Below, piece after piece: positions 1 through 64,000 of a stretch of 64,000 nt of DNA (position 1 is the stretch's first letter; each line of letters begins with the position of its first letter). A program made the position numbers and the translations under genes. The notes below the pieces were generated by a model that was given only the letters and a program-made list of their open reading frames with translations, was not told where the DNA came from and ran no database searches. Source of the DNA: Streptomyces fradiae ATCC 10745 = DSM 40063 (GTDB lineage: Bacteria; Actinomycetota; Actinomycetes; Streptomycetales; Streptomycetaceae); contig NZ_CP023696.1 in the NCBI RefSeq assembly GCF_008704425.1, forward strand, positions 5,682,501 to 5,746,500, given 5' to 3'.

Positions 1-375
1 CAGGGTCACGAGGGTGAAGTACAGGGCGTCGACGCGCGTCTCAAGACCCGAGAACTCGCCGGGGTCGCGGGCGAGGACGAGGTAGCAGGCGGCGAAGATC
101 AGCACCGAGAGGGCCAGCAGGACGGCGATGACGAGGCCGGATCGGGTGTCGGGCCGGTCCAGCAGGATGTCGTGGATCTGCCGCAGGATCAGCACCGCCA
201 TCGCGGCCAGTGTGGCGCCCAGGATCGACCAGCTCAAGCCCGGGCGGTGGGGGCCCAGCCGGTCGAAGGGGAGCAGGAAGTACGCGGCGACCGCCGCGCC
301 CACGAGGAGTACCGCCGCTGCCGTGCCCGCGTGGCGGGTGACGAGGTCCCGGGCGCCGCGCAGGACGCCGGTCAC
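1..375 (-). CDS. Ion channel family protein (potassium-channel-like), partial
   Basis: The gene runs off the left edge; 125 codons are present from a GTG at 375. Three hydrophobic segments are visible at about residues 19-36, 47-65 and 80-101. An aromatic, Thr-containing stretch (ALYFTLVTL) at the very edge looks like the pore helix that precedes the TVG-type selectivity filter of small potassium channels, so the filter itself would lie outside the window. Small channels of this kind are common in Streptomyces. The GTG was chosen because the frame upstream of it is Arg/Gly-rich and not membrane-like. The family call is an inference from topology and the pore-helix start; another small polytopic membrane protein cannot be excluded. 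Confidence 0.7.
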   Translation of the reverse strand, partial: MTGVLRGARDLVTRHAGTAAAVLLVGAAVAAYFLLPFDRLGPHRPGLSWSILGATLAAMAVLILRQIHDILLDRPDTRSGLVIAVLLALSVLIFAACYLVLARDPGEFSGLETRVDALYFTLVTL

Positions 376-659
376 GGCGGAGGGCCCGGCCGTCGGTGCC
401 GCGCGGCCCGCGGGCCCGCCGCACCGGGTGACACCCTGCCCGCCATACCGCCTCCCGACCTTTCCGGCGCCGTCGCGCGCCCCAGTGAACCGCCGCCGCA
501 CCGACCGCCGTACGCCCAGGCACCCGGCGGGCCCGTACGTTCACGCCAACGGCCCCGCACCCGCCCGGCGGGCACGTTCCCGGCCGGCGGGCGCGCCCCG
601 GCCGTATGGCGGGGGCGGCCGCCCGGTGGCCGTCGGCCGGCGACTCCAGCCCTCCGCCG

Positions 660-1679
660 TCAGCCCGCCATCAGTTCGGAGACCTTCACGAACCGGTAGC
701 CGCGCGCCCGCAGCTCCGGGACGACGCGGCGGATCGCCTGCTCGGTCACGGGCGCCGCGCTCAGCGTGCAGTGCAGGACCACCACCGAGCCCGGCCGCAC
801 GCCCTGGAGGACCTGCCGGGCCACCGCGTCGGCGTCCTTCGCGAACGCGTCGCCGCCCACCACGTCCCACTGGACGGCCGTCACCTTCGCCGGGGCCAGC
901 GCGCGCAGCGCGTCGTCGTCGTAGCAGCCGCCGGGGAAGCGGAAGTACGGCACGACGTTGCGCACGCCCGCCGTGCGGAACGCCGCGAACGCCCGCTCCA
1001 CGTCCGCCGCCATGTCCGCGCGGCCCAGCGTGGGCAGGCCGTAGCAGGGGGTCCGGAAGGCGTGGTGGCTGTAGGAGTGGTTGGCCACCTCGAAACGCGG
1101 GTCGGCGCCGATGGACCTGGCCTGGTCGGGGTACTCCTCCGCCCACCGGCCGGTCATGAACACGGTCGCGTCCACGTCCAGGCGGCGGAGCGTGTCGATC
1201 AGCGCGGGGTTGTCGAACCGCTCGCCGCCCGCCGCGCGCGGTCCCTGGTCGGCCGTCATGTCGGCGTCGAAGGTGAGCGCGACGGTCTTCTCGGCGGCGG
1301 CCCCGCCGGAGAGGGGGGCGCGGCGCTCGAAGACGGGGGTCAGGCCGCCGGGGCCGGGGGCCAGGGTGGGCGGCACGCGCCGGGCGGCCCCGGCCCCGCC
1401 GCGCGCGGGCGCCTCGGACGCGCCGGACGCCCCGGCCGGCCCGGAGGCGGCCGGGGCGTCCGGAGAGGCGACGGGCGAGGGGGCGGCGACCTGGGCCGCC
1501 CGGTCCGCCGGGCCGGCCGCGGGGGTCCCGCAGCCGGCCAGCACGAGACCGAGACCGCAGGCAGCCAGCACCGACACACGCCGAGCAGACCGAGCAGACC
1601 GAGCAGACCGAGCAGACCGAGCAGACCGAGGAGACCGAGGAGACCGAAGACATCGAACAGATCGAGCAGAAAATCTCAC
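660..1679 (-). CDS. Polysaccharide deacetylase (NodB/CE4) lipoprotein
   Basis: 339 residues from a GTG. The N-terminus carries a run of Ser-Ala-Arg triplets (about residues 19-33) encoded by a 9-bp tandem repeat, then a hydrophobic segment ending in the lipobox LAGC (Cys50). An Ala/Pro/Gly-rich linker follows to about residue 125. The NodB homology domain keeps its metal and catalytic motifs: TFDAD (Asp138, Asp140), HSYSH (His201, His205), the RFPGG motif near 247-251, Asp272 in QWDVV, and VLHC near 301-304. It should act outside the membrane as a metal-dependent de-N-acetylase of cell-wall or exogenous amino sugars. It lies just downstream of the PhoX-like gene on the same strand. A shorter start inside the repeat is possible, because the signal sequence only begins near residue 34. 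Confidence 0.9.
   Translation of the reverse strand: MRFSARSVRCLRSPRSPRSARSARSARSARSARRVSVLAACGLGLVLAGCGTPAAGPADRAAQVAAPSPVASPDAPAASGPAGASGASEAPARGGAGAARRVPPTLAPGPGGLTPVFERRAPLSGGAAAEKTVALTFDADMTADQGPRAAGGERFDNPALIDTLRRLDVDATVFMTGRWAEEYPDQARSIGADPRFEVANHSYSHHAFRTPCYGLPTLGRADMAADVERAFAAFRTAGVRNVVPYFRFPGGCYDDDALRALAPAKVTAVQWDVVGGDAFAKDADAVARQVLQGVRPGSVVVLHCTLSAAPVTEQAIRRVVPELRARGYRFVKVSELMAG
1582..1644. repeat. 9-bp tandem repeat inside the deacetylase signal region
   Basis: Five exact copies of cgagcagac followed by two cgaggagac variants. On the minus strand they encode Ser-Ala-Arg triplets of the lipoprotein N-terminus. Because the unit is a multiple of three, copy-number change would keep the reading frame. 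Confidence 0.9.
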
Positions 1680-1680
1680 T

Positions 1681-1697
1681 ATCGGAAAGTATCCGAT
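1681..1697. promoter_or_regulatory. Inverted repeat just upstream of the deacetylase start
   Basis: Perfect 6-bp arms (atcgga / tccgat) around a 5-bp spacer, ending two bases upstream of the GTG start of the deacetylase. It could be an operator or an mRNA hairpin masking the ribosome site. I cannot assign a regulator. Confidence 0.35.
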
Positions 1698-1754
1698 CAG
1701 TTGCCCGGCGTCGCAGACGCTCCCCCCGTGTCGCCGCCCCTCGCCCGCACGGCC

Positions 1755-3131
1755 TCAGGCCCAGGGCCCGGTCACCGCGAACGTCGTCCCCGGGGTGTAG
1801 CAGTTGACGTACATCGTCCGGCCGTCCGGCGAGAAGGTGACCCCGGCGAACTCGCCCCACTCGGTGGCCTGGCCGGAGGCGTCGGTCTCCAGCGCCTGCG
1901 CGTTGCGGGCCATCGCGTACACCTCGCCGCGCCGCGTCAGCCCGTACACGTGCTGCGCGCCTCCGCCGTCCTCGCACACCATCAGTCCGCCGCCGGGGGC
2001 CAGGCAGATGTTGTCGGGCGACTCGCCGGGCAGCCGCGGGTCGGAGTCCGGGCCGAAGACCACGACCAGCGTGAGCCAGCGCAGGTGCGGGTCGTACCGC
2101 CAGACCTGCCCGTGGTGGTCGGCGGCCGACCCCTGCGAGGCGCGGGCGAAACTGGAGACGAAGTACACCGACCGGCCGCCCCAGTAGCAGCCCTCCAGCT
2201 TCTGCGCGTGCGTGATGCCGCGCCGTCCGAAGTCCTGGAACCGGATCGGGGTGCGCCGTGCCTGGCTGTCCGGTACGGGGACCCACTCCACGCGGTCGAA
2301 GCGGGTGCCCGGCTCCCTGACGGCGGACAGGTCCGGCACGCCCGGCACCCGCATCGCCTCCAGGGTGCCGCCCGCGCGCAGCGAGCCGGGGCCGCCGAGG
2401 GGCCGGTGCGGCAGGAACCGGTAGAACAGCCCGAAGGGCCGCTCGAACGCGTCCTCCGTCTCGTACACCACGCCCGAGCGGGGGTCGACGGCGACGGCCT
2501 CGTGCGCGAAGCGCCCGAGGGCGGTGAGCGGCACGGCGCCGGAGCGGCGCGGGTCGGCGGGGTCCACCTCGAAGACGAACCCGTGGTCCCGCTCGTAGCC
2601 GTCCGTCCCGGCGGTGTCCTCGGTCTCCTCGCAGGTCAGCCAGGTCCTCCAGGGCGTCGGCCCGCCCGCGCAGTTGACGGCCGTCCCGGCGACGCCGACG
2701 CGCTCGTCGACGACGGCGCCGCGCGGGTCGAGGGTGAGCACGGTGCAGCCGCCCCTGGCCGCCGGGTCGTACGTGAGCCCCGGCACGGTCGGGACGCCGA
2801 GCGGGGCGTCCGCGCCGTTCTCGTGGTTGCGGACCAGGTGGACGCGGCCGCGGCGGCCGGCGATGGCGGCCATCCCGTCGTGCCGGCCCGGCACCGCGCC
2901 CTCTCCGGAGCGCAGCGGCGCCCCCTCGCGGGACAGCACCCGGTAGCGGAAGCCGCGCGGGAGGTCGAGGAGGCCGTCGGGGTCGGGGACGAGCGGCCCG
3001 TAGCCGGTGGAGCCGGTGTGGGCGGAGGCGGCGGCCGTCCCGGCGAACAGTTCGGCGAGCGCGCCGCTGAAGGCGATCCCGGCGAGCGCGGAGCCCGTAC
3101 GGGTGAGCATCTGACGTCGTGTTGCGGACAT
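1755..3131 (-). CDS. PhoX-family (DUF839) alkaline phosphatase-like protein, Tat-exported
   Basis: 458 residues from an ATG with AGGGAG spaced about eight bases upstream, which decides this start over longer open frame further upstream. The N-terminus RRQMLTRTG followed by a hydrophobic Ala/Gly stretch and an AxA-like site is a twin-arginine signal, so the protein folds before export. The body has the acidic, metal-coordinating patches typical of PhoX/DUF839 phosphatases (NHENG, CEETE, CEDGG). Family members are calcium- and iron-dependent phosphomonoesterases. The upstream region holds nested inverted repeats. I did not find a convincing pair of PHO-box 11-mers, so phosphate control is possible but unproven here. 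Confidence 0.85.
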   Translation of the reverse strand: MSATRRQMLTRTGSALAGIAFSGALAELFAGTAAASAHTGSTGYGPLVPDPDGLLDLPRGFRYRVLSREGAPLRSGEGAVPGRHDGMAAIAGRRGRVHLVRNHENGADAPLGVPTVPGLTYDPAARGGCTVLTLDPRGAVVDERVGVAGTAVNCAGGPTPWRTWLTCEETEDTAGTDGYERDHGFVFEVDPADPRRSGAVPLTALGRFAHEAVAVDPRSGVVYETEDAFERPFGLFYRFLPHRPLGGPGSLRAGGTLEAMRVPGVPDLSAVREPGTRFDRVEWVPVPDSQARRTPIRFQDFGRRGITHAQKLEGCYWGGRSVYFVSSFARASQGSAADHHGQVWRYDPHLRWLTLVVVFGPDSDPRLPGESPDNICLAPGGGLMVCEDGGGAQHVYGLTRRGEVYAMARNAQALETDASGQATEWGEFAGVTFSPDGRTMYVNCYTPGTTFAVTGPWA

Positions 3132-3153
3132 GGCGACTCCCTGCTGGCGGACA

Positions 3154-3199
3154 GGTACACGGACGTGACTGATCCGCACACGTGTACCACGCTGCGTGG
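3154..3199. promoter_or_regulatory. Nested inverted repeats upstream of the PhoX-like gene
   Basis: ggtacac (3154-3160) pairs with gtgtacc (3182-3188) across 21 bp, and the 13-mer ccacgctgcgtgg (3187-3199) is itself a perfect palindrome around one base. The position, about 25-70 bp upstream of the ATG at 3131, suits an operator or promoter region. The regulator is not identifiable. Confidence 0.4.
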
Positions 3200-3427
3200 T
3201 GATCGGAGAACAGTGCGAATCGGGCACAGGGGTGGGGCCCGTGGGGCGGCATCGTCCGGTGGGGCCCGCCCCGCCCGGCGGGGCGGCCCGCCCCACGCGG
3301 CGGCGCGGGGTGCCGCTCATGGCCGGTTCCGGACGGTCCCGCCCTGTCGGCCCGCCGCCTCGCCGCCTCGCCGCCTCGCCGTCTCGCCGCCCTGCCGTCT
3401 CGCTGTCCGCTGACCTGGTGGGATCGT

Positions 3428-3483
3428 CGCCCTGTCGCCCTGTCGCCCTGTCGCCCTGTCGCCCTGTCGCCCTGTCGCCCTGT
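3428..3483. repeat. 8-bp minisatellite, seven exact copies
   Basis: Seven head-to-tail copies of cgccctgt. A related degenerate array of cgcctcgc-like units precedes it at about 3353-3410, and gtcggcccc-like units follow to about 3555. The array lies in the gap between the PhoX-like start and the end of osmC. I see no gene in this stretch (3132-3669). Confidence 0.9.
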
Positions 3484-3607
3484 CGGCCCCGTCGGCCCAT
3501 CGGCCCCGTCGGTCCGGGCGCGGTCGGTCCCGTCGGTCCGGGCGCGGTCGGTCCCGTGCGGGAGAGGGGCCGGGGGCCGGTGGGTCTGCCCGTACGCGGA
3601 CGCGAGA

Positions 3608-3647
3608 AGGCCCGGCCGCCGCCCGTCGCGGGGCGGTGGCCGGGCCT
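3608..3647 (-). terminator. Strong hairpin terminator downstream of osmC
   Basis: A 17-bp stem: 3608-3617 pairs perfectly with 3638-3647, one G-T pair follows, then 3619-3624 pairs with 3631-3636 around a 6-base loop. It lies about 22 bases past the osmC stop. No T-run is present, as is usual for Streptomyces terminators. Confidence 0.75.
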
Positions 3648-3669
3648 CCTGGGCCGTCGGCGCGGGCCG

Positions 3670-4098
3670 TCAGGCCGCGAGCGTCGCGGTGAGCGTGATG
3701 GTCGTGCCCGCCAGGGCCTGGCTGACCGGGCAGCCCGCCTTGGCCTCCTCCGCCGCCTTGGCGAAGGCGGCCTCGTCCACGCCGGGCACCTGGCCCTCGA
3801 CCGTCAGGTGCACGCCCGTGATGCCCGTGCCGGGCTGGAAGGTGACGTCGGCCTTGGTGGTCAGCCGGGTCGGCGGCGTGCCCGCCTTGCCGAGGACGGC
3901 CGACAGGAACATCGAGAAGCAGCTCGAGTGCGCGGCCGCGATCAGCTCCTCCGGGCTGGTCTTGCCGTTCGGCTCCTCGGCGCGCGCCGGCCAGGAGACC
4001 GGGTAGGAGCCGATGCCGGAGGAGTCGAGGGTCACGGTGCCCGTGCCCTCGGTGAGGTTGCCCTCCCAGACGGTGTGCGCGTGACGGATGGTGGCCAT
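3670..4098 (-). CDS. osmC: OsmC family peroxiredoxin
   Basis: 142 residues, the usual length of OsmC. The two redox cysteines are present: Cys60 in the helix following SPEEL (HSSC) and Cys123 in AGCP; the Glu of SPEEL (50-51) is the usual active-site acid. OsmC reduces organic hydroperoxides through these thiols in the cytosol. The start ATG at 4098 gives the canonical MATIRHAHTVWEGN beginning; longer in-frame extensions lack family support. It sits 67 bp downstream of zapE on the same strand, so it may be read with it, and it ends before a strong hairpin. Confidence 0.93.
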   Translation of the reverse strand: MATIRHAHTVWEGNLTEGTGTVTLDSSGIGSYPVSWPARAEEPNGKTSPEELIAAAHSSCFSMFLSAVLGKAGTPPTRLTTKADVTFQPGTGITGVHLTVEGQVPGVDEAAFAKAAEEAKAGCPVSQALAGTTITLTATLAA

Positions 4099-4165
4099 GC
4101 CGGCTTCCCTTCCGGCGCCGTGCGGCGCCAGGACGGTGGACGTTGGGGGCTTGCGGCCACCCAAC

Positions 4166-5233
4166 CTACTGCGCCACCAGCCCCTTCGCGTCGCGCGCGA
4201 GGGCGGTGAGGCGGGAGATCGCCCGGAAGTACTTCTTCCGGTACCCGCCGTTCAGCATCTCCTCGCCGAACAGCCGGTCGAACGGCAGTCCGGAGGCGAC
4301 CACGGGTATCTCCCGGTCGTACAGCCGGTCCGCGAGGACGACCAGGCGCAGCGCCGTCGACTGGTCGGGGACGGCCGTCACCCCGGTCAGGCACACGGCG
4401 GCCACGTCCTCCGTCAGCGCCCCGTACCGGCTCGGGTGGACCCGCGCGAGGTGGTCCAGCAGGTCGGGGAAGCGGTCCAGGGAGGCGCCCGGCGTCGCGT
4501 GGGCGGCCCGCGTCACCTGCTCGTCCGCGTACGGCGCGGGCGCCTCGGGCAGTCCGCGGTGCCGGTAGTCCTCGCCGTCGATGCGCTGCGGCCGGAAGTG
4601 GGCCGACAGGCCCTGGATCTCGCGCAGGAAGTCGGCGGCCGCGAACCGGCCCTCGCCCAGCTTCCCCGGGAGGGTGTTCGACGTGGCGGCCAGCGCGACG
4701 CCCGCCTCGACCAGCTTGCCGAGCAGCGTGGACACCAGCACCGTGTCGCCCGGGTCGTCGAGCTCGAACTCGTCGATGCACAGCAGCCGGTGCCCGCTCA
4801 GCGTCCGCACGGTCTGCTGGAAGCCGAGCGCGCCGACCAGGTTGGTCAGCTCCACGAACGTGCCGAACGCCTTGAGCGCGGGCTCGGCCGGGGTGGCGTG
4901 CCACAGCGACGCCAGCAGGTGGGTCTTGCCGACGCCGTACCCGCCGTCCAGGTAGACGCCGCGCGGTCCGCTGGGCGCGGCGGGCTTGCGGGCGAACCAG
5001 CGGCGCCTGCCCCCGGCGGCGGGCTCCCCGCCGAGACCGGCGGCGAAGTCCGCGAGGACCCGGACGGCCTCGGCCTGGCTGGGCTGGTTCGGGTCGGGGA
5101 TGTACGTGTCGAAGCGCACGCCGTCGAAACGGGGCGGCGGCACCATCTCGGCGACCAGGCGATCGGCGGGGACGTGCGGCTCGCGGGCGCACAGGGACAG
5201 CGGGACCGCTTCGGTCAGGGCACTCGTCGACAC
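4166..5233 (-). CDS. zapE: Cell division protein ZapE (AFG1-like ATPase)
   Basis: 355 residues from a GTG. The P-loop GGYGVGKTH lies at about 97-105 and the Walker B LLCIDEFELDD at about 150-160, followed by the sensor region TSNTLPG. The C-terminal part (PFDRLF, GGYRKKYFRAISRL) is typical of the ZapE/AFG1 family. In E. coli ZapE is a Z-ring-associated ATPase needed under stress; the role in Streptomyces is less clear. The gene diverges from the RibD-like gene with only 36 bp between the starts, so their promoters must overlap or lie inside the coding ends. Confidence 0.9.
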   Translation of the reverse strand: MSTSALTEAVPLSLCAREPHVPADRLVAEMVPPPRFDGVRFDTYIPDPNQPSQAEAVRVLADFAAGLGGEPAAGGRRRWFARKPAAPSGPRGVYLDGGYGVGKTHLLASLWHATPAEPALKAFGTFVELTNLVGALGFQQTVRTLSGHRLLCIDEFELDDPGDTVLVSTLLGKLVEAGVALAATSNTLPGKLGEGRFAAADFLREIQGLSAHFRPQRIDGEDYRHRGLPEAPAPYADEQVTRAAHATPGASLDRFPDLLDHLARVHPSRYGALTEDVAAVCLTGVTAVPDQSTALRLVVLADRLYDREIPVVASGLPFDRLFGEEMLNGGYRKKYFRAISRLTALARDAKGLVAQ

Positions 5234-5269
5234 ACCCCCCACTCTAAGGGCCGTGCCAGACTGCACGGC

Positions 5270-6232
5270 ATGCGACGCCTGTTCCCTGTGACCGACCAGA
5301 CACCGCCCGTTCCCGCAGCTCCGGCCGCCCCCACCGGGCCGTCGGGGCACGCGGCCGCCCCCACCGGGCCCGCCGCCGCGGCGCCCGGCGCACCGGACGC
5401 CGCCGCGCCGGCGCCCGCCGGACCGGGCGCGCGGGGAGCGGCCGGCGAGTGGTCGCTCGACGAGCTGGCCGACGCGTACGCCTACCCCGCCGACCCGGCC
5501 GCCGCCCCGCGCGGCGCCTGGCTGCGGGCGAACATGGTCTCCTCCCTGGACGGCGCCGCCCAGCACGACGGGCGCTCCCAGCCGATCTCCTCCGCCGCCG
5601 ACATGCGGGTCTTCGGCACGCTCCGGGCCCTGGCCGACGTGGTGGTCGTGGGCGCCGAGACCGTACGCCGGGAGGGGTACCGCCCCGCTCGCGCGCGGGA
5701 GGCGTTCGCCGCGCGCCGCCAGGCGGCCGGGCAGGGGCCCGCGCCCGCCGTCGCCGTGGTCAGCGCCTCGCTGGACCTGGACTTCTCGCTGCCGCTGTAC
5801 ACCTCCCCGCTCGTGCCGACCCTGGTCCTCACGGGCGCCGCCGCGCCGGCCGAGCGGGTCCGGGAGGCGGAGCGCGCCGGGGTCGAGGTGGTCGTCGCGG
5901 GCGACGGGCGGGGCGTCGACCCGGAGCGGGCCGTACGGGCGCTGGCCGCGCGCGGGCTGTCCCGGCAGCTCACCGAGGGCGGGCCGAGGCTGCTGGGGCA
6001 GTTCGTGGCCGCCGGGGTGCTGGACGAGCTGTGCCTGACCGTGTCGCCGACGCTCACCGCCGGGGACGCCCAGCGCATCGCGGGCGGGCCGTCCCTCGCG
6101 GTGCCGTCGCGCTTCGCGCTCGTGTCGGTCCTGGAGGAGGACGGCTTCCTCTTCACCCGGTACCGCCGCGCCGACCCCGACCCCGACGCCGCCCCCGACA
6201 CCGACGCCGCCCCCGGCACCGCCAGCGCCTGA
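5270..6232 (+). CDS. Pyrimidine reductase family protein (RibD C-terminal domain)
   Basis: 320 residues. A Pro/Ala-rich N-terminal tail (to about residue 60) precedes a single RibD_C domain: RANMVSSLDGA with the substrate-binding SLDG, the DMRVFG and VGAETVRREGY segments that bind NADPH, and EGGPRLLGQF near the C-terminus. No deaminase domain is present, so this is the stand-alone reductase type. It would perform a 5-amino-6-ribosylaminouracil-reductase-like or dihydrofolate-reductase-like reaction with NADPH. The riboflavin genes are not nearby, so the substrate is uncertain. The C-terminus is a short Asp-Pro/Ala repeat tail. Confidence 0.85.
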   Translation: MRRLFPVTDQTPPVPAAPAAPTGPSGHAAAPTGPAAAAPGAPDAAAPAPAGPGARGAAGEWSLDELADAYAYPADPAAAPRGAWLRANMVSSLDGAAQHDGRSQPISSAADMRVFGTLRALADVVVVGAETVRREGYRPARAREAFAARRQAAGQGPAPAVAVVSASLDLDFSLPLYTSPLVPTLVLTGAAAPAERVREAERAGVEVVVAGDGRGVDPERAVRALAARGLSRQLTEGGPRLLGQFVAAGVLDELCLTVSPTLTAGDAQRIAGGPSLAVPSRFALVSVLEEDGFLFTRYRRADPDPDAAPDTDAAPGTASA

Positions 6233-6307
6233 GTCCACGTGCCGGGGTGGTCCGGCGCGGTCCGGCGGGCGCCTGGCGCGAGCGGACGCACCGATCCGGC
6301 AACAGAT

Positions 6308-6324
6308 CGGAATTAACCGTTCCG
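6308..6324. promoter_or_regulatory. AT-rich inverted repeat upstream of the 156-residue gene
   Basis: The sequence cggaattaaccgttccg has perfect 5-bp arms and sits in the only AT-rich stretch of this gap, about 85 bp before the GTG at 6407. It probably lies in the promoter of the downstream gene. No regulator can be named. Confidence 0.3.
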
Positions 6325-6406
6325 CTTACCCCCGGCTGGGCACACTTACCTTCGCAGACCCCGTGCGCGCACGGGGGGAAAAGGTTTCCGCAGAAGGGCT
6401 CCGAAG

Positions 6407-6877
6407 GTGTTCACAAGCGTGCTGATGATCGAGAAACCGCTGTCGTCCGTGGACGTGGACTTCGTCACGACCCTGCACGGGGACGAGGCCGTCTCCTTCA
6501 TCGTGCTCATGCAGCCCCGCGGCGACCAGGCCGACGCACTGCTGCGCGCCATCGACGACGTCGCCGTCGGCGCGCTGAAGGACGCCGCCAGGGAGGGCGA
6601 GGAGCCGTCCGGCAGCGAGGCGCGGCGTCCCGCGGAGACCGCCCTGGAGCGGTCGGTGCAGGCCCTGCGCGACGCCGGCTGCGAGGCCGTCGGGCAGGTC
6701 GTCGAGGACCACCCGCTGGACAAGATGAAGGCCGTGGTGGAGGAGTCGGAGGCCGACGAGGTGATCGTGCTGACCGCCCCGCACTACGTGGAGGAGTTCT
6801 TCCACCGCGACTGGGCGTCCCGCGCCCGCCACAAGGTCGGCGTACCGGTGCTCAAGCTCTTCGCGCACAACGAATAG
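6407..6877 (+). CDS. Conserved actinobacterial protein of unknown function
   Basis: 156 residues from a GTG. The protein has alternating hydrophobic strands and amphipathic helices, with a C-terminal segment of the form (V)EESEADEVIVLTAPHYVEEFFHRDWASRAR that resembles the nucleotide-fold end of universal-stress-like proteins. Related Streptomyces proteins are sometimes labelled indole-3-glycerol phosphate synthase. This protein is far too short for that TIM barrel and lacks its motifs, so I do not use that name. It ends 44 bp before murC on the same strand and could be co-transcribed with it. An internal ATG at 6425 is an alternative start. Confidence 0.75.
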   Translation: MFTSVLMIEKPLSSVDVDFVTTLHGDEAVSFIVLMQPRGDQADALLRAIDDVAVGALKDAAREGEEPSGSEARRPAETALERSVQALRDAGCEAVGQVVEDHPLDKMKAVVEESEADEVIVLTAPHYVEEFFHRDWASRARHKVGVPVLKLFAHNE

Positions 6878-6921
6878 GCTGGGCCCCCGCACGTACGCCA
6901 CACCCCCGGGGAGAGAACCGC

Positions 6922-8319
6922 ATGGCACCCGCCATCCCTGCCGCAATGGAACGGCCGCACTTCATCGGCATCGGCGGCGCCGGAATGTCGGGCATCGCGA
7001 AGATCCTCGCCCAGCGCGGGGCCAAGGTCGCCGGCAGCGACGCGCGCGAGTCCGAGACCGCCGCGTCGCTGCGCGCCCTCGGCGCGACCGTCCACATCGG
7101 GCACGCGGCCCACCACCTCGCCGACGACACCAGCGGCGTCGTCGTCTCCAGCGCCATCCGGGACGACAACCCGGAGCTGGCCCGCGCGCGGGAGCTCGGC
7201 ATCCCCGTCGTGCACCGCTCCGACGCGCTCGCCGCGCTGATGGACGGCCTGCGCGCCATCGCCGTGGCCGGTACGCACGGCAAGACCACCACCACGTCGA
7301 TGCTGGCCGTCGCCCTCACCGAGCTGGGCCTCGACCCGTCGTACGCGATCGGCGGCGACCTCGCGGGCCCCGGCACGAACGCCCGGCACGGCGCGGGCGA
7401 CCTCTTCGTCGCCGAGGCCGACGAGAGCGACCGCAGCTTCCAGAAGTACGTCCCCGAGGTCGCCCTCGTCCTCAACGTCGAGCTGGACCACCATGCCAAC
7501 TACGCCTCACTCGAGGAGATCTACGAGTCGTTCGAGGCGTTCGTCGCGAAGATCCCGCACGGTGGCACCCTCGTCGTCGGCGAGCACGCGGGCGCCCGCG
7601 AGCTGGCCGGACGCGTCTCGGGCCGCCCCGGACTGGACATCCTGCGCGTCGGCGAGTCGGAGGACTCCTCCGACGTGTGGATCCGCCGCATCACCCCGCA
7701 CGGCATGACCAGCGAGGTCACCGTGGTGCTCGACGGCGCCGAGCACACCTTCACGGTCTCCGTGCCCGGCCGCCACTACGCCCACAACGCCGCCGCGGCC
7801 CTCGCCGCCGGCTCCCGCGCGGGCGTCGACCCGGCCGAGCTGGCCCGCGCCCTCACCGCGTACACGGGCGTCGGCCGCCGCCTCCAGTCCAAGGGCGAGG
7901 CCGCGGGCGTGCAGGTCATCGACTCCTACGCGCACCACCCCACCGAGATGACCGCCGACCTGGAGGCGATGCGCGCGGCCGCCGGGACCGACCGCCGCCT
8001 CCTCGTCGTCTTCCAGCCGCACCTGTTCTCCCGCACCCAGGAGCTGGGCACGGAGATGGGCCGGGCCCTCGCGCTCGCCGACGAGTCGCTCGTCCTCGAC
8101 ATCTACCCGGCCCGCGAGGACCCGATCCCGGGCGTCACCAGCGCCGTGATCACCGAAGCGGCGACGGCGGCCGGGGCGCGGGTCACCGCCGTCCACGACA
8201 AGGCGGAGGTCCCCGAGGCGATCGCGGGAATGGCGCGGCCCGGCGATCTCGTTCTCACCATGGGCGCAGGCGACGTCACGGACCTCGGCCCGAGGATCCT
8301 CGACCGCCTGGCGCACTGA
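6922..8319 (+). CDS. murC: UDP-N-acetylmuramate--L-alanine ligase
   Basis: 465 residues from an ATG preceded by GGGAGAG. It catalyses ATP-dependent addition of L-Ala to UDP-MurNAc, the first amino-acid step of peptidoglycan stem synthesis, in the cytosol. The N-terminal UDP-binding loop is GIGGAGMSG (about 16-24) and the ATP loop is GTHGKTTTT (117-125). The central-domain EADESD and LNVELDHHANY motifs and the C-terminal DSYAHHPTE and FQPHLFSRT motifs follow in order. Length and motifs are canonical. As usual in Streptomyces it lies outside the main dcw cluster. msrB follows after 29 bp on the same strand. Confidence 0.97.
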   Translation: MAPAIPAAMERPHFIGIGGAGMSGIAKILAQRGAKVAGSDARESETAASLRALGATVHIGHAAHHLADDTSGVVVSSAIRDDNPELARARELGIPVVHRSDALAALMDGLRAIAVAGTHGKTTTTSMLAVALTELGLDPSYAIGGDLAGPGTNARHGAGDLFVAEADESDRSFQKYVPEVALVLNVELDHHANYASLEEIYESFEAFVAKIPHGGTLVVGEHAGARELAGRVSGRPGLDILRVGESEDSSDVWIRRITPHGMTSEVTVVLDGAEHTFTVSVPGRHYAHNAAAALAAGSRAGVDPAELARALTAYTGVGRRLQSKGEAAGVQVIDSYAHHPTEMTADLEAMRAAAGTDRRLLVVFQPHLFSRTQELGTEMGRALALADESLVLDIYPAREDPIPGVTSAVITEAATAAGARVTAVHDKAEVPEAIAGMARPGDLVLTMGAGDVTDLGPRILDRLAH

Positions 8320-8348
8320 CGGTCCGAGCCGAGGGAGCTGACCAGACC

Positions 8349-8756
8349 ATGCCGTACGAGGTCGACAAGCCGGACGAGCAGTGGCGCGCCGAGCTGTCCC
8401 CGCGGGAGTACCACGTCCTGCGCGAGGCCGGCACGGAGCCGCCGTTCACCGGCGAGTACACCGACACGAAGACCAGGGGCGTCTACTCCTGCCGCGCCTG
8501 CGGGGCGGAGCTCTTCACGTCCGAGACGAAGTTTGCCTCCCACTGCGGCTGGCCGAGCTTCTACGACCCGAAGGACACCGACGCGGTCGAACTGGTCGAG
8601 GACCGCACCCTCGGCATGGTCCGCACCGAGGTCCGCTGCGCCCGCTGCGGCTCCCACCTGGGCCACGTCTTCGAGGGCGAGGGCTACCCGACCCCGACGG
8701 ACCAGCGCTACTGCATCAACTCGATCTCGCTGAGGCTCGCCCCCGAGGGGGAGTGA
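8349..8756 (+). CDS. msrB: Peptide-methionine (R)-S-oxide reductase
   Basis: 135 residues. Zinc-binding CxxC pairs CRAC and CARC are present. The conserved substrate pocket HCGWPSFY is intact, and RYCINSISL holds the catalytic Cys. It reduces the R epimer of methionine sulfoxide in proteins using thioredoxin. It lies 29 bp after murC with its own GGAG site and is probably co-transcribed, ending at a bidirectional hairpin shared with the convergent phosphatase gene. Confidence 0.96.
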   Translation: MPYEVDKPDEQWRAELSPREYHVLREAGTEPPFTGEYTDTKTRGVYSCRACGAELFTSETKFASHCGWPSFYDPKDTDAVELVEDRTLGMVRTEVRCARCGSHLGHVFEGEGYPTPTDQRYCINSISLRLAPEGE

Positions 8757-8818
8757 CCTCGCGCGGACGCCCGTCCGGCGCGGCCCCGGGCGCCCCGCCG
8801 CGGAGGCCCGGACGTACC

Positions 8819-8853
8819 GCGACCGCCGCTCCCCTCGGGGGTGCGGCGGTCGC
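8819..8853. terminator. Bidirectional hairpin between msrB and the HAD phosphatase
   Basis: The 11-bp arms gcgaccgccgc (8819-8829) and gcggcggtcgc (8843-8853) pair perfectly. The 13-base loop region can itself pair (cccc/gggg). The position between two converging stop codons fits a shared terminator. Confidence 0.75.
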
Positions 8854-8884
8854 CCCGTTCCCGGTGGCCGGACGGCCGGGTGGG

Positions 8885-9580
8885 TCAGGAGAGCTTGCCG
8901 TCGTAGTCGGGGAGCTTGAAGGTGCGTTCGGCGTGGCCGCCGGCCAGGTCGCTGGGGCGGTTGCCGATGTTGGCGATGATCTTGTAGCCCTTGGCCTCGA
9001 TCTCGGCGCGCTTCTCCGTCTTGTACGCGGAGACCTCGGCGAACAGGTCCGGCAGGTCGCGGACGTACAGGCCGTCCACCGGGTAGCCGACGGAGCGGAG
9101 GTTGCGGGCCGTCAGGTCGTGGATGATGCCGGGGCGGGCCGTCACGAAGAAGACGTCGACGCCGCGGGTGTCGGCGTAGCGGGCCAGGTCGAGGGCGGGG
9201 CGGACGGCCGGGGTCGGGTACTCCCAGAAGTAGTGGAAGTCCGTCTCCAGGGACGTGTTGTCGATGTCCAGGACGATCGCCAGCTTCTCGCCGGAGGCGT
9301 TCGCCGTGCGCTGCTCGATGTACGGTCGGGCCGAGGCCAGGGCCGCCGCCACGTCGCGCTGCCAGGCCGTGTAGTCCACGCCCTTGAGGTGGGCGATGCC
9401 GCCCGTGGCCGCGACGGCGGCGGCCGGGCGGGCGGGCGCCTCGGCCGGGGCCGCGGCCTGCGCCTGGACGGGCCAGGCCAGGGCCAGGGCCGCGGTGGCG
9501 GCGACGGTGAGGGCGCGGCGGCGGGCGGTGCGTCCGGGGAGAGCGGGCTTGCGTCCGGGCAGAGCGGTGCCAGCGGGCAT
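8885..9580 (-). CDS. Secreted HAD-family acid phosphatase (class B-like)
   Basis: 231 residues. AAGGAG lies just upstream of the ATG. The N-terminus holds a duplicated ALPGRK/ALPGRT motif, then a basic-hydrophobic signal peptide ending around AQAAAP. The HAD nucleophile motif is VLDIDNTSLETD (DxDNT), motif II lies in FFVTARPG, and the later acidic region is NIGNRPSDL (the usual Asp pair is partly replaced by Asn/Arg-Pro-Ser-Asp). It is expected to hydrolyse phosphomonoesters outside the cell. Convergent with msrB. Confidence 0.88.
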   Translation of the reverse strand: MPAGTALPGRKPALPGRTARRRALTVAATAALALAWPVQAQAAAPAEAPARPAAAVAATGGIAHLKGVDYTAWQRDVAAALASARPYIEQRTANASGEKLAIVLDIDNTSLETDFHYFWEYPTPAVRPALDLARYADTRGVDVFFVTARPGIIHDLTARNLRSVGYPVDGLYVRDLPDLFAEVSAYKTEKRAEIEAKGYKIIANIGNRPSDLAGGHAERTFKLPDYDGKLS

Positions 9581-9715
9581 GGAGGTCTCCTTCGTGGGGG
9601 GTCGCGAGCGTTCCTTGCCATGCTCGTGTCACATAGTGGACGGAATGCGGCGCTCCGGCTACCGGTCGGTAGCCACCAATCGAGAAACTTCACGCAGCCG
9701 GACAACGGAGGCCCC

Positions 9716-10360
9716 ATGGACGCCACGCCCACCGTCGACGCACGGCGGCTCGACGCCCTCACCGCCCGTGCCCGCCGCCTCGCCGTCCCCGGCGCGCGGC
9801 GCCTCCTCGGCCTCGCCGGCCCGCCCGGCGCGGGCAAGTCCACCCTGGCCGCCCGCCTGGTGGAGGGGCTGGACGGGCTCGCCGTCCTCGTCCCCATGGA
9901 CGGCTTCCACCTCGCCGGGGCCGAGCTCGACCGCCTCGGCCGCGCGGAGCGCAAGGGCGCCCCCGACACGTTCGACGCCGCCGGGTACCGGGTGCTGCTC
10001 GCCCGGCTTCGGGCCGCCGAACCGGGCGTCACCGTCTACGCGCCCGCCTTCGACCGCGCCCTGGAGGAACCGGTCGCGGGCAGCGTGCCCGTCCCGCCCG
10101 ACGTGCCCCTCGTCGTGACCGAGGGCAACTACCTCCTGCACTACGACCCCGCGTGGGCACCGGTCCGTCCCCTGCTGGACGAGGTCTGGTACGTGGACAC
10201 CGACGACGCCCTGCGGGTGCGGCGCCTGGTGGCCCGGCACGTCCGGTACGGCAGGGACCGCGCCGCCGCCGAACGGTGGGTGCGCGAATCCGACGAGGCC
10301 AACGCCCGGCTGGTCGCACCCGGCCGCGCCCGCGCCGACCTCGTCGTCCGGGTCGGCTGA
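9716..10360 (+). CDS. P-loop nucleoside/nucleotide kinase family protein (uridine kinase/PanK-like)
   Basis: 214 residues with a P-loop GPPGAGKST near residues 36-44, a substrate segment PMDGFHLAGAELDR typical of the uridine kinase/pantothenate kinase-like family, an acceptor-loop Asp in APAFDR, and EGNYLL. The C-terminal RLVARHVRYGR holds the lid arginines. It should transfer phosphate from ATP to a small hydroxyl substrate (nucleoside, fructose or pantothenate-like). The exact substrate cannot be read from sequence. GGAG precedes the ATG. No obvious pathway partners adjoin it. Confidence 0.85.
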   Translation: MDATPTVDARRLDALTARARRLAVPGARRLLGLAGPPGAGKSTLAARLVEGLDGLAVLVPMDGFHLAGAELDRLGRAERKGAPDTFDAAGYRVLLARLRAAEPGVTVYAPAFDRALEEPVAGSVPVPPDVPLVVTEGNYLLHYDPAWAPVRPLLDEVWYVDTDDALRVRRLVARHVRYGRDRAAAERWVRESDEANARLVAPGRARADLVVRVG

Positions 10361-10651
10361 CGCGGGCGCGCGGGGCGGACTCGGGCGCGGCGGCGAGAGC
10401 GGGGCGGGGGGCGGAAGGCCGCGGGGAGGGCGGGCACGGGCGGCGCGCGACGGGGTGCCGGCCGCCATGCGGCCCGCCGGTACGGGGCGCCGGTCGCCGA
10501 TGCGGCCCGCCGGACAGGCGGGGGCGACCGGGGCGGCGCCGGAGGGGGCTGCCGGGTGCGGGGCGGGGGCCTGACGGAAGGCGCCGCGGCCGTGCCGCCG
10601 GGTGCGGGCTCGGCTGACGGGCGCCGGGGCCGACCGGCCAGACTGGGCCCC

Positions 10652-11524
10652 ATGGACGCCCATCTGCTGCGCACGTTCGTGACGGTGACCCGGCTCGCCT
10701 CCTTCCCGGCCGCCGCGCGGGAACTCGGGTGCTCCCGCGACACCGTGGCCCGGCACGTCGCCACCCTGGAACGGCACCTCGGCCTGCCCCTCCTCACCCG
10801 GCGGCCCGTCGTCCCCACCGTCGCCGGCGCGCGCCTGCTGGAGCACGCCGTGCCGCTCCTGCTGCGCCTCGACGCGGCCGGCGCCGAACTGGCCCGCCTC
10901 GCCGCCGCGCCCGACGGCGAACTGGCCGTCGCCGCGGCCCCGCTGGCCGTCGGCGCCCGGCTGCTCGCCGCCCTCCCGGCCGCCACCGCCCGCGTCACCC
11001 TGTCCGTACGGCCCCGCGACGAGATACCCGCCGCGGTCGCCTCGGGCGCCGCCGCGCTGGGCCTCGTGGACGGCGTCACCCGCGCCGGGGACCAGGACCC
11101 GCTTCCGCCGCCCGGCACCGAGACCCTGACCGCGCTGCGTGTCGCCGAGGCCCCGCTCGCCGTCCACCTGCCCGCGACGCACCCGCTCGCCCATCGGGCC
11201 GGCCTGCGCCTGGGCGAGCTGACCGGCGCCCGCTGGGTGGACGCCCCCGCCGCGGGCCTGCCCCTCGACCACCTGCGCGCCGCCCACGGCACGTACGGCT
11301 TCCGGCCCGCCCTGCGCTACGACGGCACCGACCTGCGCACCCTCACCGCGCTCGCCGCCGCCGGGCAGGGCCTCGCCCTCCTCCCGGCCACCGTCCCCGC
11401 CGCGCCCGCCGCCACCGCCGTCCCCCTCGTGGAGCCCCGCCTCACCCACCGCGTCGTACTGCTCCACCCCGGCGAACCGTCCGCACCGGCAGCGGACCTG
11501 ACCGCCCGGCTCACGACCGGCTGA
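10652..11524 (+). CDS. LysR-family transcriptional regulator
   Basis: 290 residues. The N-terminal winged helix-turn-helix is recognisable (LLRTFVTVTRLASFPAAARELGC then SRDTVARHVATLERHLG), followed by a linker helix and an Ala-rich effector-binding domain with the usual two-lobe pattern (GLVDGV, RVAEAPLAVHLPATHPLA, AAGQGLALLP). The gene is isolated: the 291 bp upstream hold no gene I can recognise and the downstream gene is convergent, so its target is not evident. The recognition helix is slightly atypical (DTVARH in place of the common SAVSRQ). Confidence 0.85.
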   Translation: MDAHLLRTFVTVTRLASFPAAARELGCSRDTVARHVATLERHLGLPLLTRRPVVPTVAGARLLEHAVPLLLRLDAAGAELARLAAAPDGELAVAAAPLAVGARLLAALPAATARVTLSVRPRDEIPAAVASGAAALGLVDGVTRAGDQDPLPPPGTETLTALRVAEAPLAVHLPATHPLAHRAGLRLGELTGARWVDAPAAGLPLDHLRAAHGTYGFRPALRYDGTDLRTLTALAAAGQGLALLPATVPAAPAATAVPLVEPRLTHRVVLLHPGEPSAPAADLTARLTTG

Positions 11525-11558
11525 GCCCCTGCCCGCCCGGGACGGCACGCACCCGCGC

Positions 11559-11579
11559 GCCGGGCCCGGGGAGCCCGGC
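11559..11579. terminator. Hairpin between the LysR gene and treZ
   Basis: gccgggc (11559-11565) pairs with gcccggc (11573-11579) around seven bases, 35 bp after the LysR stop and before the treZ stop on the other strand. Confidence 0.45.
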
Positions 11580-11700
11580 GAGTGAGGCGAAGGGGCGCGC
11601 CCGTGCCGAAAGGGAGCGCGCGCGGAGGCCCCGACGAAGGAGGGGCCGAGCACGGGCGACCGTCGGCGCGGGCTCCAGCGCTTCGGAGCCGAACCGAGCC

Positions 11701-13467
11701 TTAGAGAGAAGCAGCCAGCACCACGCAGGACTCCGCCGGGACCAGCAGCTCCCCGCCCTCCGGGCCCGGCAGCTCCACCGGCTCCCACGCGGCGAGCACC
11801 CGCAGCCCGTCCGGCCCCAGCGGGACGCGCGCCGGACGGTCCGCCAGGTTCACCACGACCCGCACGTCACCGCGCCGGTACGCGAACCAGCGGGCCTCCT
11901 CGTCGTACGACACGTGCACCGCGGCCAGGTCCGGGTCGGTCAGGTCCGGCTCGGCGGCCCGCAGTGCGACCAGCCGCCGGTACCAGTCCAGCAGCCGGGC
12001 GTGCGGTTCGCGTTCCGGCTCGCTCCAGTCCAGGCACGAGCGGTCGCGCGTCGCCGGGTCCTGCGGGTCCGGCACGTCCTCCTCCCGCCAGCCGTGCTCG
12101 GCGAACTCCCGCCGCCGCCCGCGCCGCACCGCGTCGGCCAGCTCCGGGTCCGTGTGGTCGGTGAAGAACTGCCACGGCGTGCCGGCGCCCCACTCCTCGC
12201 CCATGAACAGCATCGGTGTGAACGGCCCCGTCAGCACCAGCGCCGCCGCGCACGCCAGCAGGCCGGGGGAGAGGGACGCCGCGAGCCGGTCGCCCTGCGC
12301 GCGGTTGCCCACCTGGTCGTGGGTCTGCGCGTACCCGAGGAAGCGGTGCGCCGGCGCGTGCTCCACGTCCACGGGGCGGCCGTGCGTGCGGCCCCGGAAG
12401 GACGAGAAGGTCCCGTTGTGGAAGAACACCTCCCCGAGCGTCTTGGCCAGCGCGGCCAGCGGCGCCCGCGCGAAGTCCGCGTAGTACCCCTGCGCCTCGC
12501 CGGTCAGCGCGGTGTGCAGCGCGTGGTGGAAGTCGTCGTTCCACTGGGCGTGCAGCCCGAGGCCGCCCTCGGCGCGCGGAGTCGTCGTCCGCGGGTCGCA
12601 CAGGTCCGACTCCGCGACCAGGAACAGCTCCCGCCCCCGCTCGGCGGCCAGCCCGTCCACCGCGGCCGACAGCTCCTCCAGGAAGGTCAGCGCCCGCGTG
12701 TCGGCGAGCGCGTGCACCGCGTCCAGCCGCAGCCCGTCGATCCGGTAGTCCCGCAGCCAGGCCAGCGCGCTGCCCAGCAGGTACGCCCGCACCTCGTCCG
12801 AGCCCGGCGCGTCCAGGTTCACCGCGGCGCCCCACGGGGTGTGGTGGGTCTCCGTGAAGTACGGGCCGAAGGCCGGCAGGTGGTTGCCGGAGGGGCCCAG
12901 GTGGTTGTGGACCACGTCCAGCACCACGCCGAGCCCCAGCCCGTGCGCCGCGTCCACGAACCGCCGCAGCGCCGCCGGGCCGCCGTACGGCTCGTGCACC
13001 GCCCACAGCGACACGCCCTCGTACCCCCAGCCGTGCCGCCCCGGGAACGGGCACAGCGGCATCAGCTCCACGTGCGTCACGCCCAGCCGCACCAGGTGGT
13101 CCAGCCGCCGCGCCGCCGCGTCGAGCGTGCCCTCGGGCGTGTACGTCCCCACGTGCAGTTCGTACAGGACCGCGCCGCGCAGCCCGCGCCCCGGCGGCTC
13201 GTGCCGCCACGCGTACGCGCCGTGGTCCACCACCGCGCTCAGCCCGTCCGGCCCGTCCGGCTGGCGCCGCGACCGGGGATCGGGCAGCACCGGGCCGCCG
13301 TCCAGCGAGAACCCGTACCGCGCCCCGTCCGGTACGCCGCCGGAGCCGCCCGCCGCCACCGTCCACCACCCCTCGCGCAGCGGGTCGCGCTCCATGGGGT
13401 GCCGGGCACCCTCCAGCTCCAGCTCCACCCGCTCGCGCGCGTTCGGCGCCCACACCTCGAACAGCAC
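11701..13467 (-). CDS. treZ: Malto-oligosyltrehalose trehalohydrolase
   Basis: 588 residues from a GTG with GAGGGGAT upstream. It cleaves trehalose from the end of maltooligosyl-trehalose made by TreY. An N-terminal CBM48-like beta domain (FEVWAPNA) precedes a GH13 barrel with GVSLWAVHEPYGG, DVVHNHLG, DGLRLDAVHAL (nucleophile Asp249), VAESDL (Glu286) and the later THDQVGNRA. A C-terminal beta domain follows. It is separated from treY by an oppositely oriented FHA gene, so the two need separate promoters or readthrough across it. Confidence 0.96.
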   Translation of the reverse strand: MLFEVWAPNARERVELELEGARHPMERDPLREGWWTVAAGGSGGVPDGARYGFSLDGGPVLPDPRSRRQPDGPDGLSAVVDHGAYAWRHEPPGRGLRGAVLYELHVGTYTPEGTLDAAARRLDHLVRLGVTHVELMPLCPFPGRHGWGYEGVSLWAVHEPYGGPAALRRFVDAAHGLGLGVVLDVVHNHLGPSGNHLPAFGPYFTETHHTPWGAAVNLDAPGSDEVRAYLLGSALAWLRDYRIDGLRLDAVHALADTRALTFLEELSAAVDGLAAERGRELFLVAESDLCDPRTTTPRAEGGLGLHAQWNDDFHHALHTALTGEAQGYYADFARAPLAALAKTLGEVFFHNGTFSSFRGRTHGRPVDVEHAPAHRFLGYAQTHDQVGNRAQGDRLAASLSPGLLACAAALVLTGPFTPMLFMGEEWGAGTPWQFFTDHTDPELADAVRRGRRREFAEHGWREEDVPDPQDPATRDRSCLDWSEPEREPHARLLDWYRRLVALRAAEPDLTDPDLAAVHVSYDEEARWFAYRRGDVRVVVNLADRPARVPLGPDGLRVLAAWEPVELPGPEGGELLVPAESCVVLAASL

Positions 13468-13560
13468 CGGAGATCCCCTCGTCGTCGACCGGCCACCCGT
13501 ACCGGGACCATCCTGGCAAGCCGCGCGGCGGTAGGCACGGCACTTCGCCGCCGGTGCCGC

Positions 13561-13610
13561 GGGGCCGCCCGGTGCCGCCGGGCCGCCCGGTGCCGCGGGG
13601 CCGCCCGGTG
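13561..13610. repeat. 18-bp tandem repeat between treZ and the FHA gene
   Basis: Two full copies and one partial copy of ggggccgcccggtgccgc (the second copy starts with c). It lies in the short divergent promoter region of treZ and the DUF1707-FHA gene. Confidence 0.85.
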
Positions 13611-13657
13611 ACGGCCCGTCTGGACACTGCGGGCCCCCGCGGCCGACAATCACCCTC

Positions 13658-14209
13658 GTGACGTCGCCTTTCGAGCCCCAGGCGCATCCCGCCCGGCTGT
13701 CGGACGCCGAGCGGGACGCGGCGCTGGAGCTGCTCCGCGAGGGCGCGGTGCAGGGCAAGCTGTCCCACGACACGTTCCTGCGCCGCATGGAACTCGCCCT
13801 GACCGCCCGCCACTCCGAGGAGCTGGCGGCGCTCACCCACGACCTGCGGGAGCGGGACGGGGCCTGGTCGCGGCGGCTGTTCGGCGCCGTCGAGAAGGTC
13901 TCCGCGTTCTCGGTGCGGCTGCGCCACGCCTGGCAGGCCGAGCGGCTGCCGAAGCTGCTGCTGCCGGAGCCGGGCCCGCACCCGCTGCGGATAGGGCGCG
14001 ACCCGGCGAACGGGCTGCGGCTCAGCCACGAGACGGTCTCCCGGCTCCACGCCGAGCTGGGGATGCAGGGCGGCCTGTGGGTCCTGCGCGACCTCAACTC
14101 CACGAACGGCACCACCGTGAACGGCCGGCGCGTGACCGGTACGGTCGTCGTCCAGCCGGGTGACGCGGTCGCCTTCGGCCACATGGCCTTCCGCCTCGCC
14201 TCCCGCTGA
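13658..14209 (+). CDS. DUF1707 and FHA domain protein
   Basis: 183 residues from a GTG. Residues about 13-65 form a DUF1707/SHOCT-like helical domain (RLSDAERDAALELLREGAVQG...). A linker with basic helices follows, then an FHA domain from about residue 105: RIGRDPANGLRL, the phosphothreonine-binding SRLHAEL, DLNSTNGTTVNG and the final strands. FHA domains bind phosphothreonine peptides, so it may read Ser/Thr kinase signalling. It is inserted on the opposite strand between treY and treZ, head-to-head with treZ and tail-to-tail with treY. No transmembrane segment is visible. Confidence 0.9.
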   Translation: MTSPFEPQAHPARLSDAERDAALELLREGAVQGKLSHDTFLRRMELALTARHSEELAALTHDLRERDGAWSRRLFGAVEKVSAFSVRLRHAWQAERLPKLLLPEPGPHPLRIGRDPANGLRLSHETVSRLHAELGMQGGLWVLRDLNSTNGTTVNGRRVTGTVVVQPGDAVAFGHMAFRLASR

Positions 14210-14283
14210 AGGCCACGGCGGCTCCGGGCAGGCTCCGGAGCGAGCGCCCCGCCGGACCGTCGCCTGCGCCCGTACGCCCCCGC

Positions 14284-16761
14284 TCACCCGGCGCGGCTCA
14301 GCAGCGCCACCGGCCGCTCGGCGAAGATCTCGGCCACCGCGACCGGGCGCCCGCCGTCGAGGATCCGCGAGCCGTCCAGCACGTCCACCCAGCGGCCCCC
14401 GGGCAGCGTCAGCGCCGTACCGGCCCAGCCGCCGGCCTCCGCCAGCCGCAGCGACAGCCGCGTCACCGCCGTGACCACCCGGTCGGCGCGCAGGAACGCC
14501 ACGCAGTGGCCCGCCGCCGGCCCCTCCGCCGCCAGCGGCGTGTACGTCCCCGAGGCGCCGAAGACCTCCGGGTGCCGCCGCCGCAGCCGGAGCGCCGCCC
14601 GTGTCACCGCCGTCTTCTCGTCCGGCCGCACCCGCCGGAACGGCGCCCGGTTGTCCGGGTCGACCAGCGCCTCGTACACCGCCTCGGTGCCCTGGTACAG
14701 GTCGGGTACGCCCGGCATGGTCAGGTGCAGCAGCGCGGCGCCGAGCACGTTCGCGCGCACATGCGGGTCCAGCTCCCGCGCCAGCTCCGCCAGCGGGTGC
14801 GCGCCGGGCCCCGCGGGGCCGCCCGCCACGAACCGCGCCGCCGCCGCCTCGTACGCCTCGTGGGGCTCCGTCCAGCTCGTGTGCAGCCCCGCCTCGCGCA
14901 CGGCCTTCAGCAGCGCCCCGCCGAGCCGCCCCTCCACCGGGCCCCCGCCCGCCGCCTCCGTACCGCCGGCCGTACCGCCGGCCGCACCCCCAGCCGGGCT
15001 GCCGTCCGCCGAGCCCCCGCCAACCCGGCCGACCCCGCCAACCCCGCCGACCCCGCCGCCCGCGCCCGCCCCGCCGTCCGCCCCGCACAGGCCGAGGGCC
15101 GTCTGCCACGCCGCCCACGCCAGCTGCCCGTCCGGCGCCGCCACCCGTGCCACGTCGCCCAGCAGCTTCGCCCACCGGCCGGGGCACTCCGACAGCACGG
15201 CGATCCGCGCCCGCACGTCCGCGCTCCGCTTCGTGTCGTGCGTCGACAGCACCGTCCCGGTCGCCGGCCAGTCCCGCGCGATCCGCGCGCAGTACGCGTG
15301 GAACTCCGCCGGGTCCACCGCCGGCCGGCCCGGATCGCCGCCCACCTCGTTCGCCGAGAGCAGCGGCACGTACCGGTAGAACGCCGTGTCCTCCACCGAC
15401 TTGGCCCGCAGCGCCGACGCCGTCTGCGCGAACCGCGCCCGGAACGCCGCCGCGTCCGGCCCCTCCCCGAGCCGGCCCAGCGCCAGGTCCCGTACGACGT
15501 CCACCGCCGCCGCCTCCTCGGGCACCGCGAACGCCGCCCGCGCCTCGGCCGCCGCCTCCCCGGTCAGCACGTCCTCCCCACCGATCCGGTACGGCCGGTA
15601 CACCGGCACCCGGATCAGCAGCTCCCGCACCGCCGCGCGCAGCGCCCACGGGGCGTGGTCCCGCAGCCGCGGGTCCGCCGCGCACACCCGCGCGGCCGTC
15701 CGGGTCAGGTACGCCACCTCCGCCGCCAGCTCGTGCGTCACCACCTTGTACGCGGCCCGGCGCGCCGTCGCCGCCCAGTGGCCGCCCCGGTCGCCGGGCG
15801 GGGCGGCGAACCGCCGGTAGAGCGCCTCCAGTTCGGCCGCGCCCGCCCCGTCCACGAACAGGCCGTCCACGCGGCGCAGCGCGTCGTAGCCGGTCGTGCC
15901 CGCGACCGGCCAGCCCGCCGGGAGCCGCTCGTCACCGGTGAGGATCTTCTCCACCACCGTCCAGCAGGCCCCGCCCGTCGCCCGGTCCAGCGCGTGCAGG
16001 TACGCCTCGGGGTCCGCGAGCCCGTCCGGGTGGTCGATGCGCAGGCCCTCGACCACGCCGTCGCGGACCAGCTCCAGGATCTTCGCGTGGGTGGCCTCGA
16101 ACACCTCCGGGTCCTCGACGCGCACCCCGATCAGGTCCGAGATGGTGAAGAACCGCCGGTAGTTCAGCTCGGTGCGGGCCAGCCGCCACCACGCCGGCCG
16201 GTACCACTGCGCGTCCAGCAGCTCGGCGAGCGGCAGCCCCGCCGTCCCGGCGCGCAGCGGGAACACCTGCTCCCCGTACCGCAGCACCCCCGCCTCCGCG
16301 TCGACCCGCAGGTCGTCCAGCACGTCCCCGAGCCGGGCCGGCAGGACCGGCAGCAGCACCTTGCCGCCGCCCGCCTCCCAGTCGACGTCGAACCAGCGGG
16401 CGTACGGCGACGAGGGGCCGTCGCGCAGCATCTCCCACAGCGCGCGGTTGTGCGGGAGGGCGGCCGCCATGTGGTTGGGCACCAGGTCGACGACGAGGCC
16501 CAGGCCGTGCGTCCGGGCGGTGCGGGCCAGCTCCCGCAGCCCCGCCTCGCCGCCCAGCTCCTCCCGTACCCGGCCGTGGTCGGTCACGTCGTAGCCGTGC
16601 GCCGAGCCGGGCACGGCCTCCAGGACCGGCGACAGGTGCAGATGGGTGACGCCGAGGGAGGCGAGGTACGGCACCGCCTCGGCGGCGGCCCCGAACGGGA
16701 ACGCGGGCTGGAGCTGGAGCCGGTACGTGGCGAGGGGGGAGCTGGGCGCGTGGGACGTCAT
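14284..16761 (-). CDS. treY: Malto-oligosyltrehalose synthase
   Basis: 825 residues. It isomerises the reducing-end alpha-1,4 linkage of maltodextrins to an alpha,alpha-1,1 linkage, giving the TreZ substrate. GH13 motifs appear in order: DLVPNHMA (92-99), GLRIDHPDG (nucleophile Asp243), VVEKILTGDE (acid Glu271) and STHDTKRS (Asp509). Between about residues 561 and 608 there is an almost pure Gly/Ala/Val/Ser stretch encoded by short DNA repeats, in a region that is normally a compact helical segment; it reads as an insertion. The start ATG at 16761 gives the canonical MTSHAPSSPLATYRLQL; a GTG two codons upstream is equally possible. The ribosome site is weak. Confidence 0.96.
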   Translation of the reverse strand: MTSHAPSSPLATYRLQLQPAFPFGAAAEAVPYLASLGVTHLHLSPVLEAVPGSAHGYDVTDHGRVREELGGEAGLRELARTARTHGLGLVVDLVPNHMAAALPHNRALWEMLRDGPSSPYARWFDVDWEAGGGKVLLPVLPARLGDVLDDLRVDAEAGVLRYGEQVFPLRAGTAGLPLAELLDAQWYRPAWWRLARTELNYRRFFTISDLIGVRVEDPEVFEATHAKILELVRDGVVEGLRIDHPDGLADPEAYLHALDRATGGACWTVVEKILTGDERLPAGWPVAGTTGYDALRRVDGLFVDGAGAAELEALYRRFAAPPGDRGGHWAATARRAAYKVVTHELAAEVAYLTRTAARVCAADPRLRDHAPWALRAAVRELLIRVPVYRPYRIGGEDVLTGEAAAEARAAFAVPEEAAAVDVVRDLALGRLGEGPDAAAFRARFAQTASALRAKSVEDTAFYRYVPLLSANEVGGDPGRPAVDPAEFHAYCARIARDWPATGTVLSTHDTKRSADVRARIAVLSECPGRWAKLLGDVARVAAPDGQLAWAAWQTALGLCGADGGAGAGGGVGGVGGVGRVGGGSADGSPAGGAAGGTAGGTEAAGGGPVEGRLGGALLKAVREAGLHTSWTEPHEAYEAAAARFVAGGPAGPGAHPLAELARELDPHVRANVLGAALLHLTMPGVPDLYQGTEAVYEALVDPDNRAPFRRVRPDEKTAVTRAALRLRRRHPEVFGASGTYTPLAAEGPAAGHCVAFLRADRVVTAVTRLSLRLAEAGGWAGTALTLPGGRWVDVLDGSRILDGGRPVAVAEIFAERPVALLSRAG

Positions 16762-16970
16762 GGACACGTACGTACCCGCCCGTGCGCCGCGCCTCTCCTC
16801 GCCCCAGCCGATGACCTCGTTCGGCCGACCCGCCCCGGCGGCCCGCACCCCGGTCGCCCGCGCGCCCCGGCGGCCTGCACCCCGGTCGCCCGCCCCTGGT
16901 CGCCCGCCCCGGCCGGTGCCGGCCCGCCCCGTCCGGGGCGACGCTCCCCGCCTCCGGCCGCCACCCGCCC

Positions 16971-17018
16971 CGGAGCGGCCGGGAGCCGGAGCGGCCGGGA
17001 GCCGGCGCGGCCGGCGGG
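16971..17018. repeat. 16-bp tandem repeat downstream of glgX
   Basis: Two exact copies of cggagcggccgggagc and a third diverged copy. It lies in the 283-bp gap between glgX and treY, which otherwise consists of C-rich cgcaccccggtcgcccg-like repeats at about 16843-16915. Confidence 0.8.
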
Positions 17019-17044
17019 GGCAGGGCCGGCCGGTAGCGCGGGTG

Positions 17045-19285
17045 CTACGCCGGGCGGCGCAGCACCGTCAGACTGCGGCCGACCAGGGTGAGCCGGTCGC
17101 CGGCCGCCACCTTGTCGCCCTGGCCCGGCGCGACGCCCTCCGGCTCGGCGGTGTCCACGACGACCTGCCACTGGCGGCCGTGGTTGACCGGGACGACGAA
17201 CTCCAGCTCGTCGGCGCCCGCGTTGAACATCAGCAGGAACGAGTCGTCGGAGATCCGTTCGCCGCGCGGGCCCGGCTCGGAGATGGCGTGCCCGTTGAGG
17301 AAGACCGACAGCGCCTTGGCGTGGGCGGCCTGCCAGTCCCGCGCGGTCATCTCCCGGCCGTCCGGCCTGAACCACGCGATGTCCGACAGGTCGTCGTGGG
17401 TGCCCTCGACGGGGCGGCCGTGGAAGAAGCGGCGGCGCCGGAACACGGGGTGGTCGCGGCGCAGCCACACCATCGACCGGGTGAACTCCAGCAGCGCCCT
17501 GGCCTCCTCGCGCTCCCGGGCTTCCCGCTCCAGCTCCCGCTCCCGCTCCTTCTCCTTCCCCTCCGCCTTGGCGTCCTTGCCACCGCCCCTGGCGCCCTTC
17601 CCGCCGTCGCGCTCCTTCCCGCCCTCGTCCTCCCTGCCGGGCCAGTGCACCCACGACAGCTCGCCGTCCTGGCAGTACGCGTTGTTGTTGCCGCCCTGCG
17701 TCCGGCCGAACTCGTCGCCGTGGCTGAGCATCGGCACGCCCTGGGAGAGCAGCAGCGTGGCGATGAAGTTGCGCATCTGGCGCATCCGCAGCGCCCGGAC
17801 GTCCGGGTCGTCGGTCTCGCCCTCGGCGCCGCAGTTCCAGGAGCGGTTGTGGCTCTCGCCGTCCCGGTTGTCCTCGCCGTTGGCGTCGTTGTGCTTCTCG
17901 TCGTACGAGACGAGGTCGCGCAGGGTGAAGCCGTCGTGGCAGGTCACGAAGTTCACGGAGGCGAGCGGTCGGCGCCCGTCGTCCTGGTACAGGTCGGAGG
18001 ACCCGGTCAGCCGGGAGGCGAACTCGGCGAGCGTCCTCGGCTCGCCGCGCCACAGGTCGCGGACCGTGTCGCGGTACTTGCCGTTCCACTCGGTCCACAG
18101 CGGCGGGAAGTTGCCGACCTGGTAGCCGCCCTCGCCCACGTCCCACGGCTCGGCGATCAGCTTGACCTGGCTGACCACCGGGTCCTGCTGGACCAGGTCG
18201 AAGAAGGACGACAGCCGGTCCACCTCGTGGAACTGGCGGGCCAGCGTCGCCGCCAGGTCGAAGCGGAAGCCGTCGACGCGCATCTCCGTCACCCAGTACC
18301 GCAGCGAGTCCATGATCAGCTGGAGGACGTGCGGGGAGCGCATCAGCAGCGAGTTGCCGGTGCCGGTGGTGTCCATGTAGTACCGGGGGCTGTCCTCGAC
18401 GAGCCGGTAGTACGAGGCGTTGTCCAGGCCCCGGAAGGAGAGGGTGGGACCCAGGTGGTTGCCCTCGGCCGTGTGGTTGTAGACCACGTCGAGGATGACC
18501 TCGATGCCCGCCTTGTGCAGGGCCCGGACCGCCGACTTGAACTCCAGCACCTGCTGGCCCCGGTCGCCCCAGGAGGCGTACGCGTTGTGCGGGGCGAAGT
18601 AGCCGATCGTGTTGTAGCCCCAGTAGTTCGCCATCCCCGCGTCCACCAGCCGGTGGTCGTGGACGAACTGGTGGACCGGCATCAGCTCGATGGCGGTGAC
18701 GCCCAGCTCGGTGAGGTGCTCGATGATCGCCGGGTGCGCCAGCCCCGCGTAGGTGCCGCGCAGTTCCTTGGGGAGCGCCGGGTGGAGCATCGTCAGGCCC
18801 TTCACATGGGCCTCGTAGATCACCGTGCGGTGGTAGTCGGTGCGCGGCGGCCGGTCGTCGCCCCAGTCGAAGTACGGGTTCACGACCACGGACGACATGG
18901 TGTGGGGCGCCGAGTCGAGGTCGTTGCGGGAGTCCGGCCGGCCGAAGTGGTAGCCGTAGACCGCCTCGTCCCAGTCGATGGTCCCGGCGACGGCGCGGGC
19001 GTACGGGTCGAGGAGCAGCTTCGCGGAGTTGCAGCGCAGTCCGCGCTCCGGCGCGTACGGCCCGTGCACGCGGAAGCCGTACCGCTGGCCCGGCATCACC
19101 CCGGGCAGGTAGGCGTGGCGCACGAAGGCGTCGGTCTCCCGCAGCTCCACGGCCGTCTCCGAGCCGTCCTCGTGCAGCAGGCACAGCTCGATCCGGTCGG
19201 CGGCCTCGGAGAAGACCGCGAAGTTGGTGCCGGCGCCGTCGTAGGTGGCGCCGAGGGGGTAAGCCTGTCCCGGCCAGACCTGCAT
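17045..19285 (-). CDS. glgX: Glycogen debranching enzyme GlgX/TreX
   Basis: 746 residues. An N-terminal CBM48 (LGATYDGAGTNFAVFSEAA) precedes a GH13 isoamylase barrel: VVYNHTAEG (268-275), GFRFDLA (nucleophile Asp343), LIAEPWD (acid Glu379) and TCHDG (Asp451). It removes alpha-1,6 branches so that linear dextrins can feed TreY and TreZ, completing the TreXYZ route encoded next to it. Residues about 549-594 are a Lys/Glu/Arg/Gly-rich stretch predicted to be helical or disordered, replacing the usual short loop before the helix that starts LLEFTRSMVWLRR. The start ATG has GGAAGAG upstream. Divergent from the HEPN gene. Confidence 0.96.
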   Translation of the reverse strand: MQVWPGQAYPLGATYDGAGTNFAVFSEAADRIELCLLHEDGSETAVELRETDAFVRHAYLPGVMPGQRYGFRVHGPYAPERGLRCNSAKLLLDPYARAVAGTIDWDEAVYGYHFGRPDSRNDLDSAPHTMSSVVVNPYFDWGDDRPPRTDYHRTVIYEAHVKGLTMLHPALPKELRGTYAGLAHPAIIEHLTELGVTAIELMPVHQFVHDHRLVDAGMANYWGYNTIGYFAPHNAYASWGDRGQQVLEFKSAVRALHKAGIEVILDVVYNHTAEGNHLGPTLSFRGLDNASYYRLVEDSPRYYMDTTGTGNSLLMRSPHVLQLIMDSLRYWVTEMRVDGFRFDLAATLARQFHEVDRLSSFFDLVQQDPVVSQVKLIAEPWDVGEGGYQVGNFPPLWTEWNGKYRDTVRDLWRGEPRTLAEFASRLTGSSDLYQDDGRRPLASVNFVTCHDGFTLRDLVSYDEKHNDANGEDNRDGESHNRSWNCGAEGETDDPDVRALRMRQMRNFIATLLLSQGVPMLSHGDEFGRTQGGNNNAYCQDGELSWVHWPGREDEGGKERDGGKGARGGGKDAKAEGKEKERERELEREAREREEARALLEFTRSMVWLRRDHPVFRRRRFFHGRPVEGTHDDLSDIAWFRPDGREMTARDWQAAHAKALSVFLNGHAISEPGPRGERISDDSFLLMFNAGADELEFVVPVNHGRQWQVVVDTAEPEGVAPGQGDKVAAGDRLTLVGRSLTVLRRPA

Positions 19286-19843
19286 AGATAAGACTCTTCC
19301 ATTCTGATCCGGCTAATGGGTCACTCCGCCTGATACTCCCTGAAATCATTCGCTCTGCCTAGGACGCCGGACGGTCCTACCGGGTGACCGGAGAGCGGCG
19401 CGGTGCGGTGTTCTGGCCGGAAATCGACCCTCTTGGGAGGCCGGAGAGGGTCCCCTCGGGCCCGCTGGGCGATCGCGCCGGCGCGGCCGGGGGAGGGGCT
19501 GCCCGGTCGCCGCCGCACCGGGCGGCCGGTTGCGGCCCGGCGCGGCCCGGGCGGGCGGCCGGGCGGTCGCGCGGGCCCGCCGGGGTGCGGAGGGGTCAAC
19601 TCCGCACCCTTCGGTACGCCGTTCCCCCCTCACCCGCACGGGTGAGCCTCGCCGGGCCCGGCGACATGGTCGCCCACCACTATGAATCAGCTCACTCCGC
19701 CCGCACCGGACTCCCAAACCACCGCGGAAACCAAGGGACGTGGGCGAACGGGCCTGTCCATCGGGCTGCATCGCGTCGCCCTCCCGGAGTACCCTTCCTT
19801 GATCGTTGGAGACGGGCGTTCGGAACCAGAAGGCGGTGCGCGG
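19286..19843. other. 558-bp divergent intergenic region of glgX and the HEPN gene
   Basis: The first 90 bases next to glgX are comparatively AT-rich and must hold the glgX promoter. The rest is GC-rich, with no recognised gene. The HEPN reading frame stays open upstream to an ATG at 19682. I chose the GTG at 19844 because it has AGAAGG upstream and gives the MSSGGLELPPGD beginning I associate with this family. Confidence 0.5.
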
Positions 19844-21085
19844 GTGAGCTCGGGAGGGCTGGAGCTGCCCCCAGGTGACTCGGGTCATGAGGGGGACTCC
19901 ACTGACTCCGCAGATGTCCCGCCCGGCGCGGTCTCACTCGCCCGGCCGATGGAGATCGGCGCGGAGCTGGAATGGGACGCCCGGGACTGGAGCGAGGTGC
20001 GCACCCGCGCCCAGCGCGCGGGACGGGCGTATATCTGGCTGAATCTGGTCGAACAGCGCCTGCGGGCGGTCGTGGCCGCCGTACTGCGGCCGGTCTACGA
20101 GCCGATGCACGGCGACGACTGGGTCGTCGCCGCCGCCGGTCCCGCGGGGCAGGAGTGGGTGCAGCGGGCCGTCGCCGTCCGCGAGGTGTCCCGCCGCAAG
20201 GGCTACCTGCTGGACCCGGCCGACGACAACGTCCTCAGCTTCCTGACGCTGCCCCAGCTGCGCGAGCTGATGGTCCAGCACTGGCCCTGCTTCGAGCCGT
20301 ACTTCGACGACCGGCGCGAGCTGGAGCTGGCCCTCGACGAGCTGGAGGTCACGCGCAACGTCGTCTCCCGCAACCGGGCCCTGTCCCGCACCGTCCTGGA
20401 CCAGTCGGAGCGCGCCTCGGCCCGCCTGCTGGAGATCCTGGGCAGCGGCGCGGGCGTGCCGTCCGCGCACCGGCTGCCCGTGGACGCCGTCGAGGACCTG
20501 GTGGGCGACCGGTACGCCGACGTGGTGTCCGTCCACCCCGACCGGGTGCGGCTCCAGCGCCAGATGCCCGCCGAGGACCTGTTCGGCGGGGCGCGGCGCC
20601 TCGACGCCATCGGCATAGGCCTCAACCTGCTCGTGCAGAACTTCTCCGGCCGCAGGCTCGTCCGCCTCGCCGAGTCCGGGTGCCGGATACGGCTGCTGTT
20701 CCTCAATCCGGCGAGCAGCGCCGTCAAGCGGCGCGAGCGGGAGCTGGGCATCAGGAAGGGCGAGCTCAGCCGCTCCGTGGAGATGAACATCCTGCACATG
20801 CGGCGGGTCCGCTCCAAGCTGCGCGACCCGGGCGCCTTCGAGATCCAGGTGTTCGACGAGACCCCCCGCTTCACCGCCTACCTGGTCGACGGGGACGGGC
20901 CCGACGGCGTCGGCGTCGTCCAGTCCTACCTGCGGCGGGCCCGCGGGATGGAGGCGCCCGTGCTCGTCCTGCGGGGCGGGCGCCGGTCCGTCGTCACCGC
21001 GTCGCCGGACGGCGACCACGGGCTCTTCGAGACGTACCGCGAGGAGTTCGAGTCGTTCTGGGCGGACTCGCGCCCCGTCTCCTGA
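19844..21085 (+). CDS. SAV2148 family HEPN-domain protein
   Basis: 413 residues from GTG 19844. After an acidic, Ser/Gly-rich tail of about 35 residues comes a helical HEPN-like region (about 45-130) containing RPVYEPMH (Arg82, six residues, His89). This fits the R-x4-6-H motif of HEPN ribonucleases. The C-terminal half (about 230-400) has strands and loops such as RRLVRLAESGCRIRLLFLNP and TPRFTAYLVDG, reminiscent of phospholipase-D-like folds often fused to such modules. The protein family is conserved in Streptomyces and named after the S. avermitilis locus; its function is not known to me. The downstream exonuclease gene is 183 bp away on the same strand. The HEPN assignment rests on recalled family identity plus the motif. 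Confidence 0.8.
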   Translation: MSSGGLELPPGDSGHEGDSTDSADVPPGAVSLARPMEIGAELEWDARDWSEVRTRAQRAGRAYIWLNLVEQRLRAVVAAVLRPVYEPMHGDDWVVAAAGPAGQEWVQRAVAVREVSRRKGYLLDPADDNVLSFLTLPQLRELMVQHWPCFEPYFDDRRELELALDELEVTRNVVSRNRALSRTVLDQSERASARLLEILGSGAGVPSAHRLPVDAVEDLVGDRYADVVSVHPDRVRLQRQMPAEDLFGGARRLDAIGIGLNLLVQNFSGRRLVRLAESGCRIRLLFLNPASSAVKRRERELGIRKGELSRSVEMNILHMRRVRSKLRDPGAFEIQVFDETPRFTAYLVDGDGPDGVGVVQSYLRRARGMEAPVLVLRGGRRSVVTASPDGDHGLFETYREEFESFWADSRPVS

Positions 21086-21268
21086 CGGCCGGGGAAGGGG
21101 CGGCGCTCCGCAGGCCGCTTCCGCCCCCTTCGCTCACCCGTGAGCGCATTGCCCGCCGTTGTCTGGTTCCGAGGGGTGCGGGCCGCGTTGTCAGTGCCGC
21201 GTGCGAGGGTGAAAGCCCATTGGGGGAGGGCGCCGCGCGGACCGCGGCGCCGCGAAGGAGGTTCTGGC

Positions 21269-22027
21269 ATGCGCTGGCACGGGGAGACACTCGTCGGCTT
21301 CGACCTGGAGACGACGGGGACGGAGCCGTTCGAGGCGAGGATCGTCACGGCGGCGGTCGTGGAGGTGCGGGACGGGCGCACGCTGGCGCGGCGCGAGTGG
21401 CTCGCCGACCCCGGCGTCCGCATCCCCGCGCAGGCCGCCGCCATCCACGGCATCAGCAGCGAGCGGGCCGCCGCCGAGGGCCGCCCGGCCCGTGAGGTCG
21501 CCGACGAGGTCGCCGACGCCCTGGCCGGGTACTGGGCGCGCGGCGTGCCCGTCGTCGCGTACAACGCCGCCTTCGACCTGACCCTGCTCACCGCCGAGTT
21601 GCGGCGGCACGGGCTGCCCTCGCTGCGCGACCGGCTCGGCGGGCTGCCGATCGGGCCCGTCATCGACCCGTACACCATCGACCGGTCCGTCGACCGCTAC
21701 CGGCGCGGCAAGCGGAACCTGGAGGCGGTGTGCGCCGAGTACGGCGTGGCGCTGGACGGGGCGCACGAGGCCGCCGCCGACGCGCTGGCCGCCGTGCTCG
21801 TCGCCTGCGCGATAGCCGAGCGGCACGCGCTGGTGGCCCGGCTGACCCCGCGCGAGCTGCATGCCCGTCAGGTGGAGTGGTACGCGCAGTGGGCCGCCGA
21901 CTTCCAGGGCTTCCTGCGCCGCAAGGGCAGCCCGGACGCGGTGGTCGACCCGCGCTGGCCGCTGCGGGAGCCCGCCCCCGTACCGGAGGGGCTGGCGCCC
22001 TCCGCCCCGGCGGCGGCCACCGGCTGA
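21269..22027 (+). CDS. DEDDh 3'-5' exonuclease
   Basis: 252 residues; AAGGAGG precedes the ATG and decides it over a longer frame from 21140. The four exonuclease motifs are present: FDLETTGTEP (ExoI Asp/Glu), HGISSERA with YNAAFDLTLL (ExoII Asp) and HEAAADALA (ExoIII His and Asp), so it is a DnaQ-like DEDDh nuclease. The family includes the DNA polymerase III proofreading subunit; this stand-alone version with a C-terminal extension (residues about 200-252) is a general 3'-5' exonuclease in Streptomyces. Substrate (DNA or RNA) is not decidable from sequence. Confidence 0.92.
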   Translation: MRWHGETLVGFDLETTGTEPFEARIVTAAVVEVRDGRTLARREWLADPGVRIPAQAAAIHGISSERAAAEGRPAREVADEVADALAGYWARGVPVVAYNAAFDLTLLTAELRRHGLPSLRDRLGGLPIGPVIDPYTIDRSVDRYRRGKRNLEAVCAEYGVALDGAHEAAADALAAVLVACAIAERHALVARLTPRELHARQVEWYAQWAADFQGFLRRKGSPDAVVDPRWPLREPAPVPEGLAPSAPAAATG

Positions 22028-22180
22028 CCGGGCCTCCCGGCCCGCCCACGACCGTCCCGGACCGTCCTGCCTCCAGCACGTCCCGGACCTCCGGGAGTAC
22101 GCGGCCGGTCCGCGAGCGCCCGGGTCCGGCGCCCCAGGGACGCCCGGCGAGAAAGGCCGGCACTGCCCAAGGCCGGCGCC

Positions 22181-23005
22181 TCAGGAGTGCTCGGCGAGGA
22201 ACGCCAGCAGGGCCGCGTTGACCCGCTCGGGCGCCTCCAGTTGCAGCCAGTGCCCCGCGCCCTCGACCCGCTCGTAACGCCAGGAGCCGTCCACGTACTT
22301 CTCCGTGCCCGTCATCGCCTCCTCGGTGAGGAAGCGGTCCCCGGTGCTCCACATCCCCAGCACGGGGCCCGGCAGCGAGGGGAGCGGCACATCCGGCCCG
22401 AACAGCGCCTTCGGCGGCAGCCCCGCCCGGTAGACCGCCAGCGCCGCGGTGAGCGCGCCCGGCTCCGCCAGCCGCTCCACGGCCTCCCCGGCGTCCGGGT
22501 GCTCGGCCAGGAACTCGCGCAGGTGCGCGGCCCCGTCCCGCAGCAGCCACTCCTCGGCGATCCCCTCGTACTGGAACAGCAGCATGTACCAGGAGCGGCT
22601 GCGCTGCTCCCAGCCGCCGTCGCCCAGCGCGCCACGGTGGCCCACGGACAGCAGCGACAGGCTCGCCACCCGGTCCGGCACGGCCATGGCCACGCCCTGC
22701 ACGACGCCCGACCCCCAGTCGTGGCCCACGAGGTGCACCCGGTCCACGCCCAGCCGGTCGAGCAGCTCCACCATGTCCGCCGCCGAACGGCGCGGTGCGT
22801 AGGCAGCCGTCCGAGCCGGCCGGCCGGAGCCGCCGAACCCGCGCAGATCGGGGGTGATCGTCCGGTACCCGGCCGCGTTCAGCACGGGCACCTGGCGGCG
22901 CCAGCACGCGCGGGTGTCCGGGAAGCCGTGCACCAGCAGCACCGCGGGGCCCGGACCACCGCTGTCCTCGACCTCCAGGGCCACTTCGGCGAGTTCCACA
23001 CGCAT
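22181..23005 (-). CDS. Alpha/beta hydrolase, epoxide-hydrolase-like
   Basis: 274 residues. The oxyanion motif HGFPDTR, the nucleophile elbow GHDWGSG (Asp nucleophile in place of Ser), an acid Asp in STGDRFLT and the catalytic His in GAGHWLQLEAPE are all visible. An Asp nucleophile with HGFP is the pattern of epoxide hydrolases and haloalkane dehalogenases. A cap domain occupies about residues 130-205. Cytosolic; no signal peptide. It lies downstream of an APH-fold gene on the same strand after a 62-bp gap; no functional link is evident. Confidence 0.9.
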   Translation of the reverse strand: MRVELAEVALEVEDSGGPGPAVLLVHGFPDTRACWRRQVPVLNAAGYRTITPDLRGFGGSGRPARTAAYAPRRSAADMVELLDRLGVDRVHLVGHDWGSGVVQGVAMAVPDRVASLSLLSVGHRGALGDGGWEQRSRSWYMLLFQYEGIAEEWLLRDGAAHLREFLAEHPDAGEAVERLAEPGALTAALAVYRAGLPPKALFGPDVPLPSLPGPVLGMWSTGDRFLTEEAMTGTEKYVDGSWRYERVEGAGHWLQLEAPERVNAALLAFLAEHS

Positions 23006-23067
23006 GCGCGCTGCTCCGATGTCCGGCGGGATCTACACGGCTGTGACCGGCCCATCATGGCAGCCCG

Positions 23068-23931
23068 TCAGAACGGGTACCAGCGGACCTCCGGGTCGTC
23101 GTCCCGCAGCGACGCGACGCGGCGGCGGAACTCGGCCAGCGCGGCCGGGCGGGTCTTCGCGTGCTGGGCGACCCACGCGCAGCTCGCCGTCTCCCGCGCC
23201 CCGCGCAGCACGGCGCAGCCGTCCCACTCCCGCACGTCCCAGCCGTACGCGGCGGTGAACGCGTCGTACGCCGCCGGGTCCAGGCCGTACCGGTCCCGCG
23301 ACAGCGCGAGCACCACCAGGTCGTGCTCACGCAGGTCCAGCGAGAACGTCTCCAGATCGACGAGGACCGGCCCGTCCGGGCCCACGTGGACGTTGCGCGG
23401 CAGCGCGTCGCCGTGGATCGGGCCCGGCTCCAGCCTCGGCACCAGCGCCGCGGCCGCCCCCGCGAACGCGTCCCGCCGCTCCCGCAGGAACGCCGCGTCC
23501 GCCGGGTCGATCGCGTCCCCGGCCAGCCGCAGCCACCGCTCGACGCCGCCCAGCAGATCCCGGCCCGGCAGCGCGAAGGGCGGGGCGGGCAGCGCGTGCA
23601 CCCGGCGCAGCAGCGGCGCCAGGTCGCGCGGCTCCGAGGGCCTCACGGCGCCGGGCAGCCGCCGCCACACCGTCACCGGGTGGCCCTCCACCAGCCGCGC
23701 CCCGGGCTCCGCCGCCCGCACCGCGGGCACCCCCGAGTCCGCCAGCCACCCGGCGACCGCGACCTCGCGGCGCGCCCGGTCCAGCAGCGACGCGTCCCGG
23801 CCGACCTTGACCACCAGGTCGCCGACGGCGAACACCGCGTTCTCGCCCAGCGCCAGCGCCAGCGGCGCGGCCCCGCCGCCCGCCGCGAACCCCGCAGCGT
23901 CCAGGACCTCCCGCGCCCGCGCCTCGTCCAT
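23068..23931 (-). CDS. Aminoglycoside phosphotransferase (APH) family protein
   Basis: 287 residues with a kinase-like fold: a Lys in LVVKVGRD, the catalytic loop HGDALPRNVHV and the metal-binding DLE motif in VLVDLETFS. The protein could phosphorylate an aminoglycoside-like or other hydroxylated small molecule. Many such Streptomyces proteins are of unknown substrate, and nothing in the neighbourhood (an alpha/beta hydrolase, a DUF1697 gene) points to an antibiotic cluster. Resistance should not be assumed. Confidence 0.85.
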   Translation of the reverse strand: MDEARAREVLDAAGFAAGGGAAPLALALGENAVFAVGDLVVKVGRDASLLDRARREVAVAGWLADSGVPAVRAAEPGARLVEGHPVTVWRRLPGAVRPSEPRDLAPLLRRVHALPAPPFALPGRDLLGGVERWLRLAGDAIDPADAAFLRERRDAFAGAAAALVPRLEPGPIHGDALPRNVHVGPDGPVLVDLETFSLDLREHDLVVLALSRDRYGLDPAAYDAFTAAYGWDVREWDGCAVLRGARETASCAWVAQHAKTRPAALAEFRRRVASLRDDDPEVRWYPF

Positions 23932-24300
23932 ACCGCGCCCAGCCCTTCACCCCGCGGACCCGCGCCCGCCGCCACCAGTACGCCGCCCAGTCTCCCACCC
24001 GGCCCATCCCGCCGCGCCCGGCCCCTGAGCCCCCGCGGCCCCACGGGCTTCCTCAGCCTCCCCCGTCCCCGCCACCTCTCAGCGCGGGCGAGACGCCGCT
24101 CCGGCGCCTCGGACGTCCTCAGGGCCCCCGACGTCCCCCTCGTACCCGACGTCCCCCTCGTACCCGACGTCCGCTGCGGCCCCTGCGTCGACGGCGGACC
24201 CGGCGGGGGGCGGGGGAGGCCGCCCGGTGTGCCCGCGCACCGGGCCCCGCGCCGCTCCCCGGTACGCCGGGCGCGGCGGCTCCTGCCTAGGGTGGCGGGC
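23932..24300. other. 369-bp divergent intergenic region
   Basis: GC-rich, no recognisable gene. It holds an 18-bp tandem array (24127-24171). The sequence just before the ATG at 24301 (about 24285-24300) is the only promoter-proximal part I would expect to matter for the DUF1697 gene. Confidence 0.5.
24127..24171. repeat. 18-bp tandem repeat
   Basis: Two exact copies and a partial third copy of cccgacgtccccctcgta in a non-coding stretch. Confidence 0.9.
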
Positions 24301-24882
24301 ATGACGACGACTTCCCGATACGCCCTCCTCCTGCGCGGCGTCAACGTCGGCGGGCGGAAGATGCCCATGGCGGAGTTGCGCGCCGTGCTCGCCGGGCTCG
24401 GCCACACCGGCGTGCGGACCTACCTCCAGTCGGGCAACGCCTTCTTCACCACGGCTTCCGGGGAGGACGAGGACGCCCTCGCCGCGGGGATCGAGCAGGC
24501 GGTGGCGGAGCACTTCGGGTTCCGGGTCGGCTGCCTCGTCCGGAGCGGGTCCTACCTGCGGGCGGTGGCCGACGCCTGCCCGTACCCCGCCGCGCGGCTG
24601 GAGCCCCGGCAGCTGCACGTCACGTACCTCTCCGCGTCCGCGACCCCCGGCCGCTTCGCCTCCGTGGACCCGGCCGCCTACCTCCCGGAGGAGTTCCGGC
24701 TCGGGGACCGGGCGCTCTACCTCCACCTCCCGCACGGCATGGGCCGCTCGAAGCTGGCCGAGGCCCTCGCCCGCCCGGCCGTGGTCAAGGGCCTCGTGGC
24801 CACCACGCGCAACTGGAACACCGTGCTGAAACTGGCGGACATGGCCCAGGAAACGGAAATGGCCCAGGGAACGGAAGGGTGA
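24301..24882 (+). CDS. DUF1697 domain-containing protein
   Basis: 193 residues. The opening [20 protein letters not shown], then LQSGNAFF and [10 protein letters not shown] are the signature blocks of DUF1697, a small cytosolic family of unknown function with an alpha/beta ferredoxin-like fold. The last 15 residues contain a duplicated MAQ-TE unit ([12 protein letters not shown]) encoded by an 18-bp direct repeat, so the tail has been extended by a recent duplication. The mycothiol-type reductase gene follows after 43 bp on the same strand. Confidence 0.9.
24841..24876. repeat. 18-bp direct duplication at the DUF1697 3' end
   Basis: Two copies of an 18-mer starting atggcccagg, differing at one base, encode the repeated Met-Ala-Gln tail. 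Confidence 0.9.
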
Positions 24883-24925
24883 TTGGCCCGTCCCCCCGGT
24901 CCACCGGGCGGCTAGCGTCCCGGAC

Positions 24926-25543
24926 ATGAGCACCGAGCAGCCCGCCGCCGTCGACCTCTGGTTCGATCCCGCCTGCCCCTTCGCCTGGATCACCTCCCGC
25001 TGGATCCTGGAGGTCGAACGCCACCGCGCCCTCGACGTCCGCTTCCACGTGATGAGCCTGTACCTGCACAACGAGGGCAACGAACTGCCCGCGTGGTACC
25101 GGGACCTCGTCGACCGGTCCCTCGGCCCCGTCAGGGTCGCGGCGGCCGCCGCCGAACGGCACGGCGAGGGCGTCCTGCGCGACCTGTACACGGCCCTCGG
25201 CACCCGCATCCACCGGGACGGCGACGGCGACTTCGACGCCGTCGTCGCACAGGCGCTGGCGGAACTGGGCCTGCCCGCCGGGCTGGCGAAGGCCGCGGCG
25301 GACCCCGCGTACGACGAGGCGGTCCGCCGCAGCCACGACGCGGGCCGGGACCCCGCAGCCGGCGGCTACGTGGGGACCCCGACCCTCCACGTCGACGGCG
25401 CCGTCTGGTTCGGCCCCGTCCTCGGCGCGATCCCGCGCGGCGAGGAGGCCGTCCGCCTCTTCGACGCCTTCCGCACCCTCGCCGGACACCGGCACTTCTT
25501 CGAGCTGAAGCGCACCCGCACGGGCCGCCTCGACCACTCCTGA
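24926..25543 (+). CDS. Mycothiol-dependent nitroreductase Rv2466c family (DsbA-fold) protein
   Basis: 205 residues with a thioredoxin/DsbA fold. The N-terminal [15 protein letters not shown] is the hallmark of the Rv2466c group, and [11 protein letters not shown] holds the cis-Pro of the thioredoxin fold. Rv2466c reduces nitro-compounds and disulfides with electrons from mycothiol, the actinobacterial thiol. Here only one Cys (Cys17, CPFA) is present at the active site, so it would work as a monothiol enzyme. Probably cytosolic; no signal. It may share a transcript with the DUF1697 gene and ends at a strong hairpin. Confidence 0.88.
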
Positions 25544-25570
25544 CCCACCGGTCCCGCGGGCCGCGGTGCG

Positions 25571-25610
25571 ACCGGCGCGCCCGGCGCCCCCCGACGCCGG
25601 GCGCACCGGT
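25571..25610. terminator. Bidirectional terminator hairpin
   Basis: gcgcccggcg (25577-25586) pairs perfectly with cgccgggcgc (25595-25604), extended by accgg (25571-25575) with ccggt (25606-25610) after one mismatch. It lies between two converging genes and overlaps the DUF6745 stop codon. Confidence 0.75.
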
Positions 25611-26824
25611 CACGTCTCCCGCAGCGGCGCGTACGCGTCGGCCTCCAGGCCGAACGTCCACGCCACACCCTGCCGGGCGGTCCGGGTGTCCGGCGGCACC
25701 CGCAGCCAGTACGTGCGGCTCGTCCCGTCCGGCTCCGGCGTGGAGTTGACGACCTCCACCATCGCCACGTCCTCGTCGTCGGGCAGGGGAATCCGCCACA
25801 GCACCCCCGTGTCGTCCCGGTGCACCGGCTTGGCGCGCGACTCGCGCAGATAGCGGTCGTAGCCGTAGAACTCCAGCATCACCCGGCGCAGTTCGGCGTT
25901 CTCCTCGGTCCTGATCCGCTCCGGCGTCAGGGCCCGCAGCTCCGCCGGGAAGGCCGCCGGGACGGGCATGCCCCGCCACGCGTGGAGCGCGAAGCCGTCC
26001 CCGTACGCCAGCGCCGGGCCGTCCCCGCGGTCCAGCCGGCCCGCCTCGTCCCGGTGCAGCTCCACCGGGCGCTCGCACACGACGGCCAGCCGCTCGTACG
26101 GCCACCACCAGCCCGCCGACCGGGCCACGGCGGCGAGTCCTTCGAGCGGCGAGCCGGGCTCCGTGCCGAACGCGCACAGCCACGCCGCGTCGTGCTGGCC
26201 CAGTACCGCGTCGAGCAGCAGCAGCCGCACCTCCGCCTCGTCGGCGGGGCCCCCGGCCGCCTCCTCGACCAGACCGGCCCGGATCCGGTCGGCCAGCCGC
26301 TCCGTCGTCTCCCACAGGCGGGCGCCGGTCACAGCCCACCGCCGCCCCCATCCGCGCGCGCCGAGCAGCTCGTTCAGCCGGCCCCGCTCGGCCGCCCACG
26401 GCGCGCTGCGCACCGCCTCCCGCACCGACCTCCCCCGCGCGGCGGGCCCGCACGGGCCGTCCGGCGCCTCCCGCAGCAGCCGCAGCGCCGCGCGGGGCGA
26501 GCCCGCCCACACGATCCGCTCCGGCTCCGCCAGGCCCGCCCGGCGGTAGGCGAGCCGCACGCCCGCCTCCGCCGCCGCCCGGTCCGCCGGCCCCGTCGCC
26601 GCCGCGACGGCCCGCCACCCGTCCACGTCACCCGCCGCCGCGCCCGCCGGCACCCCGGCCGGCTCCGCCGCCCCGCCGGCCCCCACCGGACCCACCGCCC
26701 CGGCACCCCCGATCCCCCCGGTCACCCCGGTCGTCCCCGCCGTTCCCACCGTCGCCGTCATCCCCGCACCCGCCGCCATCCCCGTCGCTTCCGTCGATTC
26801 CCTCGTCACCCTCGGTCCCGTCAC
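25610..26824 (-). CDS. DUF6745-like protein
   Basis: 404 residues from a GTG with GGGGAG upstream. The first 65 residues are Gly/Ala/Val/Thr-rich low complexity; the conserved part begins near DGWRAVAAATGPADRAAAEAG. The body is Trp/Leu/Arg-rich, and the C-terminus carries VEVVNSTPEPDG and VPPDTRTARQGVAWTFGL, blocks that I associate with DUF6745, a family of unknown function. It starts 15 bp after the stop of the 108-residue gene, so the two are probably one transcript. That transcript diverges from the STM4015-STM4011 operon. No enzyme motif is visible to me. An internal start after the low-complexity tail is possible. Confidence 0.7.
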   Translation of the reverse strand: MTGPRVTRESTEATGMAAGAGMTATVGTAGTTGVTGGIGGAGAVGPVGAGGAAEPAGVPAGAAAGDVDGWRAVAAATGPADRAAAEAGVRLAYRRAGLAEPERIVWAGSPRAALRLLREAPDGPCGPAARGRSVREAVRSAPWAAERGRLNELLGARGWGRRWAVTGARLWETTERLADRIRAGLVEEAAGGPADEAEVRLLLLDAVLGQHDAAWLCAFGTEPGSPLEGLAAVARSAGWWWPYERLAVVCERPVELHRDEAGRLDRGDGPALAYGDGFALHAWRGMPVPAAFPAELRALTPERIRTEENAELRRVMLEFYGYDRYLRESRAKPVHRDDTGVLWRIPLPDDEDVAMVEVVNSTPEPDGTSRTYWLRVPPDTRTARQGVAWTFGLEADAYAPLRET

Positions 26825-26839
26825 CCGTCTCCCCGCCCC

Positions 26840-27166
26840 TCAGTCCGCCACGAGCCGCACCGAGCCCGGCACGTACTCCCGCTGCCGCACCACGCGGTAC
26901 CACCCCTTCGGCAGCGGAATCGCGGCGTGCTCCTCGTGCACCACCCGCCCCCCGTCCGGCAGGTGCAGCAGCAGTGGCCCGACCGCCCCCGGCTCGCGCA
27001 GCAGCCGCCCCGGCCCCAGCACGGCGTGGGCGTGCCCCGTCACCTCGCCGAGCGCCAGCACCAGCCGCCCGCGGGCGTCCCGCGGCTCCTGCGGAGCGTC
27101 CGCGGCGTGCGGCGGCACGGCCGCCTCGTCCAGCGGAACGATCAGCACGTCCCCCTGCCGGTACAT
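26840..27166 (-). CDS. Small conserved protein paired with the DUF6745 gene
   Basis: 108 residues; GGAAGGGGACAGGT precedes the ATG. The pattern MYRQGDVLIVPLD, GEVTGHAHAV, then EHAAIPLPKGWYRVVRQREYVP suggests a compact beta-rich fold. The Gly-His-Ala-His and Glu-His motifs could bind a metal, as in cupins, but this is inference. Function unknown. It is the first gene of the minus-strand pair and shares a 156-bp promoter region with the STM4015-family gene. Confidence 0.7.
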   Translation of the reverse strand: MYRQGDVLIVPLDEAAVPPHAADAPQEPRDARGRLVLALGEVTGHAHAVLGPGRLLREPGAVGPLLLHLPDGGRVVHEEHAAIPLPKGWYRVVRQREYVPGSVRLVAD

Positions 27167-27322
27167 ACCTGTCCCCTTCCCCCGCGCCGCCCGGTGCGCC
27201 GCGTCGTCCTCCGACCGTAGGGCGGGGGTCTGACAACGGGGCCCGGCCGGGCCCGGTGTCAGTGGCGCTTGCTACAACTGGCAGCACATCGACGGCGACG
27301 CACGAGGAACGGCGGACATCCC
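27167..27322. promoter_or_regulatory. Shared divergent promoter region of the DUF6745 pair and the STM4015-STM4011 operon
   Basis: 156 bp between divergent starts, with a relatively AT-rich core (ttgctacaactggc near 27270) that is the best place for the rightward promoter. No clear palindromic operator. The shared region is the main argument that the seven genes act together. Confidence 0.45.
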
Positions 27323-28276
27323 ATGGTGAGTCACAAGAACGAGTGGTGCGGGCTGCCCGTCTACGACTTCCCCGGCCCCGAGGACCAGGCCGGGACGAAG
27401 CTGCCCGACGCGGGCGCCGTCGCCTGGCGCGTCTCGGTCGACACCTACGACGCGGAGGAGACCTGGCCCGAGGCGTTCGCCCGCTTCACGGCGGCCGTCG
27501 ACCCCGGCGCGGTCCGCGCGATCGTCGTCGGAGCCTGGGAGGAGGCGTACGAGAACGGCCCCGAGAAGGTGATCCGGGCGCTCCTGGACGCCCGCGGCCG
27601 GCTCACCTCCCTGCGCGGTCTGTTCCTCGGCGACATGGAGTCCGAGGAGTGCGAGATCTCCTGGATCACCCAGGGCGACGTCACCCCGCTGCTCGACGGC
27701 TTCCCCGACCTGGAGGAGTTCGGCGTACGCGGCGGCACGGGCCTCGCCTTCTCCGCCGCCGCCCACCGGCGGCTGCGGTCCCTCCTCGTGGAGACCGGCG
27801 GCATGCACGCCGAGGCCGTGCGCGGCGTCGCGGCCTGCGACCTGCCCGCGCTGCGGTCCCTGGAGCTGTGGCTGGGCACCGACCAGTACGGCGGCGACTG
27901 CGCCGTCGAGGACGTGGCACCGATCCTCGACGGCTCCCGGCTGCCCGCCCTGCGCCACCTCGCCCTGGTCAACAGCGACATCGAGGACGCCATCGCGGCG
28001 GCCGTCGCCTCCGCGCCCGTCGTCGCCCGGCTGACCTCCCTCGACCTGTCGAAGGGCGTCCTCACCGACGAGGGCGCGACCGCGCTGCTCGGCGGCCAGC
28101 CGCTCACCCACCTCGACAGGCTGGACCTGCACCACAACTACCTCACCGAGCCGCTGCGGCAGCGTCTGCGCGAGACCCTGGAGAGCGCGGGCGTCGTCCT
28201 CGACCTCGACCCGGGACACGCCGACGAGGACGAGTGGGACGGCCGCGTCTGGCGGTACGTCGCCGTCGGCGAGTGA
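27323..28276 (+). CDS. STM4015 family protein (LRR-like)
   Basis: 317 residues. The body is made of repeated Leu-rich units (LTSLRGLFLGDM, LPALRSLELWLG, LPALRHLALVNSDI, LTSLDLSKGVL, LTHLDRLDLHHNYL), so it probably forms a solenoid for protein or peptide binding. The N-terminal part (GLPVYDF, VAWRVSVDTYDAEETW) and the final GRVWRYVAVGE are family-specific. It is the first gene of a five-gene operon whose order reproduces the set named after Salmonella STM4011-STM4015. No catalytic motif is visible. A role as substrate-recognition subunit is my inference. Confidence 0.9.
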   Translation: MVSHKNEWCGLPVYDFPGPEDQAGTKLPDAGAVAWRVSVDTYDAEETWPEAFARFTAAVDPGAVRAIVVGAWEEAYENGPEKVIRALLDARGRLTSLRGLFLGDMESEECEISWITQGDVTPLLDGFPDLEEFGVRGGTGLAFSAAAHRRLRSLLVETGGMHAEAVRGVAACDLPALRSLELWLGTDQYGGDCAVEDVAPILDGSRLPALRHLALVNSDIEDAIAAAVASAPVVARLTSLDLSKGVLTDEGATALLGGQPLTHLDRLDLHHNYLTEPLRQRLRETLESAGVVLDLDPGHADEDEWDGRVWRYVAVGE

Positions 28277-28286
28277 CGGACCGGCC

Positions 28287-29405
28287 GTGACGAAGGGAGC
28301 GCCGCGCCGCTGGGCGGTCGTCGCCAACCCCGCGAACCGCCGGGTGGCCCTGTTCGCCCGTGCGGTCCGCGAGGCCGGGCTGCCCGCGCCGCGCGTCGTG
28401 CCGTGGGCGGACGTGCTGCGCGACGGCGGCGCCGACTTCGCGCCCGACGAGGTCGTACGGCTCGACTCGCCCGGTGAGGACGCCGCCGTCGACCGGGCGC
28501 TGCGCGGGGTGGACGACCCGACCCGCGTCGAGGGCGGCGCCCGCTGGTATGAGCGGTTCACCGCCGCCGTGCGGTCGCTCAGGGGAGGGGTGCACCTCGA
28601 CGACCCCGGTGAGCTGGCCGTCCTCTTCGACAAACGGCGCTGCCACGGCGTCCTGGCCGGCGCGGGGGTGCCCGTGCCCGAGTCGCCCACCTCCGGCGGC
28701 GGCACGCCGGTGCGCGGCTGGGACGACGTACGGGCCCTGATGGAGGCGCGCGGCATGCCGCGCGTGTTCCTCAAGCCCGCCCACGGCTCGTCCGCCTCCG
28801 GGGTCGTCGCCGTCGAGACGGCCGGGCGCGGCAGGATCAGGGCGACCACCTCCGTGGAGACCGCCGAGGACGGCCGCCTCCACAACTCGCTGCGCGTGCG
28901 CCGCGTCACGAGCGAGCGGGAGGTCGCGGCCCTGGCCGACGCGCTCGCCCCGGACGGGCTGCACATCGAGCGGTGGTGGCCCAAGGCGTCCCTGGACGGC
29001 CGGGCGGCCGACCTGCGGGTCGTCGTGGTCGCCGGCCGGGCCACCCACGCCGTCGTCCGCACCAGCCGCACGCCCATGACCAACCTGCACCTCGGCGGGC
29101 GGCGCGGCGACCTCACCGCGGCCACCGCCGCCGCGGGCCCCCGCTGGGCGGACGCCCTGGAGACCTGCGAGCGGGCCGCGGCCCGCTTCCCCGGCACGCT
29201 CTGCGTCGGGGTCGACCTGCTCCCGGCGGTCGGCTGGCGCCGGTTCGCCGTCGCCGAGGTCAACGCCTTCGGCGATCTCCTGCCGGGCCTCACCGGCCTG
29301 CCCGGCAGCGGCGCGGAGGGCCTCGACACCTACGCGGCCCAGGTCGCCGCCGTCCAGTACCGCCTTGACCGGAACCACACGAGGAACCACCGTGCACCCG
29401 CCTGA
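28287..29405 (+). CDS. STM4014 family protein (ATP-grasp-like)
   Basis: 372 residues from a GTG 10 bp after the STM4015 stop. The layout fits an ATP-grasp enzyme: DKRRCHGVLAGAGVPVPES (start of the ATP-binding lobe, about 115-133), VFLKPAHGSSASGVV (nucleotide-binding Lys and Gly/Ser loop, about 160-175), DLRVVVVAG, and near the C-terminus CVGVDLL with VAEVNAFGD (metal-binding Glu-x-Asn). ATP-grasp enzymes form amide or ester bonds through an acyl phosphate. The natural substrate is unknown. Its end overlaps the beginning of the STM4013 gene by 14 bp. Confidence 0.88.
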   Translation: MTKGAPRRWAVVANPANRRVALFARAVREAGLPAPRVVPWADVLRDGGADFAPDEVVRLDSPGEDAAVDRALRGVDDPTRVEGGARWYERFTAAVRSLRGGVHLDDPGELAVLFDKRRCHGVLAGAGVPVPESPTSGGGTPVRGWDDVRALMEARGMPRVFLKPAHGSSASGVVAVETAGRGRIRATTSVETAEDGRLHNSLRVRRVTSEREVAALADALAPDGLHIERWWPKASLDGRAADLRVVVVAGRATHAVVRTSRTPMTNLHLGGRRGDLTAATAAAGPRWADALETCERAAARFPGTLCVGVDLLPAVGWRRFAVAEVNAFGDLLPGLTGLPGSGAEGLDTYAAQVAAVQYRLDRNHTRNHRAPA

Positions 29406-30414
29406 CCCCGCGCCCCTGCCCGACGACGCACGCGAACCCGACACGTACGGGCCCGGCACGCACGGGCCCGACACGTACGGGCCCGGCACCGCCGGGCCCG
29501 ACACGCGAGGGCCCAGCACGCCCGGCCCCGCCCCGCACGAGCCCGCCCCGCACGGGCCCGACACAGACGGGCCCGACACGAACGAGCCCGACACAGACGA
29601 GCCCGACATGAACGAGGTCGTCGGCCGGGACGACCTGCTCCTGCTCACCCTCGACACCCTGCGCCACGACGTGGCCGCCGAACTGGCCGCCGCCGGGCGC
29701 CTGCCGAACCTCGCCCGCCACCTGCCCGGCGGCGCCTGGGAGAAGCGGCACGCGCCGGGCAGCTTCACCTACGCCTCCCACCAGGCGATCTTCGCCGGCT
29801 TCCTGCCCACCCCGGCGGCGCCGGGCCCGCACCCCCGGCTGTTCGCCGCCCGGTTCGCGGGCAGCGAGACGACCGCGCGGCGCACCTACGTCTTCGACAC
29901 GCCCGACCTCGTGTCCGGCCTCGCCGCCGCCGGATACCGCACGGTGTGCGTGGGCGGCGTCGGCTTCTTCACCAACCGGGGCGCGCTCGGCGGCGTCCTG
30001 CCCGGCCTGTTCCAGGAGAGCCACTGGGAGCCGGAGTTCGGCGTCGCGTCGCCCGTGTCCTTCGAGGCGCAGGTCGAGCGGGTCGAGCGGATCGTCGCCG
30101 GACTCCCGCGGCAGCGGCGGCTGTTCCTCTTCGTCAACGTGTCCGCGCTGCACCAGCCCAACTGGTTCCACCTGCCCGGAGCCTCCCGCGAGGACGGCGA
30201 CAGCCGCGCCACGCACGCCGCCGCGCTGGAGTACGTGGACCGGCACGTCGGCCGGCTGTTCGCCGCGATGAGCTCGCGCCGCCGCTGCTTCGCCATCGTC
30301 TGCTCCGACCACGGCACCGCGTACGGCGACGACGGCTACACCGGTCACCGCCTCGGCCACGAGGCCGTGTGGACGGTGCCCTACGCCCACTTCTTCCTGG
30401 AGCCGTCCGCATGA
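29392..30414 (+). CDS. STM4013/SEN3800 family hydrolase (alkaline phosphatase superfamily)
   Basis: 340 residues from GTG 29392, chosen for the GAGGA six bases upstream; other starts are 29365 and ATG 29608. Residues about 20-72 are a Gly-Pro-Asp-Thr pentapeptide repeat, and the conserved protein begins at MNEVVGRDDLLLLTLDTLR. Superfamily features are LLTLDTLRHD (metal Asp), SFTYASHQAIF (nucleophile Thr/Ser region) and CSDHGTAYG with GHRLGHEA (metal Asp/His). It should hydrolyse or transfer a phosphate or sulfate ester, or move a phospho-group. No signal peptide. The last bases overlap the STM4012 start (ATGA). Confidence 0.88.
   Translation: MHPPDPAPLPDDAREPDTYGPGTHGPDTYGPGTAGPDTRGPSTPGPAPHEPAPHGPDTDGPDTNEPDTDEPDMNEVVGRDDLLLLTLDTLRHDVAAELAAAGRLPNLARHLPGGAWEKRHAPGSFTYASHQAIFAGFLPTPAAPGPHPRLFAARFAGSETTARRTYVFDTPDLVSGLAAAGYRTVCVGGVGFFTNRGALGGVLPGLFQESHWEPEFGVASPVSFEAQVERVERIVAGLPRQRRLFLFVNVSALHQPNWFHLPGASREDGDSRATHAAALEYVDRHVGRLFAAMSSRRRCFAIVCSDHGTAYGDDGYTGHRLGHEAVWTVPYAHFFLEPSA
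29440..29605. repeat. 15-bp-type coding repeat in the STM4013 N-terminus
   Basis: Degenerate tandem units of the form gggcccgacacgtac encode Gly-Pro-(Asp/Gly)-Thr-x pentapeptides, about ten in a row. Disordered extension, probably recently expanded. Confidence 0.85.
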
Positions 30415-31889
30415 ACCCGCCCGCAGCGGCCCGAACCGCCCCCGCCGCAGCCACCCCGGCCCCCACGGCCCCCGCGCGGCTCCCGGCCGCCCCGGCGCGC
30501 CAGCCGGCACCGGCCACCCCGGCACCCGAGCCCCCGGCCCTTCCGCCCGTGCGCCCCTACCAGGCGTACGTCTACGCCTACCCGCACAAGACCGCGTACC
30601 GGCCGCTGGAGGACCGGCCCGCGCTGCGCGAGCTGTGGCGGGGCGAGGCCAAGGACGCCCTCTCCCTCTACCTCCACATCCCCTTCTGCGAGGTCCGCTG
30701 CGGCTTCTGCAACCTCTTCACCCGCATCGGCGCCCCCGACGGGCTCACCGGCCGCTACCTCGACGCCCTCGACCGCCAGGCCGCCGCCGTCCGCGACGCC
30801 CTCGACACGTCGGACGGCGGGGCGGGCGGCGGGGCGGGCGGCCCGGTGCGCTTCGCCAACGCGGCCTTCGGCGGCGGCACCCCCACCTTCCTCACCGCCG
30901 CCGAGCTGGACCGCCTCTGCGACATCGCGGAGCGGCGCATGGGCGCCGACCTCCGGGCCGTCCCGCTCTCCGTCGAGACGTCCCCGGCCACGGCCACCGC
31001 CGACCGGCTCGCCGTCCTCGCCGCACGGGGCGCCACCCGCGTCAGCATCGGCGTGCAGAGCTTCGTCGACGAGGAGGCCAGGGCGGCCGTCCGGCCGCAG
31101 CGCCGCGCCGACGTGGAGGCCGCGCTCGGCCGCATCCGCGACTCGGGCGTCCCCGTCCTCAACATCGACCTCATCTACGGCATCGACGGCCAGACCCCCG
31201 CCAGCTGGCGCGCCTCCCTCGACGCCGCCCTCGCCTGGCGGCCCGAGGAGCTGTACCTGTACCCGCTGTACGTCCGCCCCCTCACCGGACTCGCCCGCCG
31301 CACCGCCCACACCGACCGCGAGTGGGACGAGCAGCGCCTCACCCTGTACCGGCAGGGCCGCGACCACCTCCTCGCGCACGGCTACGAACAGGTGTCGATG
31401 CGGATGTTCCGCCGCCCGGACGCAGCCCCGCAGGGCCCCGACGACCACGCCTGCCAGACCGACGGCATGATCGGCCTCGGTTGCGGGGCCCGCTCGTACA
31501 CCTCCACGCTCCACTACTCCTTCGACTACGCCGTCGACATGGGGCGGATACGGGGGATCATCGACGCCTACACGGCCACCGAGGACTTCGGCCGCGCCGT
31601 CCACGGCCGGCGCGTCGACGGCGCCGAGGCGCGCCGCCGGCACCTCCTGCAGTCGCTGCTCCAGGCGCGGGGCATGCCGCTCGCCGACTACCGGGCCCGC
31701 TTCGGCACCGACCCGTACGACGACTTCCCCGCCGAGCTGGCCGCCTTCGCCGGGCGCGGCTGGCTCCTCGACGACGGCTCCGGGGCGCTGCGCCTGTCGC
31801 CGGAGGGCCTCGCACACTCCGACGCGCTGGGCCCCGAGCTGTTCTCACCCGCCGTCCGGGCCGCGATGGCCGCGTACGAACCGAGGTAG
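30411..31889 (+). CDS. STM4012 family radical SAM protein (HemN/HemW-like)
   Basis: 492 residues; the ATG overlaps the previous stop. An Ala/Pro-rich tail fills residues 1-46. The radical SAM cluster motif is CEVRCGFC (Cys93, Cys97, Cys100), preceded by LYLHIPF, the hallmark of coproporphyrinogen-oxidase-like radical SAM enzymes. FGGGTPTFL (SAM-binding), TRVSIGVQSF and NIDLIYGIDGQT follow, as in HemN/HemW proteins. The C-terminal HemN_C-like helical domain is present. It would use a 4Fe-4S cluster and S-adenosylmethionine to generate a radical; HemW-like members are often methyltransferases or heme chaperones rather than oxidases. Fourth gene of the operon. Confidence 0.92.
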   Translation: MNPPAAARTAPAAATPAPTAPARLPAAPARQPAPATPAPEPPALPPVRPYQAYVYAYPHKTAYRPLEDRPALRELWRGEAKDALSLYLHIPFCEVRCGFCNLFTRIGAPDGLTGRYLDALDRQAAAVRDALDTSDGGAGGGAGGPVRFANAAFGGGTPTFLTAAELDRLCDIAERRMGADLRAVPLSVETSPATATADRLAVLAARGATRVSIGVQSFVDEEARAAVRPQRRADVEAALGRIRDSGVPVLNIDLIYGIDGQTPASWRASLDAALAWRPEELYLYPLYVRPLTGLARRTAHTDREWDEQRLTLYRQGRDHLLAHGYEQVSMRMFRRPDAAPQGPDDHACQTDGMIGLGCGARSYTSTLHYSFDYAVDMGRIRGIIDAYTATEDFGRAVHGRRVDGAEARRRHLLQSLLQARGMPLADYRARFGTDPYDDFPAELAAFAGRGWLLDDGSGALRLSPEGLAHSDALGPELFSPAVRAAMAAYEPR

Positions 31890-31897
31890 CCGACACC

Positions 31898-32824
31898 GTG
31901 GACCTGACGATCCTGTACCGGGGGCCGCTCGCCTCCTGCGACTACGACTGCCCCTACTGCCCCTTCGCCAAGCGCCGCGACAGCACCGAGCGGCTGCGCG
32001 CCGACCGGGCGGCGCTGGAGCGGTTCACCCGCTGGGCGGGGGAGCGGACGGGGGACCGGCTCTCCGTGCTGTTCACGCCGTGGGGCGAGGGGCTGGTCCG
32101 CTCCTGGTACCGGCGGGCCCTCGTCGAGCTGTCCCACCGGCCGCACGTGCGGCGCGTCGCCATCCAGACCAACCTGAGCTGCCGCACGGACTGGCTCGCC
32201 GACGCCGACCCGGCCACCGTCGCCCTGTGGTGCACCTACCACCCCGGCCAGACCCCCTACGAGCGGTTCCTGGCCAAGGCCCGCGACCTCGCCGACCGGG
32301 GCGTCCGCTTCAGCGTCGGCGTCGTCGGGCTGCCCGCGCACCTGGCGCACGCCCGGCGGCTGCGCGCCGCCCTGCCCGCCCACGTCTACCTGTGGGTCAA
32401 CGCGGCGGAGGGCCACACGTACACGGACGAGGAGGCCGCCCTCTGGACGGCCCTCGACCCGCTGTTCCCCTACAGCCGCCACCCGCACCGCTCGGCCGGG
32501 CTGCCCTGCCGCACGGGCGAGTCGGTCGTCTCCGTCGACGGCGACGGCACGGTCCGCCGCTGCCACTTCGTCCGCGCCGAGCTGGGCAACCTCTACGACG
32601 GCTCGTACCGCGCGCGGCTCGCCCCCCGCCCCTGCCCGCTCGCCGTCTGCGACTGCCACATCGGCTACGTGCACCTGGAGACACTGCCGCTCTACGACGT
32701 CTTCGCGGGCGGCGTCCTCGAACGCGTCCCGGCCGGGCACCCACCGCAGCCCCTGGCCCCGGTCCCGCTCAGCCCGCCGGAGCGCCGCCCGCCCACCCCG
32801 CCGGAGGCGGACCGGGCGCCCTAG
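31898..32824 (+). CDS. STM4011 family radical SAM protein
   Basis: 308 residues from a GTG eight bases after the STM4012 stop. The cluster motif CDYDCPYC gives Cys14, Cys18 and Cys21. A second group of cysteines lies near the C-terminus: Cys204, Cys222 (VRRCHF), Cys246, Cys251 and Cys253 (PCPLAVCDC). This looks like a SPASM/twitch-type auxiliary iron-sulfur region, a feature of radical SAM enzymes that modify peptides. Last gene of the five-gene operon. Its stop codon shares the tetranucleotide CTAG with the stop of the chelatase gene on the other strand. Confidence 0.9.
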   Translation: MDLTILYRGPLASCDYDCPYCPFAKRRDSTERLRADRAALERFTRWAGERTGDRLSVLFTPWGEGLVRSWYRRALVELSHRPHVRRVAIQTNLSCRTDWLADADPATVALWCTYHPGQTPYERFLAKARDLADRGVRFSVGVVGLPAHLAHARRLRAALPAHVYLWVNAAEGHTYTDEEAALWTALDPLFPYSRHPHRSAGLPCRTGESVVSVDGDGTVRRCHFVRAELGNLYDGSYRARLAPRPCPLAVCDCHIGYVHLETLPLYDVFAGGVLERVPAGHPPQPLAPVPLSPPERRPPTPPEADRAP

Positions 32825-33558
32825 ACGGCGGCGGCCAGCGGGCGGGGTGCGCGGGCCTCGTCGTAGCGGTGGAGCAGCAGCCGGGCCAGCTCGGGGGCCG
32901 GGCCGAGGACGCCGGCCAGCACGTCGGCGCCGGCCGCGCCCGCCGCGATGCGGTCGGGCAGCCGGCCCGGGGCGATCACGTACGGGGCGACGGCCACCCG
33001 GCGGACGCCCTCGGCGCGCAGCGCCCGCACCGCGTCCTCGGTGCGGGGGAGGGATGCGGAGGCGAACGCGGGCCGCACGGCGCACCAACCGGTACGCCGC
33101 AGCTCCCGCGCCGTTTCTGCGAACACCGCGTTCGCCTCCGGGTCGGAGGAGCCCGCGCCGGCCAGGACGATCCCGGTCGCGGGCCGGTCGGCGGGGGTCA
33201 GCCCCGCCTCGTACAGCCGCCGCTCCACCGCGCGCAGCAGCAGCGGCGACGGGCCGAGCACGTCCGCCCGGCGGACCCGCAGCGCCGGCGGCGCCTGCCG
33301 CAGCGCGGCGGGGAGGTCGGCCTTGGCGTGGAACGCCCGGTTGAGCAGCAGGGGCAGGGCCACCACGTCCCGTACGCCGTCCGCCGCGAGGGCCGCCAGG
33401 GCGGCGGGCACGGACGGCACGTCGAAGTCCAGGAACGCCGTCTCGACCCGGACGCCGGGCCGCAGCGCGCCCGCCGCCCGCACCAGGGCGTGGACGGTCG
33501 CGGCGTGGCGCGGGTCGCGGCTGCCGTGGGCGACGACGAGGAGGGCGGGGCCGGCCAT
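32821..33558 (-). CDS. Sirohydrochlorin chelatase (CbiX/SirB-like)
   Basis: 245 residues. Two tandem CbiX-type half domains: the first opens with LLVVAHGSRDPRHAATV (metal-ligand His) and has PLLLNRAFHAKADLP; the second opens with GIVLAGAGSSDPEANA and ends with APYVIAPGRLPDRI. It inserts iron (or cobalt) into sirohydrochlorin, supplying the siroheme used by the sulfite reductase encoded upstream in the same minus-strand cluster. It begins five bases after the permease stop, so it is co-transcribed with the sulfonate/sulfate ABC genes. Its stop overlaps the STM4011 stop. Confidence 0.92.
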   Translation of the reverse strand: MAGPALLVVAHGSRDPRHAATVHALVRAAGALRPGVRVETAFLDFDVPSVPAALAALAADGVRDVVALPLLLNRAFHAKADLPAALRQAPPALRVRRADVLGPSPLLLRAVERRLYEAGLTPADRPATGIVLAGAGSSDPEANAVFAETARELRRTGWCAVRPAFASASLPRTEDAVRALRAEGVRRVAVAPYVIAPGRLPDRIAAGAAGADVLAGVLGPAPELARLLLHRYDEARAPRPLAAAV

Positions 33559-33563
33559 GGCGC

Positions 33564-34664
33564 TCAGCCCCTGCCCAGCAGTCCGCGCCGGCGCAGCACC
33601 GCGCGCTCCAGCGGGCTGAAGACCAGCAGGTCGACGGCGATGCCGACGAGCAGGATCAGCAGGATCGCCAGGAAGATCCCCGGCATGTCCGCGTTGCTGC
33701 GGCCGTTGTCCAGGAGCTGGCCCAGGCCCAGGCCCAGCTCCGGCGACGACGCGATGATCTCGGCCGCCATCAGGGACCGCCAGGAGAACGCCCACCCCTG
33801 CTTGAGGCCCGCCAGGTAGCCGGGGAGCGCGGCCGGCATGACGATGTGCCAGGCGCCGCGCAGCCCGGTCGCGCCGAGGGTGCGACCCGCGCGCAGGAAG
33901 AGCGGCGGCACCTGGTCGACCCCGGCGACCAGGCCGTTGGCGATGGAGGGCACGGCGCCGAGCAGGATCACGGCGAACATCATCCGGTCGTTGAGGCCCA
34001 GCCACAGCACCGCGGGCGGCACCCAGGCGACGGACGGCAGGGACTGCAGGCCCGACAGGACGGGGCCGATGGCGGCTCGTACGACCTTCACACGGGCGAC
34101 GAGCAGGCCCAGCGGCGTACCGATGGCGAGGGCCAGCACGAAGCCGAGCAGGGCGCGGGACACACTGGTCCACATCACGCCGAACAGCGTCCCCTGCAGC
34201 CACATCTCGGACAGGCTGTCCCACACCGCGGACGGCGCGGGGAGTTTGTACGCGTCGGTGACCTCGGCAGACACCAGGATCTGCCACACGGCGAGGACGA
34301 GGGCGACCGCCACGACGGGCGGCAGCACCTTCCGCACCAGGGTCTCGCGCAGCGGCGTCCGGCGGGTCTCGACGGCGTCCAGCGCGTCGAGCCCGGCCTC
34401 CAGTCCCGCGAGGTCGTCGGCCCCGCCGGACCCCCTGCCCCCGCCGGCCCCCCCGGCCCCGCCGGACCCCGTGCCCCCGCCGGACCCCCCGGCCCCGCCG
34501 GACCCCCCGGCCCCGCCGGACACTTCGGTGCCGGCGGTGCCGGTGGCCTCGTTCGGCCCCGGCCCCCGCCCCGGCTTCTCGGGCTCCCGGTCCCCGCCCT
34601 GCCCCGGCTCCCGGCCCTGCCCCGTGCCGGACCTCACACCGGCCCTCGCGTCAGTGCTGCCCAT
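33564..34664 (-). CDS. ABC transporter permease (SsuC/TauC-like)
   Basis: 366 residues. The first 85 residues are a Gly/Ser/Ala/Pro-rich extension encoded by short repeats. The real domain starts near LRETLVRKVLPPVVAVALVLAVWQILV, with about six membrane segments and the cytoplasmic EAA loop (GATGLRGAWHIVMPAALPGYLAGLKQG). It pairs with the adjacent ATPase and lipoprotein to import aliphatic sulfonates, taurine or a related anion. Its start overlaps the ATPase end by 14 bp, which indicates translational coupling. An internal start after the low-complexity tail is possible. Confidence 0.9.
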   Translation of the reverse strand: MGSTDARAGVRSGTGQGREPGQGGDREPEKPGRGPGPNEATGTAGTEVSGGAGGSGGAGGSGGGTGSGGAGGAGGGRGSGGADDLAGLEAGLDALDAVETRRTPLRETLVRKVLPPVVAVALVLAVWQILVSAEVTDAYKLPAPSAVWDSLSEMWLQGTLFGVMWTSVSRALLGFVLALAIGTPLGLLVARVKVVRAAIGPVLSGLQSLPSVAWVPPAVLWLGLNDRMMFAVILLGAVPSIANGLVAGVDQVPPLFLRAGRTLGATGLRGAWHIVMPAALPGYLAGLKQGWAFSWRSLMAAEIIASSPELGLGLGQLLDNGRSNADMPGIFLAILLILLVGIAVDLLVFSPLERAVLRRRGLLGRG

Positions 34665-35448
34665 GTCGGCGGATCTCCCCCCGCAGTTGTTCCGTGATCT
34701 CCAGGGACAGTTCCGCCACCGCGGCGTCCTCGATGCGGCGCGGCTGCGGCAGCCCGACCGTCCACTCGCGGGCGATCCGGCCCGGCCGGGACGACAGCAG
34801 CACCACCCGCTGCGCGAGCCGCACGGCCTCGCGCACGTTGTGGGTGACGAACAGCACCGACAGGCCCGTCTCGTGCCAGATGCGGGTCAGCTCGTCGTGC
34901 AGCACGTCGCGGGTGATGGCGTCGAGCGCGGCGAACGGCTCGTCCATCAGCAGCAGCCGGCTGTCCTGGGCGAGCGCCCGCGCCATGGCGACGCGCTGCC
35001 GCATCCCGCCGGACAGCTCGTGGACGCGCTTGCCGTACGCGCCGCCCAGCCGGACCAGTTCGAGCAGCCGCTCGGCCTCACCGCGCCGGTCGGCCTTGGG
35101 CACGCCGCGCAGCCGCAGCGCCAGCTCGACGTTCCTGCCGGCCGTCAGCCAGGGGAACAGCGCGTGCTCCTGGAACATCAGGGCCGGGCGGCCGTCCGTG
35201 GCGATCGTGCCGGACGACGGGCGGTCGAGCCCGGCCACCAGGTTGAGCAGGGTCGACTTGCCGCAGCCGGACGCCCCGAGGAGCGTGACGAACTCGCCCG
35301 GCGCGACATCGAGGCTGATGTCGTCGAGGACGAGCTGCTGTCCGGCGGGGCCGGCGAAGGACTTCGAGACGCGCTCGATCCGCGCGGCGTACGCGACCGC
35401 CGTGCGGTCCTCGGCGCGGGGCGCCGTCGTACCGATCGTGAGGGCCAT
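34651..35448 (-). CDS. ABC transporter ATP-binding protein (SsuB/TauB-like)
   Basis: 265 residues from ATG 35448, fixed by AGGAGGTGA seven bases upstream rather than the longer open frame to 35547. Walker A GASGCGKST, Q-loop FQEHALFP, signature LSGGMRQRVAMARAL, Walker B LLLMDEP and the switch VTHNV are all present. The length and sequence type are those of nitrate/sulfonate/taurine importers. It lies 88 bp after the ssuA-like gene. Confidence 0.93.
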   Translation of the reverse strand: MALTIGTTAPRAEDRTAVAYAARIERVSKSFAGPAGQQLVLDDISLDVAPGEFVTLLGASGCGKSTLLNLVAGLDRPSSGTIATDGRPALMFQEHALFPWLTAGRNVELALRLRGVPKADRRGEAERLLELVRLGGAYGKRVHELSGGMRQRVAMARALAQDSRLLLMDEPFAALDAITRDVLHDELTRIWHETGLSVLFVTHNVREAVRLAQRVVLLSSRPGRIAREWTVGLPQPRRIEDAAVAELSLEITEQLRGEIRRHGQH

Positions 35449-35536
35449 GGTCGTCACCTCCTGGGAGCTGGTCTGACGGACTGACGGGACGGGTGGGGCG
35501 GGTGGGGTGCAGGGGACCCGTGCGGCCGGCGGCGGT

Positions 35537-36652
35537 TCACCGGACACCGAGCCCGGCGTCCTCGACGGGCGCCCGCCCCAGTGCGGCGAGGACCCGGTTC
35601 AGCGGCCGCAGGTCGTAGATCCCGTCCAGCCGGGGCTCCTTCAGCAGCCCGGCGGCCTCCGCGTGGCGGGCCTGCTCGCGCAGCGTCCCGGCCAGCGGGT
35701 CGTCGAGGAACCGGATCGTCGGCCAGGCCGAGTCGATGACCTCGGCGGGCAGCGCCTTGCCGGTGAGCTCCTTGATCCGGGCGTTCGTGGCGGCCTTCGC
35801 CTGCCCGGGGTGGGCGGTGATCCACGCGTTGGCCTTCAGCGATCCGCGCAGCACCGCCTCGACCACGTCCGGGTGGCGCTCCAGGAAGGGCTGCGCGACC
35901 GCGATGTTGGTGATGACGAACCGTCCGCCGGGCCACAGCGACGCCTCGTCCAGGAGCGGTTTCGCGCCCTCGGCGATCAGCTTCGACGCGGTCGGCTCGG
36001 GCGCCCACGCCCCGTCGACGGAGCCGGACCGGTAGGCGTCGGGCAGGATCTTGTTGTCGACCCGGAGCACGGAGACGTCGCCCTTGCCGCTCTGCGGGTC
36101 CACCTTCCAGCCCCGCTCCGCGGCCCAGTGGAGGAACGCCACGTCCTGGGTGTTGCCGAGCTGCGGGGTGGCGATGCGCTTGCCCCTGACGTCCGCGAGG
36201 TCCTTCACCCGCTCCGGGTTCACGACCAGCCGGACGCCGCCGGACGCGGCGCCGCCGACGATCCGCAGGTTCTTCCCGCCGGAGCGGGTGTAGCCGTTGA
36301 GTGCGGGGGAGGGGCCGAGGTACGCGATGTCGACCGAGCCGGCGTTGAGCGCCTCCACGGCGGACGGGCCGGCGTTGAAGGTCGCCGTCCGCAGCCGCGT
36401 GCCGCGCAGCTCCCGCTGGAAGAAGCCCTCCCGGTCGCCGACGAGGGCCGTGCCGTGGGTGAGGTTCGCGAAGTACCCGACGCGGACGGTGTCCGCCGAG
36501 AGCTTCGGCCCCTGGGGTACCACCTTCGCCCGGTTCTCCACCGCCTGCGAGCCGTAGCCGCAGGAGACCAGCGCCGCCAGGAGCAGCGGCAGGACCGCGG
36601 CGAGGGCGAGGCGTCCGCGCGGTGCGGATCGCGGGCGGGGGGCGGCAGGCAC
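35537..36652 (-). CDS. ABC transporter substrate-binding lipoprotein (SsuA-like)
   Basis: 371 residues with a signal sequence ending in the lipobox LVSC (Cys31). The mature part is an NMT1/SsuA-type binding protein: VRVGYFANLTHGTALVG, NAGPSAVEALNAGSVDIAYLGPSPA, GKRIATPQLGNTQDVAF, and GAWAPEPTASKL. It captures a sulfonate or similar anion outside the membrane for the adjacent ATPase and permease. The cluster with cysN, cysD, cysC and cysH suggests a sulfur source; sulfate itself is not excluded, because no CysA/T/W/P set lies in this window. Confidence 0.92.
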   Translation of the reverse strand: MPAAPRPRSAPRGRLALAAVLPLLLAALVSCGYGSQAVENRAKVVPQGPKLSADTVRVGYFANLTHGTALVGDREGFFQRELRGTRLRTATFNAGPSAVEALNAGSVDIAYLGPSPALNGYTRSGGKNLRIVGGAASGGVRLVVNPERVKDLADVRGKRIATPQLGNTQDVAFLHWAAERGWKVDPQSGKGDVSVLRVDNKILPDAYRSGSVDGAWAPEPTASKLIAEGAKPLLDEASLWPGGRFVITNIAVAQPFLERHPDVVEAVLRGSLKANAWITAHPGQAKAATNARIKELTGKALPAEVIDSAWPTIRFLDDPLAGTLREQARHAEAAGLLKEPRLDGIYDLRPLNRVLAALGRAPVEDAGLGVR

Positions 36653-36953
36653 GGGAGGTTCCTCTCGTCGGCCCGGCCGCTACCCCCCGTACGGGAGGGG
36701 CGGCGCGGCCGGGCGGGCGGCGGTGGGCGGTCTTCTTCGGGTACGGCTGCGGGCGCTGCCGCCGGCGCGGTCGCCGGTACGGCCGGCGGCGGTGCCGGCG
36801 CGGCGGGCGAGCGGGCGGCGGGTCGTCGGGCGCGGGGTCATCGGGCACATCGCGCGACACCCCCGGTGCCGGCGCCGACGCGCCCGCCGCCGACGCGGCC
36901 GCCTTCCTTCGCGAAGGTCGCGAAGGCGTCGAGCACCGCACGGCCGGTGGGCA
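36653..36953. other. 301-bp gap between cysN and the ssuA-like gene
   Basis: No convincing gene. A 39-codon open frame starts at 36956 on the minus strand (beginning MPTGRAVLDAFATF), but it overlaps the cysN stop and I find no further support. The gap is long enough for a separate promoter or a processing site for the ABC genes. Confidence 0.4.
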
Positions 36954-38297
36954 TCAGAAGTCCCAGCCCGCGTCGTCGGCGCCGGCGGCCGGGCCGGCCG
37001 GCCGCTCCGTGGCGAACGACTCGCCCGCCATGCCCGCCGCCAGGGTGGTGCCGTCCGCCGGGTCGATCAGCAGGAACGATCCGGTGCGGCGCGAGTCGGC
37101 GTAGGCGTCCAGCGCGAGCGGCTCCGCCGTGCGCACCCGGACGGTGCCGATGTCGTTGGCGACCAGCTCTCCCGGCTCCGCGTGCTGGGACAGGTCGTCC
37201 AGGGTGAGCCGCGACGGGATCTCCTTGACGATCGCCTTCACCGTGCGGGTCGTGTGCTTCAGCAGCACCCGCTGCCCCACGGTGAGCGGCCGGTCCGCCA
37301 CGTGGCAGACGGTCGCCTCGACGTCCTGGCTGGTCGCCGGGGCGTCCCCGGACGGCACGATCAGGTCGCCGCGCGAGATGTCGATGTCGTCCTCCAGCAG
37401 GAGGGTCACGGACTGCGGCGTCCACGCGATGTCGACCGCGGTGCCCAGCAGGTCGATGCCGGAGATCCGCGAGGTGCGCCCCGACGGCAGTACGGTCACC
37501 TCCTGGCCGACGCGGAACGTGCCGGCCGCGATCTGCCCCGCGTACCCCCGGTAGTCCGGGTGCTCGGCGGTCTGCGGGCGGATCACGTACTGGACGGGCA
37601 GCCGCGCGTGGCATCCGGTCAGGTCGTGGCTGACGGGCACGGTCTCCAGGTGCTCCAGCACCGTCGGGCCGCCGTACCAGTCCATCGTCGCGGACGGCTC
37701 CACCACGTTGTCCCCGGCGAGCGCGGAGATCGGGATGGCCGTCACCTCGGGGACGCCCAGCTCCGTCGCGTACGCCGTGAACTCCTCGGCGATCCGGGCG
37801 AACACGCCCTCCTCGTACCCGACGAGGTCCATCTTGTTGACCGCGAGCACGACGTGCGGGACGCGCAGCAGCGCGGCGATCGCGGCGTGCCGGCGGGTCT
37901 GCTCGACGACGCCGTTGCGGGCGTCGACGAGGATCACGGTCAGCTCGGCGGTGGACGCGCCGGTCACCATGTTCCGCGTGTACTGCACGTGGCCGGGGGT
38001 GTCGGCGAGGATGAACCGGCGCCGGGCCGTGGCGAAGTAGCGGTACGCCACGTCGATGGTGATGCCCTGCTCCCGCTCGGCCCGCAGGCCGTCCGTCAGC
38101 AGCGCCAGGTCGGGCGCCTCCTGGCCGCGCGAGCGGGAGGCGTGCTCGACGGCCTCCAGCTGGTCGGTGAGTACCGACTTGGAGTCGTGCAGCAGCCGGC
38201 CCACGAGGGTGGACTTGCCGTCGTCGACGGACCCGGCGGTCGCGAAGCGCAGCAGGGTGGTGGCCGAGAGCTGCTCGGCGGCGGTGGTGCTGGACAT
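36954..38297 (-). CDS. cysN: Sulfate adenylyltransferase subunit 1 (CysN)
   Basis: 447 residues. GTPase motifs are G1 GSVDDGKST, G3 DTPGH and G4 NKMD, followed by EF-Tu-like beta domains. CysN uses GTP hydrolysis to drive formation of adenosine 5'-phosphosulfate by CysD. No APS-kinase domain is fused; CysC is encoded separately upstream. It starts two bases after the cysD stop. The C-terminus ends in a short Gly/Ala/Asp tail. Confidence 0.96.
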   Translation of the reverse strand: MSSTTAAEQLSATTLLRFATAGSVDDGKSTLVGRLLHDSKSVLTDQLEAVEHASRSRGQEAPDLALLTDGLRAEREQGITIDVAYRYFATARRRFILADTPGHVQYTRNMVTGASTAELTVILVDARNGVVEQTRRHAAIAALLRVPHVVLAVNKMDLVGYEEGVFARIAEEFTAYATELGVPEVTAIPISALAGDNVVEPSATMDWYGGPTVLEHLETVPVSHDLTGCHARLPVQYVIRPQTAEHPDYRGYAGQIAAGTFRVGQEVTVLPSGRTSRISGIDLLGTAVDIAWTPQSVTLLLEDDIDISRGDLIVPSGDAPATSQDVEATVCHVADRPLTVGQRVLLKHTTRTVKAIVKEIPSRLTLDDLSQHAEPGELVANDIGTVRVRTAEPLALDAYADSRRTGSFLLIDPADGTTLAAGMAGESFATERPAGPAAGADDAGWDF

Positions 38298-38299
38298 CT

Positions 38300-39238
38300 C
38301 TAGAAGTACCCTTCGCGCTTGCGGTCTTCCATCGCGGCCTCGGACAGCTTGTCGTCGGCGCGGGTGGCGCCCCGCTCGGTCAGCCGGGACGCGGCGATCT
38401 CGGCGATCACGGCGTCGAGCGTGGTGGCGTCGGAGTCCACGGCCCCGGTGCAGGACATGTCGCCGACCGTGCGGTAGCGGATGAGCCGCTTCTCCACGGT
38501 CTCGCCCTCCTTGGGGCCGCCCCAGTCGCCGGCCGTCAGCCACATGCCGCTGCGGGAGAACACCTCCCGCTCGTGCGCGAAGTAGATCTCCGGCAGCTCG
38601 ATGCCCTCGCGGGCGATGTACTGCCACACGTCCAGCTCGGTCCAGTTGGACAGCGGGAACACCCGCACGTGCTCGCCGGGCGCGTGCCGCCCGTTGTAGA
38701 GCTGCCACAGCTCGGGCCGCTGGCGGCGCGGGTCCCACTGGGAGAACTCGTCGCGCAGCGAGAAGACCCGCTCCTTGGCGCGGGCCTTCTCCTCGTCGCG
38801 CCGCCCGCCGCCGAACACCGCGTCGAAGCGGTGCCGCTGGATCGCCTCGGTCAGCGGCACGGTCTGGAGCGGGTTGCGGGTGCCGTCGGGGCGCTCCCTG
38901 AGCACCCCCCGGTCGATGTAGTCCTGGACGGACGCCACGTGCAGCCGCAGCCCGTGCCGGGCCACCGTGCGGTCGCGGTACTCGATGACCTCGGGGAAGT
39001 TGTGGCCGGTGTCCACGTGCAGCAGCGTGAACGGCACCGGCGCGGGCGCGAACGCCTTCAGCGCCAGGTGCAGCATCACGATGGAGTCCTTGCCGCCGGA
39101 GAAGAGGATCACCGGCCGCTCGAACTCGCCCGCCACCTCGCGGAAGATGTGGACGGCCTCCGACTCCAGAGCGTCGAGGTGGGACAGCGCGAACGGGCTG
39201 TCCTGCTGCTCCTCCGTCGCCTTGATGGTCGTGGTCAC
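38300..39238 (-). CDS. cysD: Sulfate adenylyltransferase subunit 2 (CysD)
   Basis: 312 residues from a GTG that overlaps the cysC stop (GTGA). The PP-loop SGGKDSIVMLHL marks the ATP pyrophosphatase site. The central segments AVFGGGRRDEEKARAKER and PLSNWTELDVWQYI are the CysD signature. It activates sulfate with ATP to APS. Part of the tightly overlapped run cysH-cysC-cysD-cysN. Confidence 0.97.
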   Translation of the reverse strand: MTTTIKATEEQQDSPFALSHLDALESEAVHIFREVAGEFERPVILFSGGKDSIVMLHLALKAFAPAPVPFTLLHVDTGHNFPEVIEYRDRTVARHGLRLHVASVQDYIDRGVLRERPDGTRNPLQTVPLTEAIQRHRFDAVFGGGRRDEEKARAKERVFSLRDEFSQWDPRRQRPELWQLYNGRHAPGEHVRVFPLSNWTELDVWQYIAREGIELPEIYFAHEREVFSRSGMWLTAGDWGGPKEGETVEKRLIRYRTVGDMSCTGAVDSDATTLDAVIAEIAASRLTERGATRADDKLSEAAMEDRKREGYF

Positions 39239-39810
39239 GCCAGGCCCCTCTCGGTCAGCAGCGCGTGCAGCGCCCGCGCGGACTCCTCCACCGTCTGCCG
39301 GTGGGACTCGATCCGCAGGTCCGGCTCCTCCGGCTCCTCGTACGGGTCGTCGACCCCCGTCAGGCCGCTGATCTCGCCGGCGGCCTGCTTGGCGTACAGC
39401 CCCTTCACATCGCGCTCGGAGCACACCTCGACCGGGGTCGCCACGTGCACCTCCAGGTACGCCGTGCCCTCCTTCTGGTGGCGCCTCCGGACGGCCTCGC
39501 GGCTGTCGGCGTACGGGGCGATGACGGGTACGAGGACCTTGACGCCGTTCGACGCGAGCAGCTCGGCGACGAAGCCGATGCGCTGCACGTTGGTGTGCCG
39601 GTCCTCGCGGCCGAAGCCGAGGCCCGCCGAGAGGAACTCGCGGATCTCGTCGCCGTCGAGCACCTCCACGCGGTGGCCCTCGGCGCGCAGCCGGCCCGCC
39701 AGCTCGTACGCGATGGTGGTCTTGCCGGCGCTCGGCAGACCGGTGAGCCAGATGGTGGCCCCAGTCACGTGCTTCTCCTGCTTCTCCTGCGAAGAGTGGT
39801 CGTTCGTCAT
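39235..39810 (-). CDS. cysC: Adenylyl-sulfate kinase
   Basis: 191 residues. The P-loop GLPSAGKTT is at about 24-32, followed by LDGDEIREFLSAGLGFGREDRHTN (APS-binding) and the lid region. It phosphorylates APS to PAPS. The first 15 residues contain a repeated QEK unit; a GTG giving MTGATIWLTG is an alternative start, but the ATG at 39810 overlaps the cysH stop (ATGA), which favours coupling from there. Confidence 0.95.
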   Translation of the reverse strand: MTNDHSSQEKQEKHVTGATIWLTGLPSAGKTTIAYELAGRLRAEGHRVEVLDGDEIREFLSAGLGFGREDRHTNVQRIGFVAELLASNGVKVLVPVIAPYADSREAVRRRHQKEGTAYLEVHVATPVEVCSERDVKGLYAKQAAGEISGLTGVDDPYEEPEEPDLRIESHRQTVEESARALHALLTERGLA

Positions 39811-40556
39811 GCGTGCAGCCCGCATTCGGTCTTGGCGCGGCCCGCCCAGCGGCCGGCGCGCGCGTCCTCGCCCTCCAGCACGCGGCGCGTGCAGGGGGCG
39901 CAGCCGACGGAGGCGTAACCGTCCATCAGCAGCGGGTTGGTGAGGACGCCGTGCTCCGCGACGTACGCGTCGACGTCTTCCCGCGTCCACCGGGCGATGG
40001 GGGAGACCTTGACCTTGCGGCGCCGCTCGTCCCAGCCGACGACGGGGGTGTTCGCCCGCGTCGGGGACTCGTCGCGGCGCAGCCCGGTCGCCCAGGCCGC
40101 GTACCGGGTCAGGCCCTCCTCGAGGGGCTTGACCTTGCGCAGCGCGCAGCACAGGTCGGGGTCCCGGTCGTGGAGCCTCGGGCCGTGCTCGGCGTCCTGC
40201 TCGGCGACGGTCTGGCGCGGCGTCAGCGTGATGACGTTGACGTCCATCACGGCGGCGACCGCGTCGCGCGTGCCGATCGTCTCGGGGAAGTGGTAGCCGG
40301 TGTCGAGGAACACCACGTCCACGCCGGGGAGGGCGCGCGACGCCAGGTGGGCGACGACGGCGTCCTCCATGGAGGAGGTGACGCAGAAGCGGTCGCCGAA
40401 GGTGCCGGCGGCCCACTTCAGGATGTCGAGCGCCGAGGCGTCCTCCAGCTCGCGGCCGGCGCGCTCGGCGAGGGCCCTCAGCTCGTCGTCGCTCTCCCCG
40501 CCGGTCGTTGCGCCGGCCGTCCCGCCGGTTCCGGCGACGGTCTCCGTGTCGGTCAT
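39807..40556 (-). CDS. cysH: Phosphoadenylyl/adenylyl-sulfate reductase with 4Fe-4S motif
   Basis: 249 residues. The FLDTGYHFPET and GLRRDESPTRA blocks are the PAPS/APS reductase signature, and the C-terminal ECGLH holds the catalytic Cys245. Cys136-Cys137 and Cys219-x-x-Cys222 form the CC...CxxC set that binds a 4Fe-4S cluster in APS reductases. It should therefore act mainly on APS, giving sulfite with thioredoxin. The start ATG overlaps the stop of the zinc-ribbon gene. Confidence 0.95.
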   Translation of the reverse strand: MTDTETVAGTGGTAGATTGGESDDELRALAERAGRELEDASALDILKWAAGTFGDRFCVTSSMEDAVVAHLASRALPGVDVVFLDTGYHFPETIGTRDAVAAVMDVNVITLTPRQTVAEQDAEHGPRLHDRDPDLCCALRKVKPLEEGLTRYAAWATGLRRDESPTRANTPVVGWDERRRKVKVSPIARWTREDVDAYVAEHGVLTNPLLMDGYASVGCAPCTRRVLEGEDARAGRWAGRAKTECGLHA

Positions 40557-40732
40557 GTCGGGTCCCCTCCGCTGTCGTGGCGCTGAAGGCCCCGGGCCAG
40601 CAGGCCCAGGAACCTCAGCTGGAAGGCGCGGTTGCACGCGGCGCACTCCCATGCGCCGTGGCCCTGCTCGCCCGGACGCAGGTCCTCGTCGCCGCAGTAC
40701 GGGCAGTGGAACGGCGCGGCACGCTCACTCAC
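40553..40732 (-). CDS. Small CxxC zinc-ribbon-like protein of the sulfate operon
   Basis: 59 residues from GTG 40732, whose GTGA overlaps the sulfite reductase stop. Its own TGA overlaps the cysH ATG, so it is wedged with overlap on both sides. Two cysteine pairs, CPYC (near residue 10) and CAAC (near 33), make a probable zinc ribbon. The C-terminus is a basic amphipathic helix (LRFLGLLARGLQRH). A gene of this size at this place recurs in Streptomyces sulfate clusters as I recall them. Function unknown; a metal-, cluster- or sulfur-handling helper is an inference. Confidence 0.8.
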   Translation of the reverse strand: MSERAAPFHCPYCGDEDLRPGEQGHGAWECAACNRAFQLRFLGLLARGLQRHDSGGDPT

Positions 40733-42426
40733 GACAGGGCCTCCTCGCTCGCGCGGGCCGCCCAGGTGGCGAAGCGCTCGCCGTCCTCGCGCTCCGCGCG
40801 GTAGCGGGTGAGGACGCGCTCGATGTAGTCGGGCAGTTCGGCGGAGGTGACCTTCAGTCCGCGCACCTTGCGGCCGAAGCCGGCCTCCAGGCCGAGCGCG
40901 CCGCCGAGGTGCACCTGGTACCCCTCGACCTGGCGGCCCTCGTCGTCCAGGACGAGCTGGCCCTTGAGGCCGATGTCCGCCACCTGGATGCGGGCGCAGG
41001 CGTTGGGGCAGCCGTTGAGGTTGATCGTGACGGGCTCGTCGAAGTCGGGCAGGCGGCGCTCCAGCTCGTCGATGAGGGAGGAACCGCGTGCCTTCGTCTC
41101 GACGATGGCCAGCTTGCAGAACTCGATGCCGGTGCAGGCCATGGTGCCGCGCCGGAACGGCGACGGGTTCACCCGCAGGTCGAGCGCCTCCAGCGCGGCG
41201 ACCAGCGAGGGGACCTGGGCCTCCTCGACGTCGAGGACCACCATCTTCTGCTCGACGGTGGTGCGGACCCGGCCGGAGCCGTGCGCCTCCGCCACCTCGG
41301 CGATCTTGGTGAGGGTGGCGCCGTCGACGCGGCCGACGCGCGGGGCGAAGCCCACGTAGAAGCGGCCGTCCTTCTGGCGGTGGACGCCCACGTGGTCGCG
41401 CCACCGCCGGACGGGCTGCGCGGGGGCGGGGCCGTCGACCAGCTCGCGCTTCAGGTACTCGTCCTCCAGCACCCGGCGGAACTTCTCGGCGCCCCAGTCG
41501 GCGACGAGGAACTTCAGGCGGGCGCGGTTGCGCAGCCGCCGGTAGCCGTAGTCGCGGAAGATCGAGATGACACCGGTGAAGACGTCCGGGACCTCGTCGA
41601 GCGGGACCCACGCGCCGAGCCGTACGCCGATCTTCGGGTTGGTGGACAGTCCGCCGCCCACCCACAGGTCGAAGCCGGGCCCGTGCTCGGGGTGCTCCAC
41701 GCCGACGAACGCCACGTCGTTGATCTCGTGCGCCACGTCGAGCAGCGGCGAACCGGAGACGGCGGCCTTGAACTTGCGGGGGAGGTTGGAGAACTCGCTG
41801 TTGCCGATGACCCGGCGGTGGATCTCCTCGATGGCGGGCGTGCCGTCCACGATCTCGTCCTCGGCGATCCCGGCCACCGGGGAGCCGATGATGACGCGCG
41901 GGGTGTCGCCGCACGCCTCGGTGGTGGAGAGGCCGACCTCTTCGAGGCGGCGCCAGATCTCGGGGACGTCCTCGATGCGGATCCAGTGGTACTGGATGTT
42001 CTGCCGGTCGGTGATGTCGGCGGTGCCCCGGGCGAACTCCTCGGAGATCTCGCCGATCACACGCAGCTGACGCGTCGTCAGACGGCCGCCGTCGATGCGG
42101 ACGCGCAGCATGAAGAACTCGTCGTCCAGCTCCTCCGGGGCCAGTACGGCCGTCTTGCCGCCGTCGATCCCCGGCTTGCGCTGGGTGTACAGGCCCCACC
42201 AGCGCATGCGCCCGCGCAGGTCGTTGGGGTCGATGGAGTCGAATCCGGCCTTCGAGTAGATCGTCTCAATGCGTGTCCGCACATTGAGACCGTCATCGTC
42301 CTTCTTGAACTGCTCATTGCCGTTCAGGGGCGTGAAGTGGCCCCTGGCCCACTGGCCCTCGCCGCGGTGGCGGCCCGCCTTGCGGCGGGGTGCGGCGGGG
42401 GTGGGCTTCTCCGGGGTGGCGGCCAT
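40729..42426 (-). CDS. sir: Ferredoxin-dependent sulfite (nitrite) reductase
   Basis: 565 residues. It reduces sulfite to sulfide with six electrons from ferredoxin using coupled siroheme and 4Fe-4S. The cluster ligands are Cys431, Cys437, Cys473 and Cys477 (TGIEFCKLA and NGCPNAC). Tyr80 (WGLYTQRKPG) and Cys172 (ACGDTPRV) sit where mycobacterial sulfite reductases have the Tyr-Cys pair near siroheme, supporting sulfite over nitrite. First structural gene of the sulfate operon; GAAGGACG lies upstream of ATG 42426. A leader ORF and hairpin precede it. Confidence 0.95.
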   Translation of the reverse strand: MAATPEKPTPAAPRRKAGRHRGEGQWARGHFTPLNGNEQFKKDDDGLNVRTRIETIYSKAGFDSIDPNDLRGRMRWWGLYTQRKPGIDGGKTAVLAPEELDDEFFMLRVRIDGGRLTTRQLRVIGEISEEFARGTADITDRQNIQYHWIRIEDVPEIWRRLEEVGLSTTEACGDTPRVIIGSPVAGIAEDEIVDGTPAIEEIHRRVIGNSEFSNLPRKFKAAVSGSPLLDVAHEINDVAFVGVEHPEHGPGFDLWVGGGLSTNPKIGVRLGAWVPLDEVPDVFTGVISIFRDYGYRRLRNRARLKFLVADWGAEKFRRVLEDEYLKRELVDGPAPAQPVRRWRDHVGVHRQKDGRFYVGFAPRVGRVDGATLTKIAEVAEAHGSGRVRTTVEQKMVVLDVEEAQVPSLVAALEALDLRVNPSPFRRGTMACTGIEFCKLAIVETKARGSSLIDELERRLPDFDEPVTINLNGCPNACARIQVADIGLKGQLVLDDEGRQVEGYQVHLGGALGLEAGFGRKVRGLKVTSAELPDYIERVLTRYRAEREDGERFATWAARASEEALS

Positions 42427-42471
42427 GGCTATACGTCCTTCGGGACTGCAGGAGGGCGGCTCTGACCTGCA

Positions 42472-42507
42472 CAATGTCGCGCAGGGCAGGGCTCCTGCGC
42501 GACATTG
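42472..42507 (-). promoter_or_regulatory. Perfect 14-bp hairpin between leader peptide and sir
   Basis: caatgtcgcgcagg (42472-42485) is the exact reverse complement of cctgcgcgacattg (42494-42507), with an 8-base loop. It begins 45 bases after the leader stop and ends about 45 bases before the sir ATG, in the untranslated leader. In this position it is best read as the regulatory hairpin of an attenuator, with ribosome position on the leader peptide deciding its formation; a DNA operator is the alternative. Confidence 0.65.
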
Positions 42508-42552
42508 CGCGGTGGGTACAGAAGATCGGGGAACGCGGCGGTGCTGGTTCGC

Positions 42553-42636
42553 TCAGCTCGCCGGACACATGGCGCTGGACATGCGGCCGAGGTCGACGTG
42601 CCGCCGACTCACCAAGGCAATTCCAGCTCGAGACAT
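42553..42636 (-). CDS. Putative cysteine-attenuation leader peptide of the sulfate operon
   Basis: 27 codons, ATG to TGA. The peptide contains LVSRRHVDLGR followed by MSSAMCPAS, the pattern of the actinobacterial leader-peptide family found before sulfur genes: a basic RRHVDL core and a Cys codon close to the stop. Here the Cys codon is the fourth last. It lies 126 bp upstream of sir with a perfect hairpin in between, so slow translation at Cys when charged tRNA is scarce could change leader folding and raise sulfate-operon expression. The family identity is from memory; the arrangement is seen directly. Confidence 0.75.
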   Translation of the reverse strand: MSRAGIALVSRRHVDLGRMSSAMCPAS

Positions 42637-42659
42637 GACGGAAGCCTGGCATGGGAGTT

Positions 42660-42692
42660 TGGACTCAGTCCACCTTCGTCCGCATCGCGGAC
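42660..42692. promoter_or_regulatory. Two adjacent palindromes upstream of the leader peptide
   Basis: tggactcagtcca (42660-42672, perfect around one base) and gtccgcatcgcggac (42678-42692, perfect arms, 3-base centre). They lie 24-56 bp before the leader ATG, in the expected promoter of the sulfate operon, so at least one is a plausible operator. The regulator is unknown. Confidence 0.45.
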
Positions 42693-42883
42693 GGAACTGT
42701 CCCACATGATGGACGACTGTGGTGCCGGTCACGTTTCACGGGTCATCGGGCGGGCACCTTCCCGCTTCCGCCCCGGCGGGGCGCGCGCCCGGCCCGCGCC
42801 CCGCCCCGCCGCGTCCTCGCGCGGCGCCCTGCGGGCCGCCCCCCGGCCACCCCCGGCCGCGGGGCGCTCCGGGGCCTGCCCGG

Positions 42884-43453
42884 TCAGGCGAAGGCGCCCG
42901 GCCAGGGCCCCGGTGTCTCGACGGCCGGCTTGGGCGCGACGCGCGTGTCGTAGAGGCGGAAGCCGCGCCGCTCGTAGTTGGGGAGTGCGTGCTCGCCGTC
43001 GAGGGAGCAGGTGTTCAGCAGCACCCGCTTGGTGGGCGTGCGGCCCGGCCAGCGGTCGGCCAGGTCCCAGGCCCGCGCGGTGCCGTACGACAGCAGGTGA
43101 CCGCCGATGCGCCGCCCGCGGAACGCGGGGACCAGCCCGAAGTACATGATCTCCACGACGCCCTCGTCCTGGGCGTGCAGCTCGATGAAGCCGGCCGGCG
43201 TCCCCTTCTCGTACGCCACCCACGTCTCGACGCCCGGGCGGTCCAGGATCTCCCGCCACTGCGCGTACGTCAGTCCGAGCCGGTCCACCCACGACACGTC
43301 GCCCCCGACCGCGGAGTAGAGGAACCGGCTGAACTCGGGCGAGGGCACCTCGGCGCGGACGATCCGCACGTCCCCCTCCGGCGCGGCGGCGGGCCGCAGG
43401 TCGTCGGGGGAGGTCTGCTCCAGGTACCAGGTGGTGACGTCGATGTGGCTCAT
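42884..43453 (-). CDS. GNAT family N-acetyltransferase
   Basis: 189 residues. The acetyl-CoA loop is visible as GLVPAFRGRRIGGHLL (R-x-x-G-x-G type), preceded by the beta strand VVEIMYFGL. A beta-strand Cys/Asn region (LLNTCSLDGEHALPNYERRGFRLY) is typical of the C-terminal half. The N-terminal TWYLEQTSPDDLRPA is characteristic of a Streptomyces subgroup. The acceptor substrate is unknown. It is separated from the sulfate leader by about 250 bp and reads away from the lipoprotein gene. Confidence 0.88.
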   Translation of the reverse strand: MSHIDVTTWYLEQTSPDDLRPAAAPEGDVRIVRAEVPSPEFSRFLYSAVGGDVSWVDRLGLTYAQWREILDRPGVETWVAYEKGTPAGFIELHAQDEGVVEIMYFGLVPAFRGRRIGGHLLSYGTARAWDLADRWPGRTPTKRVLLNTCSLDGEHALPNYERRGFRLYDTRVAPKPAVETPGPWPGAFA

Positions 43454-43780
43454 GACGGCCAGGGAACCACGGCCCGCACGCCCCTGGCCAGCACGATCTT
43501 CCCGGCGGCGGGTGCGCGGGCCCGGGGCCGCCGCCCCCGCGGCCCGCCGTCCGGCCGTCGGGCGCGGTCCGGGCTGGGGGGTGTGGTGGTCCGAGGTGTC
43601 CGGATGCTGGGATTCCGTCTCGCCCTGGGGGCGGGCAGGCCCGTGAACCGGCGCGAACCGGTCCCGGCCCGTACCCGCCGGGAAGGCGGCGCGGCGGGTC
43701 TGACAGGATCTCCCGCCGTACGGAACCGGCCGTGCGGCGTGCGCCGCCCGGACCGGCGCAACGGGGAAAGCGAGGAACAC
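43454..43780. other. 327-bp divergent intergenic region
   Basis: Between the GNAT and lipoprotein starts. GC-rich, no gene recognised. Small open frames here lack ribosome sites and family resemblance. The promoter of the lipoprotein probably lies in the last 100 bp. Confidence 0.4.
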
Positions 43781-44422
43781 ATGGCTGCGTGGACACGCGC
43801 GGTGGCCGCGGCGGGCGCTCTGGCGGTCGTCCTGACGGCGGCGGGCTGCGACGGCGGCTCGTCGAAGGCCGACGGCAAGGGCGGTGGCTCGTCGGCGTCC
43901 GGCTCGGCATCGGGCTCGGCGTCCGGCTCCGGAGGGGGCTCCGGGGGCGAGGACGAGAGGACGACGTACCGCCTGGGCGAGGAGAGCCCGGAGGTGGAGA
44001 GCGACATGCAGGCGTCCAAGGACGCCAAGTACACCCTCACCCCGCTCCGGGTGAAGACCGGCACCAAGGCCGACATGGACGGCTCGGGCCTGAAGAAGGA
44101 CGACGAGGGCGGGCCGAAGGTCCCCGTCTACGTCTGGACCAAGGTGACCCACAAGAGCGGCACGCCCATGGAGGTCGGCGACATGGACGGCGACCTGGTC
44201 GTCCGCACCGACAAGGGCACGCGCACCCGGGCGCTCATCGTCCTCCTCGGCGAGGCGAAGTGGCCCGACTGCCCCGCGCCCGACACCGAGCGGAAGCTCG
44301 CGCCCGGCCAGTCGGCGGAGATCTGCAAGGCCTTCCTCGTCCCCGAGGGGGAGAAGGCCGCGGCGGTGGAGGTCACGCGCGGCTTCTACAAGAAGCCCCT
44401 GGAGTGGCCGGCCGCCGGCTGA
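43781..44422 (+). CDS. Secreted lipoprotein of unknown function
   Basis: 213 residues. Signal peptide with lipobox LTAAGC (Cys23), then a Gly/Ser-rich linker of about 35 residues. The mature domain (about 60-213) is beta-rich, with two cysteines (WPDCPAP and EICKAF) that could form a disulfide. It resembles the DUF4352-like lipoproteins of Streptomyces that sit on the outer face of the membrane (YVWTKVTHKSGTPMEVGD); that assignment is tentative. No operon partner. Confidence 0.8.
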   Translation: MAAWTRAVAAAGALAVVLTAAGCDGGSSKADGKGGGSSASGSASGSASGSGGGSGGEDERTTYRLGEESPEVESDMQASKDAKYTLTPLRVKTGTKADMDGSGLKKDDEGGPKVPVYVWTKVTHKSGTPMEVGDMDGDLVVRTDKGTRTRALIVLLGEAKWPDCPAPDTERKLAPGQSAEICKAFLVPEGEKAAAVEVTRGFYKKPLEWPAAG

Positions 44423-44481
44423 CCCACCCGGTCGCCCGCCGGCGCCCGGTCGGCCCGGCCGTTCCGGTCGCCGCGGCCGGT

Positions 44482-44538
44482 CGGCCGGCCCGGCACCGGT
44501 CGGCCGGTCCGGCACCGGTCCGCCGGCCTGGCACCGGC
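44482..44538. repeat. 19-bp tandem repeat, three copies
   Basis: Three consecutive 19-mers of the form cggccggcccggcaccggt with one to four substitutions, in the 263-bp gap between the lipoprotein stop and the GAF regulator stop. The same gap contains further GC-rich palindromic pieces that could terminate transcription from both sides. Confidence 0.85.
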
Positions 44539-44685
44539 CGGTCCGCCCGTCCGGCCCGGCGGGGGCCGGCCGCCCCGGTCCACCCCCGCGAGGGCCCAGG
44601 CAGAGGTCCGGTCCCGGGCCCGCGAGGTGCCCGGTGGCGAAGGCGGTGCGGTCGCGCAGGTCCACGGACCGGTCCCAGGCGCGCC

Positions 44686-46035
44686 TCAGCCCCGGTTCAG
44701 GCCGGGGCCGGGGGCGCGGCGCCCGCCGTCCGCCGCGTGCCGGGCCTCCCGCACCGCCGGGGCCGCGGAGTGCGGGAGCAGGTCCGCCGGGTCGTCCGGC
44801 GCGACCAGCTCCACCTCCACCTCGTCGCGGAACCGGTACGGGCGGTGCGCCAGCACTCCGCCCAGGGTGCGCCGTATCCGGGACATCTCCGCCCGCACGG
44901 TCACCGTCCGCGTCGGGTCGCCGAACACGTCCGCCGCCAGCTCCGCCGCCGTACGGCCGTCCCGGCGCACGGCCAGCACGTACAGCAACTCCGCGTGGCG
45001 CGGGCTCAGTTCCCGCTCCCAGCAGCCGACCGCGCCCGACACCCGCACCGTCCAGTCACGCGGGCGGCTCACGTCCAGCACCAGCCGGGCGGCGGCGTCG
45101 GCGGCGTCCGCGCCCGGACCCGCGCCGTCCAGGGGGCGCAGCAGCCAGCCGCCCGGCAGCGGCTCCACGGCGCACTCGCCCAGGGTCGGCAGCCACACCC
45201 GGCCCGCGCCCAGCGACGCGGGCAGCGGCACCCGGTCCACCGGGGCGAGCCCGTGCACCGCCGCCGTCCATCCGTGGCCGTCCACCGCGAGCGCCCGGCC
45301 CCCGACGCGGCACAGCAGCGGCGCCGCGACGGCCCGCAGCCGGGCGAGGCCCGCCAGGTGCCGGTTGCGCAGCTCCGCCTCGGCCAGCCGCGCCACCGAA
45401 CCGACCAGCAGCAGGGTCGCCGGGTGCATCGTCGTCACCGGGCCGCTCACGTCGACGACCCCCATCAGCCGCCCGTCGCGGGGGTCCGTGACGGGGGCGC
45501 CCGCGCACGTCCAGGTGTGGTGGGTGGAGACGAAGTGCTCCGCCGAGTGGACCTGCACGGGCCGCCGCGCCACCAGCGCCGTGCCCACGCCGTTGGTGCC
45601 GACCGTCGACTCCCGCCAGTCCGCGCCCGGCTCGAAGCCGTGCCCGTCCGCCATCCGCAGCACCGACGCGTGGCCCTCCCGCCACAGCACCCGCCCCTCG
45701 GCGTCCGCGACGACCATGATGTGCCGCACCGCGTCGGAGTCCGCGCCGGGCAGCGACATCAGCCCCTCCCGCAGCACGGGCAGCAGCGCCACGAGGGGCG
45801 AACGGGCCCGCCGCTCCTCCAGCTCGGCGGGCGACAGCAGCCCGGAGCGGCGGTCGCGGTCGGGGTCGACGCCCTCGCGCAGCATCCGGCGCCACGACGC
45901 CTCGATGTCGGCGCGCGGCGCGAGCGACGCCGGTCGTCCCCGCAGCGCCGCGTCCCTGACCTCCTTGAGCAGCAGCGCCGCCTCACGCGAGTCCATCGCG
46001 GCGAGCCGGGTGATGTCGATCGTGGTGCTCCGCAC
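44686..46035 (-). CDS. GAF-domain transcriptional regulator
   Basis: 449 residues from a GTG. The middle (about 80-200) is a GAF domain with the motif VGTNGVGTAL and the HTTWTCAGAPVTDPRDGRLMGVVDVSGP block common in AcoR-type sensors. The C-terminal 90 residues (LSPRHAELLYVLAVRRDGRTAAELAADVFGD then TVTVRAEMSRIRRTLG) form a winged helix of the type found in Streptomyces GAF regulators, instead of the AAA and Fis domains of true AcoR. It probably senses a small ligand. Upstream lies the acyl-CoA dehydrogenase gene on the same strand, but 385 bp away. Confidence 0.85.
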   Translation of the reverse strand: MRSTTIDITRLAAMDSREAALLLKEVRDAALRGRPASLAPRADIEASWRRMLREGVDPDRDRRSGLLSPAELEERRARSPLVALLPVLREGLMSLPGADSDAVRHIMVVADAEGRVLWREGHASVLRMADGHGFEPGADWRESTVGTNGVGTALVARRPVQVHSAEHFVSTHHTWTCAGAPVTDPRDGRLMGVVDVSGPVTTMHPATLLLVGSVARLAEAELRNRHLAGLARLRAVAAPLLCRVGGRALAVDGHGWTAAVHGLAPVDRVPLPASLGAGRVWLPTLGECAVEPLPGGWLLRPLDGAGPGADAADAAARLVLDVSRPRDWTVRVSGAVGCWERELSPRHAELLYVLAVRRDGRTAAELAADVFGDPTRTVTVRAEMSRIRRTLGGVLAHRPYRFRDEVEVELVAPDDPADLLPHSAAPAVREARHAADGGRRAPGPGLNRG

Positions 46036-46420
46036 CGGGCCAGCCCTCCCCGTTCCCCAACGGCCCCCATCATCCCCCGTCCGAACAACAGCCCGGACGG
46101 CCGCCGTACAGAACGCGCCACGGCTGCAACCCCCTGCAACTCTGGCACGGGCCCCCGGACCCGTACGAGAGTGGCCCCGTACCGGTTCGCCGGTACGCGA
46201 CGGGATGGTGCCGTGTCGGCGCAGCACCATCCCGGCCGCGTCGCTCCGGGCGCGGGGTGCCGGCCGGTGCCCCGCGCCCGTTCGGCTCCCCGGGCGCCGC
46301 GCGCCGCGCCCCGGCCGTACACCCGGCCCGGCCCTCAGCCCCCGGCCGTACACCCGGCCCGGCCCTCAGCCCCCGGCCGTCCGCCCCGCCCCGCCCCGCG
46401 TCCCGGCCGTCCGCCCCGCC
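46036..46420. other. 385-bp intergenic region with tandem repeat
   Basis: Holds the promoter of the GAF regulator (near 46040-46150, the less GC-rich part with tacagaacgcgcc) and a 31-bp repeat array next to the dehydrogenase stop. No gene seen. Confidence 0.5.
46311..46385. repeat. 31-bp tandem repeat, two full copies and a partial third
   Basis: Unit starting ccggccgtacacccggcc; copies at 46311-46341 and 46342-46372 are identical, and a diverging third begins at 46373. Confidence 0.9.
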
Positions 46421-48103
46421 CTACGCCCCCGGCGCCTCGCCCGGCCGGGCGCGGTCCACGATCGCGCGCAGGTCCAGCGTGTGCGGCAGCGTCCCGAACG
46501 CCGCGCCCCCGTCGCCCCCCAGCCGGGACGCGCAGAAGGCGTCGGCGACCTCCGGCGGCGCCCACCGCACCAGCAGCGACCCCTGGAGCACCAGCGCCAT
46601 CCGCTCCACCAGGCGCCGCGCCCGCGCCTCGATGCCGTCCAGGTCGGCCAGTTCCGTCAGCAGCCCCTTGACGGCCGCGTCCAGCCGGTGGTCCGCGCCG
46701 CGCGCGAGCCCCACCTCCCGCAGGTACGCGTCGAGCGCGCCCGGCTCCCGCCGCAGCGCCCGCAGCACGTCCAGCGCCTGCACGTTCCCGGAGCCCTCCC
46801 AGATGGAGTTGAGCGGCGACTCCCGCAGCAGCCGGGGCATGCCCGACTCCTCCACGTAGCCGTTGCCGCCCAGGCACTCCAGCGCCTCGGCGACCATCGG
46901 GGTGCACCGCTTGGTCACCCAGTACTTCGCGGCCGGCACGGCGAGCCGCAGCAGGGCCCGCTCGGACTCCGCGGCGCCCCCGCCAGCGGCCCGGCCGCCC
47001 GACTCCACCGCGTCGTACGCCGCCGCCAGCCGCATCCCGAGGACCGTCGCCGCCTCCGACTCCAGGGCGAGGTCGGCCAGGACGTTGCGCATCAGCGGCT
47101 TGTCGGCGAGCACCCCGCCGAACGCGCCGCGGTACGTGGTGTGGTGCACGGCCTGCGCGACCGCCTGCCGCATCAGCGCGGCCGAGCCGAGCACGCAGTC
47201 CAGGCGGGTCGCGGCGACCATCTCGATGATGGTGGGCACCCCGCGCCCCTCCTCGCCGACCCGGCGCGCCCACGTTCCGTCGAACTCCACCTCGGCGGAG
47301 GCGTTCGAGCGGTTGCCGAGCTTGTCCTTGAGGCGCTGGATGCGGAAGACGTTGCGGGTGCCGTCGTCCAGGACCCTCGGCACCAGGAAGCAGGTGAGGC
47401 CGCCCGGCGCCTGCGCCAGCACCAGGAAGCCGTCCGACATGGGCGCCGAGCAGAACCACTTGTGGCCCGTCAGCAGGTACTCCCCGGCGGCGTCCAGCGG
47501 CTTCGCGGCCGTCGTGTTGGCGCGGACGTCGCTGCCGCCCTGCTTCTCCGTCATGCCCATCCCGAGGAGGGCGCCCGCCTTCCGCGCCGGCGGCAGCAGC
47601 TCCTCGCCCTCGTACACCCTGGACGTGAGCTTCGGCTCCCACACGGCGGCCAGCTCCGGGTCGGTGCGCAGCGCGGGCACGGCCGCGTGGGTCATCGACA
47701 GCGGGCAGCCGTGCCCCGCCTCCGTCTGCGACCAGACGACGAAGCCGGCCGCGCGCCGCACGTGCCCGCCGGAGCGGCCCCAGGCGCCGGTCAGCCCGGA
47801 GGTGACGGCGTGCCCGAGGAGCCGGTGCCAGGCGGGGTGGAAGTCGACCTCGTCGACGCGGTTGCCGTACCGGTCGTGGGTGCGCAGCCGCGGCGGGAAC
47901 TCGTTGGCGAGGGCGCCCCAGGACTGGGCCTGCACCGAGCCCGCGGTGGTGCCCAGCCCGGACAGCTCCCGCGCGGCCTCCTCCCGCAGGTCGGGCGGAA
48001 GGTGTCGTTCCACCGCCTCGGCCAGGGCCCGGTCCGCGCGGAACACGTCGTACCCGACCAGGGGCGGCGGCTGGTTGGTCACGGTGTGGGTGGTGGCTGC
48101 CAT
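46421..48103 (-). CDS. Acyl-CoA dehydrogenase, AidB-like
   Basis: 560 residues, the long form typical of AidB/DNA-alkylation-response dehydrogenases. FAD- and substrate-binding blocks are present: GMGMTEKQGGSDVRANTT, GHKWFCSAPMSDGFLVLAQ, LGGNGYVEESGMPRLLRESPLNSIWEGSGNV. The EGSGNVQ motif near the C-terminus is characteristic of the AidB group. It may act in fatty acid metabolism or protect DNA by an unknown reaction. The start ATG is only 17 bp from the start of the divergent YihY gene, so no room exists for two separate promoters between them. Confidence 0.92.
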   Translation of the reverse strand: MAATTHTVTNQPPPLVGYDVFRADRALAEAVERHLPPDLREEAARELSGLGTTAGSVQAQSWGALANEFPPRLRTHDRYGNRVDEVDFHPAWHRLLGHAVTSGLTGAWGRSGGHVRRAAGFVVWSQTEAGHGCPLSMTHAAVPALRTDPELAAVWEPKLTSRVYEGEELLPPARKAGALLGMGMTEKQGGSDVRANTTAAKPLDAAGEYLLTGHKWFCSAPMSDGFLVLAQAPGGLTCFLVPRVLDDGTRNVFRIQRLKDKLGNRSNASAEVEFDGTWARRVGEEGRGVPTIIEMVAATRLDCVLGSAALMRQAVAQAVHHTTYRGAFGGVLADKPLMRNVLADLALESEAATVLGMRLAAAYDAVESGGRAAGGGAAESERALLRLAVPAAKYWVTKRCTPMVAEALECLGGNGYVEESGMPRLLRESPLNSIWEGSGNVQALDVLRALRREPGALDAYLREVGLARGADHRLDAAVKGLLTELADLDGIEARARRLVERMALVLQGSLLVRWAPPEVADAFCASRLGGDGGAAFGTLPHTLDLRAIVDRARPGEAPGA

Positions 48104-48120
48104 GCGGATACGGTAAGGAG

Positions 48121-49830
48121 GTGCAGGCAGCGAAGGAAACACCCGATCCGGCCGGGGGACCCGCGGGACCGCCGGGCACCCCAGGACCCCGGGACCCGGG
48201 GAGCCGCGGGGGGCAGGGGGCGGACCGCGCCGCGCCCTCCGGACGGCTCCACCGCGCCCGGGTCCTCTACCGCAACGTCTCGAAGCGGAAGCTGGCCTGG
48301 CTCCTCCTGAAGGACACGGTGAACTCGTGCATCGAGTACCGGATCCTCGGCCTCGCCGCCGAGGCCGCGTTCTTCACGCTGCTGTCGCTGCCGCCGCTGA
48401 TGCTCGGGCTGCTGGGCCTGCTCGGCTACATCGACGACTGGACGGACACGACGACCGTCGCGTCCATCGAGAAGAACATCCTCGCCGCCGTCGGCACGGT
48501 CCTCTCCGACCGGGGCGTCAACGAGATCGCCCGGCCCCTGCTGGAGGACGTGACGAGGGGCGGCAGGCCCGACGTCATCTCCATCGGCTTCGCCATCGCG
48601 CTGTGGTCGGGGTCGCGCGCGGTGAACGTCTTCATCGACACGATCACCGTGATGTACGGCCTCGACGGGCACCGCGGCATCGTCGCCACCCGGCTCCTCG
48701 CCTTCCTGCTCTACCTGGTCGCCCTGGTGATCGGCGCGGTCGTCCTGCCGCTGGCCGTCGTCGGCCCGGACCGGGTGGTGGAGGTGGTGCCGTTCGGCAC
48801 GGAAGTGGTGTCGGTGCTGTACTGGCCGGTGGTCATCCTGCTGTCGGTGGCGTTCCTGACGACGCTCTACCACGTCTCCGTACCGGTCCGGTCGCCGTGG
48901 GTCGAGGACGTGCCCGGCGCGCTGGTGGCGCTCGGCATGTGGGTGCTGGGCAGCTTCGTGCTGCGGATCTACCTCACGCAGACGGTCGAGGGCCCCACCA
49001 TCTACGGCTCCCTCGCGGCGCCCATCGCCGTCCTGCTGTGGATCGGCATCTCCGCGTTCGCGGTGCTCGTGGGCGCCGCGGTCAACGCGGCCATCGACCG
49101 GGTCTGGCCGTCCGTCGCCACCGCCGCCGCCCGCGCCGAGACGGAGCGCGTGCGCGCCGCCGAGGCCGCCGCGCTGGTCGCCCGCGCGCAGGCGGGCGGC
49201 GACCCGGACATGCCCTCGGAGTTCCCGGAGCGCTGGTCGCGCTTCCTGCCGCCGGACGACATACGGGCCCGCCTCCAGTGGGAGAAGGCGGAGAAGGACC
49301 GCCGCCCCAAGGACCGCCCGGCCGCCCCGGACCGCCCGGCCGCCTCGGAGGACCCGGCCGCCCAGGACCGGCCGGCCACCCCGGAGGCCCCGGCCGCCCA
49401 GGACCGGCCGGCCTCCGAGCGGCCGGCTTCCGACCGCCCCGCCTCCGACCGCCCCGCCCCCGAGCGGCCAGACCCCGGCCGGCGTCCTTCCGAGCGGCCC
49501 GCCGACCCGGAACCGCCCGGGAACGGGCCGGGCGCAGAGGGCCGTGCCGGGCGGGACGGCGAGAGGCACGACCCCGGAGGGCCCGCCGGGTCCTCCGGGT
49601 CCTCCGGGGACGAGGGTCCGGCCGGACGGAGCGGCGGCCGGGGCCCGGCCGGACCGTACGTCTACCGGGGGCCCGCCGGGCCGCACGCGGGAGAGGCCGC
49701 GCCCCGCGGTCCGCACGGCGCCCCGTCCGACCGGAGCGGCCGCGGCGACCGGAGCGACGGCGGCGACCGGGCCGACCACCGCGGCGACGGGCCCGCCGGG
49801 CGGCGGTACGGCGGCGGGGGCGGGGGCTGA
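48121..49830 (+). CDS. YihY/UPF0761 family inner-membrane protein with disordered tail
   Basis: 569 residues from a GTG that directly abuts TAAGGAG. The core (about 40-345) is the YihY (former RNase BN) family: six or so membrane segments, [43 protein letters not shown], and [32 protein letters not shown]. YihY is not a ribonuclease; its role is unknown. The last 225 residues are a highly charged, Pro/Ala/Asp/Arg/Ser low-complexity tail made of repeats such as DRPA and SDRP. The ribosome site lies unusually close to the chosen start. The next gene overlaps by four bases. Confidence 0.88.
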
Positions 49831-50621
49831 GCCCCCGCTACCGGGAGCGGCCCTCCCGGCTGGACGGGGCCGTCGTCTGGACGGTGGACGGGGCCCGCTC
49901 CGGTGCCGAGCCCGGACCGGTCCTCCCCGACGGCTGCATGGACCTGCTGTGGAGCGCGGGGCGGCTCCTCGTCGCGGGGCCCGACACACGCGCGCACGCC
50001 CCCGGAGACCCGGCGGCGGCGTGGGCGGGCGTCCGGTTCGCGCCCGGCGGCGCGCCCGCCCTGCTCGGCGTACCGGCGCACGAACTGCGCGACCGCCGCG
50101 TGGACCTGGCCGACCTGTGGCCCGCCGCCCGCGTGCGCCGCCTGGCCGGCCGGATCGCCGCGGCCGGGGCGCCCCCGGCGGCGCTGGAGGAGGCGGCCCT
50201 GTGCCTCGCGGCGCGGGCGGGCCGGCCCGACCCGTTGGCGCGCGCCGTCGCCGCCCGGCTGGACGCCGGGTGGAGCGTCGCCGCCACGGCCGACGCGGTG
50301 GGGCTGGGCGTCCGGCAGCTGCACCGGCGCTCCCTGGACGCCTTCGGCTACGGGCCGAAGACGCTCGCCCGCATCCTCCGCCTCCGGCGCGCCCTGGCCC
50401 TGGTACGGGCCGGGACCCCGTTCGCGTCGGCCGCCGCCCTGGCGGGCTACACCGACCAGGCGCACCTGGCGCGCGACAGCCGCGCCCTGACGGGCCGTAC
50501 CCTCACGGCCCACGTCACGGCCCACGCGCCCGCCCGCGCGTCCGGGGGCACCACCGCCCCGGCGCCGGCCCGCGGGCCGGCCCACGCCCGCGGACCCGCG
50601 CCGGCCCGTCCGCCGTCCTAG
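49827..50621 (+). CDS. AraC-type transcriptional regulator (DUF6597-like N-terminus)
   Basis: The reading frame is clear: [11 protein letters not shown] at the beginning of the sensor domain (DUF6597 type), then a C-terminal double helix-turn-helix ([44 protein letters not shown]). No ATG or good GTG begins the conserved part. A CTG at 49827 overlaps the YihY stop (CTGA), giving 264 residues and a normal start [11 protein letters not shown]; a GTG at 49884 would lose part of the N-terminus. I list the CTG as the most likely start but it is uncertain. Its stop overlaps that of the VOC gene. Confidence 0.75.
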
Positions 50622-50977
50622 GCGTCGGCGAAGAGGTCCACCCCGCGACCGTCCGGGTCGAGGACCACCGCGTAGCGCTGGCCCCACGGGGCGTCCCACG
50701 GCGCCCGGTGGCCCCGGTACCCGGCCGCCACCAGGTCCCCGTACAGGGCGTCGACCTCCGCCGGGGCGGCGCAGCGGAAGGCGAGCGCCGTCCGGTCGCC
50801 GGCGGGGGCGTCGTCCAGGTCGGTGTAGGCGCGCACCGCCTCCTCGGTGTCCCACATCATCCGCAGGCCGCCGGGCAGTACGGCCTCCGCGTGCGGCGCC
50901 GAGTCGGCCTCGGGCGGGACGTCCAGGCCGTCGGAGACGACCAGGCCGATCGCGTCGAAACGGGGTGTCACGGTCAT
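50618..50977 (-). CDS. VOC (glyoxalase-fold) family protein with an internal deletion
   Basis: 119 residues. A VOC domain is recognisable: [10 protein letters not shown] opening strand, [64 protein letters not shown]. Immediately after LVVSD the usual helix (of the form xxxSxxFYRxLG) is absent and GLDVPPEAD follows directly, so about 12 residues are missing in frame compared with normal family members. The paired fold may still form, but the first beta-alpha-beta unit is incomplete. Convergent with the AraC-type gene; the stops share CTAG. Confidence 0.8.
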
Positions 50978-51091
50978 GCGGGCACCCTACGGCCGCCGAC
51001 CGCGCCGGTCTTGTACGGATCGGACGCGCCGGAGGCGTCGGCGGCGGCCGGATCACGGCATGCGTACATATAGGGCATAAGCGGCATGTGT

Positions 51092-51100
51092 TGGTAAGGT
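51092..51100 (+). promoter_or_regulatory. Extended -10 promoter element
   Basis: tggtaaggt matches an extended -10 (TGn plus TAAGGT), in an AT-richer stretch (tacatatagggcataagcgg) 102 bp before the leader ORF at 51202. No good -35 is visible, as extended -10 promoters often lack one. It would drive the antiporter gene. Confidence 0.45.
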
Positions 51101-51201
51101 GAGGCCCCTCGCCCCACCCCGTCCCCGCCGCTCCACCGCCATCCCCCACCCCACCCCGTCCCCGTTCCCGTTCCCCGCCCGTCCCGCCACGGAGGTGCCG
51201 C

Positions 51202-51246
51202 CATGGGTACGTGCCGCACCCTCCCGCCCGGCGCAGCCGGGGGGTG
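51202..51246 (+). pseudogene. 14-codon ORF, possible remnant of a TrkA-C regulatory subunit gene
   Basis: An ATG with ideal GGAGG seven bases upstream encodes MGTCRTLPPGAAGG and stops three bases before the antiporter GTG. In Streptomyces this antiporter is normally preceded by a gene for a cation:proton antiporter regulatory subunit (TrkA-C domain) whose product starts with a short T/R-x-LPG-like segment. Here only the ribosome site, a similar first ten codons and a stop remain, which reads like an in-frame internal deletion. Alternatively it is simply a short leader ORF that couples translation to the antiporter. Confidence 0.4.
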
Positions 51247-51249
51247 ATC

Positions 51250-52494
51250 GTGCACGACACCACGGGGCTCCTCATCGAACTCGGGGCCGTCATCCTCGTG
51301 CTCGGACTCGTCGGCCGCGTCGCCGAACGGGTCGGGCTCTCCCCGATCCCGCTCTACCTCCTCGCGGGCCTGGCCGTCGGCGAGGGCGGACTCGTCCCGC
51401 TCCACGCGAGCGCCGACTTCGTGGCGGTGGGCGCCGAGATCGGCGTGATCCTGCTGCTGCTCCTGCTCGGCCTGGAGTACAGCGCCGGCGAACTCGTCGG
51501 CAGCCTGCGCACCCAGTACCCCGCGGGCGTCGTCGACCTCGTCCTCAACGCCCTGCCCGGCGCCGCCGCCGCCCTCCTGCTCGGCTGGGGGCCGGTCGCC
51601 GCGTTCGCCCTCGCGGGGATCACCTGGGTGTCGTCGTCCGGCGTCGTCGCCAAGATTCTCACCGACCTCGGGCGGCTCGGCAACCGGGAGACCCCCGTCG
51701 TCCTGGGCCTCCTCGTCATGGAGGACCTGTCGATGGCCCTCTACCTGCCCCTGCTCACCGTCCTGCTCGCCGGGGTGGGCCTCGCGGGCGGCAGCGTGAC
51801 CCTGCTGCTCTCCCTCGGCACGGTCTCCGTCGTGCTCTACCTGGCGCTTCGCCACGGGCGCCACATCAGCCGCGCCGTCTCCTCCGACAACCCGGAGATG
51901 CTGCTCCTCATGGTCCTCGGCGTGACCGTCCTGGTCGCCGGGGTCGCCCAGCGGCTCCAGGTGTCCGCCGCCGTCGGCGCGTTCCTCGTCGGCATCGCCC
52001 TGTCCGGGGAGGTGGCGGAGGGCGCCCGCCGCACCCTCGCGCCGCTGCGCGACCTGTTCGCGGCGGTGTTCTTCCTGTTCTTCGGCCTGTCCACCGTGCC
52101 CGCGGACATCCCGCCCGTGCTGCTGCCGGCGCTGCTCCTCGCCGCCGTCACCGCGCTCACCAAGCTGGCCACCGGCTGGTACGCGGCCGGGCGCGCCGGG
52201 GTGGGGCGGCGCGGCCGGCTGCGGGCGGGCGGGGCGCTCGTGGCGCGCGGCGAGTTCTCGGTGGTCGTCGCGGGGCTGGCGGCCGGGGCCGAGCCGAGGA
52301 TCGGCCCGCTGACCACCGCGTACGTGCTGATCCTCGTCATGGCCGGCCCGTTCACCGCCCGCTGGACGCAGCCGGCCGTGGACGGGGTCCGCGACCTGGT
52401 GGTGCGGGCCGGGCGGCGCCGCACGCAGGCCCCGCCCGGCCGGGGCGACCGGGAGAGGGGCCCCGAGAGCGCCGGGGCGCGCCCGGCGGGCTGA
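51250..52494 (+). CDS. Cation:proton antiporter (CPA2 family)
   Basis: 414 residues from GTG 51250 (GGGGGTGAT upstream). About 12 membrane segments of the Na+/H+ exchanger fold (LLLLLLGLEYSAGEL, ITWVSSSGVVAKIL, LGLLVMEDLSMALYLPLL, VSAAVGAFLVGIALSGEV, FFLFFGLSTVPADIPP, RAGGALVARGEFSVVVAGL). It exchanges K+ or Na+ for protons across the plasma membrane. The RGEFS and FGLS motifs are typical of KefB/KhtU-like members. A KhtT-like TrkA-C regulator, usually encoded just upstream, is missing. Confidence 0.92.
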   Translation: MHDTTGLLIELGAVILVLGLVGRVAERVGLSPIPLYLLAGLAVGEGGLVPLHASADFVAVGAEIGVILLLLLLGLEYSAGELVGSLRTQYPAGVVDLVLNALPGAAAALLLGWGPVAAFALAGITWVSSSGVVAKILTDLGRLGNRETPVVLGLLVMEDLSMALYLPLLTVLLAGVGLAGGSVTLLLSLGTVSVVLYLALRHGRHISRAVSSDNPEMLLLMVLGVTVLVAGVAQRLQVSAAVGAFLVGIALSGEVAEGARRTLAPLRDLFAAVFFLFFGLSTVPADIPPVLLPALLLAAVTALTKLATGWYAAGRAGVGRRGRLRAGGALVARGEFSVVVAGLAAGAEPRIGPLTTAYVLILVMAGPFTARWTQPAVDGVRDLVVRAGRRRTQAPPGRGDRERGPESAGARPAG

Positions 52495-52755
52495 CCGCCC
52501 GGACCGGTACGGGGCCCGCGGCCCGCGCGGCCCGCGCCACATGTCCCGTCACCCCGCCCCGACGTCCCCGCATCAGCCCGCCCGCGCACCCCGCCCCGCC
52601 TCGCACCCGCCCGCCCGCGCGCCCCGCCCCGCACCCGCCCGCGCGGGCGCGCCGCCCCACGGGACTCGCGCACCCGTCGCCCCACACACCCCGCCCCGCG
52701 ACGCCCGCGCGCCGCCCCGCACCCGCATCCCGCCCCCGCGCGCCCCCCCGCGCGC

Positions 52756-53538
52756 TCAGTCCCCCCGCACCGCCACCAGCACGCAGCTCGGGCCGTACTG
52801 CCAGACGGGCCCCGCCGCCTCGAAGCCCGCCATGTGCAGGAGCCGGACGTGGCGCTGGAGGGTCAGCCCGTTGTCGCCGCCCGCGCCGGGGCCGCGCCGG
52901 GCCCGTTCCGCGAGCGGCCCGGCCAGTTCGGGCGCGGCCGACGCCGCCTCCCACCAGCCCCGCCAGTCCTCGGCGGCGTCGGCCCCGTGCCGCTCGGCGT
53001 GGCGGCGCCCCACCACCTCGGCGAGCGCGGCCACCGCCGGGTCCTCCTGGAAGAGGTGGTCGCCGTTGACGAGGACGCCGCCCGGCCGCAGCGACTCCCG
53101 CACCTGCTCGTACACCGACAGCAGCGCCGGCTCCGGCAGGTAGTGCAGGGCCGTCGCGGACACCACCGCGTCCAGCGGCCGGCCCAGGTCCAGCCCCTCC
53201 AGCCAGCCGGGCGCCCCGATCGTCACGTCGGCGAACCGCACGTGCGCCCCGTGGTGCGCCCGGCCCAGCGCCAGCAGCAGCGGGTCGGTGTCCACACCGA
53301 CCACCTCGGCGTGCGGCAGCCGCCCGGCCAGCCGGGCCGCCAGCGAGCCGGGGCCGCAGCCGAGGTCGGCGACGAGGGGCCGGGGCACGCCCGCCACCGC
53401 CGTCTCCACCACGTCGGCGATGACCGTGAAGCGCGCTTCCCGGTCACAGGCGTACCGCTCCTGCTGGAGGTCCCACCGGCGGATCCACTCACCCGCCCGC
53501 TCGGGCGTCAGCCGACGCGACATCACTCCTTGAGACAT
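52756..53538 (-). CDS. Class I SAM-dependent methyltransferase
   Basis: 260 residues. SAM-binding motif I is VADLGCGPGSLAARL (about 56-70), motif II GVDTDPLLLALG (about 79-90) and motif III LDAVVSATALHYLPEPALLSVY (about 122-143). A C-terminal helical segment (HVRLLHMAGFEAAGPVWQYGPSCVLVA) closes the Rossmann fold. The substrate is unknown. It lies 29 bp downstream of the SufS-like gene and so is probably the last gene of the PLP-enzyme operon, where it would methylate an intermediate or product. Confidence 0.88.
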   Translation of the reverse strand: MSQGVMSRRLTPERAGEWIRRWDLQQERYACDREARFTVIADVVETAVAGVPRPLVADLGCGPGSLAARLAGRLPHAEVVGVDTDPLLLALGRAHHGAHVRFADVTIGAPGWLEGLDLGRPLDAVVSATALHYLPEPALLSVYEQVRESLRPGGVLVNGDHLFQEDPAVAALAEVVGRRHAERHGADAAEDWRGWWEAASAAPELAGPLAERARRGPGAGGDNGLTLQRHVRLLHMAGFEAAGPVWQYGPSCVLVAVRGD

Positions 53539-53567
53539 CGTCCCCTCGTGCTCCCTTGCTCATCGTG

Positions 53568-54812
53568 CTATCGCCGCCCGCCGGGCCGGTCACCGGCCAG
53601 GTCGGACAGCACACCGAGGAGCCGGTCGATCTCCTCGGGCGTGTTGTAGACGTGCACGCTCACGCGTACCGAGGCGTCGCTCTCGCCCGCGCGGGCCTGG
53701 CACAGGCCGTCGGCCCGCACCAGCAGCCCGTGCGCGGCCAACACGAACCCCAGGTCGTTGGCGCCGACCGCGCGGTGCCGGAACGTCACCAGGCCCTGTC
53801 GGCGCTGCACCGGCGAGCCGGCCTCCAGGCTGAGCGGGCAGCCCAGCACCTCGTACGCGCCGAGCCGGCTCAGCCCGTCCGTCAGGCGTACGCCGAGCCC
53901 GACCGTCCACTCCTCGATGCGGTCCGGGCCCGCCGCGTCGAGCCAGTCCAGCGCGGCCCGCAGGCTGACGATCCCGGCCGTGTTGGGCGTGCCGTGCCAG
54001 CCGCCCGGCCGGAAGGGGCCGCCCCGCCGCCCGCGCGCCCACACCACGCCGGTCCCCGGCAGCGCCATCGCCTTGTGCCCGGAGAACACCAGGAAGTCGA
54101 CGTCCAGCGCCCCGAGGTCCACCGGCAGGTGGCCCACGCTCTGCGCGGCGTCCAGGCACAGCACCGCGTCCGGCCCGACGGCCTGCCGCACCCGGTGCAC
54201 GTTCATGTCGGCCCCGTACACGTGGTGGACGTGGGTCACCGCCACGAACCGCAGCCGCTCCCCGGCGGACGCGGCCAGCGCCGCCAGCGCCTCCATGTCG
54301 TAGTCGCGCGAGTCCCGCTGGTACGGCAGGGGGTGCACGGTGATCCGCACGCCCCGCTCGGCCAGCAGGTCCCGCGCCTCCAGCCACGGCAGGTGGTTGG
54401 CCTCGTGGTCGGCGAACGGCACCGCGATCTCGTCGCCGTCGGCCAGCTCCCGCACCAGCCAGTCCCGCGCGACGGTCCGCAGGCCCTCCGTCGTCCCGCC
54501 GGTGAACCACACGGCGGAGCGGTCCGGCTCCGGGTCGCCCAGGAAGGCCTTGACCCGCTCGCGGGTCTCCTCGATCAGCGCCGTCGTCCGGTTCGCCCAG
54601 GTGTAGGTGCCGCGCCCGGCGTTGGCGTTGCACCCCGTCAGATAGGCGTGCACGGCGTCCAGCACCGCCCGTGGCTTCTGCGCGGTGGCCGCGCTGTCCA
54701 GATAGGCCAGGTCGGGGTGGCCGGTCACGATGGGGAACTGCTCGCGCAGCGGCTCCTGCCACGCGCGCAGCCCGGCGGCCGGCGCGGTGCCCGTCACGGA
54801 GGTGGTACGCAT
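53568..54812 (-). CDS. Aminotransferase class V-fold PLP enzyme (SufS/cysteine-desulfurase-like)
   Basis: 414 residues. PLP signatures: Asp221 in CLDAAQSVGHLPVD, the Schiff-base Lys247 in FSGHKAM, and the N-terminal LAYLDSAATAQKPRAV. The fold is that of SufS/CsdA. At the place of the persulfide Cys, this protein has Cys371 in VRADGLCQARAGES. The surrounding sequence differs from the SufS RxGHHCAxP motif, so cysteine desulfuration is uncertain and another beta/gamma elimination or lyase reaction is possible. It starts 11 bases after the stop of the cysteine synthase-rhodanese fusion and belongs to the same operon. Confidence 0.9.
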   Translation of the reverse strand: MRTTSVTGTAPAAGLRAWQEPLREQFPIVTGHPDLAYLDSAATAQKPRAVLDAVHAYLTGCNANAGRGTYTWANRTTALIEETRERVKAFLGDPEPDRSAVWFTGGTTEGLRTVARDWLVRELADGDEIAVPFADHEANHLPWLEARDLLAERGVRITVHPLPYQRDSRDYDMEALAALAASAGERLRFVAVTHVHHVYGADMNVHRVRQAVGPDAVLCLDAAQSVGHLPVDLGALDVDFLVFSGHKAMALPGTGVVWARGRRGGPFRPGGWHGTPNTAGIVSLRAALDWLDAAGPDRIEEWTVGLGVRLTDGLSRLGAYEVLGCPLSLEAGSPVQRRQGLVTFRHRAVGANDLGFVLAAHGLLVRADGLCQARAGESDASVRVSVHVYNTPEEIDRLLGVLSDLAGDRPGGRR

Positions 54813-54823
54813 CGGCCGCCCCC

Positions 54824-56158
54824 TCAGTCCCGCACCATCGGCGCGCCCGCGTCCCGCCAGGCGATCACCCCGCCGGCGAGGCTGCGCACGTCCCGGTGGC
54901 CCATGCGGGCGAGCAGCGCCGCGTACGTGGCGGACTTCTCGCCGACGGGGCAGACCAGCAGCACCGGCTGGGACCTGCCGAAGGGCGGCCCGCCGTGCAG
55001 CAGCTCCTCGAACAGCTCGTCCACGATGTTGACGGACCCCTCGATGTGCAGCGCCTCGAAGGCGAAGGACCCGCGCAGGTCGACCACGAGGGGCCGCTCC
55101 GCCGCGATCCACGCCCGTGCCTCCTCGACCCCGACGGAGCGCACCTCCGCCAGCTCGCGCGGCGTCACCGTGGCGGGGGAGTTGGGCCGGGGCGGGCGGC
55201 GCAGCAGCTCGGGGCGGCGCTGCCGCACGTAGCTCATGTAGCTCTCGACGCGGTCGCAGACGATGAACACGGCCGTGCCGCGCCGCCCGTCCCCGGCCCG
55301 CGCCAGCTCGGCGTCCCGCTCGCGCAGATGGCGCACGGCCCCGAAGTAGGCGGCGCCGCCGGTCGGCCCGCCGAGGATGCCGCAGCGCCGCACGAGCGTC
55401 AGCATGCCGTCGATGGCCTCGTCGGCGGAGACCGCCTCCAGCGCGTCGTAGGTCTCCGGGTCGAACAGGCCGACCTCGTGGACCTCGTCGATGTCCCGGA
55501 TGCCGGGCACGAAGTCGCCCTTCTGCGCGACCAGTCCGACCACGCGGATGTCCGGGTCGTGGGCGCGCAGCGCGCGGGCGGCGCCGGTGGACGACCCGGC
55601 CGTGCCCACGCACGCCACGAACCAGTCGGGCGCCGTCCCGCCCAGGTCCTTGATGATCTCCGGACCGGTGCCGGAGGCGTGGGCCTCGGCGTTGGCCGGG
55701 TTGTAGTACTGGTCGGTGTGGAGGTAGCGGCCGTCGTCCTCGGTGAGCATCCGGTGGATGCGGGTGAGCGGGTCCTCGGTGGCGGTCGGGTCGAGGCACT
55801 CGGCCTGGCCGGGCAGCTCCTCGATCTCGGCGCCCAGCAGGAGCAGCAGGTCCTTGATCTCGGGGACCTTCATCCGGTTGGTGACGCTGCGGAACGGCAG
55901 TCCGTGCACGCCGGCGATGACGGCGAGCGCCTTGGCGGTGTTGCCGCTGGACAGCTCGACGACGGTACGGCCGTGCCGCCGGGCGTCCTCCAGGTGCGGG
56001 CGCGCCATCCGCCAGGCCGCGCGGTCCTTGACGGAGCCGAACGGGTTGAGCATCTCCAGCTTGGCGTACAGGTCGATGTGGCGCAGCCCGTGCACCTCGG
56101 GGGCTATCCGGACGAGGGGGGTGTCGCCGATGGCGTCGGTGATGTGCTCGTACCTCAT
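54824..56158 (-). CDS. PLP-dependent cysteine synthase family protein fused to a rhodanese domain
   Basis: 444 residues. Residues 1-about 330 are a fold-type II cysteine synthase/SbnA-like enzyme: GDTPLVRI, Lys44 in NPFGSVKDRA (Schiff base), SSGNTAKALAVI (substrate loop) and GTAGSSTGAARAL (PLP phosphate loop). About 345-444 is a rhodanese domain with active-site Cys403 in VCPVGEKSATYAALLARMGH. The usual acceptor is O-acetylserine or O-phosphoserine, with an amine or sulfur nucleophile. The fused rhodanese could deliver persulfide sulfur. Its ATG overlaps the Y4yA stop (ATGA), and it is followed by a SufS-like gene. Confidence 0.92.
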   Translation of the reverse strand: MRYEHITDAIGDTPLVRIAPEVHGLRHIDLYAKLEMLNPFGSVKDRAAWRMARPHLEDARRHGRTVVELSSGNTAKALAVIAGVHGLPFRSVTNRMKVPEIKDLLLLLGAEIEELPGQAECLDPTATEDPLTRIHRMLTEDDGRYLHTDQYYNPANAEAHASGTGPEIIKDLGGTAPDWFVACVGTAGSSTGAARALRAHDPDIRVVGLVAQKGDFVPGIRDIDEVHEVGLFDPETYDALEAVSADEAIDGMLTLVRRCGILGGPTGGAAYFGAVRHLRERDAELARAGDGRRGTAVFIVCDRVESYMSYVRQRRPELLRRPPRPNSPATVTPRELAEVRSVGVEEARAWIAAERPLVVDLRGSFAFEALHIEGSVNIVDELFEELLHGGPPFGRSQPVLLVCPVGEKSATYAALLARMGHRDVRSLAGGVIAWRDAGAPMVRD

Positions 56159-57696
56159 GCGTCGTCCCCCGCGGTCAGGTGCGGCCAGTACTGTTCGTCG
56201 AGGCACCAGCTCCACGGCCCGGTGTCGCCCTCCCGGTGGACGGCGACCTTGCGGGCGATGGGCTGGTGCAGGGCGTGGTCGGCGGTGAAGTCCATGAAGT
56301 ACCCGGCGGTGTTGGCGAAGGCCAGCAGGTCGCCGGGGCGCGGCTCGTGCGCCAGGTGCACCAGGCGGCGGGTGATCAGGTCGGACTCCAGGCACAGGTT
56401 GCCCAGGAGGTACACCCCGACCCCCGCCCCGGCCCCGGACCCGGCTGCGTCCCCGGACCCGGCCGCGACCCCGGACCCGGCCGGCGGGCCGCCGTTCCCC
56501 TCCGGCCGCGGGGCCGCCGGGACCAGCACGGGGTCGAGGAGCAGCCCGTGGTCCTCCAGGCCGATGTCGCGTGCGTTCGCCGCGAGCCGCACCAGCCGCT
56601 CCCCGGCCGCCGTGACGCGGACCTCCAGCACCCTCGCCAGGGTGAGGCCGCACTGGTCGGTGAGGGCGCGGCCGGGCTCGGTGTGCAGGTCGTACAGGTT
56701 CTCCAGGAGCAGCGTGGCCAGCGGGCGGCCCAGCGACGGGGCGGTCTGGGCGAGCAGTTCGTCCAGGTAGCGGGGCCCGGCGACGGGGCGGTGGGCCGGG
56801 TAGACGCTCAACGTGCCGCGCAGGGTGCCGTTCTCGCCGCGCAGACCGTAGCCGTGGCCCTCCCAGGTGAGCGGGGGGCGGCGGCCCAGCAGGGCGCGGG
56901 TCAGCTCCGTGGTGTACCGCTCCCACTGGGCGCCGTCGGCCAGGTAGTCGACGCCGAACCCGCCGCCGACGTCGACGCACCGGGGCCGCAGGCCGCGCCG
57001 CCGCGCCTCGTCCAGGACGCGCAGGCAGCCGTCGAGGGCGGCGGCCTTCTCGGCGAGCCCCATGGTGTCCAGGTGGTAGGACACGCCGGTGAGGTCGACG
57101 CTGTCGCCGTGCTTCTCCACCAGGTCGAGCAGCGGCCCGGCGTCGGCGGCCGGGGTGCCGAAGCGGCTGCGCCGGGTGAGGACGCGGGTGCCGGGCGCGG
57201 CGAAGTCGGAGAGCCTCGGCAGGACGGGCACGCGCGGCAGCCCGAACCGCTCCACCAGCCGGGCCAGCGAGGTCAGTTCGGCGGGTGAGTCCACGGCGAC
57301 GGTGACCCCGGTACGGGCGGCGAGCCACAGGTAGTCGGGGTCCTTGGGGCCGGTCGCGACGATCCGGTCCGGGGTCAGGCCGGCGCCGAGCGCGTGCTGG
57401 AGCTCGCCGAGCGACGCCACGTCCACGCCGACGGCGGCGGCCGGGCCGGTCGCGGCGAGCCGGCGCAGCAGCGCGCTGGAGCGGTTCGCCTTGTGGGCGT
57501 AGAGGACCCGGCCGCCGAGCCGGTGCCGGGCGTACACGGCGCGGAAGGCGCGCACGTTGTCGGCGATCTGGTCCGGCAGCACGAGGTTGAGCGGCGAGCC
57601 CAGGGCGGTGACGAGGGGGTGGAGGAAGGCGGGTGAGTCCAGCAGCGACGCAAGCCGCGGCTCCAGGCGTGGTGCGAGATACAGCGGTTCGCTCAT
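56155..57696 (-). CDS. Y4yA family PLP-dependent enzyme (fold-III decarboxylase-like)
   Basis: 513 residues with an alanine-racemase-like barrel: Lys69 in YAHKANRS (Schiff base), GVDVASLGELQHAL, DVGGGFGVDYL, and a C-terminal beta domain with GNLCLESDLITRR and FANTAGYFMDF. This is the layout of diaminopimelate/ornithine decarboxylases and of the Y4yA group, which in rhizobia lies beside siderophore-type genes (recalled). It would decarboxylate an amino acid or a conjugate. A Gly/Ser/Ala-rich repeat insertion sits near residues 415-445. First gene of a four-gene operon preceded by a Zur-like box. Confidence 0.88.
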   Translation of the reverse strand: MSEPLYLAPRLEPRLASLLDSPAFLHPLVTALGSPLNLVLPDQIADNVRAFRAVYARHRLGGRVLYAHKANRSSALLRRLAATGPAAAVGVDVASLGELQHALGAGLTPDRIVATGPKDPDYLWLAARTGVTVAVDSPAELTSLARLVERFGLPRVPVLPRLSDFAAPGTRVLTRRSRFGTPAADAGPLLDLVEKHGDSVDLTGVSYHLDTMGLAEKAAALDGCLRVLDEARRRGLRPRCVDVGGGFGVDYLADGAQWERYTTELTRALLGRRPPLTWEGHGYGLRGENGTLRGTLSVYPAHRPVAGPRYLDELLAQTAPSLGRPLATLLLENLYDLHTEPGRALTDQCGLTLARVLEVRVTAAGERLVRLAANARDIGLEDHGLLLDPVLVPAAPRPEGNGGPPAGSGVAAGSGDAAGSGAGAGVGVYLLGNLCLESDLITRRLVHLAHEPRPGDLLAFANTAGYFMDFTADHALHQPIARKVAVHREGDTGPWSWCLDEQYWPHLTAGDDA

Positions 57697-57809
57697 GCGG
57701 GTCTGGTCCTGGTCCTCTCGGAGGGGCTGGAGGCAGGTGACGGGGGCGGAACTGCGTACTGCGCCCGAGTCTGACCGCGGGGCGCCCGGAGGACGAGCAT
57801 GCCATCACT

Positions 57810-57824
57810 TGGCAATGATTGTCA
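57810..57824. promoter_or_regulatory. Zur-box-like near-palindrome
   Basis: tggcaatgattgtca: 7-1-7 inverted repeat with a single mismatched pair and the AAT-G-ATT core typical of Streptomyces/mycobacterial zinc-uptake regulator sites (TGnnAAtnATTnnCA). On the minus strand it overlaps a possible -35 (atgaca) with a weak -10 (catgct) 18 bp downstream, 114 bp before the Y4yA start. Zinc repression of the operon is the inference; an iron regulator would use a different, longer box. Confidence 0.6.
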
Positions 57825-57959
57825 TGAGCGTCAGTGCTGTCCCGCACCGATTCCGCGCAAACGGGAGGTGTGACTCCGCAGGCGGGCTGGGGTGCGCCGA
57901 TGGGTGCGCCCCCCGTGCGGCGCCCCGCCACGCGCCCCCCTGGCAGGCGACGGCATCAT

Positions 57960-58048
57960 GCGATCGGCGTATGCACGTATCGACACCGCCCCGCCGCGCG
58001 CCGCCCCCGGATACGGCGGAATGGGGGGCGTACGCATACGTCGATCGC
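57960..58048. promoter_or_regulatory. Widely spaced inverted pair of 15-bp elements
   Basis: gcgatcggcgtatgc (57960-57974) and gcatacgtcgatcgc (58034-58048) are reverse complements with one mismatch. Centres are 74 bp apart, about seven helical turns. Suggests a dimeric or loop-forming regulator site for the genes on either side. Confidence 0.45.
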
Positions 58049-58190
58049 CGTACGGAGGATGCGGCGGGAAAACCGGTGGCGCGGCCGGAGCGGCCCCGGC
58101 TAGCGTGGCGCGCGATGACGTTCCGACGCGCCGACCGCGATGGAGCGTGCCGAGACGCGACGCCGCCGCTCCGACGCGAGGGCGACCGAC

Positions 58191-58280
58191 AGGGAGGTGA
58201 GGGCATTGACGACTGCCACCACGCGGGTGCTGACCCCGCCCCAGAGACTCATCATTCCCGCTCCCGTGGCCTCCGGCTGA
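58191..58280 (+). other. Possible short upstream ORF before rsgA
   Basis: agggaggtga (58191-58200), one of the best ribosome sites in the window, is followed by TTG 58206 and 24 codons (beginning LTTATTRVLTPPQR) ending with TGA 58280, 67 bp before the rsgA start. A GTG at 58198 overlaps the site itself. No similarity to a known leader peptide is evident. Confidence 0.3.
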
Positions 58281-58347
58281 CCGAGCAGTCCGCCGCACGC
58301 GCCCGACGAGGCGCGCGCCGCCGGGGCCACCCTGCGAAGGGCACCCC

Positions 58348-59499
58348 TTGTCTACCTCGTCCACCACCGGCTCCTCCTCCTCTTCCTCTTCCTCTTCCGC
58401 GCTCTCCCCCCTCCCGTCCTCCTCTCCTCTGTCCTCCTACGGATGGGACACCCACTGGGAGGCGGAGTTCGCTCCGCACGCGGAGCGCGGCCTGCTGCCC
58501 GGCCGGGTCGTCCGCGTCGACCGCGGGCAGTGCGACATCGCCACCACCGAGGGCGTCGTGCGCGCCGACACGGCGTTCGTGACGCCCCACGACCCCTTGC
58601 GGGTGATCTGCACGGGCGACTGGGCCGCCGTCGACCCGGCCGGGGGCACACCCCGGTACGTCCGGGCCTACCTGCCGCGCCGCACCGCCTTCGTGCGGTC
58701 GACGTCGTCGAAGCGGTCCGACGGCCAGATCCTCGCCGCCAACGTCGACCACGCGATCGTCGCCGTCTCCCTCGCCGCCGAGCTCGACCTGGGCCGGATC
58801 GAACGGTTCCTCGCCCTGGCCTGGGAGTCGGGCGCGCAGCCGCTCGTCGTCCTCACCAAGGCCGACCTCGTCCCGGACCCGGTCGGGCTGTCGTACCTCG
58901 TACAGGACGTGGAGACCACCGCGCCGGGCGTGCCCGTGCTGCCGCTCAGCTCCGCCACCGGGGAGGGCGTCGACGTGCTCCGCGCGATCATCGCGGGCGG
59001 TACGAGCGTCCTCCTCGGCGTCTCCGGCACCGGCAAGTCGACCCTCGCCAACACCCTGCTCGGCGAGGACACCATGGCCGTCCAGGCGGTCCGGGACGTC
59101 GACGGCAAGGGCCGCCACACGACCACCACCCGCAATCTCCTCACCCTGCCCGGCGGCGGCGTCCTCATCGACACGCCGGGGCTGCGGGGGGTGGGCCTCT
59201 TCGACGCGGGCACGGGGGTCGGGCAGGTCTTCTCCGAGATCGAGGAGCTCGCCTCCTCCTGCCGCTTCCACGACTGCGCCCACGCCACCGAACCCGGCTG
59301 CGCGGTCCTCGCCGCCGTCGAGGAGGGGGCCCTGCCGGAGCGGCGCCTGGAGAGCTACCGCAAGCTGCTGCGGGAGAACCAGTACATCGTCGCCAAGACC
59401 GACGCCCGGGTCCGGGCCGAGCTGCGGCGCGACTGGAAGCGCAAGGGTGCGGAGGGCCGCGCCGCCATGCAGGCCAAGCGCGGCGGCCTCATCCGCTGA
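58348..59499 (+). CDS. rsgA: Ribosome small subunit-dependent GTPase A
   Basis: 383 residues from a TTG with GAAGGG seven bases upstream; no other start fits the conserved N-terminus. A Ser-rich tail (about 30 residues) precedes an OB fold (LLPGRVVRVDRGQCDIATTEG). The circularly permuted GTPase follows, with motifs in the order G4 TKAD (170-173), G5 SSATGEG, G1 GVSGTGKST (224-232) and G3 DTPGL (275-279). A zinc site is formed by Cys305, Cys310, His312 and Cys318. It assists 30S maturation. The gene diverges from the PLP-enzyme operon. Confidence 0.93.
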   Translation: MSTSSTTGSSSSSSSSSALSPLPSSSPLSSYGWDTHWEAEFAPHAERGLLPGRVVRVDRGQCDIATTEGVVRADTAFVTPHDPLRVICTGDWAAVDPAGGTPRYVRAYLPRRTAFVRSTSSKRSDGQILAANVDHAIVAVSLAAELDLGRIERFLALAWESGAQPLVVLTKADLVPDPVGLSYLVQDVETTAPGVPVLPLSSATGEGVDVLRAIIAGGTSVLLGVSGTGKSTLANTLLGEDTMAVQAVRDVDGKGRHTTTTRNLLTLPGGGVLIDTPGLRGVGLFDAGTGVGQVFSEIEELASSCRFHDCAHATEPGCAVLAAVEEGALPERRLESYRKLLRENQYIVAKTDARVRAELRRDWKRKGAEGRAAMQAKRGGLIR

Positions 59500-59808
59500 G
59501 CCCCGCCCCGGCGCCCGCCCGGCGCCCGCCCGCCGGCACGGGCGGGCGGGCACCGCGGGCGCCGGGGCCGGGCGGGGCCCGCACCGGAGGGGCGCGGGGG
59601 CCGGGGGGCGGCGGGGTCCGCACCGGCGGGCGGCGCCTCGGGCCGGTGTCCCGCCAGCGTGGCGCGGAGGGCGGGGCCGCGGCCGTACCGGCGGGGCGCG
59701 CCGGGCGCGTGCCGGGTCTCCAGGCCGTGCGTAGGCCCGGCAAGGCGGCCACCGCGTGCGTACGGCCCCGGCCCTGACGGTGCGCCCGAAGGCCCCGCCC
59801 CGCGCGGC
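59500..59808. other. 309-bp gap between rsgA and the ABC ATPase gene (convergent)
   Basis: Holds the rsgA terminator at its left end; the remainder is G-rich and C-rich sequence without a recognisable gene. Confidence 0.5.
59524..59547 (+). terminator. Hairpin downstream of rsgA
   Basis: gcccgcccg (59524-59532) pairs with cgggcgggc (59539-59547) around six bases, 25 bases after the rsgA stop. Flanking C- and G-rich blocks can extend the stem further. Confidence 0.6.
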
Positions 59809-60834
59809 TCAGGCGTCGGGCGGGACGGTGTCGTCCGGCCAGACGCCGATGTGGTCCGGCTCCCGGCGGAGCATCACGCGGTCGCGCATGCCGAGGCCCT
59901 CCGTGTACTCGGCGGGGAGCTGGAGGCGCCCGGCCCGGTCGAGCATCGCGTACTCGCGGGCCACCGTCGCCTCCCGGCCCGTCGCCGCGTCGACCTCCGT
60001 ACGACGCAGGATCTCCGTGGAGGTGCGGCCGTCCCGGATCGCGACGGTGCGGCGGACCTCGCGGGCGACCGCCTGGTCGTGGGTGACGATCACGACGGTC
60101 GTGCCCAGCTCGGCGTTGGCCCTGCGGAACGCCGCGAACACCTCCTCGGCGGTCCGCGAGTCCAGCTCGCCCGTCGGTTCGTCCGCCAGCAGCACCGACG
60201 GGTGGTTCGCCAGGGCCACCGCGATGGCCACGCGCTGCTGCTGCCCGCCGGACATCTCGTGCGGGCGCCGGTCGCGGCAGTCCGCCACACCGACCACCTC
60301 CAGCAGCGCCCCGACCCGTTCGCTCCGCTCCCGCGCGCGCCCCCGGCCCCGCAACTGCGCGGGCAGCGCCACGTTCTGCGCGGCCGTCAGGTAGGGGAGG
60401 AGGTTGCGGCGGGTCTCCTGCCACACGAAGCCGACGACCTCCCGCCGGTAGCGCAGCCGCTCCCGCGAGGACATCGCCAGCAGGTCCCGGCCCGCGACCT
60501 TCGCCGCCCCGGCCGTGGGCGTGTCCAGCCCGGCCAGGATGTTCATCAGGGTGGACTTGCCGCTCCCGGACGCCCCGACCAGCGCCATCAGCTCGCCCTC
60601 GCGGACCAGCAGGTCCAGACCCTGGAGCGCCTGCACCTCCACCCCGTCGGCGGAGAAGACCCGCACCAGCCGGTCGCAGGAGATCAGGGCGTCGTGCCCG
60701 TACGCGGGCCGGTCCCGACGGTCCGCCGCGCGCCGCTCCAGCTCGTCCAGCGCGGCCCTGGCGGCCTCCGTCCCGGAGCCGGGGGGCTCCGCGCCGTCAT
60801 CGCCGGGGCCCGCGCCGGCGGAGGTGTCGGTCAT
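59809..60834 (-). CDS. ABC transporter ATP-binding protein (MacB/LolD-like)
   Basis: 341 residues. Walker A GASGSGKST, signature MSGGQQQRVAIAVAL, Walker B VLLADEPTGELD and the switch VTHD are present. The class is that of MacB/LolD exporters that partner FtsX-type permeases. The N-terminus has a 45-residue charged extension, and the C-terminus (after about residue 240) carries an extra domain with LDRAGRLQLPAEYTEGLGMRDRVMLRREPDHI, resembling an AbrB-like or regulatory tail. Its ATG overlaps the stop of the permease gene. It powers export or lipid/peptide extrusion across the plasma membrane. Confidence 0.92.
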   Translation of the reverse strand: MTDTSAGAGPGDDGAEPPGSGTEAARAALDELERRAADRRDRPAYGHDALISCDRLVRVFSADGVEVQALQGLDLLVREGELMALVGASGSGKSTLMNILAGLDTPTAGAAKVAGRDLLAMSSRERLRYRREVVGFVWQETRRNLLPYLTAAQNVALPAQLRGRGRARERSERVGALLEVVGVADCRDRRPHEMSGGQQQRVAIAVALANHPSVLLADEPTGELDSRTAEEVFAAFRRANAELGTTVVIVTHDQAVAREVRRTVAIRDGRTSTEILRRTEVDAATGREATVAREYAMLDRAGRLQLPAEYTEGLGMRDRVMLRREPDHIGVWPDDTVPPDA

Positions 60835-63635
60835 CGCGTGTCTCCAGCCCTGAGTTCCGTCGTCGTACGGCCGGTCGCCGCCCACGCCTGCGCGGCCGAC
60901 GCCGCCACCGCGAGCACCACCACCGCCGCCGCGGGCAGCAGCAGGCTCCACGGGTCGGCGGCCGGCGTCACCGGCCCCGGCACCCCGGCCGCGGACCGCC
61001 CGCCCAGCGCGGTAGCCGTCAGGTCGATGCCCGGCCCGAGCAGCGCGACCGCCGCCCACCCGGCGAGCACACCGCCCCCGGCCGCCGCCAGCGCGAGCGG
61101 CAGCGACTCCACCACCAGCAGCCCTCGCCCCTGGCGCCGGGTCAGCCCCATGGTGCGCAGCCGCGCCAGCAGCGCGACCCGCTCGGGCGCGGCCCGGACC
61201 AGCGCCAGCAGCAGCGCCACGGCCGCGTACGCGGCGCCCGCCGCGACGGCGGCGACATAGACCAGCTCGGCGCCCCGCTGGGCCGGGGAGTCGGTGAACC
61301 CGGCCCGTACCGCCGCCCGCAGCGCCACCTCCGGTGCGTCGGCGCCCGGCGCCCCGGCCGCCGCCCGCAGGGCCGCACCGGACAGGGACGAGCCGCTGAC
61401 CAGCAGGGTCGTCGGCGCCCTCGCCGCGCCGCCGGGCAGGCCCGCCGCGTCCACCACCAGGAACTCCCCGCCCGACGCGGCGCCCGGCGTCACCTCCCGC
61501 ACGGCCGCCACCCGCACGGTGAACGGCGCCTCCGCGGGGCCCACCAGCACCGCGTCCCCGCCCAGCAGCGCGGCGACCCCCGGCGACGCGACCGCCGGAA
61601 GCACCCCGGACCCACCGGCGCCCGGCGGCGCGCGCAGGGCGTCCGCCCCGAAGGCGCCGAGCCCCGTCCGGGCCGCCAGCCGCGCGTACGACTCGGCCTC
61701 GACGGCCAGCAGCGTCACCGCGCCGACCCCACCCGTGTCACGCTCCCGCAGCTCCAGGTCGTACGAGCGGCGCACGGCCGCCACATCGGTCACCCCGGCC
61801 ACCCGCCGCACCGCCCCGGCCGCGCCCTCGGGCAGCGGGTCGCCGTCCACGCGCGCGTCCGCCCCCACCGCCGCCAGCGAGGCCCGGTCCCGCGCGTCGG
61901 CCACCCCCGCCGGCACCGACCCGCCGAACGCCGCCGTCGTCAGCGCCGCCACCAGCGCCAGCAGCGGCAGCGCCCCGCCGCCGCCCGCCCGGCCGGCCCG
62001 CGCCAGCGCCAGGAACGCCACCGGGCCGCGCCGCCGCGCCGCCCACCGCGCCGCGAGCCGCAGCGGCAGGGGGAGGAGGCGGACCAGCAGCAGCGTCGCG
62101 ATCAGGGCGACCAGCAGCGGCGCGGCGCTCGCCAGCAGGTCCACGCCCCCCGCGCCGGCACCGCCCCCGGCCGTCGCGGCGGCGCCGCTCCCGCCCGCGC
62201 CGCTCCCACCCGCACCGTCCCGCCGCAGCGCCGCGACCGCGCCCACCGCGAGGACCAGCGCCGTCAGCTCCGCGACCACCCGGCCCCGCGAGCGCCCCGC
62301 ACGCCCGGCGTCCGCCCGCCCGCCGTGCACCCGCACCCGCCGGTGCGCGAACGCCGCCCGCGCGGGCAGCGCCCCGCACGCCACCACGGCCACCGCGGCG
62401 GCGGCCCACACCGACGGCAGCGCCCGGCCCTCCGGCACGGCGGCGAACGCCAGCGCGCAGCCCGCCGCCGCGGCGGGCAGCACCGGCACCGCCGTCTCGC
62501 CCAGCAGCCGCCCGGCGACCCCGGCCACCGAGCCGCCCCGCGCCCGCAGCAGCGCCAGCTCGTCGTGGCGCCGCGCCGCGACCAGGCCGCCCGCCATCAG
62601 CAGGACCACCCCGGCGACCCCCGCCACGCCGAACGCGGCGACCGCGACCACCGGGTCCAGCCCCGCCAGCGTCCGGTCCACGCCCAGCAGCACGTCGTCC
62701 AGGGCCGTCTCGACGAACAGCTCCGGCGAGAACGCCTCGCCCAGCTCCGCCCGCACCGGCCCGTCCTCCACCGACGCGACGGCCGTGCGCAGCGCCCGCG
62801 TGTCGTCCGCGCCCAGCCCGGCCGGGTCGACGGCGATCCGCCAGTACGCCTCGCCGTCCGGACTCGCCGACCGCAGCACGGGCGCGGCGTCCGGGGCCAT
62901 CAGCAGGGCCCCGTGCCAGTACGGCCGCGGCGCCGGCCCCTCCTTGACCAGCCGCACCGGGGCCCGCAGCACCGGCTCGAACGCCCAGTAGCCGCCGTCC
63001 GGCCGTACGGGCTCCACCACCCCCGTCACGCGGACGGCCAGCGGCGCGCCGCCCATCGGGCGCGGCAGGTGCACGACGGCGCCCGGACGGATCGCCAGGG
63101 TCCGGGCGGTCGCCGCGGTGACGGCCGCCTCCACCGCGTCCGTGCCCTCGGTGACCGACCCGCGGGCCGCCCGCGGCAGCCGCCCCTCGCGCACCACCGC
63201 ATGCCGGTCGACGCCGTGCTGGGCGGAGAGCGTGAACACGGTCCGCCCGCCGTCGAGCTGCGGCACCCACGGGTCGCTCGCCGCGAGCGGGGTCCCCGTG
63301 CGTGCCCCGTACGCCGACTCCGCCGGGTCCGCGCGCAGCGGCGCGGGCAGCGCGGCGACGACCCGCCGGTACCGCTCCGCCAGCACGGCGGGGTCGAGCG
63401 GATCGGCGGACGAGCCGCTCTCCTCCCGCCACGGCGTGTCCGTCAGCGCGATCGCGCCGCGCTCGGGCGGGGCGGTCGCCAGCCCGTGCCGCAGCCCGGC
63501 CGCCGCGTACGCGTCCATCGCCCGCGGCAGCGCCGCCGCCGGGAACGCCGTCGCGAGGGTCAGCACCAGCAGCGCCACGGCCGCGCCCGGCGCCGTGCGC
63601 AGCCTCGTACGGACCCAGGGGGCCACGGCCCTCAT
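60831..63635 (-). CDS. FtsX-like ABC permease
   Basis: 934 residues. An N-terminal membrane segment with a large extracytoplasmic domain (about 40-300), a bundle of membrane segments in the middle (about 325-425), a second extracytoplasmic domain and a C-terminal group of FtsX-type helices (after about 790) give the duplicated FtsX/MacB-like permease architecture. Ala/Gly/Val-rich throughout. With the downstream ATPase it forms an export or lipoprotein/antimicrobial-peptide transport system. The start overlaps the stop of the next upstream permease gene. Confidence 0.9.
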   Translation of the reverse strand: MRAVAPWVRTRLRTAPGAAVALLVLTLATAFPAAALPRAMDAYAAAGLRHGLATAPPERGAIALTDTPWREESGSSADPLDPAVLAERYRRVVAALPAPLRADPAESAYGARTGTPLAASDPWVPQLDGGRTVFTLSAQHGVDRHAVVREGRLPRAARGSVTEGTDAVEAAVTAATARTLAIRPGAVVHLPRPMGGAPLAVRVTGVVEPVRPDGGYWAFEPVLRAPVRLVKEGPAPRPYWHGALLMAPDAAPVLRSASPDGEAYWRIAVDPAGLGADDTRALRTAVASVEDGPVRAELGEAFSPELFVETALDDVLLGVDRTLAGLDPVVAVAAFGVAGVAGVVLLMAGGLVAARRHDELALLRARGGSVAGVAGRLLGETAVPVLPAAAAGCALAFAAVPEGRALPSVWAAAAVAVVACGALPARAAFAHRRVRVHGGRADAGRAGRSRGRVVAELTALVLAVGAVAALRRDGAGGSGAGGSGAAATAGGGAGAGGVDLLASAAPLLVALIATLLLVRLLPLPLRLAARWAARRRGPVAFLALARAGRAGGGGALPLLALVAALTTAAFGGSVPAGVADARDRASLAAVGADARVDGDPLPEGAAGAVRRVAGVTDVAAVRRSYDLELRERDTGGVGAVTLLAVEAESYARLAARTGLGAFGADALRAPPGAGGSGVLPAVASPGVAALLGGDAVLVGPAEAPFTVRVAAVREVTPGAASGGEFLVVDAAGLPGGAARAPTTLLVSGSSLSGAALRAAAGAPGADAPEVALRAAVRAGFTDSPAQRGAELVYVAAVAAGAAYAAVALLLALVRAAPERVALLARLRTMGLTRRQGRGLLVVESLPLALAAAGGGVLAGWAAVALLGPGIDLTATALGGRSAAGVPGPVTPAADPWSLLLPAAAVVVLAVAASAAQAWAATGRTTTELRAGDTR

Positions 63636-64000
63636 CCCACCCCGCCTTCCCGCGCGCCGGCCGCCCGCGCCGGGCCGCCCCGGCGCAGCGCGACCGCCGC
63701 CACGATCAGCGCCGGCGCGACGGCCACCCCGGCGAGCAGTGCCAGCACCCGCCCGAGCGGCAGCTCGACGAGGACCTCCGGCACGGGCCGGGTCGCGTGC
63801 CCGGTCAGGACGACCAGCGGGATCACGGCCCGCGCCAGCAGCGCGCCCAGCAGCGGCCCGATCACCAGCGCCAGGCCGATCAGCGACGCCTGCTCCAGGG
63901 CGACCAGCCGGGCCGGCAGCCGGCGCCGCGCGCCCAGCGCCCGCAGCACGGCGAACTCCGCCGACCGCTCCCGCAGCGCGCCCGCCGTGCTCACCGCGAA
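63632..64000 (-). CDS. FtsX-like ABC permease, C-terminal part cut by window edge
   Basis: Only the last 122 codons are in the window; the frame is open to the right edge. The sequence (STAGALRERSAEFAVLRALGARRRLPARLVALEQASLIG, then two hydrophobic segments) is the usual FtsX C-terminus with the conserved RxxEFAVLRALG motif before the last two transmembrane segments. It overlaps the next gene by four bases. With that permease and the ATPase it makes a three-gene export operon. Confidence 0.88.
   Translation of the reverse strand, partial: FAVSTAGALRERSAEFAVLRALGARRRLPARLVALEQASLIGLALVIGPLLGALLARAVIPLVVLTGHATRPVPEVLVELPLGRVLALLAGVAVAPALIVAAVALRRGGPARAAGAREGGVG

Follow-up and report, generated by a model that had tools for sequence, protein, structure and literature searches.

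The STM4011-STM4015 gene cluster of Streptomyces fradiae: an invariant C-terminal glutamate as candidate attachment site and damage-type promoter motifs

Introduction

What do an LRR protein, an ATP-grasp ligase, an alkaline-phosphatase-superfamily hydrolase and two radical SAM enzymes, encoded side by side, act upon, and when are they expressed? The question is raised by a locus of Streptomyces fradiae ATCC 10745 = DSM 40063 (NZ_CP023696.1) that lies within the 64,000-nucleotide stretch of DNA analysed here (hereafter the window, to whose first letter positions refer unless the genome is named). A first-pass annotation, made from the DNA letters alone, assigned the five proteins to families STM4011-STM4015, knew of no assigned function, and suggested that the LRR protein presents a substrate to the enzymes. 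The literature searched likewise holds no published function for these families. Two new results bear on the question: an STM4015 tail that ends in Glu in every clustered copy examined, and matches to damage-type promoters.

Locus layout and family assignment

The seven genes are real, and their coordinates, strands and contacts in the window agree with the first description, comprising five plus-strand genes and a divergent pair, with 156 bp between the divergent start codons of the 108-residue protein and STM4015. The family assignments stand as well: all five STM4015-STM4011 proteins (5/5) score far above the curated NCBIfam cut-offs, and DUF6745 is recovered in Pfam. The features are as follows.

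25610-26824 (-): DUF6745 protein, PF20530 (Pfam), 390.4 bits against a cut-off of 27, E 1.7e-117
26840-27166 (-): 108-residue protein, first gene of the divergent pair, with HxH and HxEH motifs
27214-27236 (-): promoter motif for the 108-residue/DUF6745 pair, TTGTCAGAC-N8-TACGGT, RecA-NDp-type
27256-27278 (+): promoter motif for the five-gene operon, GTGTCAGTG-N8-TACAAC, RecA-NDp-like, without the last consensus T
27323-28276 (+): STM4015 LRR protein, 317 aa, NF038076, 381 bits against 275
28253-28273 (+): codons of the STM4015 tail (RYVAVGE), with the last residue, Glu317, as proposed attachment site
28287-29405 (+): STM4014 ATP-grasp ligase, NF038074, 453.9 bits against 175
29392-30414 (+): STM4013 alkaline-phosphatase-superfamily hydrolase, NF038075, 420.2 bits against 250; true start possibly 29608
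30411-31889 (+): STM4012 HemN-like radical SAM enzyme, NF006067, 639.8 bits against 380; PF04055 and HemN_C in Pfam
31898-32824 (+): STM4011 radical SAM enzyme, NF038073, 418.8 bits against 200

The small gaps and overlaps originally described hold, with one reservation: STM4013 and STM4012 meet in an ATGA overlap, but the 14-bp overlap of STM4014 with STM4013 hinges on an uncertain GTG start at 29392. Residues 1-72 of the STM4013 reading frame are of low complexity and lie outside the NCBIfam model, which begins at residue 73, so the ATG at 29608 may be the real start. The DUF6745 reading frame also has a low-complexity N-terminus, and where this protein and STM4012 begin is similarly uncertain.

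Gene order and distribution

The first-pass annotation had further held that the set keeps the same order in enterobacteria and actinomycetes. This proved correct: the order STM4015-STM4011 recurs in 73/80 actinomycete loci, is identical in Salmonella, Paenibacillus, three Deinococcus and Methylobacterium, and its retention both in actinomycetes and in other phyla indicates that the five-gene set goes beyond chance. Co-occurrence of the families is high but incomplete. Within a sample of 101 Streptomyces genomes, 41 of the 43 that bear STM4014 also carry STM4015, STM4013 and STM4011; against this, one actinomycete locus (L068) has STM4014 alone, with none of the other six genes within 21 kb, paralogues of STM4013 and STM4015 are also found away from the cluster, and plasmids of Rhizobium and Cupriavidus carry STM4012 relatives whose sole partner is a methyltransferase.

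Bacteroides was considered as a minimal three-gene version of the cluster and rejected, fragments of STM4013 and STM4012 persisting between STM4014 and STM4011 as expected of an internal deletion. Flanking genes were also rejected as members of the unit: of the seven neighbouring ORFs tested, not all of which need be real genes, none occurred in more than 3 of 80 loci (the recognisable ones being Rv2466c-like, 2/80; CbiX, 3/80; and NMT1-like, 3/80). When the Salmonella operon was compared with E. coli by megablast, no closely similar DNA was found.

An invariant glutamate at the end of STM4015

At the C-terminus of STM4015 a variable acidic spacer leads into a short tail, in most cases RYVAVxE. 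The AF2 model of the protein has a mean pLDDT of 92.7 and an average of 67 over the last seven residues, and the tail is probably flexible. We compared 107 STM4015 copies from loci fetched around STM4014 or STM4012, including those of Salmonella, Paenibacillus, Deinococcus and Methylobacterium. The terminal residue is Glu in 107/107, its entropy being 0 as compared with 1.6-3.0 bits at positions -14 to -8, and conservation elsewhere in the tail amounts to Arg in 103, Tyr or Phe in 104, Ala or Ser in 102 and Val in 96 of the 107. Rows read later are Glu-terminal in 8/8 cases (five Embleya, Bacteroides, Calothrix and a second Salmonella).

The codon was also considered as a ribosome-binding site for the next gene and rejected on three counts: Glu is kept in 16/16 tandem duplicates that precede another STM4015, GAG (79) and GAA (28) are both used, and most copies outside the cluster retain the residue. 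In Streptomyces genomes without STM4014 terminal Glu is found in 0/5 STM4015 copies, although these Glu-less copies belong to few groups and do not represent five independent losses, and in STM4014-containing genomes 6/28 STM4015 paralogues are Glu-less. The STM4015 of Calothrix ends in Glu although the 9.2 kb examined there lack STM4014.

The nearest solved structure is 2RA8 (Foldseek E 2.6e-17; profile E 4.3e-76), a Bacteroides fragilis STM4015 homologue (Q64V53) listed as uncharacterized. Its matched end is likewise Glu (...YPMITE): the match stops at residue 354 of the chain, which has 362, and the last eight residues, which were not seen, are presumably a tag. It differs in that it matches over its full length a homologue from B. 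finegoldii with an N-terminal WGR domain.

The tail could instead serve recognition, recruiting STM4015 to one of the enzymes, the true substrate (a tRNA, protein or metabolite) being held by the LRR body. LRR proteins typically bind partners, C-terminal motifs frequently act as docking sites, and the body of STM4015 too contains invariant residues, such as ExSWI and GG. Such docking would, however, leave unexplained both the conserved free C-terminal Glu and the kinship of STM4014 with ligases acting on a C-terminal Glu, and we consider it unlikely. If STM4015 does present a substrate, the likely point of attachment is the Glu-ended tail of STM4015 itself.

STM4014 and known C-terminal ligases

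By profile, STM4014 is nearest to LysX (best PDB relatives 1uc8/1uc9, 3.6e-7, and 3vpd, 5.3e-7), in a match made of two short stretches that are each weak alone (about 0.05-0.1). RimK is also among its PDB matches, ranked below biotin carboxylase, and STM4014 falls under the family cut-offs of both LysX (TIGR02144, 18.5 bits against 275.6) and RimK (TIGR00768, 26.6 bits against 143.4). LysX acts on the C-terminal Glu of LysW, to whose gamma-carboxyl it couples an amino group, as described in the available text of PMC10433800 and PMC9303977.

The LysW/LysX, ArgW/ArgX and Vzb22 carrier systems share with the present locus a LysX-like ATP-grasp enzyme and a neighbouring protein in which an acidic stretch precedes a terminal Glu, the latter present in every one of the 107 STM4015 copies. 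Unlike LysW, a small zinc-binding protein, STM4015 is a 317-residue LRR fold whose tail has no EDWGE motif, and it is accompanied by radical SAM enzymes and a phosphodiesterase-like hydrolase but by no recognisable release peptidase. In pearlins (TglA, TmoA, AmmA), too, a ribosomal carrier has a small molecule built at its C-terminus, in one case with a radical SAM enzyme, according to the portion of PMC9303977 available; their carriers are peptides, whereas STM4015 is folded and large, and the seven proteins gave zero matches to PEARL (LanB-like), protease or transporter families in NCBIfam and Pfam.

In a third system, RimK, an ATP-grasp enzyme acting at a protein C-terminus, appends Glu to that of RpsF (PMC10092738, available text). 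By analogy, STM4014 could be a RimK-like enzyme that adds amino acids to STM4015 and so tunes its activity, the radical SAM enzymes acting elsewhere. The RimK-family matches of STM4014, albeit under the cut-off, and the lack of a recognised release enzyme in the locus would suit such tagging, but the target differs from RpsF, there are extra core genes, and the fixed order with both radical SAM genes and STM4013 is left unaccounted for, making it highly improbable.

The modifying enzymes and the fate of the tail

The best PDB relatives of STM4013 are the nucleotide pyrophosphatases 7n1s and 2gsn, aligned at the SFTYASH / SLTFPNH segment. A locus with an STM4013 paralogue exists apart from the cluster. 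STM4011 has eight Cys that are invariant in an alignment of 18 rows, among them a C-terminal cluster (C203, C221, C245, C250 and C252) that aligns with the cluster of SkfB (6efn), its nearest PDB relative (E 5.8e-4), which is matched there. The score against SPASM PF13186 is 13.1 bits, under the gathering score of 21.5, and the cysteine cluster resembles those of SPASM/twitch enzymes. Models of anti-phage systems gave a single weak, partial match, to STM4012 only.

These relationships are compatible with a stepwise pathway. STM4015 would be a folded LRR protein bearing a reactive site on its short C-terminal tail, and LysX/RimK-like STM4014 would activate a carboxylate of the invariant Glu and link it to an amine, either an amino acid or some other amino compound. 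The SPASM-like STM4011 and HemN-like STM4012 might then alter the attached group or nearby tail residues, and phosphodiesterase-like STM4013 might remove or transfer a phosphate-containing group. No peptidase or exporter family was matched among the seven proteins in NCBIfam and Pfam, suggesting that the product would either remain on STM4015 as a prosthetic group or be freed by a host enzyme.

The same enzymes could alternatively mature the tail as a RiPP-like core, with STM4011 cross-linking or altering the Tyr/Phe and neighbouring residues of RYVAVxE, STM4014 closing an amide and the LRR domain serving as an oversized leader. SkfB, the best PDB match of STM4011, is a peptide-maturation enzyme, the tail is conserved beyond its Glu, and loci of graspetides and other ATP-grasp RiPPs often pair the ATP-grasp enzyme with a SPASM radical SAM enzyme (PMC8939145, in whose available text the terms 'LysX', 'sulfatase' and 'alkaline phosphatase' are absent). 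Glu is nevertheless the only invariant tail residue, and the tails of Salmonella (MNAMYTE) and Methylobacterium (RSIAVSE) show that an aromatic at -6 is not required there; the absence of peptidase and exporter matches also speaks against a RiPP, which we find quite unlikely.

In contrast to graspetide loci, no short, separate RiPP precursor gene is recognised among the annotated genes here. One Salmonella and three Deinococcus records have core genes annotated as overlapping or separated by 24 bp at most, too tight for another precursor to fit there, and such a gene is unlikely. In the window, the 156-bp promoter region, plus about 200 bp before STM4013 if its start is 29608, could still house one.

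Damage-type promoter motifs in the divergent region

The RecA-NDp/PafBC promoter motif is given as tTGTCRgtg-8 nt-TannnT in the available text of PMC5656591, and in S. coelicolor both recA and SCO6735 are reported to have a RecA-NDp (PMC5087735, in part). Taking at least 10 of the 12 consensus positions as a match, the motif was found on at least one strand in 52/52 actinomycete divergent regions: on the strand of the 108-residue/DUF6745 side in all 52, on that of the five-gene operon in 45/52, and on both in 45/52, as compared with 3/1040 resampled control sequences. Such promoters had not been foreseen in the first reading. Exact motif sites elsewhere in the S. fradiae genome precede RecA, uracil-DNA glycosylase, DNA polymerase III alpha and gamma/tau, and at 1,048,805-1,050,011 that genome has two WYL-domain matches next to each other.

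The likeness to the RecA-NDp/PafBC regulon consists in a motif before both divergent operons, and the plus-strand copy here differs by its missing last T. The two actinomycete operons are probably both induced by DNA damage through RecA-NDp/PafBC-type promoters. In S. venezuelae, the available text of one study reports, the mycobacterial PafBC motif was not found in a first search (PMC9380542). Upstream of the cluster in six non-actinomycete records no motif match of at least 10 positions was found. A LexA/SOS box, sought as the strict palindrome GAACN4GTTC only, was rejected (0/52 divergent regions), and no known RNA family reached its gathering score in 25000-33500.

A candidate carrier pathway

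Taken together, we propose that the STM4015 Glu would be loaded by STM4014 and elaborated by the two radical SAM enzymes and the phosphodiesterase-like enzyme, under damage induction in actinomycetes, a reading to which we give slightly less than an even chance. The interpretation in the first-pass annotation is to this extent partly supported: its families and gene order stand, and the presentation of a substrate by the LRR protein is a step that we, too, infer. The five families would gain a shared site of action, a single residue, where they have been named only for Salmonella locus tags, and their expression condition in actinomycetes would be DNA damage.

More broadly, and more doubtfully, the LRR horseshoe might constitute a carrier class, its C-terminal Glu amine-loaded by a LysX-like ligase so that radical SAM and phosphodiesterase-like enzymes can build a compound or prosthetic group, made on demand upon DNA damage in actinomycetes, and encoded by a five-gene unit that has spread through four or more phyla, Bacteroidota having a broken copy in addition. 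If the carrier reading is true, amide-linked carrier biosynthesis, so far a matter of small zinc proteins and short peptides, would come to include a large folded repeat protein, and radical SAM chemistry would be linked to the damage response of antibiotic-producing bacteria.

The divergent gene pair

The HxH and HxEH motifs of the 108-residue protein are invariant in its alignment. It has no PDB relative by sequence at E < 1 nor by fold at E < 0.001, and the idea of a cupin was dropped on the latter result; its AF2 model is mostly beta (mean pLDDT 82.2, the last 11 residues being below 50). DUF6745 was compared with STM4014 and no kinship was found. DUF6745 also adjoins the cluster in Deinococcus and Methylobacterium, and the pair is mobile, a feature that the first reading did not anticipate.

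Conservation of the seven-gene locus

The genome holding the window is a single contig of 6.7 Mb, and all seven genes described by the first-pass annotation (25610-32824) were found in the places it gave. Its family assignments stood for the five core proteins, each exceeding its NCBIfam cut-off widely, and DUF6745 scored above the Pfam cut-off; the divergent 108-residue protein reached no Pfam cut-off and in PHROG matched a phage family without known function. To establish how often the five families keep their order, genome contigs were scanned with STM4014, yielding 244 relatives, of which the best 80, all from actinomycetes, were kept. The loci closest to the window within this set are from Streptomyces. 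Among these best 80 of 244, the window's order with all seven genes was found in 52, the five core genes in order with the DUF6745 pair on their 3' side in 8, the core without the pair in 12 and the core with a DUF6745 fragment in one more, so that the co-occurrence proposed by the first-pass annotation as a check is seen in 73 of 80 actinomycete loci. The remaining seven comprise two that stop at a contig end (L009, L037), one that stops 1.3 kb past STM4014 (L053), one with only STM4015 and STM4014 in spite of 10 kb being read downstream (L004), one with STM4011 directly after STM4014 (L065), one without STM4013 in which a single open frame holds STM4014 and STM4012 (L077), and Thermocatellispora tengchongensis (L068), where a high-scoring STM4014 lies in 21 kb from which the other six genes are absent.

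The proposed conservation of order between enterobacteria and actinomycetes also held: the core keeps its order in Salmonella, as well as in Paenibacillus, three Deinococcus records and Methylobacterium plasmids, and in the latter two genera the DUF6745 pair adjoins it. The locus is real and conserved, and since none of the seven flanking window ORFs searched was found in more than 3 of the 80 loci, the unit consists of these seven genes. By eye, S. niveiscabiei (L038:5582-7560) appears to have a transposase/resolvase-like insertion between the 108-residue gene and STM4015.

Across 101 Streptomyces genomes (E at most 1e-20), STM4014 was detected in 43, STM4015 in 46, STM4011 in 44 and STM4013 in 47. 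Co-occurrence of the families was borne out in 41 of the 43 STM4014 genomes, which also carry STM4015, STM4013 and STM4011, and failed in two: G224, with a partial STM4014 match in an assembly of 1300 contigs, and G262 (L120), a decaying cluster with STM4015, STM4014, STM4012 and STM4011 all broken and STM4013 not detected. When the sample was widened to 392 genomes, with E at most 1e-40, STM4014 was present in 188 and STM4015 in 194, the former all contained in the latter when the lists were compared by eye. STM4014 is patchy, exceeding the cut-off in only 5 of 198 genomes sampled phylum-wide. In G212 (L119), an STM4011 lacking its N-terminus and a DUF6745 fragment, with other core genes not detected, are possibly a relic of the cluster.

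An invariant C-terminal glutamate on STM4015

Alignment of STM4015 proteins reveals an alignable LRR body, a variable acidic stretch (residues -32 to -8 average 35% acidic and 6% basic) and a short conserved tail. The analysis included 107 copies on 89 loci that had been retrieved by way of STM4014 or STM4012, two of these copies lying elsewhere on the fetched stretch (L018, L034); a short fragment (L072 8872-9306) fell outside under the 200-bit limit. The last residue is Glu in 107/107, with Arg (103), Tyr/Phe (104), Ala/Ser (102) and Val (96) at other tail positions, and only Glu is strictly kept in distant copies. Eight later-read rows all end in Glu, as do 16/16 tandem copies preceding another STM4015 gene. 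The solved structure 2RA8 is a family member, its match ending in YPMITE, and the AF2 model of the window's STM4015 has a mean pLDDT of 92.7, with 67 for the last seven residues.

STM4015 tails of distant and later-read copies
Salmonella: MNAMYTE
Paenibacillus: RYPSLTE
Deinococcus: RYVALGE or RFVALGE
Methylobacterium: RSIAVSE
Later-read, Bacteroides: YYPMITE
Later-read, Calothrix: RYCSVAE (no STM4014 in the 9.2 kb read around this copy)
Later-read, others: five Embleya (one a partial ORF) and a second Salmonella

STM4015 occurs without STM4014 in five of the 392 genomes (G222, G263, G287, G492, G547); G224 would be the sixth, but has a partial STM4014 that falls short of the limit. The terminal Glu is found in 0/5 copies from STM4014-less genomes, which is not a tally of independent losses because Glu-less copies fall into a few groups by ending. 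We also read 28 copies from STM4014-bearing genomes, picked because they were apparently out of cluster, and 22 end in Glu; L135 and L149 proved to be neighbours of STM4014 or of STM4013-4011, and L150 has the same sequence as the second L034 copy, already among the 107, leaving 19/25 without these three. Left out of the tally were L146, L147, L155 and L156, which lie within or adjoin clusters, some of them broken, and whose readable ends are Glu, together with L148, truncated where its contig stops, and L120, which is broken and lacks the Glu end. Among the copies read, no STM4014-less Streptomyces genome has a Glu tail.

Endings of Glu-less STM4015 copies
ISVGPLTY-like: L114, L126 and perhaps L113 without STM4014; L123, L129, L132, L134, L151 with STM4014
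VADGRDF: L127 without STM4014; L154 with STM4014
RYVSIAV: L122 without STM4014

L114, L123, L126, L129, L132, L134 and L151 form a Streptomyces subgroup with its own conserved ending (VGPLTY and similar).

Predicted divergent promoters of the DNA-damage type

The comparison of divergent regions included the window and 51 loci with the 108-residue gene and STM4015 divergent and at most 700 bp apart. TGTCAG and CTGACA are both present in 43/52. Scored against the RecA-NDp consensus tTGTCRgtg-8 nt-TannnT (PMC5656591), the related and hence not independent regions reach at least 10 of 12 on the plus strand in 45/52, on the minus strand in 52/52 and on both in 45/52, as compared to 3 of 1040 first-order resampled sequences scoring 10 or more. 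Among loci with a relocated pair, 9/9 retain for the 108-residue gene a site with a score of 11 or more, and the best score upstream of STM4015 is 7 to 10. Across six records from Salmonella, Paenibacillus, Deinococcus and Methylobacterium the score never reaches 10.

Genome-wide, the motif list contains 11 sites that match exactly and 60 when up to one mismatch is allowed, versus one for the reversed pattern; the window's two predicted sites have two mismatches each and are therefore missing from it. For each exact site, the ORF following it was picked mechanically or by eye.

ORFs behind the 11 exact sites
RecA, uracil-DNA glycosylase, DNA polymerase III alpha and gamma/tau, ribosomal protein S6
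YjbR, MFS transporter, SWIM protein, sigma factor
Two without Pfam match (L165, L168)

Of the 11 WYL-domain matches in this genome, two are neighbours on the same strand, the arrangement expected of pafB and pafC. A RecA-NDp promoter has been reported in S. coelicolor, with SCO6735 UV-induced (PMC5087735). An S. venezuelae study states that the mycobacterial motif was not found in a first search, and its table on mitomycin C response and a LexA site gives vnz_31145, a 'Radical SAM protein', a value of 19.97 (PMC9380542).

The DUF6745 pair is the movable part of the locus. It occurs without the core nearby (12 kb read each) on two plasmids, and in Microcystis phage Ma-LMM01 a homologue of the 108-residue protein precedes a DUF6745 protein, with uracil-DNA glycosylase adjoining. 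A DNA-related role, predicted from context, would fit this phage setting and the promoters.

DUF6745 pairs outside the locus
L176:5989-7325 and L177:5998-7746, Deinococcus ficus and Skermanella rosea plasmids
L175:2968-5257, phage Ma-LMM01, including the uracil-DNA glycosylase

STM4014 and the other enzymes

The top PDB matches of the STM4014 profile are LysX (1uc8/1uc9, 3.6e-7; 3vpd, 5.3e-7), each as two short stretches including DLR/DIR and iTN..GG, followed by biotin carboxylase (3.2e-4) and then RimK and cyanophycin synthase (0.0014). We claim no membership in the LysX or RimK families, since STM4014 lies far below both NCBIfam cut-offs. LysX attaches an amino group to LysW through the gamma-carboxyl of its C-terminal Glu, and an E54A change in a haloarchaeal carrier causes arginine auxotrophy (PMC10433800); RimK adds Glu to the RpsF C-terminus (PMC10092738). 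The known carrier ends in a Glu used by its ligase, and STM4014 is kin to that ligase by profile. The most useful new observations are this kinship, the invariant Glu on the neighbouring STM4015 and the damage-type promoters; a mechanism in which STM4015 would be a carrier, or have its tail modified, is the favoured reading, at slightly less than an even chance. Full-text searches with locus and family names, SEN3800 and DUF6745, with many subscription-journal papers outside their coverage, returned no function, and as far as searched the locus has none assigned; two papers mention the genes, one with a sigma54-bound site inside Salmonella STM4013 (PMC3844500) and the other with a positive-selection table in which STM4015 stands as a hypothetical protein (PMC2784778).

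By NCBIfam and Pfam, STM4012 belongs with the HemN-like radical SAM proteins. In STM4011 eight Cys are invariant, three towards the N-terminus and five towards the C-terminus; its C-terminal cluster matches SkfB, and the protein scores below the Pfam SPASM cut-off. STM4013 aligns best with nucleotide pyrophosphatases, placing SFTYASH, whose Thr we take to be the nucleophile, over their SLTFPNH. The two Salmonella records each have a Cof-type HAD hydrolase gene that overlaps the STM4011 end, and a HAD phosphatase domain is fused to Bacteroides STM4011 (L157:10126-11691), an association that may point to a phosphorylated intermediate.

Relatives of single core genes were also seen elsewhere. Rhizobium and Cupriavidus plasmids (L106, L107) carry an STM4012-like radical SAM gene with a class I methyltransferase, the rest being absent. 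The window's own genome holds an STM4013 paralogue locus (L112:4818-8285, about 5,436,817-5,440,284), ordered as MoaA-like radical SAM and thymidylate-kinase-family genes, the paralogue and a NUDIX gene, and all four genes were found again in two other Streptomyces genomes.
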